Shown piece by piece: positions 1-58,133 of a DNA stretch of 58,133 nt. The translations under genes and the position numbers were made by a program. The notes under the pieces were generated by a model. It saw nothing but the letters and a program-made list of their open reading frames with translations, was not told where the DNA came from and ran no database searches. Source of the stretch: Nitriliruptoraceae bacterium (lineage in GTDB: Bacteria > Actinomycetota > Nitriliruptoria > Nitriliruptorales > Nitriliruptoraceae); assembly GCA_007133465.1 (NCBI GenBank), contig SLMP01000030.1, positions 1 to 58,133 of the forward strand, written 5' to 3'. How positions within the stretch are numbered: position 1 is the first letter of the stretch; every line of letters begins with the position of its first letter.

Positions 1-687
1 CACGAGCTGGAGCTGCCGCCGGAGCTCCAGGAGCGCACCGAGGGATGGCGCGACCGTGGTGCCGCCGTCCTCGCGGTCGTCCGTGACGGCGAGGTCATCG
101 GCGCCTTCGCGCTCGAGGACCAGGTCCGGGACGTGTCCCGAGAGGCGGTCGAGCGGCTGCACGCCGCCGGGGTCACGGTCGCGATGATCACCGGCGATGC
201 GCAGCAGGTCGCGGATGCGGTCGCGGCCGAGCTCGACATCGACGAGGTGTTCGCCGAGGTCCTGCCGGAGGACAAGGCCGACCAGGTCGCCTCGCTGCAG
301 GACCAGGGCCGCAAGGTGGCGATGGTCGGGGACGGGGTCAACGACGCTCCCGCGCTCGCACGCGCGGACGTCGGCATCGCCATCGGTGCGGGGACCGATG
401 TCGCGATCGAGTCCGCCGGCCTCGTCCTGGCCTCCGACGACCCGCGGGGGGTCGTCGCGATCCGGGAGCTGTCCCAGGCGACCTACCGCAAGATGGTCCA
501 GAACCTGTGGTGGGCCGCGGGCTACAACATCGTCGCGCTCCCGCTCGCCGCGGGCGTGCTGGCCCCGATCGGGTTCATCCTGCCCATCGCGGTCGGAGCG
601 ATCCTCATGTCCACCTCCACCGTGGTCGTGGCGCTCAACGCGCAGCTGCTCCGCCGTGTCGAGGTGTCCAGCCCGTCGACCACCTGA
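1..687 (+). CDS. C-terminal part of a CopB-like (P1B-3) copper-transporting P-type ATPase
   Basis: The reading frame is open from the first base, so the start and the metal-binding transmembrane CPx segment lie outside the window; 228 residues are visible. Seen: the end of the P-domain with MITGD (184-198) and GDGVNDAPALA (about 328-360), then the last two membrane helices. These carry N-x6-YN-x4-P and a P-x7-MSTST-x5-N arrangement, which is close to the helix 7/8 signature described for subgroup P1B-3 ATPases (CopB type, Cu+/Cu2+ export). The distal metal ligands cannot be checked because CPx is not in view. The protein would sit in the cytoplasmic membrane and use ATP to expel copper. A copper nitrite reductase lies 8 kb downstream, but no operon link is visible. 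Family confidence is high, metal specificity moderate. Confidence 0.88.
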   Translation, partial: HELELPPELQERTEGWRDRGAAVLAVVRDGEVIGAFALEDQVRDVSREAVERLHAAGVTVAMITGDAQQVADAVAAELDIDEVFAEVLPEDKADQVASLQDQGRKVAMVGDGVNDAPALARADVGIAIGAGTDVAIESAGLVLASDDPRGVVAIRELSQATYRKMVQNLWWAAGYNIVALPLAAGVLAPIGFILPIAVGAILMSTSTVVVALNAQLLRRVEVSSPSTT

Positions 688-872
688 CCCGCGTCACCGA
701 TCCGGTCCGCTTCACGTTCGTTGGACGGACCGTGCGATCTGCCCGACACCAGCGACACGAGGCTGGCGACGAGAGATCACCACCCACTGGCGTGGCGTCG
801 GGGCGACCACATGAAGCAGGCCAGCCATCACCGGGCCGAACGCCGCATCGTCGCGGTCACCGGAGAGGTGAT

Positions 873-992
873 CTCACCGCCCTCGGGTTCGACTGGCCAT
901 CGCCGCTACTGCCGGCCCAGATCCTGTGGTGCAAGGTGGTCACCTACGGCCTCGCCGACGACGCCGGGCCGCTCGCTCGTCACAGCCGCTAG
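873..992 (+). pseudogene. Remnant of a P2-type cation ATPase, C-terminal membrane segment
   Basis: One frame reads LTALGFDWPSPLLPAQILW followed by CKVVTYGLADDAGPL and a stop. This matches the conserved membrane segment of Ca2+/cation P2-type ATPases (LPLLPxQILWxNLVTDGLPAL), with the N and D of the usual NLVTDG replaced by K and Y. There is no start and no upstream ATPase sequence in frame. It is a different ATPase class from the CopB-like gene just upstream. It ends at the edge of the duplicated segment described separately. Confidence 0.7.
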
Positions 993-1155
993 GAGTCCTG
1001 TCGGCGGGCACCTTCATGGCGGGGGCTGGTCTGGCGTCGCCCTGCCGGCCCTCGCTGCCCCTGTCCGGGCGGAGGGGAGACGCGACGGCCACGTCACCTA
1101 CGGTGGTCATCACGGCTCCCTGGACGAAGCACGTCCCATGATCCGGCGGCCGGCT
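975..1155 (+). repeat. Direct repeat copy A (partner at 3137-3333)
   Basis: Bases 1052-1107 are identical over 56 nt to 3231-3286. Similarity continues with mismatches on both sides, to CTCGTC(A/G)CAGCCGCT upstream and to CCCATGATCCG downstream. In copy B the ATGATCCG is the start of the SpoIIAA-like gene at 3319. In copy A the ATG at 1138 opens only a 20-codon frame (MIRRPAG..., stop 1198-1200), a dead duplicate of that gene start. The segment carries no recognisable terminal inverted repeats or transposase. Confidence 0.85.
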
Positions 1156-1218
1156 GGCATGCGGCTGACCAGCAGCACGACGAACGCTTGGACTTCATAG
1201 ACCAGGACGAGGTGACCC

Positions 1219-1620
1219 GTGCGCCATCAGCTGACCACCCGGTTCGTCGTCGTGATGACGGCCGTGCTCGTGGTCTCGGCCGTGGCGTGGGCGGGACTCG
1301 CTCGGACCGTCGCCACCGTGGACGGCGAGCACCGCACCGAGGCGGTGCTCGGGCTGACCGGTGAGGTCGACCGTGGTCGGGAGCTGTTCCTGGACACCCC
1401 CGGCCGGGCGTGTGCCTCCTGTCACAGCTTCGAGGCGCTCGGGGTCGTCGCCGACGGTGGCCCGCCGATCGAGGCGCTGGACCCGACCGAACGCGAGACG
1501 ATCGCGTCTCTCCTCGAGGGGACGGTGCCGGCACACGACGACTACGACTATGGGCACGTGCTGTCGAACCAGGAGATCGCGGACCTGGCGGCGCTGCTGC
1601 GGGACGTCGGCGACGACTGA
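1219..1620 (+). CDS. Membrane-anchored c-type cytochrome domain protein
   Basis: 133 residues from a GTG start, with GAGG at 1209-1212 as ribosome binding site. Residues about 8-27 form one hydrophobic segment (signal anchor), so the haem domain should face outside. The single haem-binding motif CASCH is at residues 65-69. The C-terminus (SNQEIADLAALL) resembles the last helix of class I cytochromes c. There is no methionine after residue 14, so the usual distal Met ligand is missing; His 91 or 96 (around AHDDYDYGH) could serve, but this is inference. It lies 140 nt before the acyltransferase gene, and both sit between the two copies of a direct repeat. The electron partner is unknown. Confidence 0.8.
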   Translation: MRHQLTTRFVVVMTAVLVVSAVAWAGLARTVATVDGEHRTEAVLGLTGEVDRGRELFLDTPGRACASCHSFEALGVVADGGPPIEALDPTERETIASLLEGTVPAHDDYDYGHVLSNQEIADLAALLRDVGDD

Positions 1621-1760
1621 CCCCCCCCCGACCCGAGCGGCCCCGAGCGCGTCCGTCCGCGGCGACCTCCGCGGCGCGGTCGAAGATGGCGTCCCGTCCC
1701 CGCCCATCCAGCCGCGCCAGCGGCCTGGCAACCTGGGGCCGCCGCGACGAAGGAGCCTGG

Positions 1761-2900
1761 GTGGTGGGCCTGCCACAGCGGCTGTCCGACGAGCTCGACG
1801 ACTACGTGGACCGGACGCCTACCGACCGCGACCGCTTCGTGGACCTGCTCCGGGTCGTCAGCATCGGGGTCGTCGTCGTCTGGCATTGGGTGCTCTCGAT
1901 CACCCAGTGGCGGGACGGTGCACTGGTCATGCCGAACCCGATCGACGCGGTCCCAGGAGGGTGGCTCGCGACCTGGGCGCTGCAGATCATGCCGATGTTC
2001 TTCCTGGTGGGCGGGTTCGCGAACCATGCGGGGTGGAGCTCCCTCCGGCGCGACGGCGGGGGGGCGAGGGAGTTCCTGAGCTCTCGGCTGCGCCGGTTGC
2101 TCGTCCCCACCGGCGCCTTCGTCGTAGCGTGGGCCCTCTTCGACACCCTCATGCGCGTTGCCTGGCCTGGCTACCGCAGCATGCTCGAGTGGGCGCCGAT
2201 CATCATCACCCCCTTCTGGTTCCTCGCGGCCTACTTCTGGGTCCTGCTGCTCGTCCCCGTCACCGTGCGCCTCCATCAAGCGGGCGGGGTCCTCACCCTC
2301 ACGGTCATGGCGGCGATCATCGCCCTCGTCGACGTGGGTCGGTTCCAGCTCGGTATCGAGTGGTTCGGGTTCCTCAACAGCGCCCTAGTGTTCGTCTTCA
2401 TCCACCAGCTCGGCTACTTCTACCGTGACGGGACCTACGACCGGATCGGCTGGCGAGGGCAGCTCGCGATCGTGTTGGGCGCGGTCGCCGGCATGATCGT
2501 GCTGACCAGCCTCCCCGTGTATCCCCGCTCGATGGTTGCGACCCGCGAGATCGACTTCAGCCACATGTGGCCGACGACCGCCGTCATCGGGGTGGTGGCG
2601 CTCATGCAGACCGGCGTCGCGATGCTGGTCCGTCCAGCGCTACGCGGGTGGCTCGAGCTGCGGCGCGTCTGGAAGAGCGTGGTCGCCATCAACGCGGTGA
2701 TCCTGACGATCTTCCTGTGGCACATGACCGCGAAGGTCGTCGTCATCGGGGTGTACGAGGCGCTCGGCTTGGCGCTGCTCGAGGAGCCGACGCTCGGATG
2801 GTGGCTCCAACGGCCACTGTGGCTGCTCGCTCCCGCGGTGGTGCTCGTCCCCTTCGTCGCGCTCTTCGCACCGCTCGAACTGCGAGGTCGACGTCGCTGA
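1761..2900 (+). CDS. Acyltransferase family 3 integral membrane protein
   Basis: 379 residues if the first of two adjacent GTG codons (1761, 1764) is used; AAGGAG at 1750-1755 supports this pair over any upstream start. The protein has about ten hydrophobic helices. It opens with RDRFVDLLRVVSIGVVVVWHW, the R-x10-H type motif of helix 1 in the OafA/YrhL acyltransferase-3 family, with MPMFFLVGGF in helix 2 and LWHM near the C-terminus. The family moves acyl groups onto sugars, peptides or lipids at the membrane; the substrate cannot be inferred here. It is probably co-transcribed with the cytochrome c gene upstream. The TGA at 2898-2900 is followed by ATPase-remnant DNA. Confidence 0.82.
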   Translation: MVGLPQRLSDELDDYVDRTPTDRDRFVDLLRVVSIGVVVVWHWVLSITQWRDGALVMPNPIDAVPGGWLATWALQIMPMFFLVGGFANHAGWSSLRRDGGGAREFLSSRLRRLLVPTGAFVVAWALFDTLMRVAWPGYRSMLEWAPIIITPFWFLAAYFWVLLLVPVTVRLHQAGGVLTLTVMAAIIALVDVGRFQLGIEWFGFLNSALVFVFIHQLGYFYRDGTYDRIGWRGQLAIVLGAVAGMIVLTSLPVYPRSMVATREIDFSHMWPTTAVIGVVALMQTGVAMLVRPALRGWLELRRVWKSVVAINAVILTIFLWHMTAKVVVIGVYEALGLALLEEPTLGWWLQRPLWLLAPAVVLVPFVALFAPLELRGRRR

Positions 2901-3028
2901 GCGGACAGGCCCTCCCTGGACCGGCGCCCCAGGGCGGGTGCGCCGTTGACGCCGCCGCCCGTCTCGCCCCGGTCGGAGCAGCGCCACTTGCATCGGATCG
3001 CCGGTCGACTCCTCGAGGTCGGCGACCG

Positions 3029-3127
3029 TGCAGCGACGGGATGAACGATGCCCCGGCCCTCGAGTCGGCGCACATCGGTGCGGCCATGGGCAGCGGGACC
3101 GACGTGGCGAAGAAGCCAGCGACATGT
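3029..3127 (+). pseudogene. Remnant of a P2-type cation ATPase, hinge motif
   Basis: One frame reads SDGMNDAPALESAHIGAAM then GSGTDVAKKPA, a clear degenerate copy of the P-type ATPase hinge GDGVNDAPALKxADIGVAMG-x-GTDVAKEAA. Flanking sequence in the same frame shows no further ATPase similarity and there is no start. The TDVAK wording is typical of P2 (Ca2+-type) ATPases. It may come from the same ancestral gene as the C-terminal remnant at 873-992, although the two pieces are in reversed order (hinge downstream of C-terminus). Like that remnant it ends at a copy of the direct repeat. Confidence 0.8.
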
Positions 3128-3136
3128 CGGGCGGCT

Positions 3137-3333
3137 GGCTCGTCGCAGCCGCTGACGAGCCGGGTCGGCGGGCCGCGCCCATCGCGGGGACTGGGTCTGG
3201 TGTCGCGGCTCTGGTGTCGCTCGTCTGGCGTCGCTGCCCCTGTCCGGGCGGAGGGGAGACGCGACGGCCACGTCACCTACGGTGGTGATCACGGCATCCT
3301 CGGACGAAAGGGCAACCCATGATCCGCCGACTC
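3137..3333 (+). repeat. Direct repeat copy B, containing the upstream region of the SpoIIAA-like gene
   Basis: Bases 3231-3286 match 1052-1107 exactly; diverged similarity extends to about 3137 and 3333. This copy supplies the leader (AAAGGG at 3306-3311) and first codons (ATGATCCGCCGA) of the gene at 3319. It contains the 8-bp palindrome GTGATCAC (3284-3291), which copy A has lost by one base. The TCTGGYGTCGC element occurs three times at about 3196-3236. Confidence 0.85.
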
Positions 3334-3675
3334 GAGCAGAGCCACGACCACATCGTCGGCTATTCGCTGTCCGGCGACGTGACCGAGGACGACTACACGC
3401 AGGCCGCCAGCGAGCTGCGCGACGACATCGCCCGCCACGGCAAGGTCCGGCTGCTCTTCCGCCTCAAGGACCTCTCCCTGTCGTCGTTCTTCGCCGCACT
3501 GGACGACCGCTTCCGGTTCGTCGTCGAGCACCAGGACGACATCGAACGCGTCGCCGTCATCAGTGACGACACGGCGAGCGGGATGATCGCAAAGGCTGCG
3601 GGCGGACTGTCGAACATGGAGATCGACACCTTCTCCCACGACGACGAGCCCAAGGCCTGGGCGTGGCTCGAGTGA
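3319..3675 (+). CDS. SpoIIAA-like (STAS-fold) protein
   Basis: 118 residues from ATG with AAAGGG 7 nt upstream. The length and pattern fit the SpoIIAA-like family (PF11964): an N-terminal strand (HIVGYSLSGDVTEDDY), then KVRLLFRLKDL, and a C-terminal IERVAVISDD and KAWAWL ending. These are small soluble proteins with a STAS-like fold related to anti-sigma-factor antagonists; most have no known partner. No SpoIIAB-like kinase or sigma factor is nearby. Its promoter region and first codons are duplicated 2.2 kb upstream. Confidence 0.75.
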   Translation: MIRRLEQSHDHIVGYSLSGDVTEDDYTQAASELRDDIARHGKVRLLFRLKDLSLSSFFAALDDRFRFVVEHQDDIERVAVISDDTASGMIAKAAGGLSNMEIDTFSHDDEPKAWAWLE

Positions 3676-3744
3676 TGTCGACCAGCAGGCCGTGACGCGC
3701 TCCGGCTGACGGCCGGGCGGCTCCAGCTGCAGAAGGGGGTCCCC

Positions 3745-4935
3745 GTGGAGCTCCGTGACCTGGTCAACGACCGGCCGGCCCACCTCGTGCTGCTCGTGGT
3801 CGACGGTCTCGGCGGTTACGCCGACGCCCGGCACGGCAGCGAACTCGAGGAGGCGACGACACCGAACCTCGACCAGCTCGCGGCGGAAGGGTCGTGCGGC
3901 GTGGCGCTGCCCGCCGGACCGGGCATCACCGTCGGGTCCGGCCCCGGGCACCTCGCACTGTTCGGCTACGACCCCCTCGAGTACGACCTCGGTCGTGGCC
4001 TGCTCTCTGCCCTCGGGCTGGGGGTGGACCTCCGACCAGGCGACCTCGCGGCCCGGGGCAACCTCGCGACCCTCGACGCCGACGACAACGTCGTCGACCG
4101 CCGCGCCGGGAGGATCGACGACGCTCGGGCACGCGCCATCGTCGACCGCCTCGAGGCCGGGGTGTCCCTGCCGGACGTGGAGGTCTCCTTCCGCCACGTC
4201 TCGGAGCACCGGGTGCTGCTGGTGCTGCGGGGCGAGGGGCTCGACCCGCGTGTCGGCGACCTCGACCCCCAGCGAACCGGCGTACCGCCGCTCGCACCCA
4301 CCGCCACCGCCCCGGAGGCCGAGCGCACCGCCCGCCTGCTCGAGCAACTGGACGCGGCGATGCGTGAGGCACTCGTCGGCCAGGACGCCGACGTCGTGCT
4401 CTTCCGCGGCTTCGACACCCACCACGACCTGCCGAGCATGCAGGAACGGTTCGGGCTCCGGCCGGCGACGGTCGCCACCTACCCGATGTACCGGGGGGTG
4501 GCGAAGCTCGTCGGGATGGACCTGCTGCCGGTCGTCGACTCGCTCGGCGAGCAGATCGCCCTGATGGCGGACCGCTGGAACGACTACGACTACCTGTTCG
4601 CGCACGAGAAGGCCGCCGACAGCGCCGGCCACGACGGCCGACGCGACGCGAAGATCGCCGCCATCGAGGCGGTCGACGCCCTCGTCCCCGACCTGGTGGC
4701 CCTGGCGCCCGACGTGCTGTGCATCACCGCCGACCACGCCGCCCCGACGCAGCTGTCGTCGCACTCCTGGCACCCGGTCCCGACCCTGCTGTGGGGCGAG
4801 GCGGTGGGCCGGGACGCGGTCACGAGCTTCGGCGAACGTGCCTGCGCCGCCGGCATGCTCGGCCACCTGCGCACGCAGGACCTGCTGCCGCTGATGCTCG
4901 CATCGGCTCGACGCCTCGAGAAGTACGGGGCGTAG
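3745..4935 (+). CDS. apgM: 2,3-bisphosphoglycerate-independent phosphoglycerate mutase, archaeal type
   Basis: 396 residues from GTG (AGAAGGGGG upstream). It interconverts 3- and 2-phosphoglycerate in glycolysis/gluconeogenesis and belongs to the alkaline phosphatase superfamily. Seen: VVDGLGG with metal ligand Asp20, the phosphoserine loop GSGPGHLALFGYD with Ser65, and the C-terminal metal site TADHAAPTQLSSHSWHPVP. The approximately 400-residue length and GPGHLALFGYDP wording fit the ApgM branch (COG3635), not the 510-residue GpmI form. It stands alone, 110 nt before the next gene on the same strand. Confidence 0.93.
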   Translation: MELRDLVNDRPAHLVLLVVDGLGGYADARHGSELEEATTPNLDQLAAEGSCGVALPAGPGITVGSGPGHLALFGYDPLEYDLGRGLLSALGLGVDLRPGDLAARGNLATLDADDNVVDRRAGRIDDARARAIVDRLEAGVSLPDVEVSFRHVSEHRVLLVLRGEGLDPRVGDLDPQRTGVPPLAPTATAPEAERTARLLEQLDAAMREALVGQDADVVLFRGFDTHHDLPSMQERFGLRPATVATYPMYRGVAKLVGMDLLPVVDSLGEQIALMADRWNDYDYLFAHEKAADSAGHDGRRDAKIAAIEAVDALVPDLVALAPDVLCITADHAAPTQLSSHSWHPVPTLLWGEAVGRDAVTSFGERACAAGMLGHLRTQDLLPLMLASARRLEKYGA

Positions 4936-5045
4936 CGGCGGGTGAGACCCGGCGACCATCGAGCTCCCACTCGAGCAGCGAGCAGCACGCGATCACCGAT
5001 TGCCTACCCTGGTGTGAGGGATCGACGGCGGTGGTGGGACGGCGG

Positions 5046-5966
5046 ATGCCACGACGTGAACGTGCCCGCGGGGTGCTGCTGGGGCTCGCGCTGGGGGATG
5101 CGCTGGGTGCACCGTTCGAGGGCCGCTCGCGGGTCGCCCGGGGGCAGGTGGAGGCGTGGCGCGACGCTCGCGGGCTGATGCGGTGGACCGACGACACCCA
5201 CATGGCCCTGACGCTGTCGCGCCGCCTGCTGGTCGACCCGGACCTGGCCGACCCGGACGCGTTGGGGGCGGCGTTCGCCCGGGCCTACACGAACGAGCCG
5301 TGGCGTGGCTACGGCTCGGGTCCGCCCCAGGTGTTCGCCCTGGTCGAGGAAGGACTGGGCTTCGAGGAGGCGGCCGGGTCGCTGTTCGGCGGGTCGGGAT
5401 CGTTCGGCAACGGTGCGGCGATGCGCGTCGCGCCGGTGGGGTTGCTGTCGGCCGCCTCCGATCCCGTGGTGGCGGCGCGGCTGGCGGCGATCCAGGCGCG
5501 GGTGACCCACACGCATGCCGACGCCGTCGACGGGGCGACGGTGATCGCCCAGGTGGTCGCGGGCTTGACGGTCACGGATCGGGTCGGAGGCGACGAGGTG
5601 CAGCAGGTCGTCCGCGCCACGACGGAGCGGTTGCCCGTCGGGGCGGTGCGAGAACGCCTGGTGGAGGTCATGAACGTCGTCGCGTCGGGCGGAGTCCCCC
5701 AGGAGGCCGCCGCGCGGTGCGGGACGGGGGTCGCCGCCGCGGCGTCGGTCCCGGCCGCGGTCGCGGCGCTGCTCGGCGGCCGTGATCCGCTCGAGGTCGT
5801 GACCGCCGCGATCGGGTTCGGGGGCGACACGGACACGATCGCGGCGATGGCGGGGGCGATGGCCGGGGCGGCCTGGGGGCTCGAGCGCGTCCCGGCCGGG
5901 CTGTTGGACCGGCTCGAGGCTCGCGGTGAGCTCGAGGAGCTGGCCGTCGCGCTCAGCTCGACTTGA
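5046..5966 (+). CDS. ADP-ribosylglycohydrolase family protein
   Basis: 306 residues. The family removes ADP-ribose from proteins or small molecules in a Mg2+-dependent reaction. Seen: GVLLGLALGDALGAPFEG at the N-terminus, the metal-binding WTDDTHMAL (Thr48, Asp49, Asp50), and the C-terminal GFGGDTDTIA (Asp261, Asp263), so both halves of the dinuclear metal site are present. Start choice is uncertain: ATG 5046 begins at the conserved domain, while GTG 5031 and 5034 are in frame, with TACCCT (5005-5010) a possible -10. The 3' end overlaps the convergent decayed gene by 14 nt. No matching ADP-ribosyltransferase (such as DraT) is in view. Confidence 0.88.
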   Translation: MPRRERARGVLLGLALGDALGAPFEGRSRVARGQVEAWRDARGLMRWTDDTHMALTLSRRLLVDPDLADPDALGAAFARAYTNEPWRGYGSGPPQVFALVEEGLGFEEAAGSLFGGSGSFGNGAAMRVAPVGLLSAASDPVVAARLAAIQARVTHTHADAVDGATVIAQVVAGLTVTDRVGGDEVQQVVRATTERLPVGAVRERLVEVMNVVASGGVPQEAAARCGTGVAAAASVPAAVAALLGGRDPLEVVTAAIGFGGDTDTIAAMAGAMAGAAWGLERVPAGLLDRLEARGELEELAVALSST

Positions 5967-6479
5967 GCTCCTCGGTGGTGCCCATCCGCAGGTAGGTCGT
6001 GTCCGACGACGTGCCTCCGGTCAGGACGTGCGCGAACCCCACCACCTCGGCCCGCACCTCACCGAACACCTGCTCCCGCACCCGCACGAACCTCTCGTCG
6101 GGCGGATCGTCGGACCACCGCCCGAACACCCCGGCCGCGGTCAGGTACCGGACCAGCCACCGCAGACCCACCTCGGTGTGGAGGTGGCATGCGACGGGTC
6201 GAGCACGTGTAACGGGGTGTGGTCGATGTCGACCAGGATCGCATCGAACCGCCGTCCCGGCTGGCGTGCCTCGAAGCCCTGATCGCCGCGCGCGAAGGCG
6301 AGCGCCTGGACCACCAACAGCTCGGACACACGCGGGTCCTCGAGCAGCTCACGGGCGGAGTCGCCGAGCTCGACCTCGAACACGTCGACCTCTCGCTCCG
6401 GCTGCTGACCGACCTCGCCGTCGTCTGGGTGGTGAGGGTCGAGGACGTGCGGACCGCCCGCTCGTTCGCGGACCGTCAT
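5953..6479 (-). pseudogene. Decayed spermidine-synthase-like (SAM-fold) gene
   Basis: Two reading frames together give pieces of one protein. The upper frame (6479 to about 6180) has DVFEVELGD, LLEDPRVSELLVVQAL and GRRFDAILVDIDHTPLHVLDPSHAT. The lower frame (about 6185 to 5953) has EVGLRWLVRYLTAAGVF, GRWSDDPPDERF and TGGTSSDTTYL. Spermidine/spermine-synthase-like proteins of about 230-250 residues carry these blocks in this order, with a SAM-binding stretch between them that is missing here. A frame change lies near 6177-6190, and two internal deletions explain the short length. It starts 9 nt after the last gene of the nitrite-reductase operon, so it is probably still transcribed. A sequencing error could explain the frameshift but not the deletions. 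Confidence 0.82.
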
Positions 6480-6488
6480 GCCGTCCTC

Positions 6489-7745
6489 TCAGGTCGACGT
6501 CGGCCCTTCGGGCACGGGCCACATCGCGACGAGCGCCGTCGTCAGCGCGGTCGCGGTCAGCACCGTCCACCCCACGCCGAGCAGCGGCAGCGGGCCGGCC
6601 AGCCGCGTCGCGCCGAGCACGCTGAGCAACGCGCCGGCGGACAGTGCCACCGCCCGGCCCGTCGCACCTCGATCGAGTCGCGCGCGGATGGCGTCGCGGG
6701 CGACGGTGGTCCGGCCCCGCAGCATCGGTGCGAGGTAGACCAGGGTCGCCAGGATCGCCTGCGCCAGCACCCCCGTCAGCGCGGCGACCCCGAGCGCGTC
6801 GAGCCACCGCCACGCCTGGCCGGTCACGATGACGACGTCGGCCCAGACCACGGCGATCGCCCACCAGCACACCCCGAGCACCAGCGGCCGAGCCGCGGTC
6901 GCCGGGGCGGCGCGCAACGCTCGCACGATCGGCAGGCACACGGCCGTCGCCGTCGTCGCGAAGATCGCCAGTGCCGCAGCGGCCACCACGTGCAGCGCCG
7001 CCCCCCAGGTGCCACCCACACCGGCGAGGAAGAGCAGCACGACGGCGGCGCTCAGCGCCGTCGCGCCGTGCTTCAACGACCGGGCGGCGACGACGACGGC
7101 ACCCGGCTCGATGCGCGTGCGCGCCATCGTCGGACCGAAGAACACGAGCGTCGCCAACAACGTCAGCCCGCCCCAGCCGAGGAGGTTCGCGTGCAGGTGC
7201 GCGATGCGGGTGGCGCTGAACCAGCTGCCGCTGACGAGCCCGATCCCCATCGCGGCCCCGAGCACCGCGCCGTGGAGGAAGGCGCCATGGGCGCGCTCGT
7301 AGAGCCGGACGATCCAGCCGAACCGCGCCCCGACGGCGGCGCGACGCATGCGGCGCAAGCGGCGGTAGGCGAGGAGGACCACGGCGATCAGCAACGTCGC
7401 GCCGCCCGCCAGGAGCGGCAGCCAGCGCACGACCAGGCCGGTCAGCACGGCCAGGATCGCGACGTTGGTGACCAGCGGCCACCACCACGCACGCTCGCCA
7501 GGGGTGCGCGTCAAGGTCCGGGTGAAGTGCTCGCTGAAGGTCAGGACCAGGTTCGTCAGGACCCCGAGGGTGAACAGGTGCACGGCCAACGGGCGCCCGC
7601 CGGGCAGCGCGTCACCACCGACCAGCCAGACGACCAGCGCCCCCGCGTACCCGAGCGCCACCAGGATGCTCGGAGCCGCCGAACCGAACGGCGACGACGC
7701 GCCACCGACCAGGTGCGTTCGCGCGACCCCCACCGCGCTCGCCAT
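6489..7745 (-). CDS. Polytopic membrane protein of the nitrite-reductase operon
   Basis: 418 residues, roughly 12 hydrophobic helices, ATG overlapping the stop of the Rrf2 gene in a TGATG junction (translational coupling). Conserved-looking histidines lie in or next to helices: VHLFTLGVLTN, SEHFTRT, RAHGAFLHG and RIAHLHANLLGWGG. The HxH-x5-GW wording resembles haem-copper-oxidase/NorB or NnrS-type membrane proteins, although I cannot assign haem or copper ligands. By position its likely job is in nitric oxide or nitrite handling, or in electron supply to the copper nitrite reductase. It could be a quinol or NO-related oxidoreductase subunit or a carrier. Function is inferred from context only. 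Confidence 0.65.
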   Translation of the reverse strand: MASAVGVARTHLVGGASSPFGSAAPSILVALGYAGALVVWLVGGDALPGGRPLAVHLFTLGVLTNLVLTFSEHFTRTLTRTPGERAWWWPLVTNVAILAVLTGLVVRWLPLLAGGATLLIAVVLLAYRRLRRMRRAAVGARFGWIVRLYERAHGAFLHGAVLGAAMGIGLVSGSWFSATRIAHLHANLLGWGGLTLLATLVFFGPTMARTRIEPGAVVVAARSLKHGATALSAAVVLLFLAGVGGTWGAALHVVAAAALAIFATTATAVCLPIVRALRAAPATAARPLVLGVCWWAIAVVWADVVIVTGQAWRWLDALGVAALTGVLAQAILATLVYLAPMLRGRTTVARDAIRARLDRGATGRAVALSAGALLSVLGATRLAGPLPLLGVGWTVLTATALTTALVAMWPVPEGPTST

Positions 7746-8263
7746 CAGCTGTCGACGCCGGCAGGCTCGGCGGCGCTCGCCTCGTGCGGCCCGTCCGCAC
7801 CCGGCCGCGCGAGGTCCCGCGGCACCACGAACGTCCCCGCCTCCAGCGCCGCGTCGATCGTCACCAGCTCCTCCAGCGTCGTCGCCGCGAGCGACGCGAG
7901 CATGGCGTCCTGGGCACGCACCCACGGGACGTGGACCGCGCACATGCCGTCCCACCGGCACGGGCCGCCCCGCAGCACGCACACCGAGGACCGCAACTCA
8001 CCGTCGACCGCGCGCACGACCTCCAGCAGATCCACCTCGACGGCAGGGCGGGCCAGGCGGTACCCGCCGTCGCGGCCGGCGACCGAGGTGACGAGGCCGG
8101 CGCGGACCAGCTCGGCGAGGATCTGCGGCACGTAGCCGATCGGGATGTCCATCTCGCCGGCGATCGCCCTCGCCTTGCGGCGCCGCTCGTCGGACGCATG
8201 CCGCGCGAGGTCCACGGCGGCCCGGATCGCGTAGTCGGCTCGCCGACCGAGCTGCAGGCGCAT
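7745..8263 (-). CDS. Rrf2-family Fe-S transcriptional regulator (NsrR/IscR-like)
   Basis: 172 residues, starting at ATG 8263 where the conserved winged-helix domain begins (MRLQLGRRADYAIRAAVDLA). The wing reads GRDGGYRLARP, and three cysteines are at 95, 102 and 108 (C-x6-C-x5-C), the Fe-S cluster ligands of this family. NsrR uses such a cluster to sense nitric oxide. Placement between nirK and a putative NO/nitrite membrane protein supports an NsrR-like role, probably repressing its own operon until NO is present. A C-terminal tail of about 35 residues after TLEELVTIDAALE is longer than usual. Family assignment is firm, signal is inferred. Confidence 0.88.
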   Translation of the reverse strand: MRLQLGRRADYAIRAAVDLARHASDERRRKARAIAGEMDIPIGYVPQILAELVRAGLVTSVAGRDGGYRLARPAVEVDLLEVVRAVDGELRSSVCVLRGGPCRWDGMCAVHVPWVRAQDAMLASLAATTLEELVTIDAALEAGTFVVPRDLARPGADGPHEASAAEPAGVDS

Positions 8264-8360
8264 CGGCGTTACCGTTCGTTCGTCGTTCGGCACCCGGACG
8301 CGGCGGTGGCGCCGGGCGGACCCGACGCCAGCCGCGCGCACCCTATGGGCACCGCGGAGG

Positions 8361-9815
8361 TCAGTGCGAGGCACCGTCGCTGTCGCCGACCAGGAACACC
8401 CCGAGCGCGCCCTTGCCGACGTTCGCGAACTTGTGGGTCACGAAGGGGTAGTAGCCGTCGACGTCGAACGTGAACTCGACGAACCCCCCCTGCGACGGCT
8501 GCAGGTCGAGCGCCTGCGCCCCGCCCTGCTCGTCGCCGGGCCGCAGGCGGTAGGCGCCTTCCTTCCAGACGGTGTCGAAGATGGTGCCGATGACGTGGAA
8601 CGCGCTGTTCTCCGACGGGCCGGCGTTCAGCAGCCACACCCGGACCCGCTCGTCCGGCTCGACGTCGTCGATCGGGTCGTGCACGTACTGGTTGGCGTGG
8701 CCGTTGAAGGCGACGATGTCCCAGTCCTCGTCCATCATCTTGGTCAGGTCCCCGGGCTCACCCTCCGGGCCGAGGTAGAACTCCGACTGCACGAAGACGT
8801 ACTCGTGGTCCACCGCAGGAAGGTCGGGCGGGTCGACGATGAGGACCCCGTACTGACCGTTGCCGGTGTGGTGCAGGACGGGGGCCGTGCCGCAGTGGTA
8901 CATCCACGCGCCGGCGTGCTTGGCCTCGAACTCGTAGACCAGCTCCTCGCCGGGCTGGATCGTGCGCATCTCGGTGCCCGGGTCGACCTTGCTTGCATGG
9001 AAGTCGATCGAGTGGCCCATCTCCCCGTCGTTGACGAAGGTGATGCGGAACAGGTCGCCGACCTTCCCGCGCAGGACCGGCCCCGGCACCATGTCGTCGA
9101 ACGTCCACAGCTCCTGGGTCACGCCCGGCGCCACCTCGCCCTCGACCTGTGACGCGCGGATCGTGACCTCGTGCACGTCCTGGTCGGGGGCCGGCGCGAG
9201 CCGCGGGTCGCGGGCCTCGAAGTCGTCGGGCGGCGCCGCGTTCGGGTCGAACGACAGCGTGTCCGCGTAGGGCGACGCGGTGGTCACCGCATCGTGGCCG
9301 CCGGCGCCGTCGTGCGCAGCGTCGGCGGTGTCGCGGCCCTCCCCGTCGGCGCCGACGACCGTGAGCGTGCCCTCCATGCCCGCCTCGCGGTGGCCAGGCA
9401 CGGTGCAGATCACCGTGTAGGTCCCCGGCTCGAGCGCAGCCGTGTCGAAGGTGTAGGCCTCACCGCTGTCGAGCATCGGCGTCCCGACGCCGCCCTCCTC
9501 GAGCACGAGGTCGTGCGGGATCGCCCCCGCGTTCACGACGGTCACGCTGCCGCCGACGGCGACCTCGTGGCTGGCCGGACGCACGACCATGTCGTCGAGG
9601 TCGAAGCTGATCGTCGTCGGCGCGTCGCTCGCGGCCGCCGCGGAGTCACCTCCGGTGCCGGCGCCGACGGCGGCGACACCGCCACCGGAGCCGCTGGCCA
9701 CGACGATGATCAGGGCGCCGGCGCTCAGGACGAGGGCGACCGCGACGCCTGCCAGGGTCGCGATCATCCCCATCGCGCGGGTCTCGCGGGCTTCCTCGGA
9801 GGTGGTGTCGGTCAT
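8361..9815 (-). CDS. nirK: Copper nitrite reductase with N-terminal cupredoxin domain and membrane anchor
   Basis: 484 residues from ATG 9815 (GAGGAG about 9 nt upstream). It reduces nitrite to nitric oxide outside the membrane. Order: one hydrophobic anchor (about 17-40), a plastocyanin-like domain (about 65-155) with type 1 ligands His101, Cys137, His142, Met147, then a two-domain NirK core. Core residues by alignment to characterised NirK: Asp271 and His407 (the catalytic Asp98/His255 pair), type 2 ligands His273, His307, His461, and type 1 ligands His268, Cys308, His316. The position of the usual axial Met (Met150) holds Gln321 (GNGQYG). The fused cupredoxin may deliver electrons internally. 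The Rrf2 regulator and membrane protein follow on the same strand. Confidence 0.9.
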   Translation of the reverse strand: MTDTTSEEARETRAMGMIATLAGVAVALVLSAGALIIVVASGSGGGVAAVGAGTGGDSAAAASDAPTTISFDLDDMVVRPASHEVAVGGSVTVVNAGAIPHDLVLEEGGVGTPMLDSGEAYTFDTAALEPGTYTVICTVPGHREAGMEGTLTVVGADGEGRDTADAAHDGAGGHDAVTTASPYADTLSFDPNAAPPDDFEARDPRLAPAPDQDVHEVTIRASQVEGEVAPGVTQELWTFDDMVPGPVLRGKVGDLFRITFVNDGEMGHSIDFHASKVDPGTEMRTIQPGEELVYEFEAKHAGAWMYHCGTAPVLHHTGNGQYGVLIVDPPDLPAVDHEYVFVQSEFYLGPEGEPGDLTKMMDEDWDIVAFNGHANQYVHDPIDDVEPDERVRVWLLNAGPSENSAFHVIGTIFDTVWKEGAYRLRPGDEQGGAQALDLQPSQGGFVEFTFDVDGYYPFVTHKFANVGKGALGVFLVGDSDGASH

Positions 9816-9859
9816 CGGTGCGGCTCCTCGCCCGGGTCGACGGGCGCATGGGCGATGTG

Positions 9860-9928
9860 CGATGGACCAAGAGTGAAGAACCATTAGTTTGGAGCAAAGG
9901 GTACTTCGCCCCTACTGCCGGTCCATCG
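9860..9928 (-). promoter_or_regulatory. nirK operon promoter region with inverted repeats
   Basis: On the minus strand TACCCT (9903-9898) is a plausible -10. An AT-rich dyad AAC-TAATG-GTT follows (9891-9881), a sharp break from the GC-rich surroundings and a reasonable place for an Rrf2-type operator. A perfect 9-bp inverted repeat, CGATGGACC (9860-9868) and GGTCCATCG (9920-9928), brackets the whole region. Operator identity is inferred. Confidence 0.45.
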
Positions 9929-10045
9929 GACCTCGAGTCGAACCACGGCGCCGGATGGCGAAGGGGCCTCGGACGGCCGAGGCACGACTTGTAGGCTCGA
10001 AGGGACCATCGAGGCGAGGGCACCCGTGGCGCAACCGCAAGGTGT

Positions 10046-10267
10046 CGTGCCATCGCTGCCGCGTTCATCGGTGGTGCGGCGGTCACAGGCGGGGTCGGCA
10101 CCGTCATCGGTGCGATCGTCGGTGGGCTCATCATGGGCACGATGGCCAACGGCATGCAGCTCATGGGTGTCCCCCAATCACTGCAGGCGGTGGTCCGTGG
10201 TCTCGTGCTGCTGCTCGCCGTGGCCTTCGACGTCGACAACAAGCGCCGGGCCGCCGGCGGCGGCTGA
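10046..10267 (+). pseudogene. Remnant of a XylH/RbsC-type sugar ABC transporter permease (C-terminus)
   Basis: A frame of about 74 codons reads AIAAAFIGGAAVTGGVGTVI, then GAIVGGLIMGTMANGMQL and VRGLVLLLAVAFDVDNKRR, ending at TGA 10265-10267. This is the typical last part of xylose/ribose-type ABC permeases, including the EAA-like helix region and a charged tail. Nothing upstream in the frame continues the protein and no start is present. The terminator that normally follows such an operon is still there. The rest of the transporter has been deleted. Confidence 0.82.
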
Positions 10268-10282
10268 GGCTCACCGACCCCA

Positions 10283-10308
10283 GGCGGCGCGGTGGAGGCC
10301 GCGCCGCC
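10283..10308 (+). terminator. Hairpin terminator behind the permease remnant
   Basis: Perfect 10-bp stem GGCGGCGCGG (10283-10292) and CCGCGCCGCC (10299-10308) with a 6-nt loop, 16 nt after the permease stop, followed by CTCCTT. Probably the original end of a sugar-transport operon. Confidence 0.65.
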
Positions 10309-10590
10309 CTCCTTCGCGGGTCAGCCGCCGGTGAGTGGCCTGCTGCCGGGCGTCGTCCTGCTCACCAGCATCGTCGGCATGGCGGGGTTCCTCGCCTTCG
10401 TGCCACTGCCTGGACCTCGGGATGAGCGGATCGGCCGCGAAGCGCGGTTCCCGGCAGTCGTCGCCCAGGACAGCAGCCGCCGGAGCCCCCGTGGCCCACC
10501 TCCGCTGCGGGCGACGCTACCGTCGAAGCGGTGGCCACTCGGGCCCCAGCTCACATGTCCCGGCAGGCGACCGGCTCGGACGAACGCGAC
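10309..10590. other. Intergenic stretch, no supported gene
   Basis: A frame opening at GTG 10331 encodes one hydrophobic stretch (LLPGVVLLTSIVGMAGFLAF), but it has no ribosome binding site and continues as low-complexity Arg/Pro sequence into the next gene. I treat it as non-coding or a remnant. Confidence 0.4.
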
Positions 10591-11280
10591 ATGCCCACCA
10601 TGCTCCCAGCGCGCTCAACCTCTCTCCTCCTCACGGCTCTCGCCGTCCTCGGAGGAGGCCTCACGGGGTGTGCCGTCACCAGCGACCCCACCGACCTGGC
10701 GCCGGAGCTGTACGTCGAGGAGCCGGACTACGCGCCGGAGGCTGTCGACGCCTTCCGGATGGACGGTGTGGGATCGGCCTACGGGCTCGTCACCGACTTC
10801 GCCCTCGAGCACGCCTTCAAGGCGCCCCTGCTCGACCCGGCGCGCTCCTACCACGGACTCGCTGAGCTCACCCTGCCCGTACTGCCACGCCTCGTACCCG
10901 AGGGCCGCCGCACCTTCGCCGCCCAGGTCGCCTCCGCGGTCGCTGGTGATCTCGACGCCCAGGACGGCCTGCGTGTGCTCACGTTCTACGGGTGGCGCGG
11001 ACCCGGGTGGTCGCTGCCCGAGGATGGCGACCCGGTCGTCTTCGAGCACCTCACGGAGCCATCCGTCGAGTTCGTGCCGGCGACGAGCGACCGTCCGGAG
11101 CAGCTCCTGATCTCCTTCGTCCACACCGCCAGGCTGCGGTTCGTCGACGATGGCGCTCCGTTCCACCTCGATGTGCAGAAGGACATGGCGTTCTGGATGG
11201 TCCCGGCGACGGGGACGGATGGTCCCAGCTGGCTGATCGACAGCTATGACGGGGTGTTCCGGGTCACCGAGGTCGGCTGA
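10591..11280 (+). CDS. Lipoprotein of unknown function
   Basis: 229 residues from ATG 10591. The N-terminus is a lipoprotein signal (TSLLLTALAVLGGGLTGC, lipobox LTGC with Cys about residue 27). The mature part has no family I recognise; it looks like one compact alpha/beta domain with several aromatic-rich strands (LTFYGWRGPGW, DMAFWMV, WLIDSYDGVFRV) ending in a strand pattern seen in small extracytoplasmic proteins. An earlier in-frame ATG (10531) would place a long hydrophilic stretch before the signal and is unlikely. It is convergent with the M1 peptidase gene; the two stops are 33 nt apart. Confidence 0.7.
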   Translation: MPTMLPARSTSLLLTALAVLGGGLTGCAVTSDPTDLAPELYVEEPDYAPEAVDAFRMDGVGSAYGLVTDFALEHAFKAPLLDPARSYHGLAELTLPVLPRLVPEGRRTFAAQVASAVAGDLDAQDGLRVLTFYGWRGPGWSLPEDGDPVVFEHLTEPSVEFVPATSDRPEQLLISFVHTARLRFVDDGAPFHLDVQKDMAFWMVPATGTDGPSWLIDSYDGVFRVTEVG

Positions 11281-11317
11281 CGCGGATCCCCGGTCGGTTC
11301 GGCGCCGGCTGCGTCAG
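11277..11317. terminator. Inverted repeat between convergent stops
   Basis: CTGACGC (11277-11283) pairs with GCGTCAG (11311-11317), with a smaller CCGG/CCGG pairing inside. Each arm contains one of the two stop codons. Possible bidirectional terminator; there is no T tract. Confidence 0.35.
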
Positions 11318-12858
11318 GAACCCGTGGCGAACGCTCCCGCGGTCTCCAGCACCGCGACCGCGCCCGGGAGGTGGGCGAACGCTGCCCGGACGTCGTCCGG
11401 GGTCGCGATCGCGTGCGCGTTGGTAACGAGGTAGTCGCGCAGCGCCGCATCGAAGGCCTCGGCCCCCGCGGCGTCCCGCGCCGCGACCAGCGCGTCGGAC
11501 CCCCGGACGTAGACGCCCTCCACGTAGGTCCGCCCCGGGCGCTCCTGCGCGGCCCAATAGGTCATCGGCTGTCCGAGCTCGCCATCCGAGCGAGCGAGGC
11601 GGCCCGGCGGACGGAACGGGTCGCGGTCGGGATCGTCGACGACCGCCTGGACGAACGAGGCGAACGCCTCATCGAGCCAGGGATCGCGCGCCTGGTTGTT
11701 GCCGACGAGCCCGTAGAACCACTGATGGGCGAGCTCGTGGCTGAGGAGCCACCGCTCGTCCTCCGGGTCCACGTCGCCGAACTGCACGGCCCCCGCGTAC
11801 TCGATGCCGTCCGTCTGATCGGGGAGAACGCTCACCCAGAGGTCGTCGTAGGGCAGTGGCCCGAGGTGGTCGACCAGCGAACGGGTGACGTCGACGACCT
11901 GGTCGCGCCACGCGTCGAGGGAAGCGCGCGTCCCCGCAGGTGCGCCGAGGTGCAGCGTGACCCCGTCGATGTCCTCCTCCAGCACCTCGAGATCACCGAC
12001 CGTCACGGTGACGTCACGGACCGCGGGCGCCGCGAACCGGTGGGTCGACCGACCCGTGGCGGGATCGTCACGCACGCCGAGCGGTACGCCGACCCCCAGC
12101 ACGTCGTAGCCGTGTGGGACCTCCACCTCCAGCGACCGCAGCTCGAACGTCTCGCTGGTCGCCATCTCCCCGGGGACCGCGACCGCCGCGTCCCTGGCCC
12201 AGCCCTGGCCCCGCTCCCAAGCCAACAGCGGGAACGCCGTGCCGAACCACGCCAGGTCGCCTGCCTGCGCCACGCCCAGTCGTTCGTCCGTGGCCGTACC
12301 CAGACGGACCTCGAAGGCGAGATCCACCACGATGGACGCACCGGCCGACGCACACTGCTCCAGCGGCGCCTCGATGAGCGTCGCGGGCGCCCCGTCCGGT
12401 GCCCCCGCGGGCACGAGGATCGGCGGGACGACCTCGCCATCGATGCGCAGTTCCGTGACCTCGAGCGCGTTGCCGGCGCGCGCGGTCGCCGGCTTGTTCG
12501 GCCAGGCGCGGAGGACGACCTCACACACCGACAGGTCCGGACGGAAGACGATCCGTTCGGTCCCGGTGACCTGGCGGAGGTCCGCGGCGACCTCGAAGCG
12601 CAGGTCGACCACCGGGCGCTGCGGATCGGGCTCGGGCCAGTCGGCCAGCGCCGCCAATGGCGGTGGCGCCTCGTCCGTGGCGTCGGTCGTGTCGCGGTGC
12701 GCGTCGGTGACCGCGTCCCGACCGTCCACGGACGTGCCCTCGTGCCTTGTAGGGGTGCAGGCCGAGGGGGCGAGGAGGGCGACGGCCAGGACGAGCGCGA
12801 CGGCCGGGCGCCATCGACGTGCGCGCCCCGCGGCACCACGGTCACGCGGTGGCCGCAC
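11314..12858 (-). CDS. M1-family zinc metallopeptidase, lipoprotein
   Basis: 514 residues from GTG 12858 (GTG 12867 is also in frame), overlapping the phosphopantetheinyl transferase gene by 17 nt. The signal is ALVLAVALLAPSAC with lipid Cys34, so the enzyme is anchored outside. The catalytic site is complete: HELAHQWF with His374, Glu375 and His378, and WLDEAFASF with third zinc ligand Glu397. The GxMEN exopeptidase motif of classical aminopeptidases appears as GIEYAG (Glu353). Peptidases of the M1 type are known to degrade epsilon-poly-L-lysine in producers of that polymer. As the last gene of an operon led by a Pls-like synthetase, it may trim or degrade the product; that is inference. Confidence 0.88.
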   Translation of the reverse strand: MRPPRDRGAAGRARRWRPAVALVLAVALLAPSACTPTRHEGTSVDGRDAVTDAHRDTTDATDEAPPPLAALADWPEPDPQRPVVDLRFEVAADLRQVTGTERIVFRPDLSVCEVVLRAWPNKPATARAGNALEVTELRIDGEVVPPILVPAGAPDGAPATLIEAPLEQCASAGASIVVDLAFEVRLGTATDERLGVAQAGDLAWFGTAFPLLAWERGQGWARDAAVAVPGEMATSETFELRSLEVEVPHGYDVLGVGVPLGVRDDPATGRSTHRFAAPAVRDVTVTVGDLEVLEEDIDGVTLHLGAPAGTRASLDAWRDQVVDVTRSLVDHLGPLPYDDLWVSVLPDQTDGIEYAGAVQFGDVDPEDERWLLSHELAHQWFYGLVGNNQARDPWLDEAFASFVQAVVDDPDRDPFRPPGRLARSDGELGQPMTYWAAQERPGRTYVEGVYVRGSDALVAARDAAGAEAFDAALRDYLVTNAHAIATPDDVRAAFAHLPGAVAVLETAGAFATGS

Positions 12859-13600
12859 GGCGATCACCCCCCCGCAGGACCTCGTCGCCATCGAGCTCAC
12901 GAACCCGGATCGGGTGGCTGCCGAGCACCGCGACGCAGCCGACGTAGCCCGGCCCCGGGTCGAGGTCCTGGAGGCGGACCGGCGGGCGGGAGGCGGTGGA
13001 CGGGCTGGGCACCTCCCACGCGACGAGGGCCGCCGGCGCATCGGGTCGGCTGACGCGCAGCTTCGCGGGGGGGAACCCGAGCCCGTCACCCGTCGCCTTC
13101 AGCACCGCCTCCTTGCGCGTCCACCAACGTGCCATCGCGCGGCCGCGATCACCAACCGGGATGCGCCGGTAGGTGGCGAGCTCCGCCGGGCCGAGTGCCT
13201 CCGCAGCCAGCGCGGCCCGCGCCGGGTCGCCACGGTCGTCGGCGGCCTCGACGTCGACGCCGACCGCACGCCCTTCGGTCATCGCCACCCCTACCCGTGC
13301 GCCACGGCGCGTCACGCTGAACGACACGTTCGTCGGATCACCGTCCAGCCGCAACCTGCCGTGATCGTTCGCCCCGCACACCCGACAGGCAGCGCCGAGC
13401 GGGACGGCCACCGGCGGCACGTCGAGACGATCGGCCAACAACAGCCGCAGCAACGCACGAGCGGTCACGAATCCGAGCCGGTCCTCGGCGCAACGGAGGC
13501 GTCCAGCCCGCGCCCGTTCGGCGTCGCTCAGCAGACCGCCGTCCGCGGATCGGTCCGACGTCGCCCACCAGACCTGGCATCTGTCCGGCGCGCGCATCAT
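12842..13600 (-). CDS. Sfp-type 4'-phosphopantetheinyl transferase
   Basis: 252 residues. It transfers the phosphopantetheine arm of CoA to the serine of a carrier protein. Mg/CoA motif VGVDVE is at 113-118 (Asp116, Glu118), and WWTRKEAVLKATGDGL at 159-174 contains the catalytic Glu164 and Lys168. The two-domain Sfp length rules out AcpS. The start overlaps the upstream gene in an ATGA junction (two consecutive ATG codons at 13600 and 13597). Its partner is almost certainly the carrier domain of the synthetase encoded first in this operon. Confidence 0.93.
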   Translation of the reverse strand: MMRAPDRCQVWWATSDRSADGGLLSDAERARAGRLRCAEDRLGFVTARALLRLLLADRLDVPPVAVPLGAACRVCGANDHGRLRLDGDPTNVSFSVTRRGARVGVAMTEGRAVGVDVEAADDRGDPARAALAAEALGPAELATYRRIPVGDRGRAMARWWTRKEAVLKATGDGLGFPPAKLRVSRPDAPAALVAWEVPSPSTASRPPVRLQDLDPGPGYVGCVAVLGSHPIRVRELDGDEVLRGGDRRAATA

Positions 13601-14316
13601 CCAGCCATCACCTCGTCGACCAGGTCGAGCCCGAGATCAAGGGCGAGCGGCTCGGGAGGGCACAGACCGTCGTCGACGAACCAGTCGGCGGTCGCCTCCG
13701 GATGTGGCCCGACGACCCCGACCGCGCCACGGCCGTAGGCTGCGACCACCGCCGCCGCCAGCCCGTTGTCGTAGACGCCCAGCACCCGTGCCGCGCCGCG
13801 GTTCGGGTCCAGATCGACGAACGGCGCGTCCTGCCCGTAGACCGACCGGGTCCGACCACGCCACACGATCGGCAGCACGACCGCCGCCTCGGTCCTGCAC
13901 CCCGCACCGGGCGATCCGGGGTACCGGTCCACGTCTCCCGGCAGCAATCGGAAGCCGGGCGACGCGCCCGCCAGGTAGGCGCCGAGGCAGAAACCGAGGT
14001 AGCGACCACCGCTGTGGACGAAGGACCGGATGGTCTCCGCGTGACGCCGCAGCCGTCGCCAGGCCGGCCGAAGGTCGCCACCACCGGGCTGGGCGTAGAG
14101 CGCGACACCGGCCAGCGCATCGGGGCACAGGTCACGTGGTTCGCTCGGACCCACGAAGTCGACGGCGAACATCCAGCGTGACCGACGGAGCAGGTCCGCT
14201 ACCGCCTCGGGACAGCCAGGGAGTGAGGCCGGCCCGCGGTACACGAGGGCCACCAGCGGCCCGTCACCGAACGGTACGCGCACGTCCCGATCGTTCGGTG
14301 GTCGTCGGCGTCGCAT
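13597..14316 (-). CDS. Biotin-protein-ligase N-terminal-like (amidotransferase-fold) protein
   Basis: 239 residues, 8 nt after the preceding membrane-protein gene and overlapping the next by 4 nt. Seen: LYAQPGGGDLRPAWRRL and GGRYLGFCLGAYLAG with Cys110 in the nucleophile-elbow position, then GRGAVGVVGPHPEATADW near the C-terminus, which supplies His and Glu for a glutamine-amidotransferase-like triad. This arrangement is that of the BPL_N family (PF09825), stand-alone relatives of the N-terminal domain of eukaryotic biotin ligases. No biotin-ligase domain follows. In this operon it could be an amidase or amidotransferase acting on the peptide product; reaction unknown. Confidence 0.75.
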   Translation of the reverse strand: MRRRRPPNDRDVRVPFGDGPLVALVYRGPASLPGCPEAVADLLRRSRWMFAVDFVGPSEPRDLCPDALAGVALYAQPGGGDLRPAWRRLRRHAETIRSFVHSGGRYLGFCLGAYLAGASPGFRLLPGDVDRYPGSPGAGCRTEAAVVLPIVWRGRTRSVYGQDAPFVDLDPNRGAARVLGVYDNGLAAAVVAAYGRGAVGVVGPHPEATADWFVDDGLCPPEPLALDLGLDLVDEVMAG

Positions 14317-14324
14317 CGGCCCAC

Positions 14325-15680
14325 CTAGCCGGAGATCGGGACGGGTTCGCGTTCACGCGCCGCCGATCGCTCGGCGATCGCCCGCGTGCCCCGGGTCGAC
14401 CACGTCAGGACCCACTCGAGTGGTCCTCGCCCGGACCGGCGCCGCCACACCCATGCGAACGTGAACAACAGGGCAAGGTGCAGCCCGAACTCGGCGCCGT
14501 CGCGGACCGTGACGAACGGCGCCGACAGCAGCAGGAGGTGCGCCACGTAGAGGCTGAGCGTCATGCTCCCCAGCACGACGAACGGCGTGAGCAGCGACGC
14601 GGCCACGCGACCGAGCAGGATCATCGCTCCCACGATCGCCATCCCGACGCCGATCATGAACAGCAGGGTGGTCGGCGTGCCGGAGTGGGGCGTGAGGATC
14701 GCGAGCCACCACAACGAGGTCGTCGGCACCTCACCGTCCGCACCCCAGACCCGCAGGTCCGCGTACTCCGAGAGCGTCATGGATCGCAGCGCGACGGTCC
14801 GCAGCGCTGCCTCGCCACCGAGCCGCTCCAGCAGGAACCACGTGACGGCGCTCGCAGCGAGCGCGATCGCGACACCGACGAGGGCGAGTGTGACCACGAC
14901 CCATCGCAGGTCCAGACGGAGGCGACCGATGGCGAGCCCTGCACACAGGTACACGAGGTAGGTCAGTGCCGGGTAGACGCCAGCGAGCAGGAGTTCGAAC
15001 GTGAGCCGGACAGGTGCATCGCGGACGTCGCTGAGCACCGGGTTGGCTTGGGCCGCCCCCGCCACGATCCCCTCGGGCAGAACCGAGCGCGTGGCGTAGC
15101 TCAGCAACGGCACCGTCACCGCCAACACCAGCGTCAGCAGGACCAGCGGACGCACCGGCAACCGCAGGAGTGGGATGGCCAGCAGGAACAGGACGGCGTA
15201 GTAGGGCAGGATCACCGCGGCACGATCGATGGGGACCACCGCACCGAGGGCCAGCCCCATGCCGCCGATCACGAATGCCCGCACGGCCATACCGGAGGCG
15301 GACACCGCCCACGCCGGTCCCCGCGGTGGCACCGTGCGACCGTTCGACAGCGCCACAGCGACACCGGCGACGAGCGCGAACAGCGCGGCTGCGTTCCACG
15401 CTGACAGGCGCCAGGCCAGGGACATGGTCCCGTCGGAGGCGACCGGCGGCAGCACGTGCAGCACGACCATCGCGAGCATCGCCACCCCCCGAGCGGCATC
15501 CACACCGATCAGCCGGGTCGATCCGGTGCGTCTCGATGGACGGGGCGCCGCCCCCGGGCTCGTCATGCACTCGTGGGGAAGCGCCGTTCCCGCGATGGCG
15601 GGGCCGGTTCCGACCGAGACGTTCTCGGCCGGCGAGCCCGGGCCGCTTCCGTGGGGCGGCGGCGCGGCGATCGCCGTCAT
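14325..15680 (-). CDS. DUF418/DUF1624-type polytopic membrane protein
   Basis: 451 residues; the ATG overlaps the synthetase stop (ATGA). After a Pro/Gly-rich cytoplasmic N-terminus of about 55 residues comes RLIGVDAARGVAMLAMVVLH, the helix 1 signature of DUF1624/heparan-alpha-glucosaminide N-acetyltransferase-like proteins. About ten helices follow, and the tail GPLEWVLTWSTRGTR resembles DUF418 proteins. Members are thought to move acyl groups across the membrane; none of the residues proves this. Position directly behind a membrane-bound peptide synthetase suggests modification or export of its product. Confidence 0.75.
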   Translation of the reverse strand: MTAIAAPPPHGSGPGSPAENVSVGTGPAIAGTALPHECMTSPGAAPRPSRRTGSTRLIGVDAARGVAMLAMVVLHVLPPVASDGTMSLAWRLSAWNAAALFALVAGVAVALSNGRTVPPRGPAWAVSASGMAVRAFVIGGMGLALGAVVPIDRAAVILPYYAVLFLLAIPLLRLPVRPLVLLTLVLAVTVPLLSYATRSVLPEGIVAGAAQANPVLSDVRDAPVRLTFELLLAGVYPALTYLVYLCAGLAIGRLRLDLRWVVVTLALVGVAIALAASAVTWFLLERLGGEAALRTVALRSMTLSEYADLRVWGADGEVPTTSLWWLAILTPHSGTPTTLLFMIGVGMAIVGAMILLGRVAASLLTPFVVLGSMTLSLYVAHLLLLSAPFVTVRDGAEFGLHLALLFTFAWVWRRRSGRGPLEWVLTWSTRGTRAIAERSAAREREPVPISG

Positions 15681-18600
15681 CGAACCGCCTCCGGTGCGGG
15701 GGCTCCCGCGTCCGACGGATGCAGGTTGCGCCGGGCCGGCTCCGCTGGCACCCCGGCCCAGCTCGTCCCGGGTGGGAGCCGTTCGCCCTTCATGACCAGC
15801 GACAACGGCGCGAGCGCAGACGCGGCACCGACCGTCGCGCCGTAGAGCACGACGGCACGCCCCCCGATGCTCGCCCCGGGTTCGAGCGTCACGGTGCCCA
15901 TCTTCATGACCCGATCCTCGAACAGGTGGGTCTGGAGCGAGGCATCGCGGCCGACGGCGACATCGTCGCCGATCTCGACGAGGTCGAACTCCGTGAGGTA
16001 GGTGGTGTCGATCAGCGTGCGCCGGCCGACCTTCGCGCCGAAGAGCCGGAGGAGCGGACCGAGCAGCGCTGTGCCGGTCAGCGTGGCCAGCAGCACCGGC
16101 ACGGCCGCCGCCTCGTAGATGCCCGTGACGAACTCCGTGCGACGCACGAACCCGCTCCACAGCGGCTCGACGCGTGGGCGGTAGCGGCCGACCACCGCCC
16201 ACTTGATGCCGGCGACGAGCAGAACCACCAGCAGGCTCGCCGTGAGGGCAACCGCCGGCGTGACCAGCACGACCGTCCGGACCGACGCCCGCTGGGCGAT
16301 CAGGTGCAGGACGTAGAGGGTGCCGAAGGTCGACAACCCGAGGATGGACGCCGGGAGCACGATGCGGAAGAACTCGATCACGTACCGGGACACCACCTGC
16401 CGACGTGACGGTCGGAAGGTCTGGCTCTCCGTGAACTCCTCGTAGACCTCACGACGCGGCAGGTAGATCGGAGGCGAGCCGAGCCAGGACGTGCCGGGCG
16501 CGACACCGGACACGGGTGGGACGGACTGGACGCCGACCAGCGATCCGTCGCCGAGGTGCGTGCCCGATGGGACGAACGACGCGTTGCCGACGAACGCGCG
16601 CGCGCCGACCTCGGTCTGCCGGAAGGCGACGTGCCCGTTGCAGTAGGTGGCACTGCCGACGCTCGCCATGTCGGCGACGAAGCACTCGTCCTCGAGCGTC
16701 AGCAGGTCCGGGTCGATGTTGGCGATCGTCGACACCTCCGCGCCGCGGCCGACCTTCGCACCGAGGAGCCGCAGCCAATGCGGCGTGTACAGCGTCGCCC
16801 ATATCGAGTTCGTCAGCTCGAGGCTCTGCGCGAGGACCTGGTCACCGAACCACTTCTCGAGTCCCAGCTGCGAACGCAGGTGGTGGATGCCGACCGGGGT
16901 CTCCAGCAGTGCGAAGCGCCGCACCACCAGGATCAACGCGCACGCCGACACCACGAAGAGGGGCCCGCTGGCCGCCGTCAGCACCAGCGCCGTCCGCGTG
17001 CCGTCCTCCAGTAGCGCCATCCAGACCGCGACCACGACCGGCACCAATGCGGCGAGCGGCAGGAGTTCGAGCGCGACCAGGCCGATGGCGAACGATGGCA
17101 ACACCCGCCGAGGCCACGCGCGCGGCGCCAACGGACAACCCGCCATGACCTCGACCACCGGATCGCCGACGCGGGGCCGGGGAACCGCGGGCGAGCCGGA
17201 CCAGATCTGCCCATCGGGGATGTGCTGGCCCGGCCGCAACAGCGACTGCTCTCCCAAGAGCGCCCCGGCACCGAGCGAACACGGTCCCTGGACGACCGTG
17301 TTGGCCTGGATCACGGCGTTGTCACCGACCCGAACGGTCCCGATGTGGAGACGGCCGTCGACGATCTCGGCCGCCTCCAGGCGCGCGGCGTAGCCCACCG
17401 TCACGTCGTCGCCGAGCTCGACGAAACGCGGCAGCGTGATCTCCGCCGTCCCGACGTGGACGACGTCACCGACGATCGCCCCGGCCCAGCGCAGGTACCC
17501 GGCCATCCACGGCGACCCGGTCAGCCGCGGCAGTGGGGACAGGCTGAGCGCCTTCTGGACCGCCCAGACACGCAGGTGCGTCCATCCCCAGAGGGGATGC
17601 ACGCCCTCGCGCAATCCCCGGCTGAACAGCCGCGCGGCCACCAGCGGCATGATCCAACGTCCGGCCAGGTAGGACACCGGGAACGACAGGATCAGCTGGA
17701 GGAGCAAGGTGATCGACGGCTCGCCGCGGTTGATGCCGTACACGAAGCCGAGCGGCAGCACGAAGACGAAGAGCAGCAGATAGATCCACAGGACCTGCGC
17801 GGTCGTGAAGACGACCACCCGGAGTCGCCCGGGTGGTGCCGGCCGCGGCGGCGGGGCCGCGTCGGGGGCGGCGATGGCCCGTTCGAGCTGTTGGAGGTCG
17901 AGGTGCTCCGCGAGCGTGCGGACCGTGGGGTTCGCGTAGAGGTCGAGGATCGACAACCCGGCGCCGCCATCGACCGAACGCAGCCGCGAGATGATGGTCG
18001 CAGCGATCAGCGAGTGGCCGCCTGCGTCGTCGAACAGGTTGGCGTCGACCGACAGCGTGCCGGCGCCGAGCCCGAGGATCTCTTCCCACAGCGCCACCAT
18101 CTGACGTTCGGTCGGCGTCGTCGGGGGGGGAGTACGCGACGTCGCTGCCCATCAGCCGGGACGAGCTCGGCGCCGGCAGGCTCGCTCGGTCGGCCTTGCC
18201 GCTGGCCATCATCGGGATCGTGTCCACCACCTCGAGGTAGGCGGGCACCATGTAGGGCGGCAGCCGGCGGCGGAGCGCCGCGTGGAGCCGGGGGGCGAGG
18301 TCGCCGATGGCCGGTGCCTCCTCGGCGAGCAGCAGGTAGCCGGCCAGCTCACCGCCGGCCGGGGTGGCCAGCAGGGTCACCACGGCCGCGGTGACGTGCT
18401 CGTCCTCCTGCAGGAGGCTCTCGATCTCCTGCAGATCGACCCGGTACCCCCGGATCTTGACCTCGCTGTCCGAGCGGCCGAGGTACTCGATCTCCCCGTT
18501 CGCGAGGAACCGCCCGAAGTCGCCGGTGCGGTAGAGCCGGCCGGCTGGGGTTCCGGTCGGGTCGGGGATGAAGCGCTCCGCGGTGAGGTCGTCGCGGTTG

Positions 18601-19718
18601 ACGTAGCCGCGGGTGACGCCGGGGCCCCCGACGCAGATCTCGCCCACCTCGCCGGGCGGAACCGGGCGGAGGTCCTCGTCGAACAGCACGATCGTGGCCG
18701 TGGGGAGTGGCCGGCCGATCGTGACGGGGCGCCCCTGGGTGAGTTCGGCCATCGTGCAGGTGACCGTGGTCTCCGTCGGGCCGTAGGTGTTGAGGATCCT
18801 GCGACCGCTCCCGCCCCAGCGCTCGACCAGTTCGGCGGGGCAGGCCTCGCCCCCGACGTTGACCGTGCGGATCGACGGGATCGTGCGATCGAGCGTGGCG
18901 AGGACGGTGGGAACGCAGTAGAGCATCGTGATCGCCGCGTCCTCGAGGAAGTCCGCAAGCGGCGGGCCGACGTTCCGTCCGTCCGTCGGTCCGGCCACGA
19001 GGGTCGCACCCCTCGTCCAGGTCGGCCAGATCTCCTCGATCGAGAAATCGAAGGAGATCGTCATGCCCTGGTAGACGCGCTCGGAGTGGGTGACGCCGTA
19101 CAGCTCGGGGACCACGCTGAGCAGGCTGCAGATGCACGAGTGGGGTACCGCGACGCCCTTCGGGCGCCCGGTCGAACCCGAGGTGTAGATGATGTAGCAC
19201 AGCGGATCCTCGTCCAGCCGCAGGGTCGGGCGGCCGGGTGGTGCCGCAGCGATGTGATCGGCGACACGGTCGAGTTCGATGTGGGGGACCGTGAGCCCGT
19301 GGAAGGTGCCGGCGAGCGACGAGGTGGTGAGGACCGTGTCGAGCTGCGCGTCCTGCGCGATGAACGCCAAGCGGTCACCCGGCACCGCGGGGTCGATCGG
19401 CACGAACGTCGCGCCGGCCTTGGGCACCGCGAGCAGCGCGGTGTACATCGCCACCGACCGCTGCAGGAGGAGCCCGACCCGGCCGCCGACCGGCACCCCA
19501 CCGGCGAGCAGGTGGTTCGCCAGGCGGTTCGCCCGCTCGTCGAGTTGGGCGTAGGTCAGCTGCTCGCCCTCGCACTCGAGCGCGATGGCGGTCGGCCAGC
19601 GATCGACCGCAGCTTCGAAGAACTGGTGCAGACGACGGAACCTCGGACGGATGGCGCCGTCCGCGGTGGGTGGACGGGTCGTGGTCGAGATCGTCGGTGC
19701 ATGCGAGAACCCTGTCAC
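15677..19718 (-). CDS. Pls/PosA-family peptide synthetase: adenylation, carrier and membrane condensation domains (frameshifted)
   Basis: Read as one gene with a single-base frameshift at 18123-18130. Upper part (from GTG 19718, AGGGGA 8 nt upstream): adenylation domain with YTSGSTGRPKG (about 178-188), FDFSIEEIW, NTYGPTETTV, YRTGDFGR, KIRGYRVDLQEIE and MASGKADR. Lower part: carrier domain with GGHSLIAATI (phosphopantetheine Ser), then three pairs of hydrophobic helices alternating with three soluble segments containing hexapeptide-like turns. This A-T-(2TM-C)x3 plan is the one described for epsilon-poly-L-lysine synthetase (Pls) and the PosA/TIGR02353 group, where the tandem membrane domains form the peptide bonds. 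The monomer cannot be read from the sequence. It heads a five-gene operon that includes its own phosphopantetheinyl transferase. Confidence 0.85.
18123..18130 (-). other. C8 homopolymer that breaks the synthetase reading frame
   Basis: On the coding (minus) strand the text is TACT-C8-GACG. With seven Cs the frame would read AYSPPTTPTERQMVALWEE and pass directly into the carrier domain. With eight it leaves the frame and reads through the carrier-domain DNA as arginine-rich nonsense. The tract lies in the linker between adenylation and carrier domains. Confidence 0.85.
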
Positions 19719-19739
19719 GAGTGCGTCCCCTGAGATCAC

Positions 19740-20211
19740 GGAGCCGCTCGGGCGTCGCCGGCTACGGCCTTACACCGTACGGCCGGCTCGAGGGGACCCT
19801 CCACGGCACGTCGACGCAGGTACACCATCGGACGGGCGGAAGATCGACGGTCGGCACCGCCGCCGACACGGACGGTCACACGAGTGAGGGCGGGAACGCT
19901 CGACGTCACGCAACGTCCGGCGCGGGCACCTGACAGCTGGAGGACCGCGCCCGCTGATCGGCCCCGGCCGCGGCGGGAGGGTCGGCTCGCGACCGCGCGT
20001 CGCGCGCACGGACACGCGTCGCATCGCAGCACCCGGCGGTCACCGTCCCGTCCGCGCGACGGAGCGGCGAAGACGTCCAACGAGACCCCCTCCCTTCCCC
20101 GTCCGTTCGGTTTGTGGAGGACCTCGACGCCGGATGCGCCGGCCTGCAAGGTTCCGGCCGCGGAGTCCGTCGCACGGGAGAGCGGTGGGCCGGGCAGGGG
20201 GAGGGCGCGCC
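19740..20211. other. Divergent intergenic region between the synthetase operon and the symporter gene
   Basis: 472 nt without a convincing gene on either strand; all frames are Arg/Pro-rich and lack ribosome binding sites. Apart from the inverted repeat at 19757-19787 I see no recognisable element. Confidence 0.4.
19757..19787 (-). promoter_or_regulatory. Inverted repeat upstream of the synthetase operon
   Basis: GCCGGCTACGG (19757-19767) and CCGTACGGCCGGC (19775-19787) pair over 11 bp with a 2-nt bulge and a 7-nt loop, about 40 nt before the synthetase start. On the minus strand it contains TACGGT, a possible -10. It could be an operator or leader hairpin. Confidence 0.35.
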
Positions 20212-21631
20212 ATGCCGGAGTTCGACCTCGCAGGGATCGACCTCGGGATCATCGGCCTCGACATCGCCGGGATCCTGTTCCTGGGGTTCTGGGTGGGACG
20301 CAAGAAGGAGGACTCCGAGTCCTACTTCCTCGCGGGCCGCGGCATGAGCTGGCCGGTCGTCGGCTTCGCGCTGATCGCCGCCAACTTCTCCGGCTCGCTG
20401 TACTCGGGCCTCGCCGGCGCCGGCTACGACCAGGGCATCGCCGTCTGGAACTACGAGTGGATGGCGACGCTCGTCCTCGTGTTCTTCGCCGTGCTGATCC
20501 TGCCGATCTACCTGCAGTCAAAGATCTCCACCGTCCCGGAGTTCCTCGAGAAGCGCTACGACCACCGCGCGCGGAAGGCGTTCTCCGCCTTCAACGTCCT
20601 CACCGGGATGCTGATCGACTCCGCCGGTGCGATGTTCGCCGGCGCGCTGGTGCTCTCGCTGCTGTTCCCCGACGTGCCGCTGATGGTCCACACCGTCGCG
20701 ATCGCCCTGCTCGGCGGGATCTACGTGATCCTCGGTGGCCTGCAGGCCGTGATGATCACCGACCCGATCCAGGGCGCGTTGCTGTTCGTGGCCGGCGGCG
20801 TGATCCTCGTCACGGTGTTCGCGACCTTCGACTTCGACTGGGGCGTGCTGCCCGAGCTCGCTCCCGAGGGCGGGTTCACGATCGCGCCCCCGCCGGACGA
20901 CGAGTTCCTGCCGTGGCCGGGCCTGTTCACCGGGGCGGTGTGGCTCGGGTTCTACGTGTGGATCAGCAACCACATGGTCGTGCAGAAGGTCGTGTCGGCC
21001 AAGAACCTCGACCACGGCCGCTGGGGGGCGCTGTTCGCCGGTCTCATGCAGCTGCCGCTGCTCGTGCTGCTGATCTTCCCCGGGAATCCTCGCTCGTGGG
21101 GTGTTCGAGGAGCTCGAGGAGCCCGACCTCGCCTGGCCCTCCCTCGTGTTCCAGTTCCTGCCCGTCGGCGTCCGCGGCGTCGTCGTCGCCGCGCTGATCG
21201 CCGCGCTCATGTCAACGACTGGGTCAAGACTCGCGACAAGGAGTACAGCGAGAAGCAGCTGCTGAAGTACGGCCGCATCATGGTCGGGGTGTTCATGGTC
21301 GTCGCCGCGGCGTGGGCATCGGTCATCACCACCTTCTCGAATATCGTCGAGTACTTCCCGTCGTTCCACGGCTACGTGACCATGCCGGTGGTGATCGTGC
21401 TCCTCGGCGGGATCTTCTGGAAGCGCGCGACCTCGGCGGCGGGCTTCTGGACGCTCGCGACCGTCTTCCCGCTCGGCGTGGTCGGCTTCGTGGCCGGTGA
21501 GCTGTTCGAGCTGAACGACGTGGACGCGGGAGTCGGAGGAGCTGCGCGGCAAGCCGTGGTACCGCAACTACCGCTACCTCGCCCTCGCGCTACTCATCTT
21601 CACCGTGGCCGTGGTGATCCCGTTCATCTGA
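20212..21631 (+). pseudogene. Sodium:solute symporter (SSS family), disrupted
   Basis: ATG 20212 with GGGGGAGGG upstream begins a good symporter: ESYFLAGRGMSWPVVGFALI, NFSGSLYSGLAGAGYDQG and ILGGLQAVMITDPIQG are family hallmarks. The frame then fails three times. Near 21083-21087 one extra A (GGGAATCC) shifts it; the continuation ILARGVFEELEEPDLAW to VVAALIAALMS is in another frame. At about 21210 the text after ALMS jumps back to NDWVKTRDKEYSEKQLLKYG with the usual Ser/Asn-rich sodium-site segment missing, suggesting a deletion. Near 21529 it shifts again, and the true tail ELRGKPWYRNYRYLAL to VVIPFI ends at TGA 21629-21631. The substrate is unknown. The loss of a conserved segment argues for real inactivation, while the single-base slips could be assembly errors. 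Confidence 0.85.
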
Positions 21632-21659
21632 CCAGGTGCGCGATCGCGGGTGGTCCGCC

Positions 21660-21875
21660 CTACAGACATGGGAGCGGGTCGTCGAAGTCCTCCGCGATCT
21701 GTACACGCCCCTTCCAGCTCCCCAGACGACGTGGTCCTTGATCCTCGTCGAACGCAACGAGCACGGCCATCGGACGCCCCGCCTTGCCGATGACGATCCG
21801 CTTGCCCCCGGCTGCCTCGTCGATCAGCCGGGACAGTTGGGCCTTCGCCTCCGTCACGTTCACAACCGCCGCCAC
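21660..21875 (-). CDS. Phd/YefM-family antitoxin, apparently without a toxin
   Basis: 71 residues from GTG 21875, preceded by AAAGGAGG, a near-perfect ribosome binding site. VVNVTEAKAQLSRLIDEAAG plus KRIVIGKAGRPMAVLV is the DNA-binding Phd/YefM core, and the tail GRVQIAEDFDDPLP is the usual toxin-neutralising segment, here ending abruptly in CL. Such genes normally precede a PIN-domain VapC or Doc/YoeB toxin on the same strand. Downstream lies only the 3' end of the broken symporter on the opposite strand, so no partner is present within the window. It may still repress itself or act on a toxin elsewhere. Confidence 0.85.
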   Translation of the reverse strand: MAAVVNVTEAKAQLSRLIDEAAGGKRIVIGKAGRPMAVLVAFDEDQGPRRLGSWKGRVQIAEDFDDPLPCL

Positions 21876-21930
21876 GATGCCTCCTTTGCCGCCAGCAGAG
21901 CATGCCAGACCAGGCCGGTTCCGCTGCGGC

Positions 21931-22518
21931 TCATGCCCCCGCCGTCGCGCCGCGACCACGCCGACGGCGGACCTCGTCGACGACCCCGAGCAGCGCGCCG
22001 ACCGCTACCAGCCCGAACGACGCGTACAGCAGGTTCCACTTCACGAACGTGAAGACCGGTGCCGCCGACGCGAGCATCGGAGTGGCGGCCGGGAAGCGAG
22101 CCATGACCACCGCCGCAAAGATGTTCTCGAGGTAGTCGGCCACCACGGTCAGGGTCGGCAACGCGAGCACCATCGTCGGCAGACGACCGAGCGCGGTGCG
22201 GCGCGAGGCGAGCAGCAGCGACGCCTGGAGGAACGCGCCGTACGCGAGCGGCCAGACCACGTCGAACGTGTAGCGTGACCGGACGTAGTGGGCGCGCCCC
22301 TCCTCCCCGTACTGCTCGGCGAGCCGGTACAGGTCGTCCGCGGCGTAGAGGTACGAGGTGTCCGGGGTCTCGCTGGTCCCCGCTGCCTCCCGGGTGCGCT
22401 CCGCCTCGGCCGGGAGGACGAGGACGAGGAACGCGACGAACACCGCGAGGGTCGCCGCCCAGGTCCGCCATCCGACCCTGGCCTCGAGCCTGGTTCGCAA
22501 GCGCGTCGGAGCCTTCAT
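21931..22518 (-). CDS. Small integral membrane protein, unknown function
   Basis: 195 residues, overlapping the preceding gene in an ATGA junction. Four hydrophobic helices: about 20-36, a second near VWPLAYGAFLQASLLLAS, a third at LPTMVLALPTLTVVADYL, a fourth at FVKWNLLYASFGLVAVGALL. A periplasmic loop after helix 1 contains SYLYAADDLYRLAEQYGEEGR. The VVADYLEN motif after helix 3 and the Arg-rich C-terminus are features of an uncharacterised family seen in actinobacteria. It is translated with the GNAT-GrpB gene. Confidence 0.65.
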   Translation of the reverse strand: MKAPTRLRTRLEARVGWRTWAATLAVFVAFLVLVLPAEAERTREAAGTSETPDTSYLYAADDLYRLAEQYGEEGRAHYVRSRYTFDVVWPLAYGAFLQASLLLASRRTALGRLPTMVLALPTLTVVADYLENIFAAVVMARFPAATPMLASAAPVFTFVKWNLLYASFGLVAVGALLGVVDEVRRRRGRGATAGA

Positions 22519-23615
22519 GGCGTCCCACCGTCCGGCTCGGCCGTCGTGTCGAGCAGCGTGCGGATGACGCCAGCCTTCGCCGCCGTGTACGCCTCGCGGT
22601 CGTGCTGGTACGTGCTCGCCGCGAACCGCTTCACCTCGGCGTAGATGCACGCGAGGTCGGGCCGCGCCCGGAGCAGATCGCGGAAGCGCACCTCTTCCTG
22701 CGCCTTCGGGTGGGCGGCCTCGACGAGGTGGAGATGGGCGACCCGCCGCGCGCGGTCGGGGAGCACGAACAGCCGCCGCCACGGCCGGTCGTCCAGGTCG
22801 GGCGGGACCAGGTGCCACCCCGCGTCCGCCAGCGCCACCTCGGCGGCCGCGACCACCTGCAGGGAGCGCACGGGGGCGAGCAGGTCGATCACCGGCTTCG
22901 CGGGCAGTCCTGGCACGGCGGTGCTGCCGACGTGCTCGATCGGGCCGTCGAGGTCCGTCGCGAGCCGAGCGGCGAGGTCGACCTGCAGCGTCGCCGCGCG
23001 TCCCGGCCAGGACGGGTCCGGCTCGACGATCACGACCGGTTCCCGCGCCCAGGGCGGCCAGTCGAGCCCTCCGTCGTCACCCCGCAGTCGGGAGAACACC
23101 AGGGCATCGACGCGCCGTGACGGCATCGTCAGGAACGAGCGCAGCCGACCCTCGTGCCGGAACCCGCACCGCCGGAGTACCGCGACCGACGCAGCGTTGT
23201 CCGGTTCGACCCACGCCTCGACGCGGTGGAGGCCAGCGGCCTCGAGTCCCCAGGCGGCGAGCAGCGCCACCGCACGGGACGCGACACCGCTGCCGCGGGC
23301 GGCCGGGACCAGCCAGAACCCGACGCCCGCGACCCCGGGTTGGGGCCGCAACAACAGCACCGCGCAACCGACCGCCTCGTTGCTCGCGGCGTCCGCGATC
23401 GCGAGCGACCAGCCCTCGCCGTCACTGGTGCGTGCGTGCTGGCGGCGGATGAACGCCTCGCCCTCGGGCCGCGTGAACTGGACCGGCACGGTGGTCCCTT
23501 CCGGGATCCGAGCGTCGGTGCGAGCGGCCTCGACACACCCGAGGTCACCGTCGCTCCACGGACGCAGCCGGACGATCCCGTCGGTCAGGTCCGGCGGCGG
23601 CACGGCCGAACTCAC
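22515..23615 (-). CDS. Fusion of GNAT acetyltransferase and GrpB (UPF0157) nucleotidyltransferase-like domain
   Basis: 366 residues from GTG 23615 with AGGAGG 5 nt upstream. Residues about 10-175 form a RimJ/RimL-type GNAT domain (VRLRPWSDGD, GVGFWLVPAARGSGVASRAV, VEPDNAASVAVLRRCGF). Residues about 185-355 form a GrpB domain (VEPDPSWPGRAATL, EHVGSTAVPGLPAKPVIDLL, RRVAHLHLVE, FRDLLRARPDL), related to nucleotidyltransferases by its GS motif region. Both halves have complete-looking core motifs. Separate genes for these domains are common, and the fusion suggests a two-step modification of one substrate, perhaps a small molecule. Substrate unknown. Confidence 0.88.
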   Translation of the reverse strand: MSSAVPPPDLTDGIVRLRPWSDGDLGCVEAARTDARIPEGTTVPVQFTRPEGEAFIRRQHARTSDGEGWSLAIADAASNEAVGCAVLLLRPQPGVAGVGFWLVPAARGSGVASRAVALLAAWGLEAAGLHRVEAWVEPDNAASVAVLRRCGFRHEGRLRSFLTMPSRRVDALVFSRLRGDDGGLDWPPWAREPVVIVEPDPSWPGRAATLQVDLAARLATDLDGPIEHVGSTAVPGLPAKPVIDLLAPVRSLQVVAAAEVALADAGWHLVPPDLDDRPWRRLFVLPDRARRVAHLHLVEAAHPKAQEEVRFRDLLRARPDLACIYAEVKRFAASTYQHDREAYTAAKAGVIRTLLDTTAEPDGGTP

Positions 23616-23662
23616 ACTCGCCTCCTGCCGGTCGAGGGGGCGAGGCTACGGCGGGAGACGGA

Positions 23663-24265
23663 TCAGGGCTCGTCGTCGGCCGCCGTGGCGGCTCTCGCCG
23701 CCCGCTCGACCCGCTCCCGGTGGTCCGACCACCAAGCGGGGTCGGCAGACGGCAGGTTGTCGTTGCCCGGCTGCATGCCGGCGGTGCCGTCGATCAGCTC
23801 ACGGACGATGTCGGCGTGCCCCGCGTGGCGGTGGGTCTCCGCGATCAGGTGGACGAGCACCTGCTGCAGCGTCGCCTCGCGCCGCTCCTGCGGCCACCAC
23901 GACACCCGTCCCACCGCATCCAGGTCGACCGTGTCGATGGTCGCGTCGGCGTGCGCCCAGACCCGCCGATAGAGCCCGACGACGTCCTCCCGGGTCTCCT
24001 CGGCGGTCGCCCACAGGTCGGCGTTCGGCTCCGCGTCCAGCGCCATCCACGGCATCGGTTCGGGGAAGGGCCGGTCGAACACCTCACCGAGGTAGCCGGC
24101 CTCGACCCCGGCGAGGTGCTTGACGAGGCCCAGCAGGTTGGTCCCCGTCGCGACCAGCGGCCGACGCACGTCGTACTCGGGCAGGCCCTCGAGCTTCCAG
24201 AGCACCGCGTCCCTGCCGCGCTGCAGGTAGCGCTGCAGCGTCGCCTTCTGCGCGCGTTCGCTCAC
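23663..24265 (-). CDS. DinB-like / DUF664 family protein
   Basis: 200 residues from GTG 24265, chosen because GAGAGG lies 6 nt upstream; GTG 24292 is an alternative. A four-helix-bundle protein of the DinB superfamily with metal-binding-type histidines at LGLVKHLAGVE and ETHRHAGHADIVRELIDG. Members include mycothiol- and bacillithiol-dependent transferases and many uncharacterised enzymes; the spacing here fits the DUF664 branch. The adjacent genes give no pathway. Confidence 0.82.
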   Translation of the reverse strand: MSERAQKATLQRYLQRGRDAVLWKLEGLPEYDVRRPLVATGTNLLGLVKHLAGVEAGYLGEVFDRPFPEPMPWMALDAEPNADLWATAEETREDVVGLYRRVWAHADATIDTVDLDAVGRVSWWPQERREATLQQVLVHLIAETHRHAGHADIVRELIDGTAGMQPGNDNLPSADPAWWSDHRERVERAARAATAADDEP

Positions 24266-24320
24266 CGACGGCCTCTCGACGACCCCGACCACCGTAACGC
24301 CGCGAACGACCGCCCGCGCG

Positions 24321-25472
24321 TCAGAGGTCGAGCGTCACCGACACGGCGGCGTGGTCGGACGCCTGGTTCACGCCGGCGAGCATCTCCGGGTAGGTGTCCC
24401 ACAAGGTGGGGCGGGTCTTGCGCGACCCCCATAGTCCCTGCCGATGGATCGTGCCGGAACGGAAGGTCGCCGCGAGGTTCCGCGACAGCAGGATGTAATC
24501 GAGCCGGTTGCGGATCGTGCAGGTGTCGAAGGTCCCGGGACGTGGCCCGTGGTCGAAGCCCTCCAGCTCGTAGCAACTCACCAGCGGGCCACCGGGGTCG
24601 AACATCGCGCCGAGGTGCACCGGCGGCGTCTCGACGGCAGGCTGCCCCTCGTTGAGGTCGCCGAGCACGATCACCCGGTCGCCGTCCTCGACGAGCCGGT
24701 CGACGATCCGGCGGACGGCGGCTGCCTGTCGGGCCCGCTTCGTACCGCCGCCGCCGGACTGGCTCTTGAAGTGGTTGACCGCGAGGTGGATCGCACCGCC
24801 CGGGGTGTGCACCCGGTAGACGGGACAGTCACGGCTGAACACCGTGCCGGAGTCGTCGCGCAGGTCGACGTGGGAGCGGATCGAGCGGATGTCGAAGCCG
24901 GGCTTGGTCATCAGCCCGACGTCGATGCCACGGTCATCGTTGCCGTCGACGAGCATCACGTGGCCGTAGCGCCCGTCCAGCAGTTCGCGGTTGAAGCGCT
25001 GCAGCGAGGGCCGGTCCTCCGCCTCGACGACGGCGATCACGTCCGCGTCGATGTCGCGGATGACCCGAGCGGTGAGGTGCACGCCGACCTCGTCCGTGAC
25101 GCCGGTGGCGAGTTCCACCCAGCCGATCCAGTCGTCCCGCCCGGTCGCGGTGATCTCCACGTCCTTGGAGGTGTCCGCCGGTTCCCGGTCGAACGAGCCC
25201 CGGTTCTTGCGCAGCCAGGCCCACGGCGGGTCGGCGCTCCAGCGCCGCCGGATCGCCCCGTGGGTGTTGCGGTGGTAGACACCGAGCGTGAGGAGCAGCT
25301 CGCGCAGCTGCTCACGTTCCGCGTCGCTGTAGGTCTCGTGGGCCGCCAGCACGGTGAACTCGTGGTAGGCGGCGAGGATCGGCGCGCCGACCGACCAGTC
25401 GCGCGAGGTGAACGCCTTCGGGCGCTCGAAGAGGTTCTCGACGTTGAACACCGCGACCGTCACCGACGTCAT
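24321..25472 (-). CDS. Endonuclease/exonuclease/phosphatase (EEP) family protein
   Basis: 383 residues from ATG 25472 (GAGGTGGG upstream). Metal and catalytic motifs in order: VAVFNVENLFER at the N-terminus (Asn, Glu), VIAVVEAEDRPSL, LAVNHFKSQSGGGGTKRARQ (His), VIVLGDLNEGQP (Asp, Asn) and the C-terminal NQASDHAAVSVTL (Asp-His). These are the conserved blocks of the DNase I-like superfamily. An insert of about 70 residues separates the first and second blocks. There is no signal peptide, so it should act in the cytoplasm, on nucleic acid or a phospho-substrate. It is divergent from the SppA-like gene. Confidence 0.85.
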   Translation of the reverse strand: MTSVTVAVFNVENLFERPKAFTSRDWSVGAPILAAYHEFTVLAAHETYSDAEREQLRELLLTLGVYHRNTHGAIRRRWSADPPWAWLRKNRGSFDREPADTSKDVEITATGRDDWIGWVELATGVTDEVGVHLTARVIRDIDADVIAVVEAEDRPSLQRFNRELLDGRYGHVMLVDGNDDRGIDVGLMTKPGFDIRSIRSHVDLRDDSGTVFSRDCPVYRVHTPGGAIHLAVNHFKSQSGGGGTKRARQAAAVRRIVDRLVEDGDRVIVLGDLNEGQPAVETPPVHLGAMFDPGGPLVSCYELEGFDHGPRPGTFDTCTIRNRLDYILLSRNLAATFRSGTIHRQGLWGSRKTRPTLWDTYPEMLAGVNQASDHAAVSVTLDL

Positions 25473-25588
25473 CGGACCCACCTCGTTGCCACGGCGCCCC
25501 TCGAGGACATCATGCAGCAACCGGGGTCCCGGGGGAAGGGCGCTCGTCACGGGCCGTTACGTTGGGCGCCCCGACCAACGAGCCTCCG

Positions 25589-27265
25589 ATGCGTCTCACC
25601 CGCACCCTGCGTTCCCTGCGGACGCCGCGCGCCCTCGCCCTCGACCTGTCCCAGCCGGTGACCGACGCACCGTCCGACGACCTGCTCGCGAGGTTCCGCG
25701 CCCAGGGGCGACCCGCGTTGCGCGACGTCCTGGACGCGCTCGAGGCCGCGGCCAGCGACCCCCGCATCGAAGCGATCGTCGCCAAGGTCGACGCGCCTGC
25801 GGAGACCTGGGCGCACGCGCAGGAACTGCATGCCGCCATCATCGCGTTCCGCGCCAGCGGCAAGCCGGCGATCGCCCACGCCCAGTCCTTCAGCGAGGCC
25901 GGCAACGCCGTGCTCGCCTACCTCGTCGCGACCGCCTTCGAGGAGATCCACCTCCAGCCGACCGGCGACGTCGGTGTCACCGGGGTCGCCGCGGTGCAGC
26001 CGTTCGTGGCCGACCTGCTCGACAAGCTCGACGTCGTCCCGCAGCTCGAGCATCGGCACGAGTACAAGTCGGCGAAGGATCTCTTCACCGAGCGCGGCTT
26101 CACCGACGCCCACCGTGAGGCCGCCGATCGCATCGTCACGAGCATGCACGAGCAGCTCGTCGAGGCGATCGCGGCGGGCCGCGACGTGACGAGCGAGCGA
26201 GCCGCAGCGCTGATCGACCAGGCGCCTCACCTCGGCGAGGACGCGCTCGCCAACGGGCTCGTCGACCGTCTCGCCTACCGCGACGAGACCTTCGCCGAGG
26301 CGAAGCGCCGGGCCGGGGAGGCCGCCACGCTGGTGCCGTTGGACCGCTACCGCTCGGTCGTCCGCCGGCGGCAGCTGCGGCATCCTCGGCGTCCCACGAT
26401 CGCGCTGATCCACGGCCACGGTGCGATCGGGGTCGGCCGGTCGCGTCCCGGGGCGATGGGTTCGTCCATGGGTGCCGACACGGTCGTGGCGGGCTTCCAG
26501 CAGGCGATCAACGACGACCGGGTGCGCGCGATCGTCTTCCGGGTGGAGAGCCCGGGAGGCTCGGCGGTGGCCAGCGACGCGATCTGGCGGGCGGTGGCCC
26601 GCGCGCGCGAGGCCGGCAAGCCGGTGGTGGTGTCGATGGGCGGCGTCGCCGGATCCGGCGGCTACTGGGTGTCGATGGGGGCCGACCGCATCGTCGCGTC
26701 GCCGGGCACGATCACGGGATCGATCGGGGTCGTCTACGGCAAGCTCGTGGCACGCGGGCTGTTCGAACGGGTCGGGATCACCACCGACGAGGTGCACCGC
26801 GGCGACAACGCGCTGCTCATGTCCACCTTCCGGCCCTTCACCGAGGACCAACGCGCCAAGAACGACGCGTTCCTCGACCGCGTGTACGCCACCTTCGTCG
26901 ACCGGGTGGCCGACGGGCGTGGACTCGACCGCGCCCACGTGCACGAGGTCGCGCGTGGCCGGGTGTGGACCGGCACGGACGCGCTGGCGCGCGGCCTCGT
27001 CGACGAGTTGGGCGGGTACCGGCAGGCGCTGGCGGCCGCCCGCTCGCTGGCGGGGATCGCCGCCGACGCACCGGTCAAGCTCGAGGAGCTGCCCCACCGG
27101 CCGCTGCCCGAGCGGCTCGGGCTGCGGCCGCCGGCCGACCCGGAGGCACGGGCGCTGCTCACCGGGCTCGGCGGCCTGGTGCGACTGCTCCGGCCGGGGT
27201 CGGGGACGCAAGCGCAGATGCCCGCCTGGGCCGATCCGGCAGCGCGCGCCGGACCACAGCGCTGA
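25589..27265 (+). CDS. sppA: Signal peptide peptidase SppA, long (67K) type
   Basis: 558 residues with two tandem ClpP-like S49 domains. The first domain carries the general-base lysine in YKSAKDLF (Lys160). The second carries the nucleophile in GGVAGSGGYWVSMGAD (Ser356), with GTITGSIGV following. The 196-residue spacing agrees with the E. coli SppA Lys/Ser pair (about 200). It should cleave leftover signal peptides or other membrane-proximal peptides. Unlike E. coli SppA, the N-terminus (MRLTRTLRSLRTPRALALDL) has no transmembrane helix, so it may be soluble or peripheral. An upstream in-frame TTG (25562) adds nothing hydrophobic. Confidence 0.9.
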   Translation: MRLTRTLRSLRTPRALALDLSQPVTDAPSDDLLARFRAQGRPALRDVLDALEAAASDPRIEAIVAKVDAPAETWAHAQELHAAIIAFRASGKPAIAHAQSFSEAGNAVLAYLVATAFEEIHLQPTGDVGVTGVAAVQPFVADLLDKLDVVPQLEHRHEYKSAKDLFTERGFTDAHREAADRIVTSMHEQLVEAIAAGRDVTSERAAALIDQAPHLGEDALANGLVDRLAYRDETFAEAKRRAGEAATLVPLDRYRSVVRRRQLRHPRRPTIALIHGHGAIGVGRSRPGAMGSSMGADTVVAGFQQAINDDRVRAIVFRVESPGGSAVASDAIWRAVARAREAGKPVVVSMGGVAGSGGYWVSMGADRIVASPGTITGSIGVVYGKLVARGLFERVGITTDEVHRGDNALLMSTFRPFTEDQRAKNDAFLDRVYATFVDRVADGRGLDRAHVHEVARGRVWTGTDALARGLVDELGGYRQALAAARSLAGIAADAPVKLEELPHRPLPERLGLRPPADPEARALLTGLGGLVRLLRPGSGTQAQMPAWADPAARAGPQR

Positions 27266-27445
27266 CCCTCGTCGGGCCCTTGTCCGGACGGCTGTTGGCC
27301 ACGCGACCCGACCGGGCCATGGCTGTGTCCGTCCGGCCACCCCGAGCGTCCGGCGGGGTCGGCGATCGGCCGTACCGTCGGTGCTCCTACCCGGGTCGTA
27401 GGACCGGGGGGACCCCACGCCCCGCACACGAGAGAGGCCACCATC

Positions 27446-27685
27446 ATGCGAACCAACCTGCGCAAGAGCGTCGCCGCGTTCGCGGCCGTCGGCCTGTTCG
27501 CCGTCGGCTGCGGCAACAACGACACCCCCGGCGTCGAGCCGGAGGAGGTCAACACCGACGACGCCGTGACCGAGGAGACCGACCTCGGCGACGACCTCGG
27601 TACCGAGGAAGACCTCGGTACCACCGAAGAGGACGGCATGGACGACGACGGCATGGACGACTACGGCACCGAAGAAGACGCCTGA
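27446..27685 (+). CDS. Small highly acidic lipoprotein
   Basis: 79 residues; AGAGAGG lies about 10 nt before ATG. Lipoprotein signal KSVAAFAAVGLFAVGC with lipid Cys at residue 22. The mature part is almost entirely Asp/Glu/Thr/Gly with imperfect repeats (DLGTEEDLGTTEED, DGMDDDGMDD). No domain is recognisable; it could bind cations at the surface. TACCGT (27373-27378) is a possible -10. A hairpin terminator follows. Confidence 0.75.
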   Translation: MRTNLRKSVAAFAAVGLFAVGCGNNDTPGVEPEEVNTDDAVTEETDLGDDLGTEEDLGTTEEDGMDDDGMDDYGTEEDA

Positions 27686-27705
27686 CCATTCCCTCGTCTG
27701 ACCGC

Positions 27706-27729
27706 GGGCCCCGTCACCTGACGGGGCCC
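27706..27729. terminator. Perfect hairpin between convergent genes
   Basis: GGGCCCCGTC (27706-27715), loop ACCT, GACGGGGCCC (27720-27729). It lies 20 nt after each of the two convergent stop codons and should end transcripts from both sides. Confidence 0.75.
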
Positions 27730-27749
27730 GTCGGGCATTCCGGGGGACG

Positions 27750-28697
27750 TCACCATCCGCGGCTTCGGAGCGCCCCGTCCAACGCCGGCAGCTGCGACGC
27801 CCCGAAGTGGCGCACCTGCAGCAGGCAGTGGTGGAGCTCGAGGACCGCGCGCCGCTCGGCATACCCGTCCAGGAAGGGCAGCTCGGCGGTGTACGCCTCC
27901 CAGAACGCCGGCGGGAACGGGTTGCGCACCGACCGTTGCATGTAGGCGAGGTCCAGCTCCCGGTCGGCGAAGCTGACCTCTGGATCGACCACCCAGCGAC
28001 CCGCCACGACGTTGCCGAGCCACAGGTCGCCGTGGGTCAGCGACGGCGCCGGGCGGGCCGGCAGGAGCGCCTGGATCGGCCCCTCGCACGCGTGCCCCAG
28101 TCGGGTGCGGAAGCTCGCCGGCAGGCCGGGGTCGCCGAGATGGGTGCGCACCCGCCGCTCGACGTAGAACGTCGGCCAGTCGTCCGACCACGTGTTGTCC
28201 TGCAGGAAACGGCCGGCGTGGTTGTGCCGATGCCAGCCGTAGCGCGGGCCGATCACCTGGTGCATCACGGCGATGGCGTGGCCGACGAGGCCCCAGTCGG
28301 CCGGACCCCCGACCTGCTCCAGCACGAGCGTGCGACCGGCCGCGCCGAGCACCCGCGGGACCGGCACGCCCGCGGCGGCCAGCGCCTGCAGCCCGTCGAC
28401 CTCGCCGTCCGCCGGGAAGCGCGTCCGCTTGACGATCGCGACCGTGCCGTCGGCGAACCGGGCGCGCCACGTCGTGCCGACCCATCCCCCCTCCACCTCC
28501 TCCAGCGCCACCGGGCGGGGGAGCGCCTCCGGCCACTCGTCGCCGGCGAGGCGGAGCGCACGCCGGAGCTCCTCGGGCCAGGGTTCCCGATCGGCGTCGA
28601 GCCGGCGGCGCAGCGCCGGCGACCACCCGGCTCGGGACGAGGGAGCAGGCTCCCGAGGTCCGGTGCCCGGCGGGGAGGGTTCGCGGGTGTCGTCCAC
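27750..28697 (-). CDS. Fructosamine-kinase-family protein
   Basis: 315 residues from GTG. It resembles fructosamine 3-kinases (PF03881), which phosphorylate sugar adducts on amines so that they fall off. Seen: GTTWRARFADGTVAIVKR (nucleotide-binding Lys), LVLEQVGGP, the family-specific GRFLQDNTWSDDWPTFYVERR, the catalytic loop LTHGDLWLGNV and the metal-binding VVDPEVSFADRELDLAYM. The long Pro-rich N-terminus (about 60 residues) is atypical. It is divergent from the GH13 gene (38 nt apart); the two could share regulation in sugar metabolism. Confidence 0.85.
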   Translation of the reverse strand: MDDTREPSPPGTGPREPAPSSRAGWSPALRRRLDADREPWPEELRRALRLAGDEWPEALPRPVALEEVEGGWVGTTWRARFADGTVAIVKRTRFPADGEVDGLQALAAAGVPVPRVLGAAGRTLVLEQVGGPADWGLVGHAIAVMHQVIGPRYGWHRHNHAGRFLQDNTWSDDWPTFYVERRVRTHLGDPGLPASFRTRLGHACEGPIQALLPARPAPSLTHGDLWLGNVVAGRWVVDPEVSFADRELDLAYMQRSVRNPFPPAFWEAYTAELPFLDGYAERRAVLELHHCLLQVRHFGASQLPALDGALRSRGW

Positions 28698-28735
28698 CCC
28701 CTCGACGCTAGCCTCGCGACACCCGAGGAGCGCCG

Positions 28736-30127
28736 ATGCCCACCTGGCCGGAGCAGACCATCTTCTGGCACGTCTACCCGCTCGGGTTCACCCGGGCGGA
28801 AAGGGAGGCGCTGCCAGCCGACGCCCCACCGGTGCCCCGGCTGCGCCAGCTCGAGCCGTGGCTCGACTACCTGATCGAGCTCGGAGCCAACGGGCTCGCG
28901 CTGGGGCCGGTGTTCGCGTCCGAGACCCACGGGTACGACACCCTCGACCACCTGCGCGTCGACCGCCGCCTCGGCACCGACGAGGATCTCGCCTGGCTGC
29001 TCTCCGCCTGCCACGACCGTGGCATCCGGGTGCTGTTGGACGGGGTGTTCAACCACGTCGGGGAGCGGTTCCCCGCCTTCCAGGACGTGGTGGCCCACGG
29101 GCGGGACTCGCGGTACGCGGACTGGTTCCGGATCGACTGGGACGCCGACACCGAGCGGGGCTTCGACCACGCCGACTTCGAGGGCCACCACCACCTGATC
29201 GCCCTCGACCACTCCAGCCCCGCCGTCGCCGATCACGTCGTCGCCGTGATGGAACACTGGCTCGGCGCCGGCGCGGACGGCTGGCGGCTCGACGCCGCCT
29301 ACGCGGTACCGCCCACGTTCTGGCGTGAGGTCACCGACCGGGTCCGCGGCCGCTTCCCCGACGCGTGGTTCGTCGGTGAGGTGATCCACGCCCCGTACGT
29401 CCCGTGGCTGACCGACGCGCATCTCGACGCCGTGACCCAGTACGAGCTGTGGAAGTCCACCTGGAGCGCGCTCAACGACCACAACTTCTACGAGCTCGCC
29501 CACGCCCTCGACCGGCACCAGGAGGTCGTCGCCACCGCCCCGCCGATGACCTTCCTCGGCAACCACGACGTCACCCGCATCGCCACCCAGCTCGACGACG
29601 ACCGCCACCTGACCCACGCCCTCGCGCTGCTGCTGACCCTCCCGGGGATCCCCAGCATCTACGCCGGCGACGAGCAGGGCTTCACCGGCGAGAAGCAGGA
29701 GCACGCCGCCGGCGACGACGCCGTCCGGCCGGCGTTCCCCTCGTCGCCGGGCGAGCTGCTGCCGTTCGGATGGCCGCTGTTCCACCGCCACCAGGAGCTG
29801 ATCGGCGTCCGGCGCCGTCATCCGTGGCTCGTGACCGCCGAGGTGCGGGTGCTGGTGCTCGACAACGCCCAGCTCGCCTATGCCCTCCGGCCGGCTGGCA
29901 CCTCCGAGGCGGACACCGCCGACCGCCTGGTGGTGCTGCTCAACCTCGCGGACGGCCCCGCTCGTTTCGAACCGGCCCGCGACGCCGTGCCCGGCGAGTA
30001 CGCGATCGTCGCGGACGGTGGTCCCGCCGACGACGCCGACGCGGGCTCTGGCGGGACGGGGTCCGACGACGGCGGGCTCTGGGCCCTCGGTTCGCACCGC
30101 TGGCGCATCCTCGCCCTCATCACCTGA
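28736..30127 (+). CDS. GH13 (alpha-amylase family) glycoside hydrolase or transferase
   Basis: 463 residues, GAGGAG 7 nt upstream of ATG. The catalytic triad is present: nucleophile Asp186 (GADGWRLDAAYAV), acid/base Glu215 (WFVGEVIH) and Asp278 (FLGNHDVTRIA); the first conserved region is LLDGVFNHVG. There is no signal peptide, so it works on cytoplasmic alpha-glucans or oligosaccharides, such as a maltodextrin glucosidase or sucrose/trehalose-type enzyme. It stops 7 nt before the first of two MutS-like genes, giving an unusual presumed operon. Confidence 0.88.
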   Translation: MPTWPEQTIFWHVYPLGFTRAEREALPADAPPVPRLRQLEPWLDYLIELGANGLALGPVFASETHGYDTLDHLRVDRRLGTDEDLAWLLSACHDRGIRVLLDGVFNHVGERFPAFQDVVAHGRDSRYADWFRIDWDADTERGFDHADFEGHHHLIALDHSSPAVADHVVAVMEHWLGAGADGWRLDAAYAVPPTFWREVTDRVRGRFPDAWFVGEVIHAPYVPWLTDAHLDAVTQYELWKSTWSALNDHNFYELAHALDRHQEVVATAPPMTFLGNHDVTRIATQLDDDRHLTHALALLLTLPGIPSIYAGDEQGFTGEKQEHAAGDDAVRPAFPSSPGELLPFGWPLFHRHQELIGVRRRHPWLVTAEVRVLVLDNAQLAYALRPAGTSEADTADRLVVLLNLADGPARFEPARDAVPGEYAIVADGGPADDADAGSGGTGSDDGGLWALGSHRWRILALIT

Positions 30128-30134
30128 GCCCCAC

Positions 30135-31697
30135 ATGTCCAGCGATCCCGCCCCCGCCCCACCGGCGATCAGCGTGCTGTTCCGCACCGCCGCGGACGAG
30201 CCACCCCCACCGGATGGGCTGGACCGCGCGGCGCTGGAGGACCTGAACCTCGACCAGCTGGTGGGGGTGCTCGCCCGCCGACGGCCGTCCTACGACCTCA
30301 CCCCGACCGTCACCCGCCGGCTCACGGACCCCGACGCCGTCGCCTACCGCCAGGAGGTCTTCCGCGACCTCGACCGCGACGACGTCCGCGACGCGGTCGA
30401 CCGGTTCTGCGCCGCGATGCTCCGGCTGCGCCGGTTCCGGTCCCTCGCCGTCTCCCGGCAGGCGCCTGCGGAACGACGCAGCTGGCACCTGCACGCCGGG
30501 CGGGTGTACGTCGAGGCGGTCACCCGGCTGGTGGGCGACCTCGCCGCCCTGGAGGTCCGCTCGCGAGGACTGACGCGCCTGCACGGGCACCTCGAGCAAC
30601 TGCTCGCCTCGTCGCCGTTCCGCACGCTCGCCGCCGACACCGAGCGGGTCCACGCAGCGCTCGGCACCGTCCGCTACCGCCTCCACCTCGTCCCCCAAGG
30701 CGTCGAGGTGCTGCACGACGACGGCGACGAGACGGACCTCACGGCGGCGCTCGCGACCACGTTCGCCGCCTTCCTCCCGGACGAGCTGCCGGTCCCGAAC
30801 CCGGAGCCCCGCCGGGCGGCGGCGATGACCCACCTCGAGGCCCAGATCCTCGACCGGGTCGCGGAGCTGGAGCCAGAGACCTTCGCCGCGTTGGAGGGCT
30901 ACGTCGACGACCACCCCGACCCGGTGGACCCCGCCGTGCTCGCCTTCGACCGCGACGTGCAGTTCTACCTCGCCTACCTCGAGCACGTGGCGACGCTGCG
31001 GCGGGCCGGCCTACCGTTCTGCGAGCCGATTGTGACCCGCGCCGCCGGGTCGCCGGTCCTGCGCGAGACCTTCGACCTGCTGCTCGCCGACAAGCTGCTG
31101 ACCGAGGGTGCGCGTCCGGTCGGCAACTCCCTCGAGCTCGCGGACCCCGAACGCCTGGTGGTGGTGACCGGCGCGAACCAGGGTGGCAAGACCACCTTCG
31201 CGCGCACGCTCGGCCAGGTGTACCACCTCGCGAGCATCGGCTGCCCGGTGCCCGGCCGCGAGGTCCGCCTGACGCTGCCCGACCGGGTCCTCACCCACTT
31301 CGCCCGCGAGGAGCGGCTCGCCGACCGCCACGGGCGACTGCAGGACGACCTGCTGCGGATGCGCGTGATCCTCCAGACGGCCAGCGCCGACAGCCTCGTG
31401 ATCCTCAACGAACTGTTCCGCTCGACCACGATCGTCGACGCCCAGGTCCTCGGCCGGCGCATCCTCGATCGGCTCGCCGGTGTCGGCGCACTCACCGTCT
31501 ACGTCACCTTCATCGACGAGCTCGCCGCGCGCGGGCCCGACACCGTCAGCCTGGTCGCGACCGTCGACCCGAGCGACCCGGCGCTGCGGACGTTCCGGCT
31601 GGAACGTCGGCCCGCCGACGGGCGCGCCCACGCCGCCGCACTCGCAGAACGGCACGGGCTGACCTACGAGGCGATCCGCGCGAGGCACCGCACATGA
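30135..31697 (+). CDS. MutS-type ATPase, member A of a paralogous pair
   Basis: 520 residues. The N-terminal two thirds are helical and resemble the core/lever region of MutS; the C-terminal third is the MutS ATPase domain (PF00488) with Walker A GANQGGKTT at 346-354. Walker B reads LVILNELFRSTT, with Asn in place of the usual Asp before Glu. The mismatch-recognition domain I is absent. It overlaps the next gene, of equal length, by 4 nt (ATGA), suggesting two subunits of a heterodimer. A role in DNA repair or recombination is assumed from the ATPase family; no function is established for this subfamily as far as I know. Confidence 0.85.
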   Translation: MSSDPAPAPPAISVLFRTAADEPPPPDGLDRAALEDLNLDQLVGVLARRRPSYDLTPTVTRRLTDPDAVAYRQEVFRDLDRDDVRDAVDRFCAAMLRLRRFRSLAVSRQAPAERRSWHLHAGRVYVEAVTRLVGDLAALEVRSRGLTRLHGHLEQLLASSPFRTLAADTERVHAALGTVRYRLHLVPQGVEVLHDDGDETDLTAALATTFAAFLPDELPVPNPEPRRAAAMTHLEAQILDRVAELEPETFAALEGYVDDHPDPVDPAVLAFDRDVQFYLAYLEHVATLRRAGLPFCEPIVTRAAGSPVLRETFDLLLADKLLTEGARPVGNSLELADPERLVVVTGANQGGKTTFARTLGQVYHLASIGCPVPGREVRLTLPDRVLTHFAREERLADRHGRLQDDLLRMRVILQTASADSLVILNELFRSTTIVDAQVLGRRILDRLAGVGALTVYVTFIDELAARGPDTVSLVATVDPSDPALRTFRLERRPADGRAHAAALAERHGLTYEAIRARHRT

Positions 31698-33256
31698 GGC
31701 CCCGGCTGCTGCACCCCGACGAGGACCTCGACCTCGACCACCCCGTCCCGTCCAACGCCCACGAACTGCTGCGCGACCTCGGCCTGGACGACCTCGTCGC
31801 CGGCATGGCGGCTGGGGACACGACGATCGCCGAGGTGGCCCGCCACACGCTGCTGACGAGCCTGACCGACCCCGCCGTGATCGGCTACCGGCAGGCGGTC
31901 CTGCGCGACGCGCTGGCGCACCCGGAGCTGCTCCGGACGCTCCACCGCCTGGCGGAGGGCGCCCTGCTGCGCGAGCAACACGTCTACCACGGGCTGGTCA
32001 GCAACCCGGGCAGCGTGCTGAAGCGGGCCACGGAGGTGCTGGAGCTCGCGCTCGAGGACCTGCGCCGGCTGCGCGACCTCGCGGCACGGTACGTCGACGA
32101 GGTCCGTTCCCCCGCGCTGACCGCCCTGTTCACGACCCTCCGCGACCAGTTCGACGAGCCGGCGCTGGCTGCGTTCGACGCGCAGGTGCAGCAGCTGCGT
32201 TTCCGCGACGGGGTCGTCGTCTCCGCGCGCCTCGGGCTCGGCTGCCGGGCCACCGACCTCGTCCTGCGCGCACGCCCGTCGCGCGGCCCGGTCCTGCGGC
32301 GGCTCCTCCCACCCTCCCGGTCCAGCACCGTGATCCGGATCGACGACGCCAGCGACGTCGACCGGCGGGCGCTGACCGACCTGCGCGAGCAGGCGCTCGG
32401 CGACGCCGCGAAGGTGATGGGGCGGGTCAGCGACGAGGTGCTGCGGTTCCTGACCCTGCTGCACCAGGAGCTCGGGTTCTACGTCGGCTGCCTCGCGCTG
32501 TACGACCGACTCCGGGTGACCGGCGCGCCGGTGTGCTTCCCGGACCCGTCGACCGACGCGCGTCCCGTCCTCGTGGCCCGCGAGCTGTACGACCCCGGGC
32601 TCAGCCTGCGCACCGGTGGGCGGGTCGTCGGCAACGACGTCGCGGCGGACGGTGTGCCGCTGGTGATGGTCACCGGCGCGAACCAGGGCGGCAAGTCGAC
32701 CTTCCTGCGCAGCGTCGGGCTCGCTCAGCTGATGCTGCAGGCCGGCACGTTCGTCGCGGCCGGGTCGTTCCGCGCGACGGTGGCCACGCGGCTGTTCACC
32801 CACGTCGAACGTGACGAGGACACGACGCTGCGCAGCGGCCGGCTCGACGCCGAACTGCGGGAGATGCGCGCGATCGACGACCAGCTGGCCCCCGGCGACC
32901 TGCTGCTGTGCAACGAGTCGTTCAGCTCCACCAACGAACGCGAGGGGTCGCTGCTCGCCCACGCCATCGTCCGGGCGCACGTCGAGTCCGGCGTACGGGT
33001 GGTGTACGTCACGCACCTGTTCGACCTGGCGCGTGCCCTGCACGAGGACGCGCCGGCCACGACCTGCTTCCTGCGCGCCGAACGGCGCGAGGACGGCACC
33101 CGCACCTTCAAGCTGCTCGCCGGCCCTCCGCTGCCGACGAGCTTCGGCGAGGACCTCTACCGGCGCATCTTCGGCGAGGACGGCGAGCCTGATCGCGACA
33201 GGGACGGGGGCGGGGACGGAGACGGAACCGCCGGCCTGCGGTCGTCGGCGACCTGA
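31694..33256 (+). CDS. MutS-type ATPase, member B of a paralogous pair
   Basis: Also 520 residues, with the same plan as its upstream partner: early domain TLLTSLTDPAVIGYRQAVLRD aligns with RRLTDPDAVAYRQEVFRD of member A. Walker A is GANQGGKST at 328-336, and Walker B reads LLLCNESFSSTNEREG, again Asn-Glu. It has an additional middle segment with VVVSARLGLGCRATDLVLRARP that A lacks, and an Asp/Gly-rich C-terminal tail of about 30 residues. Domain I of MutS is missing. Translational overlap with member A indicates a stoichiometric complex. It is convergent with tdk. Confidence 0.85.
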   Translation: MRPRLLHPDEDLDLDHPVPSNAHELLRDLGLDDLVAGMAAGDTTIAEVARHTLLTSLTDPAVIGYRQAVLRDALAHPELLRTLHRLAEGALLREQHVYHGLVSNPGSVLKRATEVLELALEDLRRLRDLAARYVDEVRSPALTALFTTLRDQFDEPALAAFDAQVQQLRFRDGVVVSARLGLGCRATDLVLRARPSRGPVLRRLLPPSRSSTVIRIDDASDVDRRALTDLREQALGDAAKVMGRVSDEVLRFLTLLHQELGFYVGCLALYDRLRVTGAPVCFPDPSTDARPVLVARELYDPGLSLRTGGRVVGNDVAADGVPLVMVTGANQGGKSTFLRSVGLAQLMLQAGTFVAAGSFRATVATRLFTHVERDEDTTLRSGRLDAELREMRAIDDQLAPGDLLLCNESFSSTNEREGSLLAHAIVRAHVESGVRVVYVTHLFDLARALHEDAPATTCFLRAERREDGTRTFKLLAGPPLPTSFGEDLYRRIFGEDGEPDRDRDGGGDGDGTAGLRSSAT

Positions 33257-33266
33257 CCGGTCGCGC

Positions 33267-33893
33267 TCAGCTCACCAGCGCCACCGGCCGCTCGCCGGCC
33301 GCGACGGCGCGGGTCACACCCTGGCGGTGGTGGGTCCGACACAGCACCTCGTAGGCCACCTCGGCGGTGTCGACGTCCCCGACGACGACCTGCTCGCCCT
33401 CCCGCTGGATCCGCCCGTCGAGCGTGCGGGCGTTGAGCGTGCCGCGGGCTCCGCACCAGCAACGGGCCTCGACCTGCAGCTCACGCCGGCGGTCGGCGAG
33501 CTCGAGGAGCCGCTGCGAACCCGGGAACAGCGCCGTGGTGAAGTCCGTCAGCAGCCCGAAGGCCTGCACCTCGACGTCCAGGTCGTCGACGATCTCGGCG
33601 AGCTGCTCGACCTGTGCAGGGGTGTAGAACTGCACCTCGTCGCAGATCAGCGTGTCGACACCGTCGCCGTTCGCCACCAGCCGATCGACGTACCCGCGCA
33701 GGTCGAGGTCGTCGCCGACGATCGTCGCCGGCTGTGCGAGCCCGATGCGGGAACTGATGGCGCCGCCCTCGCGGTCGTGCTTGGTCAAGAGCAGGCAGCG
33801 CTCGCCCGCGGCGACGGCGTTGTGGTGCAGCTGCAGCGCCAGCGTCGACTTGCCGCAGTTCATGGTCCCGTAGAAGAAGGTCAGCTCGGCCAC
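33267..33893 (-). CDS. tdk: Thymidine kinase (type II)
   Basis: 208 residues from GTG 33893 (GAGGA 8-9 nt upstream). It phosphorylates thymidine for nucleotide salvage. P-loop FYGTMNCGKST at about 7-17, Walker B/catalytic LICDEVQFY (Glu), lasso region VQAFGLLTDF and the structural zinc ligands CWC and CRTHH. All are typical of bacterial tetrameric TK. It is encoded 95 nt downstream of a histidine kinase gene on the same strand. Confidence 0.93.
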   Translation of the reverse strand: MAELTFFYGTMNCGKSTLALQLHHNAVAAGERCLLLTKHDREGGAISSRIGLAQPATIVGDDLDLRGYVDRLVANGDGVDTLICDEVQFYTPAQVEQLAEIVDDLDVEVQAFGLLTDFTTALFPGSQRLLELADRRRELQVEARCWCGARGTLNARTLDGRIQREGEQVVVGDVDTAEVAYEVLCRTHHRQGVTRAVAAGERPVALVS

Positions 33894-33988
33894 CCGGTCG
33901 GTCCTCGTCGTCTCGTGGGTCGGGGTCGGCGGGGAAGAGGTGCTCCTTCTAGCGCACCGGGAGCCGCGAACCACGCACCCGGCGCGCC

Positions 33989-35659
33989 TCAGCCCGACGG
34001 GTGAGGGCCGAGCACCTCGGCGGGACCGGCGTCCGGGTCCGGCTCCGGCAGCCAGACCACCGCGCGGGTCCCCGCCTCCGAGGCGTCCTCCAGCCAGACC
34101 GTGCCGCCGTGCAGGTGGGTGAGCTCCGCGACGAGGGTCAAGCCGATGCCGGTGCCGGGGTTCCTGCGGGTCGCATCGGTGACGCCCTGCTCGAAGAGTC
34201 CGAAGACGCGCCGCTTCAGCCGGTCCGGGACGCCGGGGCCGTCGTCCTCGACCTCGATGCGCAGACCAGGGCGGCCCGGCTGCGGAACCGCGGGGTCCCC
34301 CACGCCCCCGGGATACCCGTCGCCGGGCGCCGCCCACGGGTCGGTCAGTGCGATCCCGACCTCCGTGCCCGCCACCGTGGCCCGACGGACCCGTAGGACC
34401 ACGTGGGCGTCGACGCCGCCGTGCTTGCGGGCGTTGGTCAGCAGGTTCACCACGATGCGCTCGACCTTCGCCGGGTCGACCTGGCCGAGCACGACCTGCC
34501 GGTCCCCGTCGTCGGTGACCGGCAGGTCCACCTCGATACCCGCATCGCCCTGCTCGAGCACGACGGCGGCGACGAGCGCCGCCACGTCGACCGGCTCCCG
34601 GCGCAGCTCCACCACGCCGCGGGAGAGGCGCTCCACGTCGAGGAGGTCGTCGAGGAGCTGCTGCAGCTTCGTCGCCTGCTCGACGACCCGCTCGGCCAGC
34701 AGCTGCGCCCGCTCCGGCCCGAGATCCTCGCTGCGGTCACGCAGGAGCGTGGCCATCCCGAGCACCGAGGTCAACGGGGTGCGCAGCTCGTGGGAGGTCG
34801 CCTGCAGGAACAGCCGTCGCAGGTCGTCGATGCGCCGCAACTCGTCGGCCGCCTGGCGTTCCAGGCGCAGCGCGTCGGCGAGCGCCGCCTGGCGTTGCCG
34901 GCGGCGGGACTCGTCCCGGATGATCCCAGTCACCGACTGGATCCGACCCTCGTCGTCGCGCAGCGCCACCTCGTGCAACGACAGCCAGGACGTACGCCCG
35001 TCGGCCAGCTGCCACTCGAACTCGAGCGGCCAGGCAGCCTCCTCCGGCCGCGCGCGGAAGCTGATGATCCGCCGTCGCAACCACCGCGGCAGGGAGGCGG
35101 CGAACCCGTCGTGCGACGACCGCAGCTCCTCGAAGCTCCAGCCGCTGCCGAGCTGCAAGGCCCGGTTGGCGTGCTCGAACCGCAGGTCCGGATCCGCGAC
35201 CAACCGGTAGACACCGAGGTTGCTGGCCTCCGACAGCGCCTGGAAACCGTCCGCGAGCTCCGCGAGCTCCCGCTCCAACCGCTTGCGGTCGGAGATGTCC
35301 CGGCCGACCCCGACGGCACCACGGCGCTCCCCGGCGACCATCAGCGGCGCGAAGCTGATGCCGACCGGCACCGTGCCCCGCTCGGCCTGGCGCACCTCGA
35401 TCTCCAGGTGGCCCGCCTCGCCCTCGGTGGCCGCCTCGATCCAGCGCAGGGTCTGCTCGGCGGTCGCCGTCGGGAGCAGGTCGACGAGGTCCCGACCGAT
35501 GAAGGTGTCGGCGGGGCGTCCGAGCAGGGCCTCCGCCGCGGGGTTGAGCAGCCGCACGCGGCGGTCGAGGTCGATCACCACGACCGCCAGCGGCGAGCTG
35601 ACGACGATCGCCGCCGCCAGCTCCGCGTCCTCGCCCCAACCGCCCTGCACCCCGGTCAT
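33989..35659 (-). CDS. Soluble sensor histidine kinase with two PAS domains
   Basis: 556 residues, starting 4 nt after the pyruvate dehydrogenase E1 gene. PAS 1 about 15-125 (AVVVIDLDRRVRLLNPAAE), PAS 2 about 140-250, coiled linker, HisKA with SHELRTPL and phospho-acceptor His290, then the HATPase domain with NLLTNARKHGG, VEDDGPGVPDR and TGIGLTLV. A Gly/Pro-rich insert interrupts the ATPase domain before the D-box. There are no membrane segments, so it senses a cytoplasmic cue. No response regulator is in the window, so its partner is elsewhere. Coupling to aceE hints at a redox, pyruvate or carbon signal, by inference. Confidence 0.9.
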   Translation of the reverse strand: MTGVQGGWGEDAELAAAIVVSSPLAVVVIDLDRRVRLLNPAAEALLGRPADTFIGRDLVDLLPTATAEQTLRWIEAATEGEAGHLEIEVRQAERGTVPVGISFAPLMVAGERRGAVGVGRDISDRKRLERELAELADGFQALSEASNLGVYRLVADPDLRFEHANRALQLGSGWSFEELRSSHDGFAASLPRWLRRRIISFRARPEEAAWPLEFEWQLADGRTSWLSLHEVALRDDEGRIQSVTGIIRDESRRRQRQAALADALRLERQAADELRRIDDLRRLFLQATSHELRTPLTSVLGMATLLRDRSEDLGPERAQLLAERVVEQATKLQQLLDDLLDVERLSRGVVELRREPVDVAALVAAVVLEQGDAGIEVDLPVTDDGDRQVVLGQVDPAKVERIVVNLLTNARKHGGVDAHVVLRVRRATVAGTEVGIALTDPWAAPGDGYPGGVGDPAVPQPGRPGLRIEVEDDGPGVPDRLKRRVFGLFEQGVTDATRRNPGTGIGLTLVAELTHLHGGTVWLEDASEAGTRAVVWLPEPDPDAGPAEVLGPHPSG

Positions 35660-35663
35660 CGGC

Positions 35664-38441
35664 CTACCGGGTCACGTCGTCGGTCTCACCCGGCTGCCCG
35701 AAGAACGCGATGCGTTCGAAGTCGAGCCCGTAGCGTTCGATCGCGTCGGTCAGCACCTTGCGGTCGAGCGCCTCGAGCTTCACCAGTTCCGCCAGCACGC
35801 AGTAGGTGATCGACGCGGCGTCGATCCGGTGGAAGCGCCGCAGCGCCTCGCGGGTGTCGGAGCGGCCGAACCCGTCGGTGCCGAGCACCGCGAACGGCCC
35901 GGGGATCCAGTCGGCCACCTGGAAGGGCGTTGCGCGCATCCAGTCGGACACCGCGACGTAGGGTCCCTCGGTGCCCTCGAGGATGCGGGTCACGAGCGGC
36001 GTGCGGGACTCCTGCTCCGGGTTGGTGCGGTTCCACGCCTCCGTGGCGACCCCGTCGCGCAGCAGCCGGTTCCAGCCGGGCGCGGACCACACGTCCGCGG
36101 CGACGTCCCAGTCCTCCGCCAGCAGTTCCTGCGCCCGCAGCGCCTCCTCGATGATGGTGCCCGAGGCGAGCACGTGCGCGGTGTGCTCGCCGCCGGTGGC
36201 CTCCTTGAAGCGGTAGAGACCGTCGATCACCTGCTGGTCGTCGACGTGCTCCGGCATCGCCGGCTGGACGACCGGCTCGTTGTAGACCGTGAGGTAGAAG
36301 ATCACGTCCTCGCCGGCATCAGCGTCCTCCTGCCCGGCCGCGTCGCGCGGGTACATCCGGTCGAGGCCGTGCTCGACGAGCACCGCGAGCTCGTAGGCGA
36401 ACGACGGGTCGTAGGCCTCGACCGCCGGGTTGGTCTGCGCCATCAGCAGCGAGTGGCGATCCTGGTGCTGCAGCCCCTCACCGTTGAGCGTCGTACCGCC
36501 GGCGGTGGCACCGACCAGGAACCCGCGGGCCCGCTGGTCGGCCGCCGACCAGATCAGGTCGGCGGTGCGCTGGAAACCGAACATCGAGTAGAAGATGTAC
36601 AGCGGGATCATCGGCACCCCGTGGGTGGCGTAGCTCGTGCCGGCGGCGTGGAAGGTGCCCATCGAGCCGGCCTCGGTGATGCCCTCGTGGATGATCTGGC
36701 CGTCCTTCGCCTGCTTGTAGGACAGCAGCAGGTCCTGGTCGACCGGCTCGTAGGTCTGGCCGAGGTGGTCGTAGATCTTGGCCGACGGGAACCACGAGTC
36801 CATCCCGAAGGTGCGGGCCTCGTCGGGGATGATCGGCACGATCCGTTCGCCGAAGCCCTTGGTGCGCAGCAGGTCCTTGAACAGGCGCACCAGCGCCATG
36901 GTGGTCGCGACCTGCTGGTTGCCCGACCCCTTCTTCAGCGGCGCGAACGCGTCCTTCTTCGGCAGCTCCGGCACGGTGAACGACACCCGCCGCGCCGGCA
37001 CGTAGCCGCCCAGGTCGCGGCGCCGCTCGTGCAGGTAGGTGATCTCGTCGCTGTCCTCGTCCGGCCGGACGTAGGGAGGCTGGTCGCCCTCGAGGGCGTC
37101 GTCCGGGACGTCGAGCTGCAGCCGGTCCCGGAAACCCTTGAGCGCGTCGGTCGACAGCTTCTTCATCTGGTGGACGGCGTTGCGGGCCTCGAAGTCGGGA
37201 CCGAGCGTCCAGCCCTTGACCGTCTGGGCGAGGATCACCGTCGGAGCGCCGCGCGTGGCGGTGGCCGCCTCGAACGCCGCGTAGACCTTGTGGTAGTCGT
37301 GGCCGCCACGGGTCAGCCGGTCGATGAAGTCGTCGTCGTACGGCTCGATGAGGCGCTTCAACTGCGGGCTCGCGCCGAAGAAGTCCTCCCGGATGAAGGG
37401 GGCCCCCTTCGCCGTGTAGGTCTGCATCTGCCCGTCGGGGACCTCGTTCATCCGTGCCACGAGCGAGCCGTCGACGTCGCGCTCGAGCAGTTCGTCCCAC
37501 TGCCGGCCCCAGATGACCTTGACGACGTTCCAGCCGGCGCCGCGGAAGACCCCCTCGAGCTCCTGGATGATCTTGCCGTTGCCGCGCACCGGGCCGTCGA
37601 GCTGCTGCAGGTTGCAGTTGATCACGAAGGTGAGGTTGTCGAGCCCCTCGCGGCTGGCGACGGTCAACGCCCCGAGGGTCTCCGGCTCCGCGGTCTCCCC
37701 GTCGCCGCCGAAGAACCACACGTGCTGGTCTGCGGTGTCGCCGAAGCCACGGTTGTGCAGGTAGCGGTTGAAACGCGCCTGGTAGATCGCGTTGAGGGGC
37801 CCGAGCCCCATCGACACGGTCGGGAACTCCCAGAAGGCCGGCATCAGCCGGGGGTGCGGGTACGACGACAGCCCGCCTGGCTCCACCTCGGCGCGGAACC
37901 GGTCGAGCTCGGCCTCGTCGAAGCGGCCCTCGAGGAACGCGCGTGAGTACACCCCCGGTGAGGCGTGCCCCTGGAAGAACACCTGGTCGCCGCCACCCGG
38001 GTGGTCCTTGCCACGGAAGAAGTGGTTGAACCCGACCTCGTAGAGCGACGCCGACGACGCGTAGGAGCCGATGTGGCCGCCCGTCCCGCGCTCCACGTTG
38101 GTGCGGTGGACCATGACCGCCGCGTTCCACCGCACGAGCCGACGGATGCGCTTCTCGAGCGTCTCGTCACCGGGGAAGCGGGGCTCGCGGTCCGGCGCGA
38201 TCGTGTTGACGTAGTCGGTGGTGGTCAGCGACGGGATCCCGATGTTGCGCTGCCGGGCGCGCTCGAGGAGCTTCAACAGCAGGAAGCGGCCACGGGAGCG
38301 GCCGAGGTCCTCCACCACCGCGTCGAACGATTCGAGCCACTCGGCGGTCTCGACCTCGTCGACGTCGGGGTACTGCGCGGGCAGTCCGTCGGTGATGATC
38401 GGGCGGCCGGCGAACTGCTGCTGCTCGCGCATCTCGGTCAC
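35664..38441 (-). CDS. aceE: Pyruvate dehydrogenase E1 component, homodimeric type
   Basis: 925 residues from GTG 38441, chosen because AAGGAG lies 6 nt upstream (ATG 38432 is too far). It decarboxylates pyruvate with thiamine diphosphate and passes the acetyl group to the E2 lipoyl protein. Seen: [20 protein letters not shown], the ThDP motif [14 protein letters not shown] ending in [14 protein letters not shown], and the C-terminal [19 protein letters not shown]. Length fits the alpha2 enzyme of gammaproteobacteria and actinobacteria. E2 and E3 genes are not in the window. The next gene in the operon is a histidine kinase. Confidence 0.95.
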
Positions 38442-38612
38442 GGACGTCTCCTTGTCGCTCAGGGCGTCTGCACCCGGATCGGGGCGCCGTGCGGGGCACC
38501 GTGTGGAGGGGCGCAGCGTGCTCGGAGGGCACCGTAACCGCTGGCTGCGCCCGGCGCCGGTCCGGCCGTCGGCCACGGGACCAACGCTCGGGGAGCGGGC
38601 GACGTCGACCGC

Positions 38613-38618
38613 TACCGT
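38613..38618 (+). promoter_or_regulatory. -10 element of a probably leaderless transcript
   Basis: TACCGT ends 6 nt before ATG 38625, and no Shine-Dalgarno sequence fits between. If the transcript starts at the usual distance, it begins at or next to the start codon. Confidence 0.5.
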
Positions 38619-38624
38619 GCCGCC

Positions 38625-39020
38625 ATGCGGACCCGCCTGACCCTGCTGCTCCTGCTGGCGCTGCCCGCCCTCGCACTGGTGGGCTGCACCGACGTGCGTG
38701 GGCTCGAGGACGGCGCGCTCGGAGCCGATGCGGCCAACGGCGGGACGGCTGGTGACGTCGACCGGATCCGCTTCTGCTTGGACCTGGTGCGCCTCGAGGC
38801 CGCCGTCGAGGCGGGCTCCCCGGACACGGCGGCGGAGACCGCGCAGGAGCTGCTCGCCCGCGCTCCGGAGGACCTACGGACCGACGCCCGCCGGCTGGCG
38901 GAAAGGCTGCGGGGTGCGCCGGCCACGCTCGAGCTGGCGATCGAGGACCCCGAGGTCCACGAACTGACGGCCCGGCTGCGTGAGGGCGCGGGGGGCCGCT
39001 GCGACCCACCTGCCGGCTGA
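38625..39020 (+). CDS. Small lipoprotein, unknown function
   Basis: 131 residues. Lipoprotein signal [21 protein letters not shown] with lipid Cys21. The mature domain is mostly helical ([45 protein letters not shown]) with two further Cys (near 51 and 125) that could form a disulfide. No family is recognised. It is divergent from aceE, with a TANNNT element immediately upstream and no ribosome binding site. Confidence 0.7.
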
Positions 39021-39179
39021 CCTGTCCGTCCCGGGAGTGGGTGCAGCCGACCACAGGACGCGAAACGCAGAGGCACCACGACCGGCGCGCCGAGGACGTG
39101 GGCGCACTGGACCGCCCAGGACAGGAGCGCAGGTACCACGACCGCGGCCGACGCCGGGCCCGTGGGCCGGTCGACGGGT

Positions 39180-39185
39180 TAGGCT
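39180..39185 (+). promoter_or_regulatory. Putative -10 element before the 39236 gene
   Basis: TAGGCT, about 50 nt before ATG 39236. It matches the TANNNT pattern seen at other starts in the window. The rest of the gap 39021-39235 shows nothing else. Confidence 0.35.
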
Positions 39186-39235
39186 CGCGACCGGGACGCC
39201 GAGGGGTGACGAGCGGCCCAGGTTCGGAGGGACCC

Positions 39236-39718
39236 ATGGCGCAGCACCGCGCACGGCCGGTGACCCCGGACCGCCGGGTCCGCGACCTCCGCAAGGAGCA
39301 CCAGGCGGTGGAGCGGGACACGCCGGGTCCGCAGCGCGCCGCCCACCTCGCCGAGCTCACGCGCGCCGCGCTGGACGACCGTCAGGTCAACATGGCGATG
39401 GCGACGGCCACGAGCTGCCTCGAGGAGGACCCCGACGACCCGGCGTTGCTGCTGGCCGCCTTCAGCGACGACACGCTCGACCCGGAGGCGCAGTTGGCGG
39501 CGTTCGACGCCCTGCGGGACCTCGCCCGCTACATCGACCGACCGGACGTCCACGACGAGGCCGCCGCCCGACTGGAGACGGTCGCGCGGGCGTGGGTCGC
39601 CGACGCCGACCCGGGTGAGCGTCGCTACCGCCTGCGCACGGTGCAGTCGCTCACCTCGCGCGAGACCGCCGACGCGCTGCGGGCGGAGCACGAGCCACCC
39701 GGTGGGAACGCGCCGTGA
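39236..39718 (+). CDS. Hypothetical soluble protein
   Basis: 160 residues from ATG 39236 with CGGAGGG upstream. Basic N-terminus (PDRRVRDLRKEHQAVERD) followed by alternating helices, VNMAMATATSCLEEDPDDPALLLAAF and AQLAAFDALRDLARYIDRPDVHDEA, resembling short helical repeats. There is no signal peptide or known domain. The stop overlaps the next start (GTGA), so it is translationally coupled to the threonine-dehydratase-like gene. Confidence 0.65.
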   Translation: MAQHRARPVTPDRRVRDLRKEHQAVERDTPGPQRAAHLAELTRAALDDRQVNMAMATATSCLEEDPDDPALLLAAFSDDTLDPEAQLAAFDALRDLARYIDRPDVHDEAAARLETVARAWVADADPGERRYRLRTVQSLTSRETADALRAEHEPPGGNAP

Positions 39719-40668
39719 TCGACCTGGACGACGTCCACCGGGCCGCGGCTCGGCTCGAGGGCGTCGTCCGGCACACCCCGGTGCTGACCGCACGCCACTT
39801 CGACGTGCGGGTGGCGGCACACCTGCTGCTCAAGGCGGAGCAGCTCCAGCACGCCGGTGCGTTCAAGTTCCGGGGCGCCTACAACGCGATCGCGGCGCTG
39901 GACGACGCCGAGCGGCGGCGCGGCGTGGTCGCCTTCTCGTCGGGCAACCACGCGCAGGCGGTGGCGTTCGCGTGCCAGTTGCTCGACGTGCCGGTCGCGA
40001 TCGTCATGCCGAGCGACGCACCCCCGATCAAGCTCACCGCCACCCGCGGCTACGGCGCCGAGGTGGTGCTCTACGACCGGGAGCGCGAGGATCGCGAGCA
40101 GATCGGGCGTCAGCTCGCGGAGGAGCGGGACGCGACGGTGATCCCGCCGTTCGACCATCCCGACGTCATGGCCGGCCAGGGCACCGTCGCGCTCGAGTTG
40201 ATCGAGGAGGTCGGCCACCTCGACGTCCTCGTCGCCCCGATCGGCGGCGGCGGGCTGCTGTCGGGCTGTGCGGTCGCGGCCCGGGGGCTGCTCCCCGACG
40301 TCGAGGTGGTCGGGGTCGAGCCGGAGGTCCGCACCGCCGCCCGTGACGCCCTGGAGACGGGCGAGATCGTGCAGCGGCCGATCCCCCGCACCCTGCTGGA
40401 CGGGCAACGGACCGGCGCGATCGGGGTGGGCCCGCTGGCGGTGCTGCGCGCGGTCGGGGCGCGGGTCATCGGGGTCGGCGACCAGGAGGTCGAGGCCACG
40501 ATGCGAGCGCTCGTCGCCCGCACGAAGCAGGTCGTGGAGCCCTCGGGTGCTGCGGGGCTGGCCGCGATCCTCGCCGGCAAGGTGGAGGTGGCCGGCAAGC
40601 GGGTCGGGGTGGTGCTGTCGGGCGGCAACGTCGACCTGCCGGTCCTGGCGCGGATCCTGGCCGGCTGA
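39715..40668 (+). CDS. Threonine dehydratase-like PLP enzyme, short form
   Basis: 317 residues from GTG. Fold-type II PLP enzyme: Lys51 in AFKFRGAYN forms the Schiff base, FSSGNHAQAVA binds substrate, and PIGGGGLLSG holds the PLP phosphate. It lacks the C-terminal ACT-like regulatory domain of biosynthetic IlvA, so it is a catabolic-type threonine/serine dehydratase or a serine racemase. Product would be 2-oxobutanoate or pyruvate. No isoleucine genes are nearby. Confidence 0.88.
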   Translation: MIDLDDVHRAAARLEGVVRHTPVLTARHFDVRVAAHLLLKAEQLQHAGAFKFRGAYNAIAALDDAERRRGVVAFSSGNHAQAVAFACQLLDVPVAIVMPSDAPPIKLTATRGYGAEVVLYDREREDREQIGRQLAEERDATVIPPFDHPDVMAGQGTVALELIEEVGHLDVLVAPIGGGGLLSGCAVAARGLLPDVEVVGVEPEVRTAARDALETGEIVQRPIPRTLLDGQRTGAIGVGPLAVLRAVGARVIGVGDQEVEATMRALVARTKQVVEPSGAAGLAAILAGKVEVAGKRVGVVLSGGNVDLPVLARILAG

Positions 40669-40716
40669 GCCGCTGGCCGGCTGCACCGCTTCGGCCGCTG
40701 CGCCGCTGCGGCGTGG

Positions 40717-41526
40717 TCAGTTGACGTGTGCCCCGGCTCGCTGGGCGCTCCAGCGCGCCCGGACGACGGCGTAGCCAGCGGCCGCCCGCAGCAGGTCGCC
40801 CTCCTCCAACGCGTCGACCGCCTCCCACAGCTCCGCGCAGGACCGGTCGGCGCGCAACGCCGCCGCCGGCACGCGCCGCGCCAGCTGCCCGTAGTCGAGC
40901 TCGAGGACGCTGGTCGGGTCGCACGGCTCGAACCACGCGTCCAGCGCGGCCAACTCGACCAGCACCTCCTCGCCGTCGTCGATCGCCTCCTCGACCACCG
41001 CGAGGGCGCGTGCCACCCGCACGCGTGCCTGACCGACGGTCGTGAGGTAGACGAGTCGGGGCCCGCGACCCTCCGGCGGGTCGGTGAGTCGCCGTTCGTC
41101 CGGCGCGAAGGCCAGGAACCACGGCAGGGGGACGGCCCAGGGCGCGTCGAGGATGCGTGGCGGGCGGCCGCCGCGAGCCGACCGATCGAGCCGGGTCCGC
41201 GCCGCCGACGAGGGCACGAAGCTCGCGACGACGGCAGCTGGCACCGTGCGGCGGAAGGCCGCGAACGCGACCGCGGCCCGCCGATCGGGCTCGACCGGGC
41301 AGACCAGCACGCGCTCCCCCGCCCGCCGCACCAGCGCCGCCTCGAGCTCCCGGGGGACCCGACCCGCGACGGCCGTGGTGATCGCCGCGGCATCCTCCAG
41401 GGCGGCCAGCTCCCGCCTCGTCACCCCACCGCCAGCGGCGACGTACGCCGCCCACCGCTCGCGCTCGCGCAGCGGGAACGACGCGAGCGGCGCGAAGATC
41501 CTCAGCTGCGCACGCGGGACGGCCAT
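40717..41526 (-). CDS. Uncharacterised protein
   Basis: 269 residues from ATG 41526. No known domain recognised. Two halves can be seen: an Ala/Arg-rich N-terminal part (REAARALE-type helices around GVTRRELAALEDAAAITTAV, then VLVCPVEPDRRAAVAFAAFRRTVPAAVV), and a C-terminal part with RLVYLTTVGQARVRVARALAVVEEAIDD and SVLELDYGQLA followed by AELWEAVDALEEGDLLRAAAGY. There is no signal peptide or membrane helix. Codon use is like its neighbours. It stands alone between a PLP enzyme gene (convergent) and a tandem repeat. Confidence 0.6.
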   Translation of the reverse strand: MAVPRAQLRIFAPLASFPLRERERWAAYVAAGGGVTRRELAALEDAAAITTAVAGRVPRELEAALVRRAGERVLVCPVEPDRRAAVAFAAFRRTVPAAVVASFVPSSAARTRLDRSARGGRPPRILDAPWAVPLPWFLAFAPDERRLTDPPEGRGPRLVYLTTVGQARVRVARALAVVEEAIDDGEEVLVELAALDAWFEPCDPTSVLELDYGQLARRVPAAALRADRSCAELWEAVDALEEGDLLRAAAGYAVVRARWSAQRAGAHVN

Positions 41527-41539
41527 ATCGCGACGGTAG

Positions 41540-41637
41540 CCAGGCCCGGCCGACGACCGCCGCACCAGGCCCGGCCGACGACCGCCGCATCGGTCCCGAC
41601 CGACGACCGCCGCACCGGTCCCGACCGACCGGGCCGG
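41540..41637. repeat. Tandem repeat, four 25-bp units
   Basis: Units at 41540-41564, 41565-41589, 41590-41614 and 41615-41637 (partial). The first two are identical, built around CCGACGACCGCCGCA; the third and fourth have diverged at the left end. It lies just upstream of the 41526 gene (minus). Confidence 0.85.
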
Positions 41638-41879
41638 ATGACCGCGTCGCGCCGGAGGGACGCTCGTTAGAGTGGGTTTCGAACGTCCGGACGGCACCCG
41701 TCCGGACGCGCGACACACGGCCGCGCGCGCGACCCGCCCGCGGCTCACGGCGGATGCACCCGTCGCACCGGCGACGTCCGGCCGCGCCACCTCGGCGTCG
41801 ACGACGTCACCTCGACGCCAGAGCGGGCGTCGACCGGGACCCACGAGCCCGGGAAGGGTGCCGAGGGAGAGGAGCCACG
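41638..41879 (+). promoter_or_regulatory. Leader region of the Leu/Val dehydrogenase gene
   Basis: TAGAGT (41668-41673) is a candidate -10 about 200 nt before GTG 41880; GAGAGGA at about 41868-41874 is the ribosome binding site. The long GC-rich leader shows no open frame or structured element I can name. Confidence 0.35.
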
Positions 41880-42947
41880 GTGGAGGGAACCTTCGCCCGG
41901 TTCGAGGGCCACGAACAGGTCGTCTTCGCGAACGACGACGCCTCGGGACTGCGGGCCATCATCGCGGTCCACTCGACACGGCTGGGACCGTCGCTCGGTG
42001 GGACACGCTTCCATCCGTACCCCGACGATGACGCCGCGCTGACCGACGTGCTGCGGCTGTCGCGGGCGATGACCTACAAGGCCGCGTGCGCCGGGCTCGA
42101 CCTCGGCGGCGGCAAGGCCGTCATCATCGGCGACCCGACCACGGACCGCTCGGAGGCGCTGCTGCGCGCGTTCGGCCGGGCGGTCGACTGGCTCGGCGGC
42201 CGCTACATCACCGCGTGCGACGTCGGGACGACGCCGCGGGACATGGCGATCATCCGGCGGGAGACCCGTAACGTCACCGGCCTGGACACCGAGGAGGGCG
42301 GTTCGGGCGACTCCGGCATCGCGACGGCGCACGGCGTGCACCTGTCGATGCGGGCGGCGGCCGGGGTCGCGTTCGGCGAGCCGACCCTGCAGGGCCGCCA
42401 CGTGGCGGTGCAGGGGCTCGGCAAGGTCGGGACACGGCTCGTTCGTGCGCTGGTCGAGGAGGGCGCGAAGCTCACGGTCGCCGACGTGGACGAGGAGGCG
42501 GTGGACCGGGTCGCGGACCTGCCCGGCGTCGAGGTCGTCGCCGTCGACCAGGTGCTGTTCGCCGACGCCGACGTGGTGTCGCCGAACGCGCTCGGTGCGG
42601 TGCTGACGCAGACCACGATCGCGCTCCTCCAGGCGCGCATCGTCTGCGGGGCGGCGAACAACCAGCTCGGGGTCGACGAGGACGCCGACCGGCTCCGTGA
42701 GCGCGGGATCCTGTACTGCCCCGACTACGTCGTGAACGCCGGCGGCCTGATCAACGTCGCCGACGAACTGCACGACGGCGGGTACCGCCACGACCGCGCG
42801 ATCCGGCGGGTGGAGCACGTCCCGGACAACCTCACCCGGATCCTGGAGCTCGCCCGCGCCGAGGACATCACCACGGAGGCGGCCGCCGAGGAGATCGCGG
42901 AGCGCCGGATCGCCGCCGTCAGCGGCCTGCTGCGCTGGCGCGGGTGA
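41880..42947 (+). CDS. Leucine/valine (Glu/Leu/Phe/Val family) dehydrogenase
   Basis: 355 residues from GTG 41880. NAD-dependent oxidative deamination of a branched-chain amino acid to its 2-oxo acid. Seen: GLRAIIAVHSTRLGPSLGGTR (substrate loop), Lys67 and Lys79 in MTYKAACAGLDLGGGKAVI (the catalytic-lysine pair of this family), and VAVQGLGKVGTRL as NAD-binding glycine motif (about 179-184). Length matches leucine and valine dehydrogenases, not the 410-450-residue glutamate enzymes. Which amino acid is preferred cannot be read. No bkd (branched-chain oxo-acid dehydrogenase) genes are adjacent. Confidence 0.9.
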   Translation: MEGTFARFEGHEQVVFANDDASGLRAIIAVHSTRLGPSLGGTRFHPYPDDDAALTDVLRLSRAMTYKAACAGLDLGGGKAVIIGDPTTDRSEALLRAFGRAVDWLGGRYITACDVGTTPRDMAIIRRETRNVTGLDTEEGGSGDSGIATAHGVHLSMRAAAGVAFGEPTLQGRHVAVQGLGKVGTRLVRALVEEGAKLTVADVDEEAVDRVADLPGVEVVAVDQVLFADADVVSPNALGAVLTQTTIALLQARIVCGAANNQLGVDEDADRLRERGILYCPDYVVNAGGLINVADELHDGGYRHDRAIRRVEHVPDNLTRILELARAEDITTEAAAEEIAERRIAAVSGLLRWRG

Positions 42948-43020
42948 CCCCGCGGCGGGTCGGGCGCCGGTGACCCCCGCGGCGGGTCGGGCGCGGGTGA
43001 CCCCCGCGGCACGTCAGGCG
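42941..43020. repeat. Tandem repeat of three 26-27-bp units joining two convergent stops
   Basis: Units at 42941-42966, 42967-42993 and 42994-43020, consensus CGGGTGACCCCCGCGG then CGGGTCGGGCG. The first unit contains the stop of the dehydrogenase gene (TGA 42945-42947), the third contains the stop of purM (43014-43016). Confidence 0.88.
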
Positions 43021-44084
43021 CGGCCGCCGATCGCCACGCGATCGGTCCCCGGGACCGTCGGGCGGACCTGGCCACACACCCAGCTCGGCACCCCGCGGTC
43101 GGCGAGCAGGGCGAGCGCGTCGTCGGCCACCTCGGCACCGACGACGGCGACCATCCCGACCCCGCAATTGAACGTGCGCCACATCTCGGCGTCCTCGACC
43201 GGCCCCTGCGCCGCGAGCCACGTGAAGACCGCCGGCCGGTCCCAGGTGGCGGCGTCCACGTCGACGGCCAGCTCGTCGGGCAGGACCCGCGGCAGGTTGC
43301 CGGGCAGGCCCCCGCCGGTCACGTGGCAGAGCGCGTGGACGTCGAGGTGGTCCACCAGCGCCAGGCAGTCGCGGGCGTAGATGCGGGTGGGGGTGAGCAG
43401 CAGCTCGCCGAGCGGCCGGTCGAGCCCGTGCTCACGGTGCAGGTCGAGGCCGCCGACGATCCGCCGCACCAGCGAGAAGCCGTTGCTGTGCACCCCGGAG
43501 GAGGCCATCGCCACCAGCACGTCACCCACCTGCACCCGGTGCGCCCCGAGGATCGCGTCGCGTTCGACGACGCCCACCCCGAACCCGGCGAGGTCGAACT
43601 CGTCCTCGCCGAGCAGCCCCGGGTGCTCCGCGGTCTCCCCACCGACGAGCGCACAGCCGGCGAGCTCGCACCCGTCGGCGATGCCGGTGACCAGCGCGGC
43701 GACCCGGTCGGGGTCCAGCCGGCCGACCGAGAGGTAGTCGTTGAAGAACAGCGGCCGGGCACCGGGGACGACGAGGTCGTCGACGACCATCGCGACGAGG
43801 TCCTGCCCGATCGTGTCGAGCACGCCCATCCGGCGGGCCAGGTCCACCTTCGTGCCGACCCCGTCGGTCCCGGAGACGAGGACCGGCTCGCGGTAGCCGG
43901 CGGTGTCGAACGCGAACAGCCCGCCGAACCCGCCGATGCCGCCGAGCACCTCGGGCCCGTGGGTGCGGCGCACGGCGTCGCCGATCAGCCCGACGCTGCG
44001 GTCCGCGGCGGCGAGGTCGACGCCGGCGTCCGCGTAGGTCAGGGGCCGCGGGTCGTGCGGCCGGGGGTCGCGGGCGTCGGACAT
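43014..44084 (-). CDS. purM: Phosphoribosylformylglycinamidine cyclo-ligase (AIR synthetase)
   Basis: 356 residues from ATG 44084. Step 5 of purine synthesis: ATP-dependent ring closure of FGAM to AIR. Seen: YADAGVDLAAADRSVGLI, VSGTDGVGTKVDLARRMG, DTIGQDLVAMVVDDLV, GGETAEHPG, MASSGVHSNGFSLVRRI and HVTGGGLPGNLPRVL. The usual NDIVVQGAEPLFFLDY is VDDLVVPGARPLFFNDY, a mild departure. No other pur gene is in the window; purF would normally be adjacent in actinobacteria. Confidence 0.95.
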   Translation of the reverse strand: MSDARDPRPHDPRPLTYADAGVDLAAADRSVGLIGDAVRRTHGPEVLGGIGGFGGLFAFDTAGYREPVLVSGTDGVGTKVDLARRMGVLDTIGQDLVAMVVDDLVVPGARPLFFNDYLSVGRLDPDRVAALVTGIADGCELAGCALVGGETAEHPGLLGEDEFDLAGFGVGVVERDAILGAHRVQVGDVLVAMASSGVHSNGFSLVRRIVGGLDLHREHGLDRPLGELLLTPTRIYARDCLALVDHLDVHALCHVTGGGLPGNLPRVLPDELAVDVDAATWDRPAVFTWLAAQGPVEDAEMWRTFNCGVGMVAVVGAEVADDALALLADRGVPSWVCGQVRPTVPGTDRVAIGGRA

Positions 44085-44181
44085 GGCGCCGTGCCGATCG
44101 TCGGGGAGCGGGCTCGTCGCGGGCGGAGCTCGTCGTGGCGGGGTGGGTCGTGCGCGGTCGTCGCTGGCGAGCGGGGGCGGG

Positions 44182-44607
44182 CTAGGCGCTGCGCTCGCGT
44201 GGCAGCTTCCAGCGCCGGCGGAACGCCCGCTCCGCGTCCGCGAACGCGTCGAGCGGCTCGATCACGTCCTGCACGGACCCGAGCAGCTCCTCGAGCTCGC
44301 GGGTCTCGCCGGCGACCTGGTCCACCTCCGCGAGGGCCGCCTCCGACTCGTCGAGCGCCGCCGCGCAGTCACGCCAGTCGTCGGCCACCTGCTCGAGGTG
44401 CCACCTCGGCATCCAGTCGCGTGCGTCGACGATCGCCCGCCGCAGGGCATCGGTGCCGACCGCGATCGGAGCCGGCTCGACCCGCCCGGTCGGCAGGACG
44501 CCGAGCAGCACGCGTCGGCCGCCCTCGATCACCTCGGCGCAGTCGAGGAAGGACCACCACGCGGCGTGGAGGTCGGCGGGCAGGTCGGGCTTGCGGCGGA
44601 AGACCAT
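44182..44607 (-). CDS. Hypothetical protein
   Basis: 141 residues from ATG 44607. It starts MVFRRKPDLPADLHAAWWSF, followed by a strand-rich portion (RRVLLGVLPTGRVEPAPIAVG) and a long helical C-terminus (DDWRDCAAALDESEAALAEV, LEELLGSVQDVIEPLDAFADAERAFRRRW) that may be coiled. No family recognised. There is no signal peptide. It is divergent from metH (about 100 nt) and upstream of purM on the same strand. Confidence 0.65.
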   Translation of the reverse strand: MVFRRKPDLPADLHAAWWSFLDCAEVIEGGRRVLLGVLPTGRVEPAPIAVGTDALRRAIVDARDWMPRWHLEQVADDWRDCAAALDESEAALAEVDQVAGETRELEELLGSVQDVIEPLDAFADAERAFRRRWKLPRERSA

Positions 44608-44693
44608 GGTGGTGGGCAGTATCGCGGGCCGGCCGGCGCGGAGCGAACCCGGGCGCGCACCGGGACCGTGCGATGAGCGCACCCGTGACGCCG

Positions 44694-44699
44694 TACCCT
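44694..44699 (+). promoter_or_regulatory. -10 element of metH
   Basis: TACCCT, 9 nt before ATG 44709, with no ribosome binding site between; likely leaderless. The 100-nt gap to the divergent gene is too short for a cobalamin riboswitch. Confidence 0.4.
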
Positions 44700-44708
44700 C
44701 CGCCGCGC

Positions 44709-47700
44709 ATGGACGACTCCCCGCTCCCGCCGCTGGCCGCCCACCCGTTCCTCGACGGGCTGCGCGAGCGCGTCGTCGTCTTCGACGGTGGGATGGGGAC
44801 GTCCCTGCAGACCGCGGGGCTCACGGCGGCCGACTTCGGCGGCGACGAGCTCGACGGTTGCAACGAGGTGCTCGTCCGCACCCGGCCGGACGTCGTCGAG
44901 ACGGTCCATCGCAGCTTCCTCGAGGTCGGGGTGCACGCGGTGCAGACCAACACGTTCGGTGGCGCCCCGTGGGTGCTCGCCGAGTACGACCTCGAGGACG
45001 CGACCGAGGAGCTCAACCGCCTGGCCGCCGAGGTGGCCCGTCGGGCCGCCGACGCGTACGCGACCCCCGACGACCCGCGGTGGGTGGTCGGCTCGATCGG
45101 CCCGGGTACCCGGGCACCGTCGCTGTCGCTGGGCAAGGACCCGGCGGCCACCCGGGACTTCATCGACGTCCCGACGATGGAGGCCGGCTACCGGCGGCAG
45201 GTCCGGGGGCTGCTCGACGGCGGCGCCGACGTGTTGCTGGTCGAGACCTGCTTCGACCTGCTGCAGGTGAAGGCGGCGGTCGCCGCCGCCAACGACGTGT
45301 TCGTGGAACGCGGCTCGCGGGCCCCGCTGATGGTGTCGTTCACGGTCGAGAAGGACATCAACACGATGCTCCTCGGGACCGAGCCGCTCGCCGCCGTCGC
45401 GGCGCTCGACCCGCTGCCCATCGACGTGCTCGGCATGAACTGCGCCACCGGCCCCGAGGACATGCGCGAGCACGTCCGCACCCTGGCGCGCGCGTCACGG
45501 CTGCCGGTCAGCGTGATCCCCAACGCCGGCATCCCGTACCTCGAGGACGGCGCGACGGTCTACCCGCTGTCCCCCGAGGAGCTCGCCACCGCCCACGCGG
45601 AGTTCGTGACCGCGTTCGGCGTGGCGATCGTCGGGGGGTGCTGCGGCACGACCCCGACCCACCTGCGCCACGTCGTCGAGGCGGTGGGGGCGGCGGCGCC
45701 CCGAGCGCGACGGTTGGACCGTCCCACCGCAGCGAAGCCGGGTGCGGCCGGACGGCTCGTCCTGCCCGCGGATGGTGCCTCCGCGGATGGCGTGCCCGCG
45801 GACGGCGTGACCGCGGACCGTGCGAGCTCGGAGGGGGCCGAACCGTTGACCGTGGAGTGGCGGCCGTCGCTCGCCTCGCTCTACGCGGCCGTCACCGTCG
45901 AGCAGGAGAACGCCTTCCTCGCCATCGGAGAGCGCGCCAACGCCAACGGCTCCGCCGCCTTCCGCCGGCTGCTGCTCGCCGAGGACTGGGACGGCATCGT
46001 CCAGCTGGCCCGCTCGCAGACGCGGGAGGGCGCGCACGTCCTGGACGTGTGCGTCGACTACGTGGGTCGCGACGGCGTGCCGGACATGGTCGCGGCGGTC
46101 GACCGGTACGCGACCCAGTCCACCCTGCCCCTGGTGATCGACTCGACCGAACCCGAGGTCATCGAGGCGGCGCTCGTCCGGCTCGGTGGTCGCGCCACCA
46201 TCAACTCCGTCAACCTCGAGGACGGGCGGGGCAAGGCCGACCGGCTGCTCGCGCTCGCCCGCCGCTACGGCGCCGCCGTCGTGGTGCTCGCGATCGACGA
46301 GGAGGGGCAGGCGCGCACGGCCGACCGCAAGGTCGCGATCTGCGAACGGATCGCCCGGCTCGCGATCGACGAGCACGGGCTCGAGCCGCACGACCTCGTC
46401 TTCGACTGCCTCACGTTCCCGCTCGGGTCGGGGCAGGAGGACCTGCGGCGCGACGCGCTGGAGACGCTCGAGGCGATCGAGCGGGTCAAGGAGCGGGTGC
46501 CCGGCTGCGCGACGACGCTCGGGGTGTCGAACGTGTCGTTCGGGCTGTCGCCGGCGGCCCGGCAGGTGCTCAACTCGGTGTTCCTCGACGAGGCGATCCG
46601 ACGCGGGCTCGACTCTGCCATCGTCCACGTCGCGAAGATCCTGCCGCTGCACCGCATCCCCGAGGAGCACCGCGAGGTCGCGCTCGACCTCGTCCACGAC
46701 CGCCGCGGCGCGGCGGGGCTCGGTGGGACCGCGCCCGACGACTACGACCCGCTGCACCGGTTGATGGCGCTGTTCGAGGCCGCCTCGGAGACCTCTCGCG
46801 CCACCGCCGACGAGCTGGCGGCGCTGCCGGTCGACGAACGGCTCGAACGGCGGATCGTCGACGGCGACCGTGACGGCCTGGAGGCCGACCTCGACGTCGC
46901 CCTCGCGCAGCACCCACCCCTCGACATCATCAACCGCTTCCTGCTGGCCGGGATGGCGACGGTCGGCGAGCTGTTCGGGTCGGGCCAGTTGCAGCTGCCG
47001 TTCGTCCTGCAGTCCGCCGAGGCGATGAAGGCGGCCGTCGCCCACCTCGAACCGCACATCGAGGCGGCCGGGGGTGGCAGCGCCGCATCGAAGGGCCGGA
47101 TCGTGCTGGCCACGGTCAAGGGCGACGTGCACGACATCGGGAAGAACCTCGTCGACATCATCCTGCGCAACAACGGCTACGACGTCGTCAACCTCGGCAT
47201 CAAGCAGTCGCTCGACCAGATCCTGCAGGCGGCCGACGACAAGCAGGCCGACGCGATCGGGATGTCCGGTCTCCTGGTCAAGTCGACCGTGGTGATGCGC
47301 GAGAACCTCGCGGAGATGAACGAGCGGGGCGCGGCTGGCTACCCGGTGCTGCTCGGCGGCGCGGCACTGACCCGCGGGTACGTCGAGGACGATCTGCGGG
47401 GCCTGTACGACGGCGAGGTCTACTACTGCAAGGACGCCTTCGAGGGGCTGCGGGTGCTGGATGCGGTCCTCACCCGCCGGCGCTCGGGTGACGGCACGCC
47501 CACGGAGCTCGCTGCCCGGCGCCGCCGTCGGCAGCCCACCCGGTCGCGGTCCGCGGAGGCGCCGCCGGCGATCGACGCACAGGGCCGGCCGCGCTCGGCG
47601 GTCGCGACCGACGTCCCCGTGCCGACGCCACCGTTCTGGGGGCAGCGCGTGGTCCGCGGGCTCCCGATCGGCGAGGTCGCGCCGCTGCTCAACGAGGTCG

Positions 47701-48419
47701 CCCTGTTCCGCAACCAGTGGGGGTTCACGCCGGGCGACCTCCCGCCCGACGGCTACGCCGACCTGCTGGACCGGGAGGCCCGGCCGGTGCTGCGGGAGTG
47801 GTTGGCGCGAGCGCAGGCGGACAAGGTCGTCACCCCGGAGGTCGTCTACGGCTACTACCCGGCGAACGGCGACGGCGACGACCTCGTCGTGTGGGACCCC
47901 GCGGCGCCGCTCGAGCGCGAACTGGTCCGGTTCCACTTCCCGCGGCAGGACCGGGGTCGGTTCCTGTGCATCGCCGACTTCTTCCGACCGGTCGACGCGG
48001 GCGAGCCGGACGTGCTCGGACTCCAGGTCGTGACGATGGGCCGACGGATCAGCGACGTGGCGGCCCGGCTGTTCGCGGAGGACCGCTACCAGGACTACCT
48101 CTACGCGCACGGTTTCGGGGTCGAGATGGCCGAGGCGCTGGCGGAGCTGTGGCATCGCCGGATCCGCGAGGAGCTCGGCATCGCCGACGACGACGGGCCG
48201 GGCGTCGGTGACTGGTTCCGGCAGGGCTACCGCGGTTCGCGGTACTCCTTCGGGTACGCCGCGTGCCCGGACCTCGAGGACCAGGCGAAGCTGTTCCGAC
48301 TGGTCGACCCACGGGCGATCGACGTGGAGCTGACCGACGAGTTCATGCTGCACCCGGAGCAGTCGACCTCCGCGATCGTGGTCCACCACCCGGCGGCGAA
48401 GTACTTCAACGCGCGTTGA
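44709..48419 (+). CDS. metH: Cobalamin-dependent methionine synthase
   Basis: 1236 residues (ATG 44673 upstream in frame is the alternative start). It methylates homocysteine using methyltetrahydrofolate via methylcobalamin. Domains in order: homocysteine/zinc domain (about 10-335) with GMNCATGP and GGCCGT zinc cysteines; folate-binding domain (about 375-670) beginning IGERANANGS; cap and B12 domains (about 690-930) with KGDVHDIGKNLVD, whose His (about 809) is the cobalt ligand; Arg-rich linker; AdoMet reactivation domain (about 960-1236) ending HPEQSTSAIVVHHPAAKYF. All four modules are complete. metF, which makes its folate substrate, lies 4 kb downstream on the same strand. Confidence 0.96.
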   Translation: MDDSPLPPLAAHPFLDGLRERVVVFDGGMGTSLQTAGLTAADFGGDELDGCNEVLVRTRPDVVETVHRSFLEVGVHAVQTNTFGGAPWVLAEYDLEDATEELNRLAAEVARRAADAYATPDDPRWVVGSIGPGTRAPSLSLGKDPAATRDFIDVPTMEAGYRRQVRGLLDGGADVLLVETCFDLLQVKAAVAAANDVFVERGSRAPLMVSFTVEKDINTMLLGTEPLAAVAALDPLPIDVLGMNCATGPEDMREHVRTLARASRLPVSVIPNAGIPYLEDGATVYPLSPEELATAHAEFVTAFGVAIVGGCCGTTPTHLRHVVEAVGAAAPRARRLDRPTAAKPGAAGRLVLPADGASADGVPADGVTADRASSEGAEPLTVEWRPSLASLYAAVTVEQENAFLAIGERANANGSAAFRRLLLAEDWDGIVQLARSQTREGAHVLDVCVDYVGRDGVPDMVAAVDRYATQSTLPLVIDSTEPEVIEAALVRLGGRATINSVNLEDGRGKADRLLALARRYGAAVVVLAIDEEGQARTADRKVAICERIARLAIDEHGLEPHDLVFDCLTFPLGSGQEDLRRDALETLEAIERVKERVPGCATTLGVSNVSFGLSPAARQVLNSVFLDEAIRRGLDSAIVHVAKILPLHRIPEEHREVALDLVHDRRGAAGLGGTAPDDYDPLHRLMALFEAASETSRATADELAALPVDERLERRIVDGDRDGLEADLDVALAQHPPLDIINRFLLAGMATVGELFGSGQLQLPFVLQSAEAMKAAVAHLEPHIEAAGGGSAASKGRIVLATVKGDVHDIGKNLVDIILRNNGYDVVNLGIKQSLDQILQAADDKQADAIGMSGLLVKSTVVMRENLAEMNERGAAGYPVLLGGAALTRGYVEDDLRGLYDGEVYYCKDAFEGLRVLDAVLTRRRSGDGTPTELAARRRRRQPTRSRSAEAPPAIDAQGRPRSAVATDVPVPTPPFWGQRVVRGLPIGEVAPLLNEVALFRNQWGFTPGDLPPDGYADLLDREARPVLREWLARAQADKVVTPEVVYGYYPANGDGDDLVVWDPAAPLERELVRFHFPRQDRGRFLCIADFFRPVDAGEPDVLGLQVVTMGRRISDVAARLFAEDRYQDYLYAHGFGVEMAEALAELWHRRIREELGIADDDGPGVGDWFRQGYRGSRYSFGYAACPDLEDQAKLFRLVDPRAIDVELTDEFMLHPEQSTSAIVVHHPAAKYFNAR

Positions 48420-48465
48420 CGGCGCGCGGCGCGGTGTCGCGGGCCGTGATCCGCGCGCACGGCGA

Positions 48466-48487
48466 GGGCCACCCGTGTGGGTGGCCC
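48466..48487 (+). terminator. Hairpin terminator after metH
   Basis: GGGCCACCC (48466-48474), loop GTGT, GGGTGGCCC (48479-48487), 47 nt after the metH stop. Perfect 9-bp stem, no T tract. Confidence 0.65.
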
Positions 48488-48589
48488 CCCGCCTGCTCGT
48501 GGCCCGCGGTCAGCGACCGGGACTCCCGACCGGCGCGACCTGCCGTGACCACGAGACCGACCAGCGCGCGAGGCGCGGTCGGGGTTCCG

Positions 48590-48796
48590 TCACTGCCGCT
48601 TGCGCTGCTCGCCTTCGTGGCCGGCAGCCTCCTGGGTCTTGCGGTCCGCCTCGGCCTGGGCGCGCTCGGCCTCGTCGCCCTTCTGCGCCTTCTTCTGCTG
48701 CTGCTCGCCCTCGCGGACCTGGTCGTCGTCGCCGGTGACCTTGCCCATCGTCTCCTTGGCAACGCCCTTCATCTTCTCGCCCGTGTTGTCAGCCAT
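48590..48796 (-). CDS. CsbD-like general stress protein
   Basis: 68 residues from ATG 48796 with GGAGGA upstream. MADNTGEKMKGVAKETMGKV followed by TGDDDQVREGEQQQKKAQ matches the CsbD-like pattern (K-x-KG-x2-K-E-x2-GK-x-TGD). The rest is a charged, probably disordered helix rich in Glu, Gln and Lys. Such proteins accumulate in stress and stationary phase; mechanism unknown. It is convergent with metH. Confidence 0.8.
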   Translation of the reverse strand: MADNTGEKMKGVAKETMGKVTGDDDQVREGEQQQKKAQKGDEAERAQAEADRKTQEAAGHEGEQRKRQ

Positions 48797-48957
48797 CGTT
48801 TCCTCCGTTGCCGTCGCACGCGGTCTCTCCGCGTCCGGCACCCACGATGCCCGCCCGCGACCTGCAACTCCAGCCGCCGCACCCGACGTTCGGGCAGTCG
48901 GGCTCCGCTCGCCGGGACGGACGGCCACCCGGCCGGTCGGCCCGTTTCGGACGGCCG

Positions 48958-49557
48958 TCAGTCACCGTCGCCGTCCTCCCACTCCGACCACCGCGCACCC
49001 TCCTCGAGGTCGTCTCCCGAGGGCGGTTCGCAATGCACGCGTTCGAGCAGCGCAGGGTCGTCGGTGACCTCGATCACGCCGACCCGGCCGTCCTGGACGT
49101 CGTCCACGTGCAGTGCCGCCAAGGGCCACCAGTCGTCGCCGTCGTGCTCCCACAGCACCCCGACGTGCTCGGTCTCGGCGTGACCCCGCGTCAGGCACAG
49201 GCTCGGGCGGCGCTTCCAGAAGCCCTCGATCGCCTCCGGCAGGTTGGCACGGTCGGGGCCGAGGAACCCGGGCGTCTCGGCGTCGGCGGCGAGGATGTCC
49301 AGCAGCTCCTCGAGGTGGCGCGCGTTGAACGCCTCGGCGATGGCGTCGATGGCGTCGGCTTCCGCGTCGTCGCGTAGCCCGACATCGAGGTCCTCGTCGA
49401 GCAGGTCGACCTCCGGGTCGTCCTCGTGGAAGCCGTAGTCGTCCACGCTCACGCCGTCGGGCAACTCCTGCGTCTCGAGCGGGTCCGGTCCACTCCCGGC
49501 GTCGACGCGGTCCAGCAGTGCCTCGGCAGCCGCCTGGTGGTGATCGACCTCGCGCAC
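48958..49557 (-). CDS. SnoaL-like / NTF2-fold protein with acidic N-terminus
   Basis: 199 residues from GTG 49557 (GGAGGAG 6 nt upstream). The first 75 residues are strongly acidic. The second part, AIDAIAEAFNARHLEELLDIL through AIEGFWKRRPSLCLTRG to WWPLAALHVDDVQDGRVGVIEVTDD, has the helix-then-curved-sheet order of SnoaL-like/NTF2-fold proteins that bind small ligands. No catalytic residue is evident. It is divergent from the Pat-like gene. Confidence 0.65.
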   Translation of the reverse strand: MREVDHHQAAAEALLDRVDAGSGPDPLETQELPDGVSVDDYGFHEDDPEVDLLDEDLDVGLRDDAEADAIDAIAEAFNARHLEELLDILAADAETPGFLGPDRANLPEAIEGFWKRRPSLCLTRGHAETEHVGVLWEHDGDDWWPLAALHVDDVQDGRVGVIEVTDDPALLERVHCEPPSGDDLEEGARWSEWEDGDGD

Positions 49558-49769
49558 GGGGCTCTCCTCCACGCTCGCCTGCTCCGAGCGTGCACGCTTC
49601 CGGTCCCGGCGGCAAGGGGTCAGCCGGCCCTGGACGCCGCTGCGGGGAGCGTCTCGACGCGCGAGCGACACCGCGACCCCGGCGCAGGGACACGAAGGTG
49701 GTGGCGCGCCGGCGGTCCAGCGACGAGGATGAGCCTGCGAGCCGCCCCGCCGACCGACGAGGCCAGCTG

Positions 49770-52457
49770 ATGGACCTGCCGCGCGACCACGTCCTGCCGG
49801 ACGGCACCACGCTCCGGATCCGGGAGATCACGCCCGACGACAAGGCCCTGATGCTCGCGATGTGGACGCGGACGAGCGCGGAGTCCCGACGCGCGCGCTT
49901 CCTCGGCCCGTTCGACCTCAACGAGTCGAACGTGCACCGCTTCACCGATCTCGACCCCGACCTGCAGTTCGCGGTCGTCGCGATCCGTGGCCGGCGTGAG
50001 CGGGCGCGGCTGGTGGGCGTCGCACGCTACGAACGCGATCCGGACCACCGGGACCACGCGGAGTTCGCGGCGCTCGTCGAGGACGGCTGGCAGGGGCGGG
50101 GGGTCGGGACCGCGCTGCTGCGCGAGGTGGCCGTCGCGGCGCACGAGCACGGCATCACCCACCTCACCGGCGACATCCTGGCCGACAACGTCCGCATGCT
50201 GAACCTCGTCCGCGAGCTCGGCCTCGAGTACCGCTCCGGCTACGACGAGGGCGGCATCGTGCGCTCCGACCTCGAGGTGACCCTGACCGATCGCTTCCTC
50301 GACGTCGTGGAGGAGACCGAACGCGAGGCCGCCCAGGCGGCGCTGAGCCGGTTCTTCCGCCCGGAACGGGTCGCGGTCGTCGGCGCGTCGCGCAACCCGA
50401 CGGCCATCGGCGGGATGCTGTTCGGCAACCTCCTCGCCGGCGGCTTCACCGGGGTCGTCTACCCCGTCAACCCCTCCGCCCGCTACGTGCAGGGCGTCGC
50501 GGCCTACCCGTCGCTGGCGGACTGCCCGGAGGTGCCCGACGTCGTCTTCGTCAGCCTGCCGGCACACCTCGTCAACGACGTCGTCGACGAGGCCGGGGAG
50601 CTCGGCATCGGAGCGGTGTGCATCGTCTCCGCCGGCTTCGCGGAGATCGGTGGCGAGGGGGTGACGCTCCAGGAGGACCTGGTCGGTCGCGCGCGGGGGC
50701 ACGGACTGCGGATCGTCGGACCGAACTGCATGGGGCTGCTCAATGGGCACGCCGAGGTGCGGATGAACGGCACCTTCTCGCCCATCTTCCCCGAGCCCGG
50801 CCGCGTGTCGATGTCCTCGCAGTCGGGAGCGCTCGGGCTCGCGGTGCTCGAGCACGTCCACGCCCTCGGCCTCGGTATCTCCACGTTCGTCTCGGTGGGC
50901 AACAAGGCGGACATCTCCGGCAACGACCTGCTGCTGTACTGGGAGCACGACCCGGACACCGACGTGATCCTGATGTACCTCGAGTCGTTCGGCAACCCGC
51001 GCAAGTTCTCCCGGATCGCGCGGCGCATCTCCCGACACAAGCCGATCGTGGCGGTCAAGTCGGGCCGGACGAAGGCCGGCGTGCGTGCGGCGTCGAGCCA
51101 CACGGCCGCGATCGCCTCCGGCGACCGGGCGGTCGACGCGCTGTTCCGGCAGACCGGGGTGATCCGCACGGACACCCTCGAGGAGATGTTCGACGTGGCG
51201 ACGCTGCTGGCGAGCCAGCCGCTGCCCCAGGGCAACAACGTCGCCGTCCTCACCAACGCCGGCGGCCCCGGCATCCTCGCGGCCGATGCGCTCGAGGCCC
51301 AGCACCTCGACGTCCCCACGCTGTCGGACCGCACGGTCGCGAAGCTCCGCGGGTTCCTGCCCGTGGAGGCCGGCATCTCCAACCCGGTCGACATGATCGC
51401 GTCCGCCGACCCCGAGGCGTACGCGCGCGCGGTGGAGGTCCTCGGCAACGCGCCGGAGGTCGACTCGCTGTTCGTCATCTTCATCCCGGTGCGATCGGTC
51501 GACACCGCGGAGCTCGTCGCGGCGGTGATGGGCGCCCGCGACACGATCCCCAAGGACAAGCCGCTGATCGCGGTGATCATGTCGTCGGAGGAGGGGCCGG
51601 CACGGGAGCTGGCAGAGGCTGGCATCCCGACCTTCGCGTTCCCCGAGGCCGGCGCACGGGCACTCGGCCGGGTGCACAGCTACAGCTGGTGGCGACGTCA
51701 GCCATTGGGCCAGGTCGTGGAGCCCGCCGGCATCGACCGCGCCGGCGCCCGCCAGATCGTCGAGCAGGCGCTCGCGACCTCCACCCGCGACGACGGTTCG
51801 GTGTGGCTGACCTCGCAGGACGCGACGGCGTTGCTCGAGGCGTACGGCGTCCCCCTCGCGACCGCCGTGATCGTCGACTCCGCCGAGGCAGCCGCGCAGG
51901 TGCAGCGCGAGCTGAGCCTGCCGGTCGCGGTCAAGGCGGCGGCGCCGATCCACAAGGCGGACGTCGGCGGGGTGGAACTCGGGATGGACACGCCGGCGGC
52001 CGCGGCGGCCGCCGTCGAACGGATCGCGCAGGCGCTGCGTGACCACGACCTCACCGACCACCTGGGCAGCTACCTCGTGCAGGAGATGGTCGGCGACGGC
52101 ATCGAGATGGTCGTCGGGGTCACCCACGACCCGTCGTTCGGTCCGTTGGTGCTGGCCGGCGCCGGCGGTACCCACGTCGAGCTGCTGCGGGACGTGAGCC
52201 TGCGCATCACACCGGTCACCGATGTCGACGTCGCGGAGATGCTGGCGCGGTTGCGGATGGCCCCGCTGCTCGGCGGCTACCGCGGCAGCCCGCCGGCGGA
52301 CGTCACCGCCCTCAAGGACCTGATGTACCGCATCAACGCGATGGTCGAGGACCTCCCCGAGGTCGCGGAACTCGACCTCAACCCCGTGTTCGTGCGCGAG
52401 GAGGGCCTCGGGGTGAAAGCGGCCGACGTGCGGCTGAAGCTCAGTCCGACGACGTAG
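49770..52457 (+). CDS. Pat-type fusion: GNAT acetyltransferase plus ADP-forming acyl-CoA-synthetase-like domains
   Basis: 895 residues from ATG 49770. N-terminal GNAT domain (about 15-185; EDGWQGRGVGTALLREV binds acetyl-CoA), then a CoA-binding Rossmann domain (FFRPERVAVVGASRNPTAIGGML), CoA-ligase domains with SSQSGALGLAV and the phospho-histidine loop RAASSHTAAIASG, and an ATP-grasp domain (LPVAVKAAAPIHKADVGGVELG to MVGDGIEMVVGVTHDPSFGPL). This is the layout of protein lysine acetyltransferases related to Pat/Pka, but with GNAT first rather than last. It may acetylate and switch off acetyl-CoA synthetase. The His is present, so synthetase activity is not excluded. Confidence 0.88.
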   Translation: MDLPRDHVLPDGTTLRIREITPDDKALMLAMWTRTSAESRRARFLGPFDLNESNVHRFTDLDPDLQFAVVAIRGRRERARLVGVARYERDPDHRDHAEFAALVEDGWQGRGVGTALLREVAVAAHEHGITHLTGDILADNVRMLNLVRELGLEYRSGYDEGGIVRSDLEVTLTDRFLDVVEETEREAAQAALSRFFRPERVAVVGASRNPTAIGGMLFGNLLAGGFTGVVYPVNPSARYVQGVAAYPSLADCPEVPDVVFVSLPAHLVNDVVDEAGELGIGAVCIVSAGFAEIGGEGVTLQEDLVGRARGHGLRIVGPNCMGLLNGHAEVRMNGTFSPIFPEPGRVSMSSQSGALGLAVLEHVHALGLGISTFVSVGNKADISGNDLLLYWEHDPDTDVILMYLESFGNPRKFSRIARRISRHKPIVAVKSGRTKAGVRAASSHTAAIASGDRAVDALFRQTGVIRTDTLEEMFDVATLLASQPLPQGNNVAVLTNAGGPGILAADALEAQHLDVPTLSDRTVAKLRGFLPVEAGISNPVDMIASADPEAYARAVEVLGNAPEVDSLFVIFIPVRSVDTAELVAAVMGARDTIPKDKPLIAVIMSSEEGPARELAEAGIPTFAFPEAGARALGRVHSYSWWRRQPLGQVVEPAGIDRAGARQIVEQALATSTRDDGSVWLTSQDATALLEAYGVPLATAVIVDSAEAAAQVQRELSLPVAVKAAAPIHKADVGGVELGMDTPAAAAAAVERIAQALRDHDLTDHLGSYLVQEMVGDGIEMVVGVTHDPSFGPLVLAGAGGTHVELLRDVSLRITPVTDVDVAEMLARLRMAPLLGGYRGSPPADVTALKDLMYRINAMVEDLPEVAELDLNPVFVREEGLGVKAADVRLKLSPTT

Positions 52458-52524
52458 CCGCGCGCGACCGCGGCGGGGAGGCGACGGGCACCCCGCCCGT
52501 TCCGGGCGCGGGACCGGGCTGTCG

Positions 52525-52550
52525 TACCCTGCGCGGTCCCGCGACCGCGC
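52525..52550 (+). promoter_or_regulatory. metF promoter and 5' hairpin
   Basis: TACCCT (52525-52530) is directly followed by GCGCGGTC (52531-52538), loop CCGC, GACCGCGC (52543-52550). The hairpin would be at the 5' end of the mRNA; CAGGAG (52556-52561) is the ribosome binding site for GTG 52570. It does not match a riboswitch I know. Confidence 0.4.
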
Positions 52551-52569
52551 CCGTGCAGGAGCCGCATCC

Positions 52570-53454
52570 GTGACCCGCATCGACGCGCTGCTCGCCCGGG
52601 GCATCACGACCTCGTTCGAGTTCTTCCCGCCGCAGACCGACGCCGGCGAACGCCACCTGCGGGACGCGCTCAACGAGCTCGAGCCCCTCGGGCCGTCGTT
52701 CGTGTCGGTGACCTACGGCGCCGGCGGCTCGACCCGCGAGCGCACGCACCGCCTGGTGGTCGACGTGCTCGAACGCACGACGATGACCCCGATGGCGCAC
52801 CTGACCGCGGTCGACCATCGGCGCGACGAGCTCACCGCGATCCTGGCGGCCTACCGCGACGCTGGCGTGGAGAACGTCCTGGCCCTCCGGGGCGACCCAC
52901 CGCGCGGGAGCGGACCGGACGAGGTGTTCTGGGAGTTCGAGCACGCGGTCGAGCTCGCGGCGCTCGTCCGGGAGGTCGGCGGGGACCGGATCGCCGTCGG
53001 GGTCGCCGCACACCCCGAGGGGCACCCCCTCTCACCCGACCTGCCTTCGGACCGTCGCCACCTCGCGGCGAAGCTCGCGATCGCCGACTTCGCCGTCACC
53101 CAGTTCTTCTTCGATGTCCAGGACTACGTCCGGATGGTGGAGGAGCTCGCCCAGCTCGGCTGCGACAAGCCCGTGGTGCCGGGCATCATGCCGGTCACCA
53201 ACGTCCGCCAGATCGAGCGGTTCGCGGAGCTGTCCGGCGCGGCCTTCCCGTCCGCGCTCGCCGACCGCCTCCACGCGGTCGAGCACGAGCCGGCCGAGGT
53301 GCGCCGCATCGGCGTGGAGGTCGCGACCCAGCTGTGCGCCGACCTGTTGGCCAGCGGGGCCCCCGGCCTCCACTTCTACACCCTCAACCGGTCGACGGCG
53401 ACGCGCGAGATCCACGCGAACCTCGGGCTGCACCCGGGCGCCTCCGCCGCCTGA
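52570..53454 (+). CDS. metF: Methylenetetrahydrofolate reductase
   Basis: 294 residues from GTG. FAD enzyme reducing 5,10-methylene- to 5-methyl-tetrahydrofolate, the methyl donor for metH. Seen: SFEFFPPQTDAGE (catalytic Glu), FVSVTYGAGGSTRERT, MAHLTAVDH, VLALRGDPPRG, VGVAAHPEGHPLSPDL, TQFFFDVQDY and the C-terminal GAPGLHFYTLNRS. Length fits the bacterial catalytic-domain-only form. It is convergent with bioY. Confidence 0.95.
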   Translation: MTRIDALLARGITTSFEFFPPQTDAGERHLRDALNELEPLGPSFVSVTYGAGGSTRERTHRLVVDVLERTTMTPMAHLTAVDHRRDELTAILAAYRDAGVENVLALRGDPPRGSGPDEVFWEFEHAVELAALVREVGGDRIAVGVAAHPEGHPLSPDLPSDRRHLAAKLAIADFAVTQFFFDVQDYVRMVEELAQLGCDKPVVPGIMPVTNVRQIERFAELSGAAFPSALADRLHAVEHEPAEVRRIGVEVATQLCADLLASGAPGLHFYTLNRSTATREIHANLGLHPGASAA

Positions 53455-53483
53455 CGTGGGACGGTGGTCGGCCGCTCGGCGGT

Positions 53484-54053
53484 TCAGCGATCGAGCAGCC
53501 GCTGCGCGGCGGGCAGCAGCGCGGTCGCGGCGGCGACCTTGACCAGATCCCCGAGCAGGAAGGGTGCGACGCCCATGGCGAGGGCAGCCTGCGGACCGAC
53601 GCCGAGCACCAGCGCCAGCACGGTCGCCCCGAGCGTGTAGATGACCAGGTTGCCGACGACCATGGCGGTGGCGGCGCCTCGCCAGGTTGCCAACGCCCCC
53701 GCACGAGCGAAGCGCCCCACGACCCACGCCGCCGCGACGAAGCCGGCGACGTAGCCGAGCGACGCGCCGCCCGTCACGGCGAACCAAGGCACCCCGAGCA
53801 GCCCGATGACGCCGTAGAGGCCTGCGCCCATCACCCCGCGACCGGGTCCGAGCGCCGCCGCGCCGAGCAGGACGACGAAGGTCTGCCCCGTCACCGGGAC
53901 GGGCGTGCCGGGCAGGGGGAAGGCGAGTTGGGCGCTCAGCGCGATCGCGAGCGCGAACGTGCCGATCAGGACGACGTCACGCACCCGCTCGCCGGGGAGC
54001 AGGTCGGCCAGCACAGGCCGGACGGACGCGGCGGGCACGGGGGCGTGGCTCAC
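53484..54053 (-). CDS. bioY: Biotin transporter substrate-binding subunit BioY
   Basis: 189 residues from GTG. Six hydrophobic helices with the BioY hallmarks VPVTGQTFVVLLGAAALGPGRG, GVPWFAVTGGASLGYVAGF and LGDLVKVAAATALLP. BioY captures biotin in the membrane and works alone or with the ECF module BioMN; no bioM or bioN is in the window. TACGGT about 25 nt upstream (minus strand) is a possible -10. Confidence 0.92.
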   Translation of the reverse strand: MSHAPVPAASVRPVLADLLPGERVRDVVLIGTFALAIALSAQLAFPLPGTPVPVTGQTFVVLLGAAALGPGRGVMGAGLYGVIGLLGVPWFAVTGGASLGYVAGFVAAAWVVGRFARAGALATWRGAATAMVVGNLVIYTLGATVLALVLGVGPQAALAMGVAPFLLGDLVKVAAATALLPAAQRLLDR

Positions 54054-54190
54054 GGCGATCTCCCTGACGATCCGCGCAACCGTACACCGGTCGCTGGACG
54101 GCGGTTCCGAGCGGCGCGCCGCCCACGGGGCACGCTAGTCGAGCGGGCAGCAGCCGGGGCAAGTGCGGTGCGATCGGGCCCGGTCGCCGC

Positions 54191-54808
54191 CTAGCAGCGC
54201 CGGACCTGCGCAACGACCATGGCGACCGATTCCCGCACGACCCGGTAGAGGCGTTCACCAACCGGCGCATCCGCCGGCGCGGCGACCACGGCGACGGGGA
54301 CGGCGACGCACTGCCGGAACAGCCGCCGCGTGCGCAGGGTGTGGAAGTCGCTGGTCACGACGGTCACGTGAGGCCACGCCTCCGCCCGCGCCAGGTCGTC
54401 GACAGCACGCGCCTCGCCGAGCGTGGACAGCGGTGAAGGCCGGAAGCACCGCGCGTCGTCGTCCTCGCAAGCTCCTCCACCGGCGGCGTAGCGCTCGATG
54501 GCATCCGCGGACACGACGAGGAGCCGTCCGCTGTCCCCCCGCAGTGCCAGCGCCGTGGCGAGACGCTCGCCACCGCCGCCGCCGAGGACCACGATCGGCC
54601 CGTCGTCGAACGGTGCGTCATCGACCGTCCCGAACGCGATGCGTGCTGCGAGACCGAAGAACGCGAGCACGCCGAGGACGCCGACACCGAGCACGACGAG
54701 CAGCGCTCCCGGGCGCCGGCCGGTGCCCCGCCCCGCTGCGTCCTTCACGCTCACGGACCCTTCGTTCCCTCGCCGGCGGGGTCTCGGCGCCCGGTTCCGC
54801 TCCGTCAC
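54191..54808 (-). CDS. YdcF/SanA-like DUF218 membrane-anchored protein
   Basis: 205 residues. A basic N-terminus of about 32 residues, one transmembrane helix (GALLVVLGVGVLGVLAFFGLAA), then an extracytoplasmic DUF218 domain: PIVVLGGGGGERLATAL, STLGEARAVDDL and VTVVTSDFHTLRTRRLFRQC. These are the conserved blocks of YdcF/ElyC/SanA proteins, linked to cell-envelope polysaccharide metabolism. A cysteine pair (ACEDDDARCF) may form a disulfide. Start is uncertain; GTG 54754 is an alternative that keeps the helix. Confidence 0.82.
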   Translation of the reverse strand: MTERNRAPRPRRRGNEGSVSVKDAAGRGTGRRPGALLVVLGVGVLGVLAFFGLAARIAFGTVDDAPFDDGPIVVLGGGGGERLATALALRGDSGRLLVVSADAIERYAAGGGACEDDDARCFRPSPLSTLGEARAVDDLARAEAWPHVTVVTSDFHTLRTRRLFRQCVAVPVAVVAAPADAPVGERLYRVVRESVAMVVAQVRRC

Positions 54809-54925
54809 CGACGCGGCGCCCCGTGTCTCGGTCGTGAGGCTACCGGCGCACGCGGCCCCTTCGGCCCTGCGACGAACCGCGGCCCCCGCGCGGGGCGAGG
54901 GCCGGGTCGCGTCACGTGATGGGCG

Positions 54926-56473
54926 TCACACCCCAGCGCTGCGGGCGATGATCGGGTCGAGATGCTCGAACTTGGCCAGGTACGCCGCCCGGTCGGCCTG
55001 CAGCTGCTCGACGATCATCTTGTACTCGTCCATGCGGCCCTGCCGCTCGTAGAGCTTGCGGGGCTGGAGCAGCTCCTCGTCGTCGAAGCCCGGCATGCTG
55101 GTCGCGACGAAGTAGCCGAAGTCCGGGTCCTCTTCCCACTCGATCGTGCCATCGACGATGCCGTGCTGGACCGCTGCCGAGTGCGGGATCTTGACCTTCT
55201 TGGACCGCTCGTCGTCGTCACCGCCACCGACCCGCCCCGTGTTGAGCAGGTAGACCTCGAGGTCGCACGACGCGAGCAGCTCGAGGAACCGGTTGCCCAT
55301 CGAGGACTCCTCCTCGAACCAGAACGGGTTGGTGCCCGGCACGCGCAGGCTCTTGCCCGCCTCGTGCGCTCCGCCGGCCGAGGTGCCCTTGGTCTCGCCG
55401 AGCATGAAGTAGTAGGCGGCCTGTTCCGGCTTCAGTTTCGCGACGGCCGGGATGATCGCTTCGTTGCGGTTGAGGATGAAGAGGTAGTGCGCCTGGGGTA
55501 GGTCGCGAGGGTCGCGGTGACGGATGTGCTGCAGCCCGAAGGTCACCCGGCCGTTGGCGGTGTAGCTGTCGTCGAAGAAGTCGACCTTGCCGGTCTTCCG
55601 GTCGACCGACACCGACTCGAGCCACGCCTCCGGGGAGGTCGCGCCGCCGTAGATGGTCGGCTCGTCGTCGGGGTCCAGGCCGTAGGACTTCGCGAAGCAG
55701 CCGTCCTCGGTCGTGTAGACCTTGCCGCCCGGCATCAGCGCGATGAAGTCGTCCTGCACCGGCAGTGAACCCTTGACGTTGCGGAAGGTCGTCGTGGTCT
55801 TGCCCGTGCCCGACAGGCCGATGATCAGCGCGAGCTTCTCCTCGCCGTCCGGGGTCTCCTCCGCGGGGAAGGTCTTCGCGCCCGAGTGCATCGCGAGGCC
55901 GCCACGCTCGTAGATGAGCTTGTTCCACATGCGCAGGCCGCCCATCTTCGACTCACCGAAGTAGTCGGAGCCGAAGACGCGGGTGGTCCAGGTGTCGTAG
56001 TCGACGAGGATCAGGCACTCCTCGTGATGCTCGGGCACCCGCAGCGTCGGGGTGTAGATGACCGTGAAGTCCGGCTCCCAGTCACCGTCCTTGTCGAAGA
56101 ACAGCTGCTGCTGCATCGCCGGGACGTTGGAGTGGGCCTTCTCCATGTACAGCCGCGCCGCGGTCCGGAAGCCCGGGTCCGGGCCGATGTAGCCCTCGAT
56201 CAGCACCATGTCCTGCTCGGCGATGTGGGCATCCTGCTTGGCGGCCCACTCCGCGGCCTCCGCGCGCGACATCGTCTGCTTGACGTTCGGCCCGTCGGTG
56301 ACGACGAAGGTCGACGGGGTCAGACGCGCGAGGATGCGAGCGGTGTAGTTGATGTTGCCGAACTCGGTCTCGACGATGCGGTCCTTCGGCATCAGGTCGA
56401 GAACCCAGCCACGCAGCTGCTCCTGCGTGGGGTTGGCCTCCACCGAGCGGGCTTGCGGCAGTTCCATGGCCAC
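54926..56473 (-). CDS. pckA: Phosphoenolpyruvate carboxykinase (ATP)
   Basis: 515 residues from GTG 56473, with AGGAGG 6 nt upstream, which decides against the longer frame from 56560. It converts oxaloacetate and ATP to PEP and CO2 for gluconeogenesis. Kinase-1a loop IIGLSGTGKTTTTF (about 218-231), kinase-2 QDDFIALMPGG, EDGCFAKSY, substrate site GSDYFGESKMGG, and C-terminal NTGRVGGG. Most actinobacteria have the GTP enzyme; this is the ATP family. Confidence 0.95.
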   Translation of the reverse strand: MAMELPQARSVEANPTQEQLRGWVLDLMPKDRIVETEFGNINYTARILARLTPSTFVVTDGPNVKQTMSRAEAAEWAAKQDAHIAEQDMVLIEGYIGPDPGFRTAARLYMEKAHSNVPAMQQQLFFDKDGDWEPDFTVIYTPTLRVPEHHEECLILVDYDTWTTRVFGSDYFGESKMGGLRMWNKLIYERGGLAMHSGAKTFPAEETPDGEEKLALIIGLSGTGKTTTTFRNVKGSLPVQDDFIALMPGGKVYTTEDGCFAKSYGLDPDDEPTIYGGATSPEAWLESVSVDRKTGKVDFFDDSYTANGRVTFGLQHIRHRDPRDLPQAHYLFILNRNEAIIPAVAKLKPEQAAYYFMLGETKGTSAGGAHEAGKSLRVPGTNPFWFEEESSMGNRFLELLASCDLEVYLLNTGRVGGGDDDERSKKVKIPHSAAVQHGIVDGTIEWEEDPDFGYFVATSMPGFDDEELLQPRKLYERQGRMDEYKMIVEQLQADRAAYLAKFEHLDPIIARSAGV

Positions 56474-56650
56474 GGTGAACCTCCTGGGGGCCACCTCGCG
56501 CGGCGGCCGTCGCTGACCTGAGCCCCTCGCCGGGGCCTTGCGCCCGACCGTAGTCGTCACGCTGGATCGGAACCGTTCCGTAGGACACCCATCGGAGGGG
56601 ACCTCCGGCCCCGAACGGGTTGTGGGCCCTACCCGTGTCCGGACGAAAGC

Positions 56651-56699
56651 TTCTTACCCGGCGTCGGGGGGGCTATGCTGAGCCACCACTTCGGCTCAG
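56651..56699 (+). promoter_or_regulatory. Promoter and leader hairpin of the repeat-peptide gene
   Basis: TTCTTA (56651-56656) and TATGCT (56674-56679) are separated by 17 nt, close to a sigma-70-type promoter and the best in the window. A 7-bp hairpin, CTGAGCC (56678-56684) and GGCTCAG (56693-56699), would be at the mRNA 5' end. Confidence 0.55.
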
Positions 56700-56718
56700 T
56701 CCCGCAAGGAGGCTGGAG

Positions 56719-56955
56719 ATGCCGCATCGCAAAAAGATCCTGCTGCTGGCCGCACTCGCGGTTCTCGGCCTCGTGCTTCTCGCTGCTGTCCCGGCTCCGA
56801 GCGGCATCAGCTGGCTCGGCGCCATCTGGACCAGCGGCATCAGCTGGCTCGGCGCCATCTGGACCAGCGGCATCAGCTGGCTCGGCGCCATCTGGGCCAG
56901 CGGCATCAGCTGGCTCGGCGCCATCTCGGCCGACGGCATCAGCTGGCTCGGCTGA
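56719..56955 (+). CDS. Small membrane or secreted peptide of five GISWLG repeats
   Basis: 78 residues, AAGGAGG 6 nt before ATG (56706-56712). The N-terminus MPHRKKILLLAALAVLGLVL is a classic signal sequence or single anchor (basic, then hydrophobic, ending AAVPAP at about 27). Everything after it is repeat: four 11-residue units SGISWLGAIWT/A/SA and a final DGISWLG ending at the stop. Each unit has Trp at positions 5 and (in the first three) 10. The tail has no charge except one Asp in the last unit. No family is recognised. Own promoter, leader hairpin and strong ribosome binding site suggest high expression. It could be a structural, pore-forming or processed peptide. It precedes a membrane PAS sensor by 106 nt. 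Confidence 0.78.
   Translation: MPHRKKILLLAALAVLGLVLLAAVPAPSGISWLGAIWTSGISWLGAIWTSGISWLGAIWASGISWLGAISADGISWLG
56800..56952 (+). repeat. 33-bp in-frame tandem repeat
   Basis: Units at 56800-56832, 56833-56865, 56866-56898 and 56899-56931, plus a 21-nt partial unit. GGCATCAGCTGGCTCGGC is identical in all five copies; the first two units are identical throughout. Because 33 is a multiple of 3, the opposite strand also stays open, giving false reading frames. Confidence 0.95.
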
Positions 56956-57049
56956 CCTTCTGCGGATCCACCGACCCGCTGACGGCGGCTCGCCGAGGCG
57001 CCCGACGGGCTTACGGTCGTCGGACGGGCGACCCCTTCCTTCTTTGTCG

Positions 57050-57055
57050 TAGGCT
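57050..57055 (+). promoter_or_regulatory. -10 element of the PAS sensor gene, probably leaderless
   Basis: TAGGCT ends 6 nt before ATG 57062 (spacer GCCGTC); no ribosome binding site. Same geometry as the element at 38613. Confidence 0.5.
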
Positions 57056-57061
57056 GCCGTC

Positions 57062-58133
57062 ATGACGCCGGAGCCTGCGGGAGGCGGCGCCGTGGTCGCC
57101 ACACCGGATCGGGACACCACACGCGCCCCTGATCGCTTCATGGTCGCCTGGGTCCTTGCCGCTGGTGTCCTGGTGGCCGCGATCGTGGTAATTGGCGATC
57201 ACCGTGTGTGGTCGAAGGTTGGGATCACTTCGATCGTGCTGTACATCGGCGCGGTCGTCGCAGCAGAGCGGATCGAACTCCGGCTCAGCCTCGAGCCGCG
57301 GCACGCCGCCTTCACCCTCATCGAGGTCGCGATCACCGCGGGCCTGCTGTTGCTGCCCGGCACGGTCGTGGTCGTCGGCGCCACGATCGGCACGACGATC
57401 AGCCAAATGCTCCGGGGACTACGCGGCGCGCCGGCGTGGTTCAACGTTGCCATCGCGACGGTCGGCAGCGCCGTTGCCGCCGGCGTGATAGCCATCTTCC
57501 CCGTCGTTGGCCCCCTCGTCGCCGAGCGACCGATTGCTGGCGCCCTCGTCGGGATGCTCGGCTACGCCGCAGTCAACGCCGCCGCGATCTCTGGCGTGGT
57601 GCTCCGCTCCTCCATACCCCAACCTGCTGAGGAGCTCCGTCGGCAGTTCCCCTTCTTCATCAGCACGACGTTCGGTACGACTGCCGTCGGCGTCGTCGTC
57701 GCTGCCCTCTGGATGACCGAGCCTGTTCTGTCCCTCCTGGCGCTCGTCCCCGCAGCCGCGATCTACCTGGCGGCCCAGGGGTCGTACCGGACGAGCCAAC
57801 TGCTCTCAGAGGTGCGAACCGAACGAGACCGATTGACGTTGGTGGTCGATGGCGCGTCTGACGGCATCATCCTGCTCGGCCGATACGGAGAGGTCCGGCT
57901 GTGGAGCCGAGGCATGGAAGCGATGACCGGGATCACTGCGGAAACTGCGGTGGGGCAGGCCGTCGCTGATCTGCTGACCGACGCCCGGCGGCGCGCGATG
58001 GACAACGTCCGAGGCGCCTGGTTGCTCGACGGGCCGGCCAAGGGCGCGTTCGGGCGACGGAAGCATCGTGAGCTCAGCGCCACGTTGATCCACGGTGACG
58101 GCACGGCGCGCGAGGTCCGGGAGAGTCACGCGC
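57062..58133 (+). CDS. Membrane PAS-domain sensor protein, 3' end outside the window
   Basis: At least 357 residues with no stop before the window ends. After a short hydrophilic N-terminus come about eight hydrophobic helices (from MVAWVLAAGVLVAAIVVIGD to LSLLALVPAAAIYLAAQGSY), arranged like an integral membrane input domain. A short coiled linker (LLSEVRTERDRL) leads to a PAS domain (LVVDGASDGIILLGRYGEVRLWSRGMEAMTG). The output domain, probably histidine kinase or GGDEF/EAL, is not visible. Codons such as ATA, GTA, ATT and GTT are more frequent than in neighbouring genes, a hint of different origin or weaker selection. It may sense something connected with the repeat peptide encoded upstream; that is speculation. 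Confidence 0.82.
   Translation, partial: MTPEPAGGGAVVATPDRDTTRAPDRFMVAWVLAAGVLVAAIVVIGDHRVWSKVGITSIVLYIGAVVAAERIELRLSLEPRHAAFTLIEVAITAGLLLLPGTVVVVGATIGTTISQMLRGLRGAPAWFNVAIATVGSAVAAGVIAIFPVVGPLVAERPIAGALVGMLGYAAVNAAAISGVVLRSSIPQPAEELRRQFPFFISTTFGTTAVGVVVAALWMTEPVLSLLALVPAAAIYLAAQGSYRTSQLLSEVRTERDRLTLVVDGASDGIILLGRYGEVRLWSRGMEAMTGITAETAVGQAVADLLTDARRRAMDNVRGAWLLDGPAKGAFGRRKHRELSATLIHGDGTAREVRESHA

Follow-up and report, generated by a model that had tools for sequence, protein, structure and literature searches.

A tryptophan-repeat peptide gene beside a MASE9-like sensor kinase suggests a family of peptide signals

What does a gene encode when, behind a signal or anchor sequence, its product is little more than a tryptophan motif repeated several times? 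The question is raised by an open reading frame (ORF) near one end of a contig of 58,133 nucleotides from a Nitriliruptoraceae bacterium, the whole of which was analysed and is here called the window. The ORF lies at 56719-56955 (+), with its ATG at 56719 and its stop codon at 56953-56955, and it is supported both by the ORF list and by homologues. Its 78 codons specify a protein of 78 aa, MPHRKKILLLAALAVLGLVLLAAVPAP followed by two copies of SGISWLGAIWT and one each of SGISWLGAIWA, SGISWLGAISA and DGISWLG. A sequence-only reading had described a small secreted or membrane peptide made of GISWLG repeats, and five such units are indeed present at 56800-56952 (+), the last one partial. The claim that the DNA repeat is nearly perfect was borne out by Tandem Repeats Finder, which reports a period of 33 bp, 4.6 copies, 96% matches, zero indels and a score of 271, the highest of any tandem repeat in the window. 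In the peptide frame GC at the third codon position of the repeat is 100%. The N-terminal signal peptide or anchor (56719-56796, +) was recognised by inspection as MPHRKK plus a hydrophobic run with a possible cleavage site after VPA; export is to this extent apparent.

The other elements attributed to the gene fared unevenly. The Shine-Dalgarno sequence AAGGAGG is found at 56706-56712 (+), 6 nt ahead of the ATG. The 5' leader does contain the reported hairpin, with 8 bp formed by GCTGAGCC/GGCTCAGT at 56677-56700 (+), but its stability is no greater than that of shuffled sequence (z -0.23) and is usual for the composition. What had been called the strongest promoter of the window gave no match in a consensus scan that covers promoters of the sigma-70 type only, so that this claim lacks support. 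As the same reading supposed, the 78-aa peptide belongs to no family in Pfam, NCBIfam or PHROGs, and the Pfam pentapeptide families gave zero matches.

That reading, which is partly supported as a whole, missed the gene immediately downstream. At 57062-58132 (+) the window encodes the first 357 aa of a predicted sensor histidine kinase. Since the window is an entire contig, the gene leaves through its end; another contig of this genome (G000:C119, from 26259 downwards) overlaps the window by 120 bp and supplies 276 more aa, for a total of 633 aa with the order PAS-HisKA-HATPase. The PAS domain was found inside the window, HisKA scores 57.8 bits on C119, and HATPase is represented by motifs in the C119 continuation and by a Pfam match in the homologue from genome G023. 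It is by these three domains that the neighbour is assigned to the sensor histidine kinases. In the spacer between the peptide and kinase genes, a terminator-like hairpin with a T-rich tail (57015-57043, +) is a possible attenuator that could yield more peptide than kinase; two such elements were found against 1.1 expected by chance. On the other side, a PEP carboxykinase (PEPCK) gene at 54929-56560 (-) diverges from the peptide gene. A reverse-strand reading indicates that several relatives (G016, G019, G025) also seem to have PEPCK next to the sensor, and the peptide/kinase pair therefore appears to occupy a conserved spot. From their isolate names, we read two related metagenome assemblies, both of a Nitriliruptoraceae bacterium, as coming from soda-lake sediment.

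The N-terminal multi-TM domain of the kinase (57137-57808, +) can be placed in the MASE9 superfamily. It matches our profile A2 with E 4e-78, a value obtained with a profile that includes this sequence. Compared directly with Pfam MASE9 (PF20972) the window domain falls below the cut-off. PF20972 does match two of 12 sensor-profile members, one of them at 6e-7, and a homologue on G019:C103 passes it with 28.5 bits against a cut-off of 24.3. In the reverse direction, profile A2 recovers the MASE9 loci L250 (2e-12) and L262 (7e-10). Through its close relatives, the window sensor is thus predicted to be homologous to MASE9. Glu and Asn residues conserved in the membrane domain include E44, N103 and N147 in the numbering of A2, and Thermus and Thermotoga also possess MASE9 proteins. 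The outputs attached to sensors of this kind are HisKA, HisKA_3, GGDEF-EAL or HD-GYP. A search of PDB sequences with the sensor and Trp-tail profiles gave no match, and AlphaFold2 models of the sensor domain from three sequences were all-helical with a pLDDT of 46, too low to use.

The sequence-only reading had proposed that a lack of homologues even in close relatives, together with a lack of transcript, would indicate non-coding repeat DNA; homologues were in fact found. A search with the full peptide was weak because the motif is too short, with G023 as its sole strong match, and progress came through the neighbouring gene. A profile built from the window peptide and the G023 homologue extended the set to G012 and G028 and, with weaker matches, to G007, G009 and G020. 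All confident or borderline matches to this profile, with the exception of a borderline one in G038, are directly followed by a homologue of the window kinase. The homologues carry GISWVG and GISWT/GFSWT repeats (10-12 motifs), QGLSWLGLSWL, or single C-terminal motifs such as AWSWFR and QGISWF, and others, 42 aa long, have GWVWIR or GWIWIR at the C-terminus. The earlier suggestion that copy number may vary agrees with this range of 1 to 12 motifs among relatives. Among the three 42-aa peptides dN/dS is 0.18-0.40, consistent with what is expected of translated, constrained sequence. One sensor of the small-peptide clade (L182, G016:C159) adjoins PEPCK and has no recognisable Trp peptide, possibly as a result of peptide loss.

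How general is the pairing? Many of the compared genomes are fragmented assemblies. A profile of the kinase membrane domain matches in 68 of 396 genomes of the phylum, and at 55 of 81 sensor loci that were read the gene just upstream carries Trp motifs. Thirty-nine of these upstream genes encode large proteins whose C-termini bear Trp repeats such as SAASWSAASWS, GRSWIGRSWIG and DSRTWDSRTWD; those that were examined are subtilases. One further gene is cut short by a contig end, and the other 15 encode small proteins with 1-12 motifs of the types GISWVG, GISWT, GWVWIR, EVRWN and STTWS. A recognised Trp partner is absent upstream at the remaining 26 of 81 loci, some of which are at contig ends. 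Chains of at least three similar Trp motifs occur upstream of 44 of 78 sensors and of none of 19 HisKA controls (Fisher 2.5e-6), in a sample biased by a profile made from sensors with Trp neighbours. Two further tests, which start from the tail or from Pfam MASE9, are free of that bias. A profile of the Trp-pentapeptide tail alone recovered 31 different genes from these genomes. At 23 of them the same strand encodes a sensor domain 0-700 bp further downstream, and at two more it lies within 2.5 kb; the Trp-tail subtilases with no adjacent sensor include those on G048:C10 and G241:C50.

Several loci met in these surveys deserve mention in their own right. In five subtilase-type proteins (L131, L136, L137, L149, L168) the Trp-pentapeptide tails are very regular, with up to 31 similar motifs, which suggests homogenisation of repeats within the gene. 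In family f17 (L140/L141/L151) the sensor is preceded by 36-38-aa peptides with two STTWS motifs, or about seven in L141, and these peptides have no signal peptide. At an unrelated locus, L007 (G056:C190, 2-950, -), a 316-aa ORF contains RYLLGIWSSS tandem repeats.

The third survey took loci by PF20972 alone, in the class and the phylum, and called small ORFs by simple rules; an ORF was counted if it had 20-32 aa, a signal-peptide-like segment and a Trp within its last five residues. Such ORFs are present at 29 of 49 MASE9 loci; the antisense strand has them at 0 of 49, and among HisKA controls they occur at 1 of 17. Examples are MSKRIFLAMASLAALVLSSGANVSWIR, MKKLSPRVISVLTALTALMAAGGASRHIW, MKTKIIVLLTSLAALVLGGGAGWRW and MARFFKLIFSLVGLGSTVRW, the last of which occurs twice in tandem. 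At L312, L314 and L329 the tiny ORF is doubled in tandem (MKKLMRVLIALGSLVGICSTVRW; MARFFKLIFSLVGLGSTVRW) before MASE9-HD-GYP genes. When five tiny peptides were made into a profile, 24 were found in the class (L274-L297). These are signal-peptide ORFs of 25-29 aa ending in Trp, and in many of them the start codon is preceded by a conserved leader, CTCGATGGAGGTG. Wherever the sequence extends far enough, a multi-TM protein lies downstream of the 24, recognised as MASE9 by Pfam in most cases and with HD-GYP or HisKA_3 output where tested. The median pairwise dN/dS among thirteen of these peptides, of 25-28 aa, is 0.40.

A tree of the sensor domains bears on the history of the pairing. A single group (SH-aLRT 97) unites those Nitriliruptoraceae sensors that have small peptides, and it is sister to sensors paired with subtilase tails. 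Trp peptides that stand alone are found on at least three branches of the tree, among them those of families f17 and f5. The protease has therefore been gained and lost, whereas the Trp motif has remained with the sensor, and this constancy of the motif beside a varying protease is the main reason to see the motif as what the sensor needs. On these comparative grounds it is the Trp motif rather than the protease that is conserved as the sensor's partner. We lean cautiously to a wider view, in which Trp-terminated micro-peptides, Trp-repeat proteins and Trp-tailed subtilases would make up one phylum-wide family of extracellular signals for sensors of the MASE9 superfamily, acting through histidine kinases or directly on c-di-GMP enzymes; on this view, the peptide of the window would be a multi-copy precursor derived from a protease tail, the protease having been lost.

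For the window itself, we consider that the peptide is probably an exported ligand, or the precursor of a ligand, of the adjacent MASE9-like sensor. The putative ligand gene is linked to the putative receptor gene across taxa, and export is read by inspection from the signal sequence. The 78-aa protein would leave the cell by the general secretion route and would display on the outer side of the membrane a short motif, present several times and composed of G, a hydrophobic residue, S, W and another hydrophobic residue. This motif, either freed by cleavage or still within the repeat, would bind the membrane-embedded sensor domain, and binding would alter the activity of the PAS-HisKA kinase, in whichever direction. 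Such a signal might pass between cells or address the cell that makes it. In relatives the same type of ligand would act on GGDEF-EAL or HD-GYP enzymes and thus on c-di-GMP. The repeated copies may provide more ligand per transcript, or a multivalent ligand; elsewhere the same motif is found as a single C-terminal copy that follows a signal peptide, or as the repeated tail of a secreted subtilase. Among the four roles first offered for the peptide (structural, pore-forming, signalling or processed), the comparative evidence favours signalling, perhaps by way of a processed peptide. A pore-former was rejected, since the motif has one or two Trp and single-copy versions exist.

The strongest rival, which we nevertheless think unlikely, is that the peptide is a small single-pass membrane subunit whose Trp C-terminus touches the sensor from outside, with nothing released. 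MgrB and SafA are small membrane regulators of other kinases. The tiny partners would suit such a role, since they are 20-32 aa long, contain a hydrophobic segment and extend only 0-3 residues past the Trp, and a subunit gene would show the same adjacency to the sensor gene. However, in 34 of 43 tiny peptides the Trp tail is immediately preceded by a small-residue site that resembles one for signal peptidase, the motif occurs up to 31 times in the tails of secreted subtilases, distant from membrane segments, and a single anchored subunit would not need five copies.

Might the Trp repeats instead be an envelope-binding or solenoid module, akin to pentapeptide repeats, with the sensor reporting the state of the envelope or the protease and the motif being no ligand? 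The strict five-residue register of the subtilase tails invites this idea, and one tail weakly matches Pentapeptide_4 (2.4e-4, below the cut-off). Since the window peptide and the single-motif peptides do not keep that register, many partners have one Trp only and are too short for a solenoid, and many pairs have no protease, we judge it improbable. Least credible of all, to a degree that makes it almost negligible, is that the ORF is an accident within a repeat of selfish or non-coding DNA. It is true that the 33-bp repeat leaves all frames open and that the opposite strand carries a 170-aa ORF. But the peptide frame is supported as coding because related genomes keep motif, position and neighbour alike; the in-frame motif, the Shine-Dalgarno sequence and the signal sequence are retained despite divergent DNA, and dN/dS for the related peptides is below 1.

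Comparison with known systems helps to define what would be new in the proposed exported ligand. ComX is a short exported peptide with a key Trp residue, encoded beside the multi-TM histidine kinase ComP. Because of the Trp, ComX-ComP (ComQXPA) is the nearest analogue, and the window likewise has a short, apparently exported Trp peptide encoded beside a multi-TM histidine kinase. It differs in its multi-copy or protease-tail ligand, its MASE9-like sensor and the presence of HD-GYP and GGDEF-EAL among the outputs; by inspection rather than by profile, no ComQ-like gene was noticed among the neighbouring ORFs. PMC13290415, which cites the paper on the ComX structure, describes prenyltransferases acting on a C-terminal Trp, such as PalQ. 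The likeness to MASE9 (PF20972) and other MASE domains is one of superfamily, all being multi-TM sensors at the N-terminus of kinases and of c-di-GMP enzymes. MASE1 has a protein partner: in E. coli, RdcA docks on this domain of DgcE (PMC6510439). In the open-access papers searched we found no literature on MASE9, including what it detects or a Trp-peptide partner, nor on Trp-repeat subtilases or these peptide sequences; other papers may exist. In Agr a peptide ligand is sensed by a membrane kinase, and other pheromones are made by signal peptidase. Here, unlike Agr, the system has no thiolactone and a different receptor domain, and no AgrB-like gene was noticed nearby. Yeast alpha-factor is of the type in which an exported precursor carries repeated ligand units. 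The window peptide resembles it as a multi-copy, apparently exported precursor, but it is bacterial, its repeat lacks conserved dibasic sites and its processing is putative. Pentapeptide-repeat proteins (PF00805, PF13599) share the five-residue register of the subtilase tails; the tails differ in placing Trp at the central position, and the window peptide in having an 11-residue unit.

As a whole, these results suggest an undescribed family of tryptophan-peptide signals for MASE9-type sensors. A conserved Trp-peptide partner offers a concrete ligand hypothesis for the MASE9 sensors of histidine kinases and c-di-GMP enzymes, and it draws attention to very small genes, of 20-32 aa, that are perhaps often unannotated. 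Taken together, the forms with a subtilase tail, with many copies and with a single copy would afford a rare insight into the evolution of a peptide signal.
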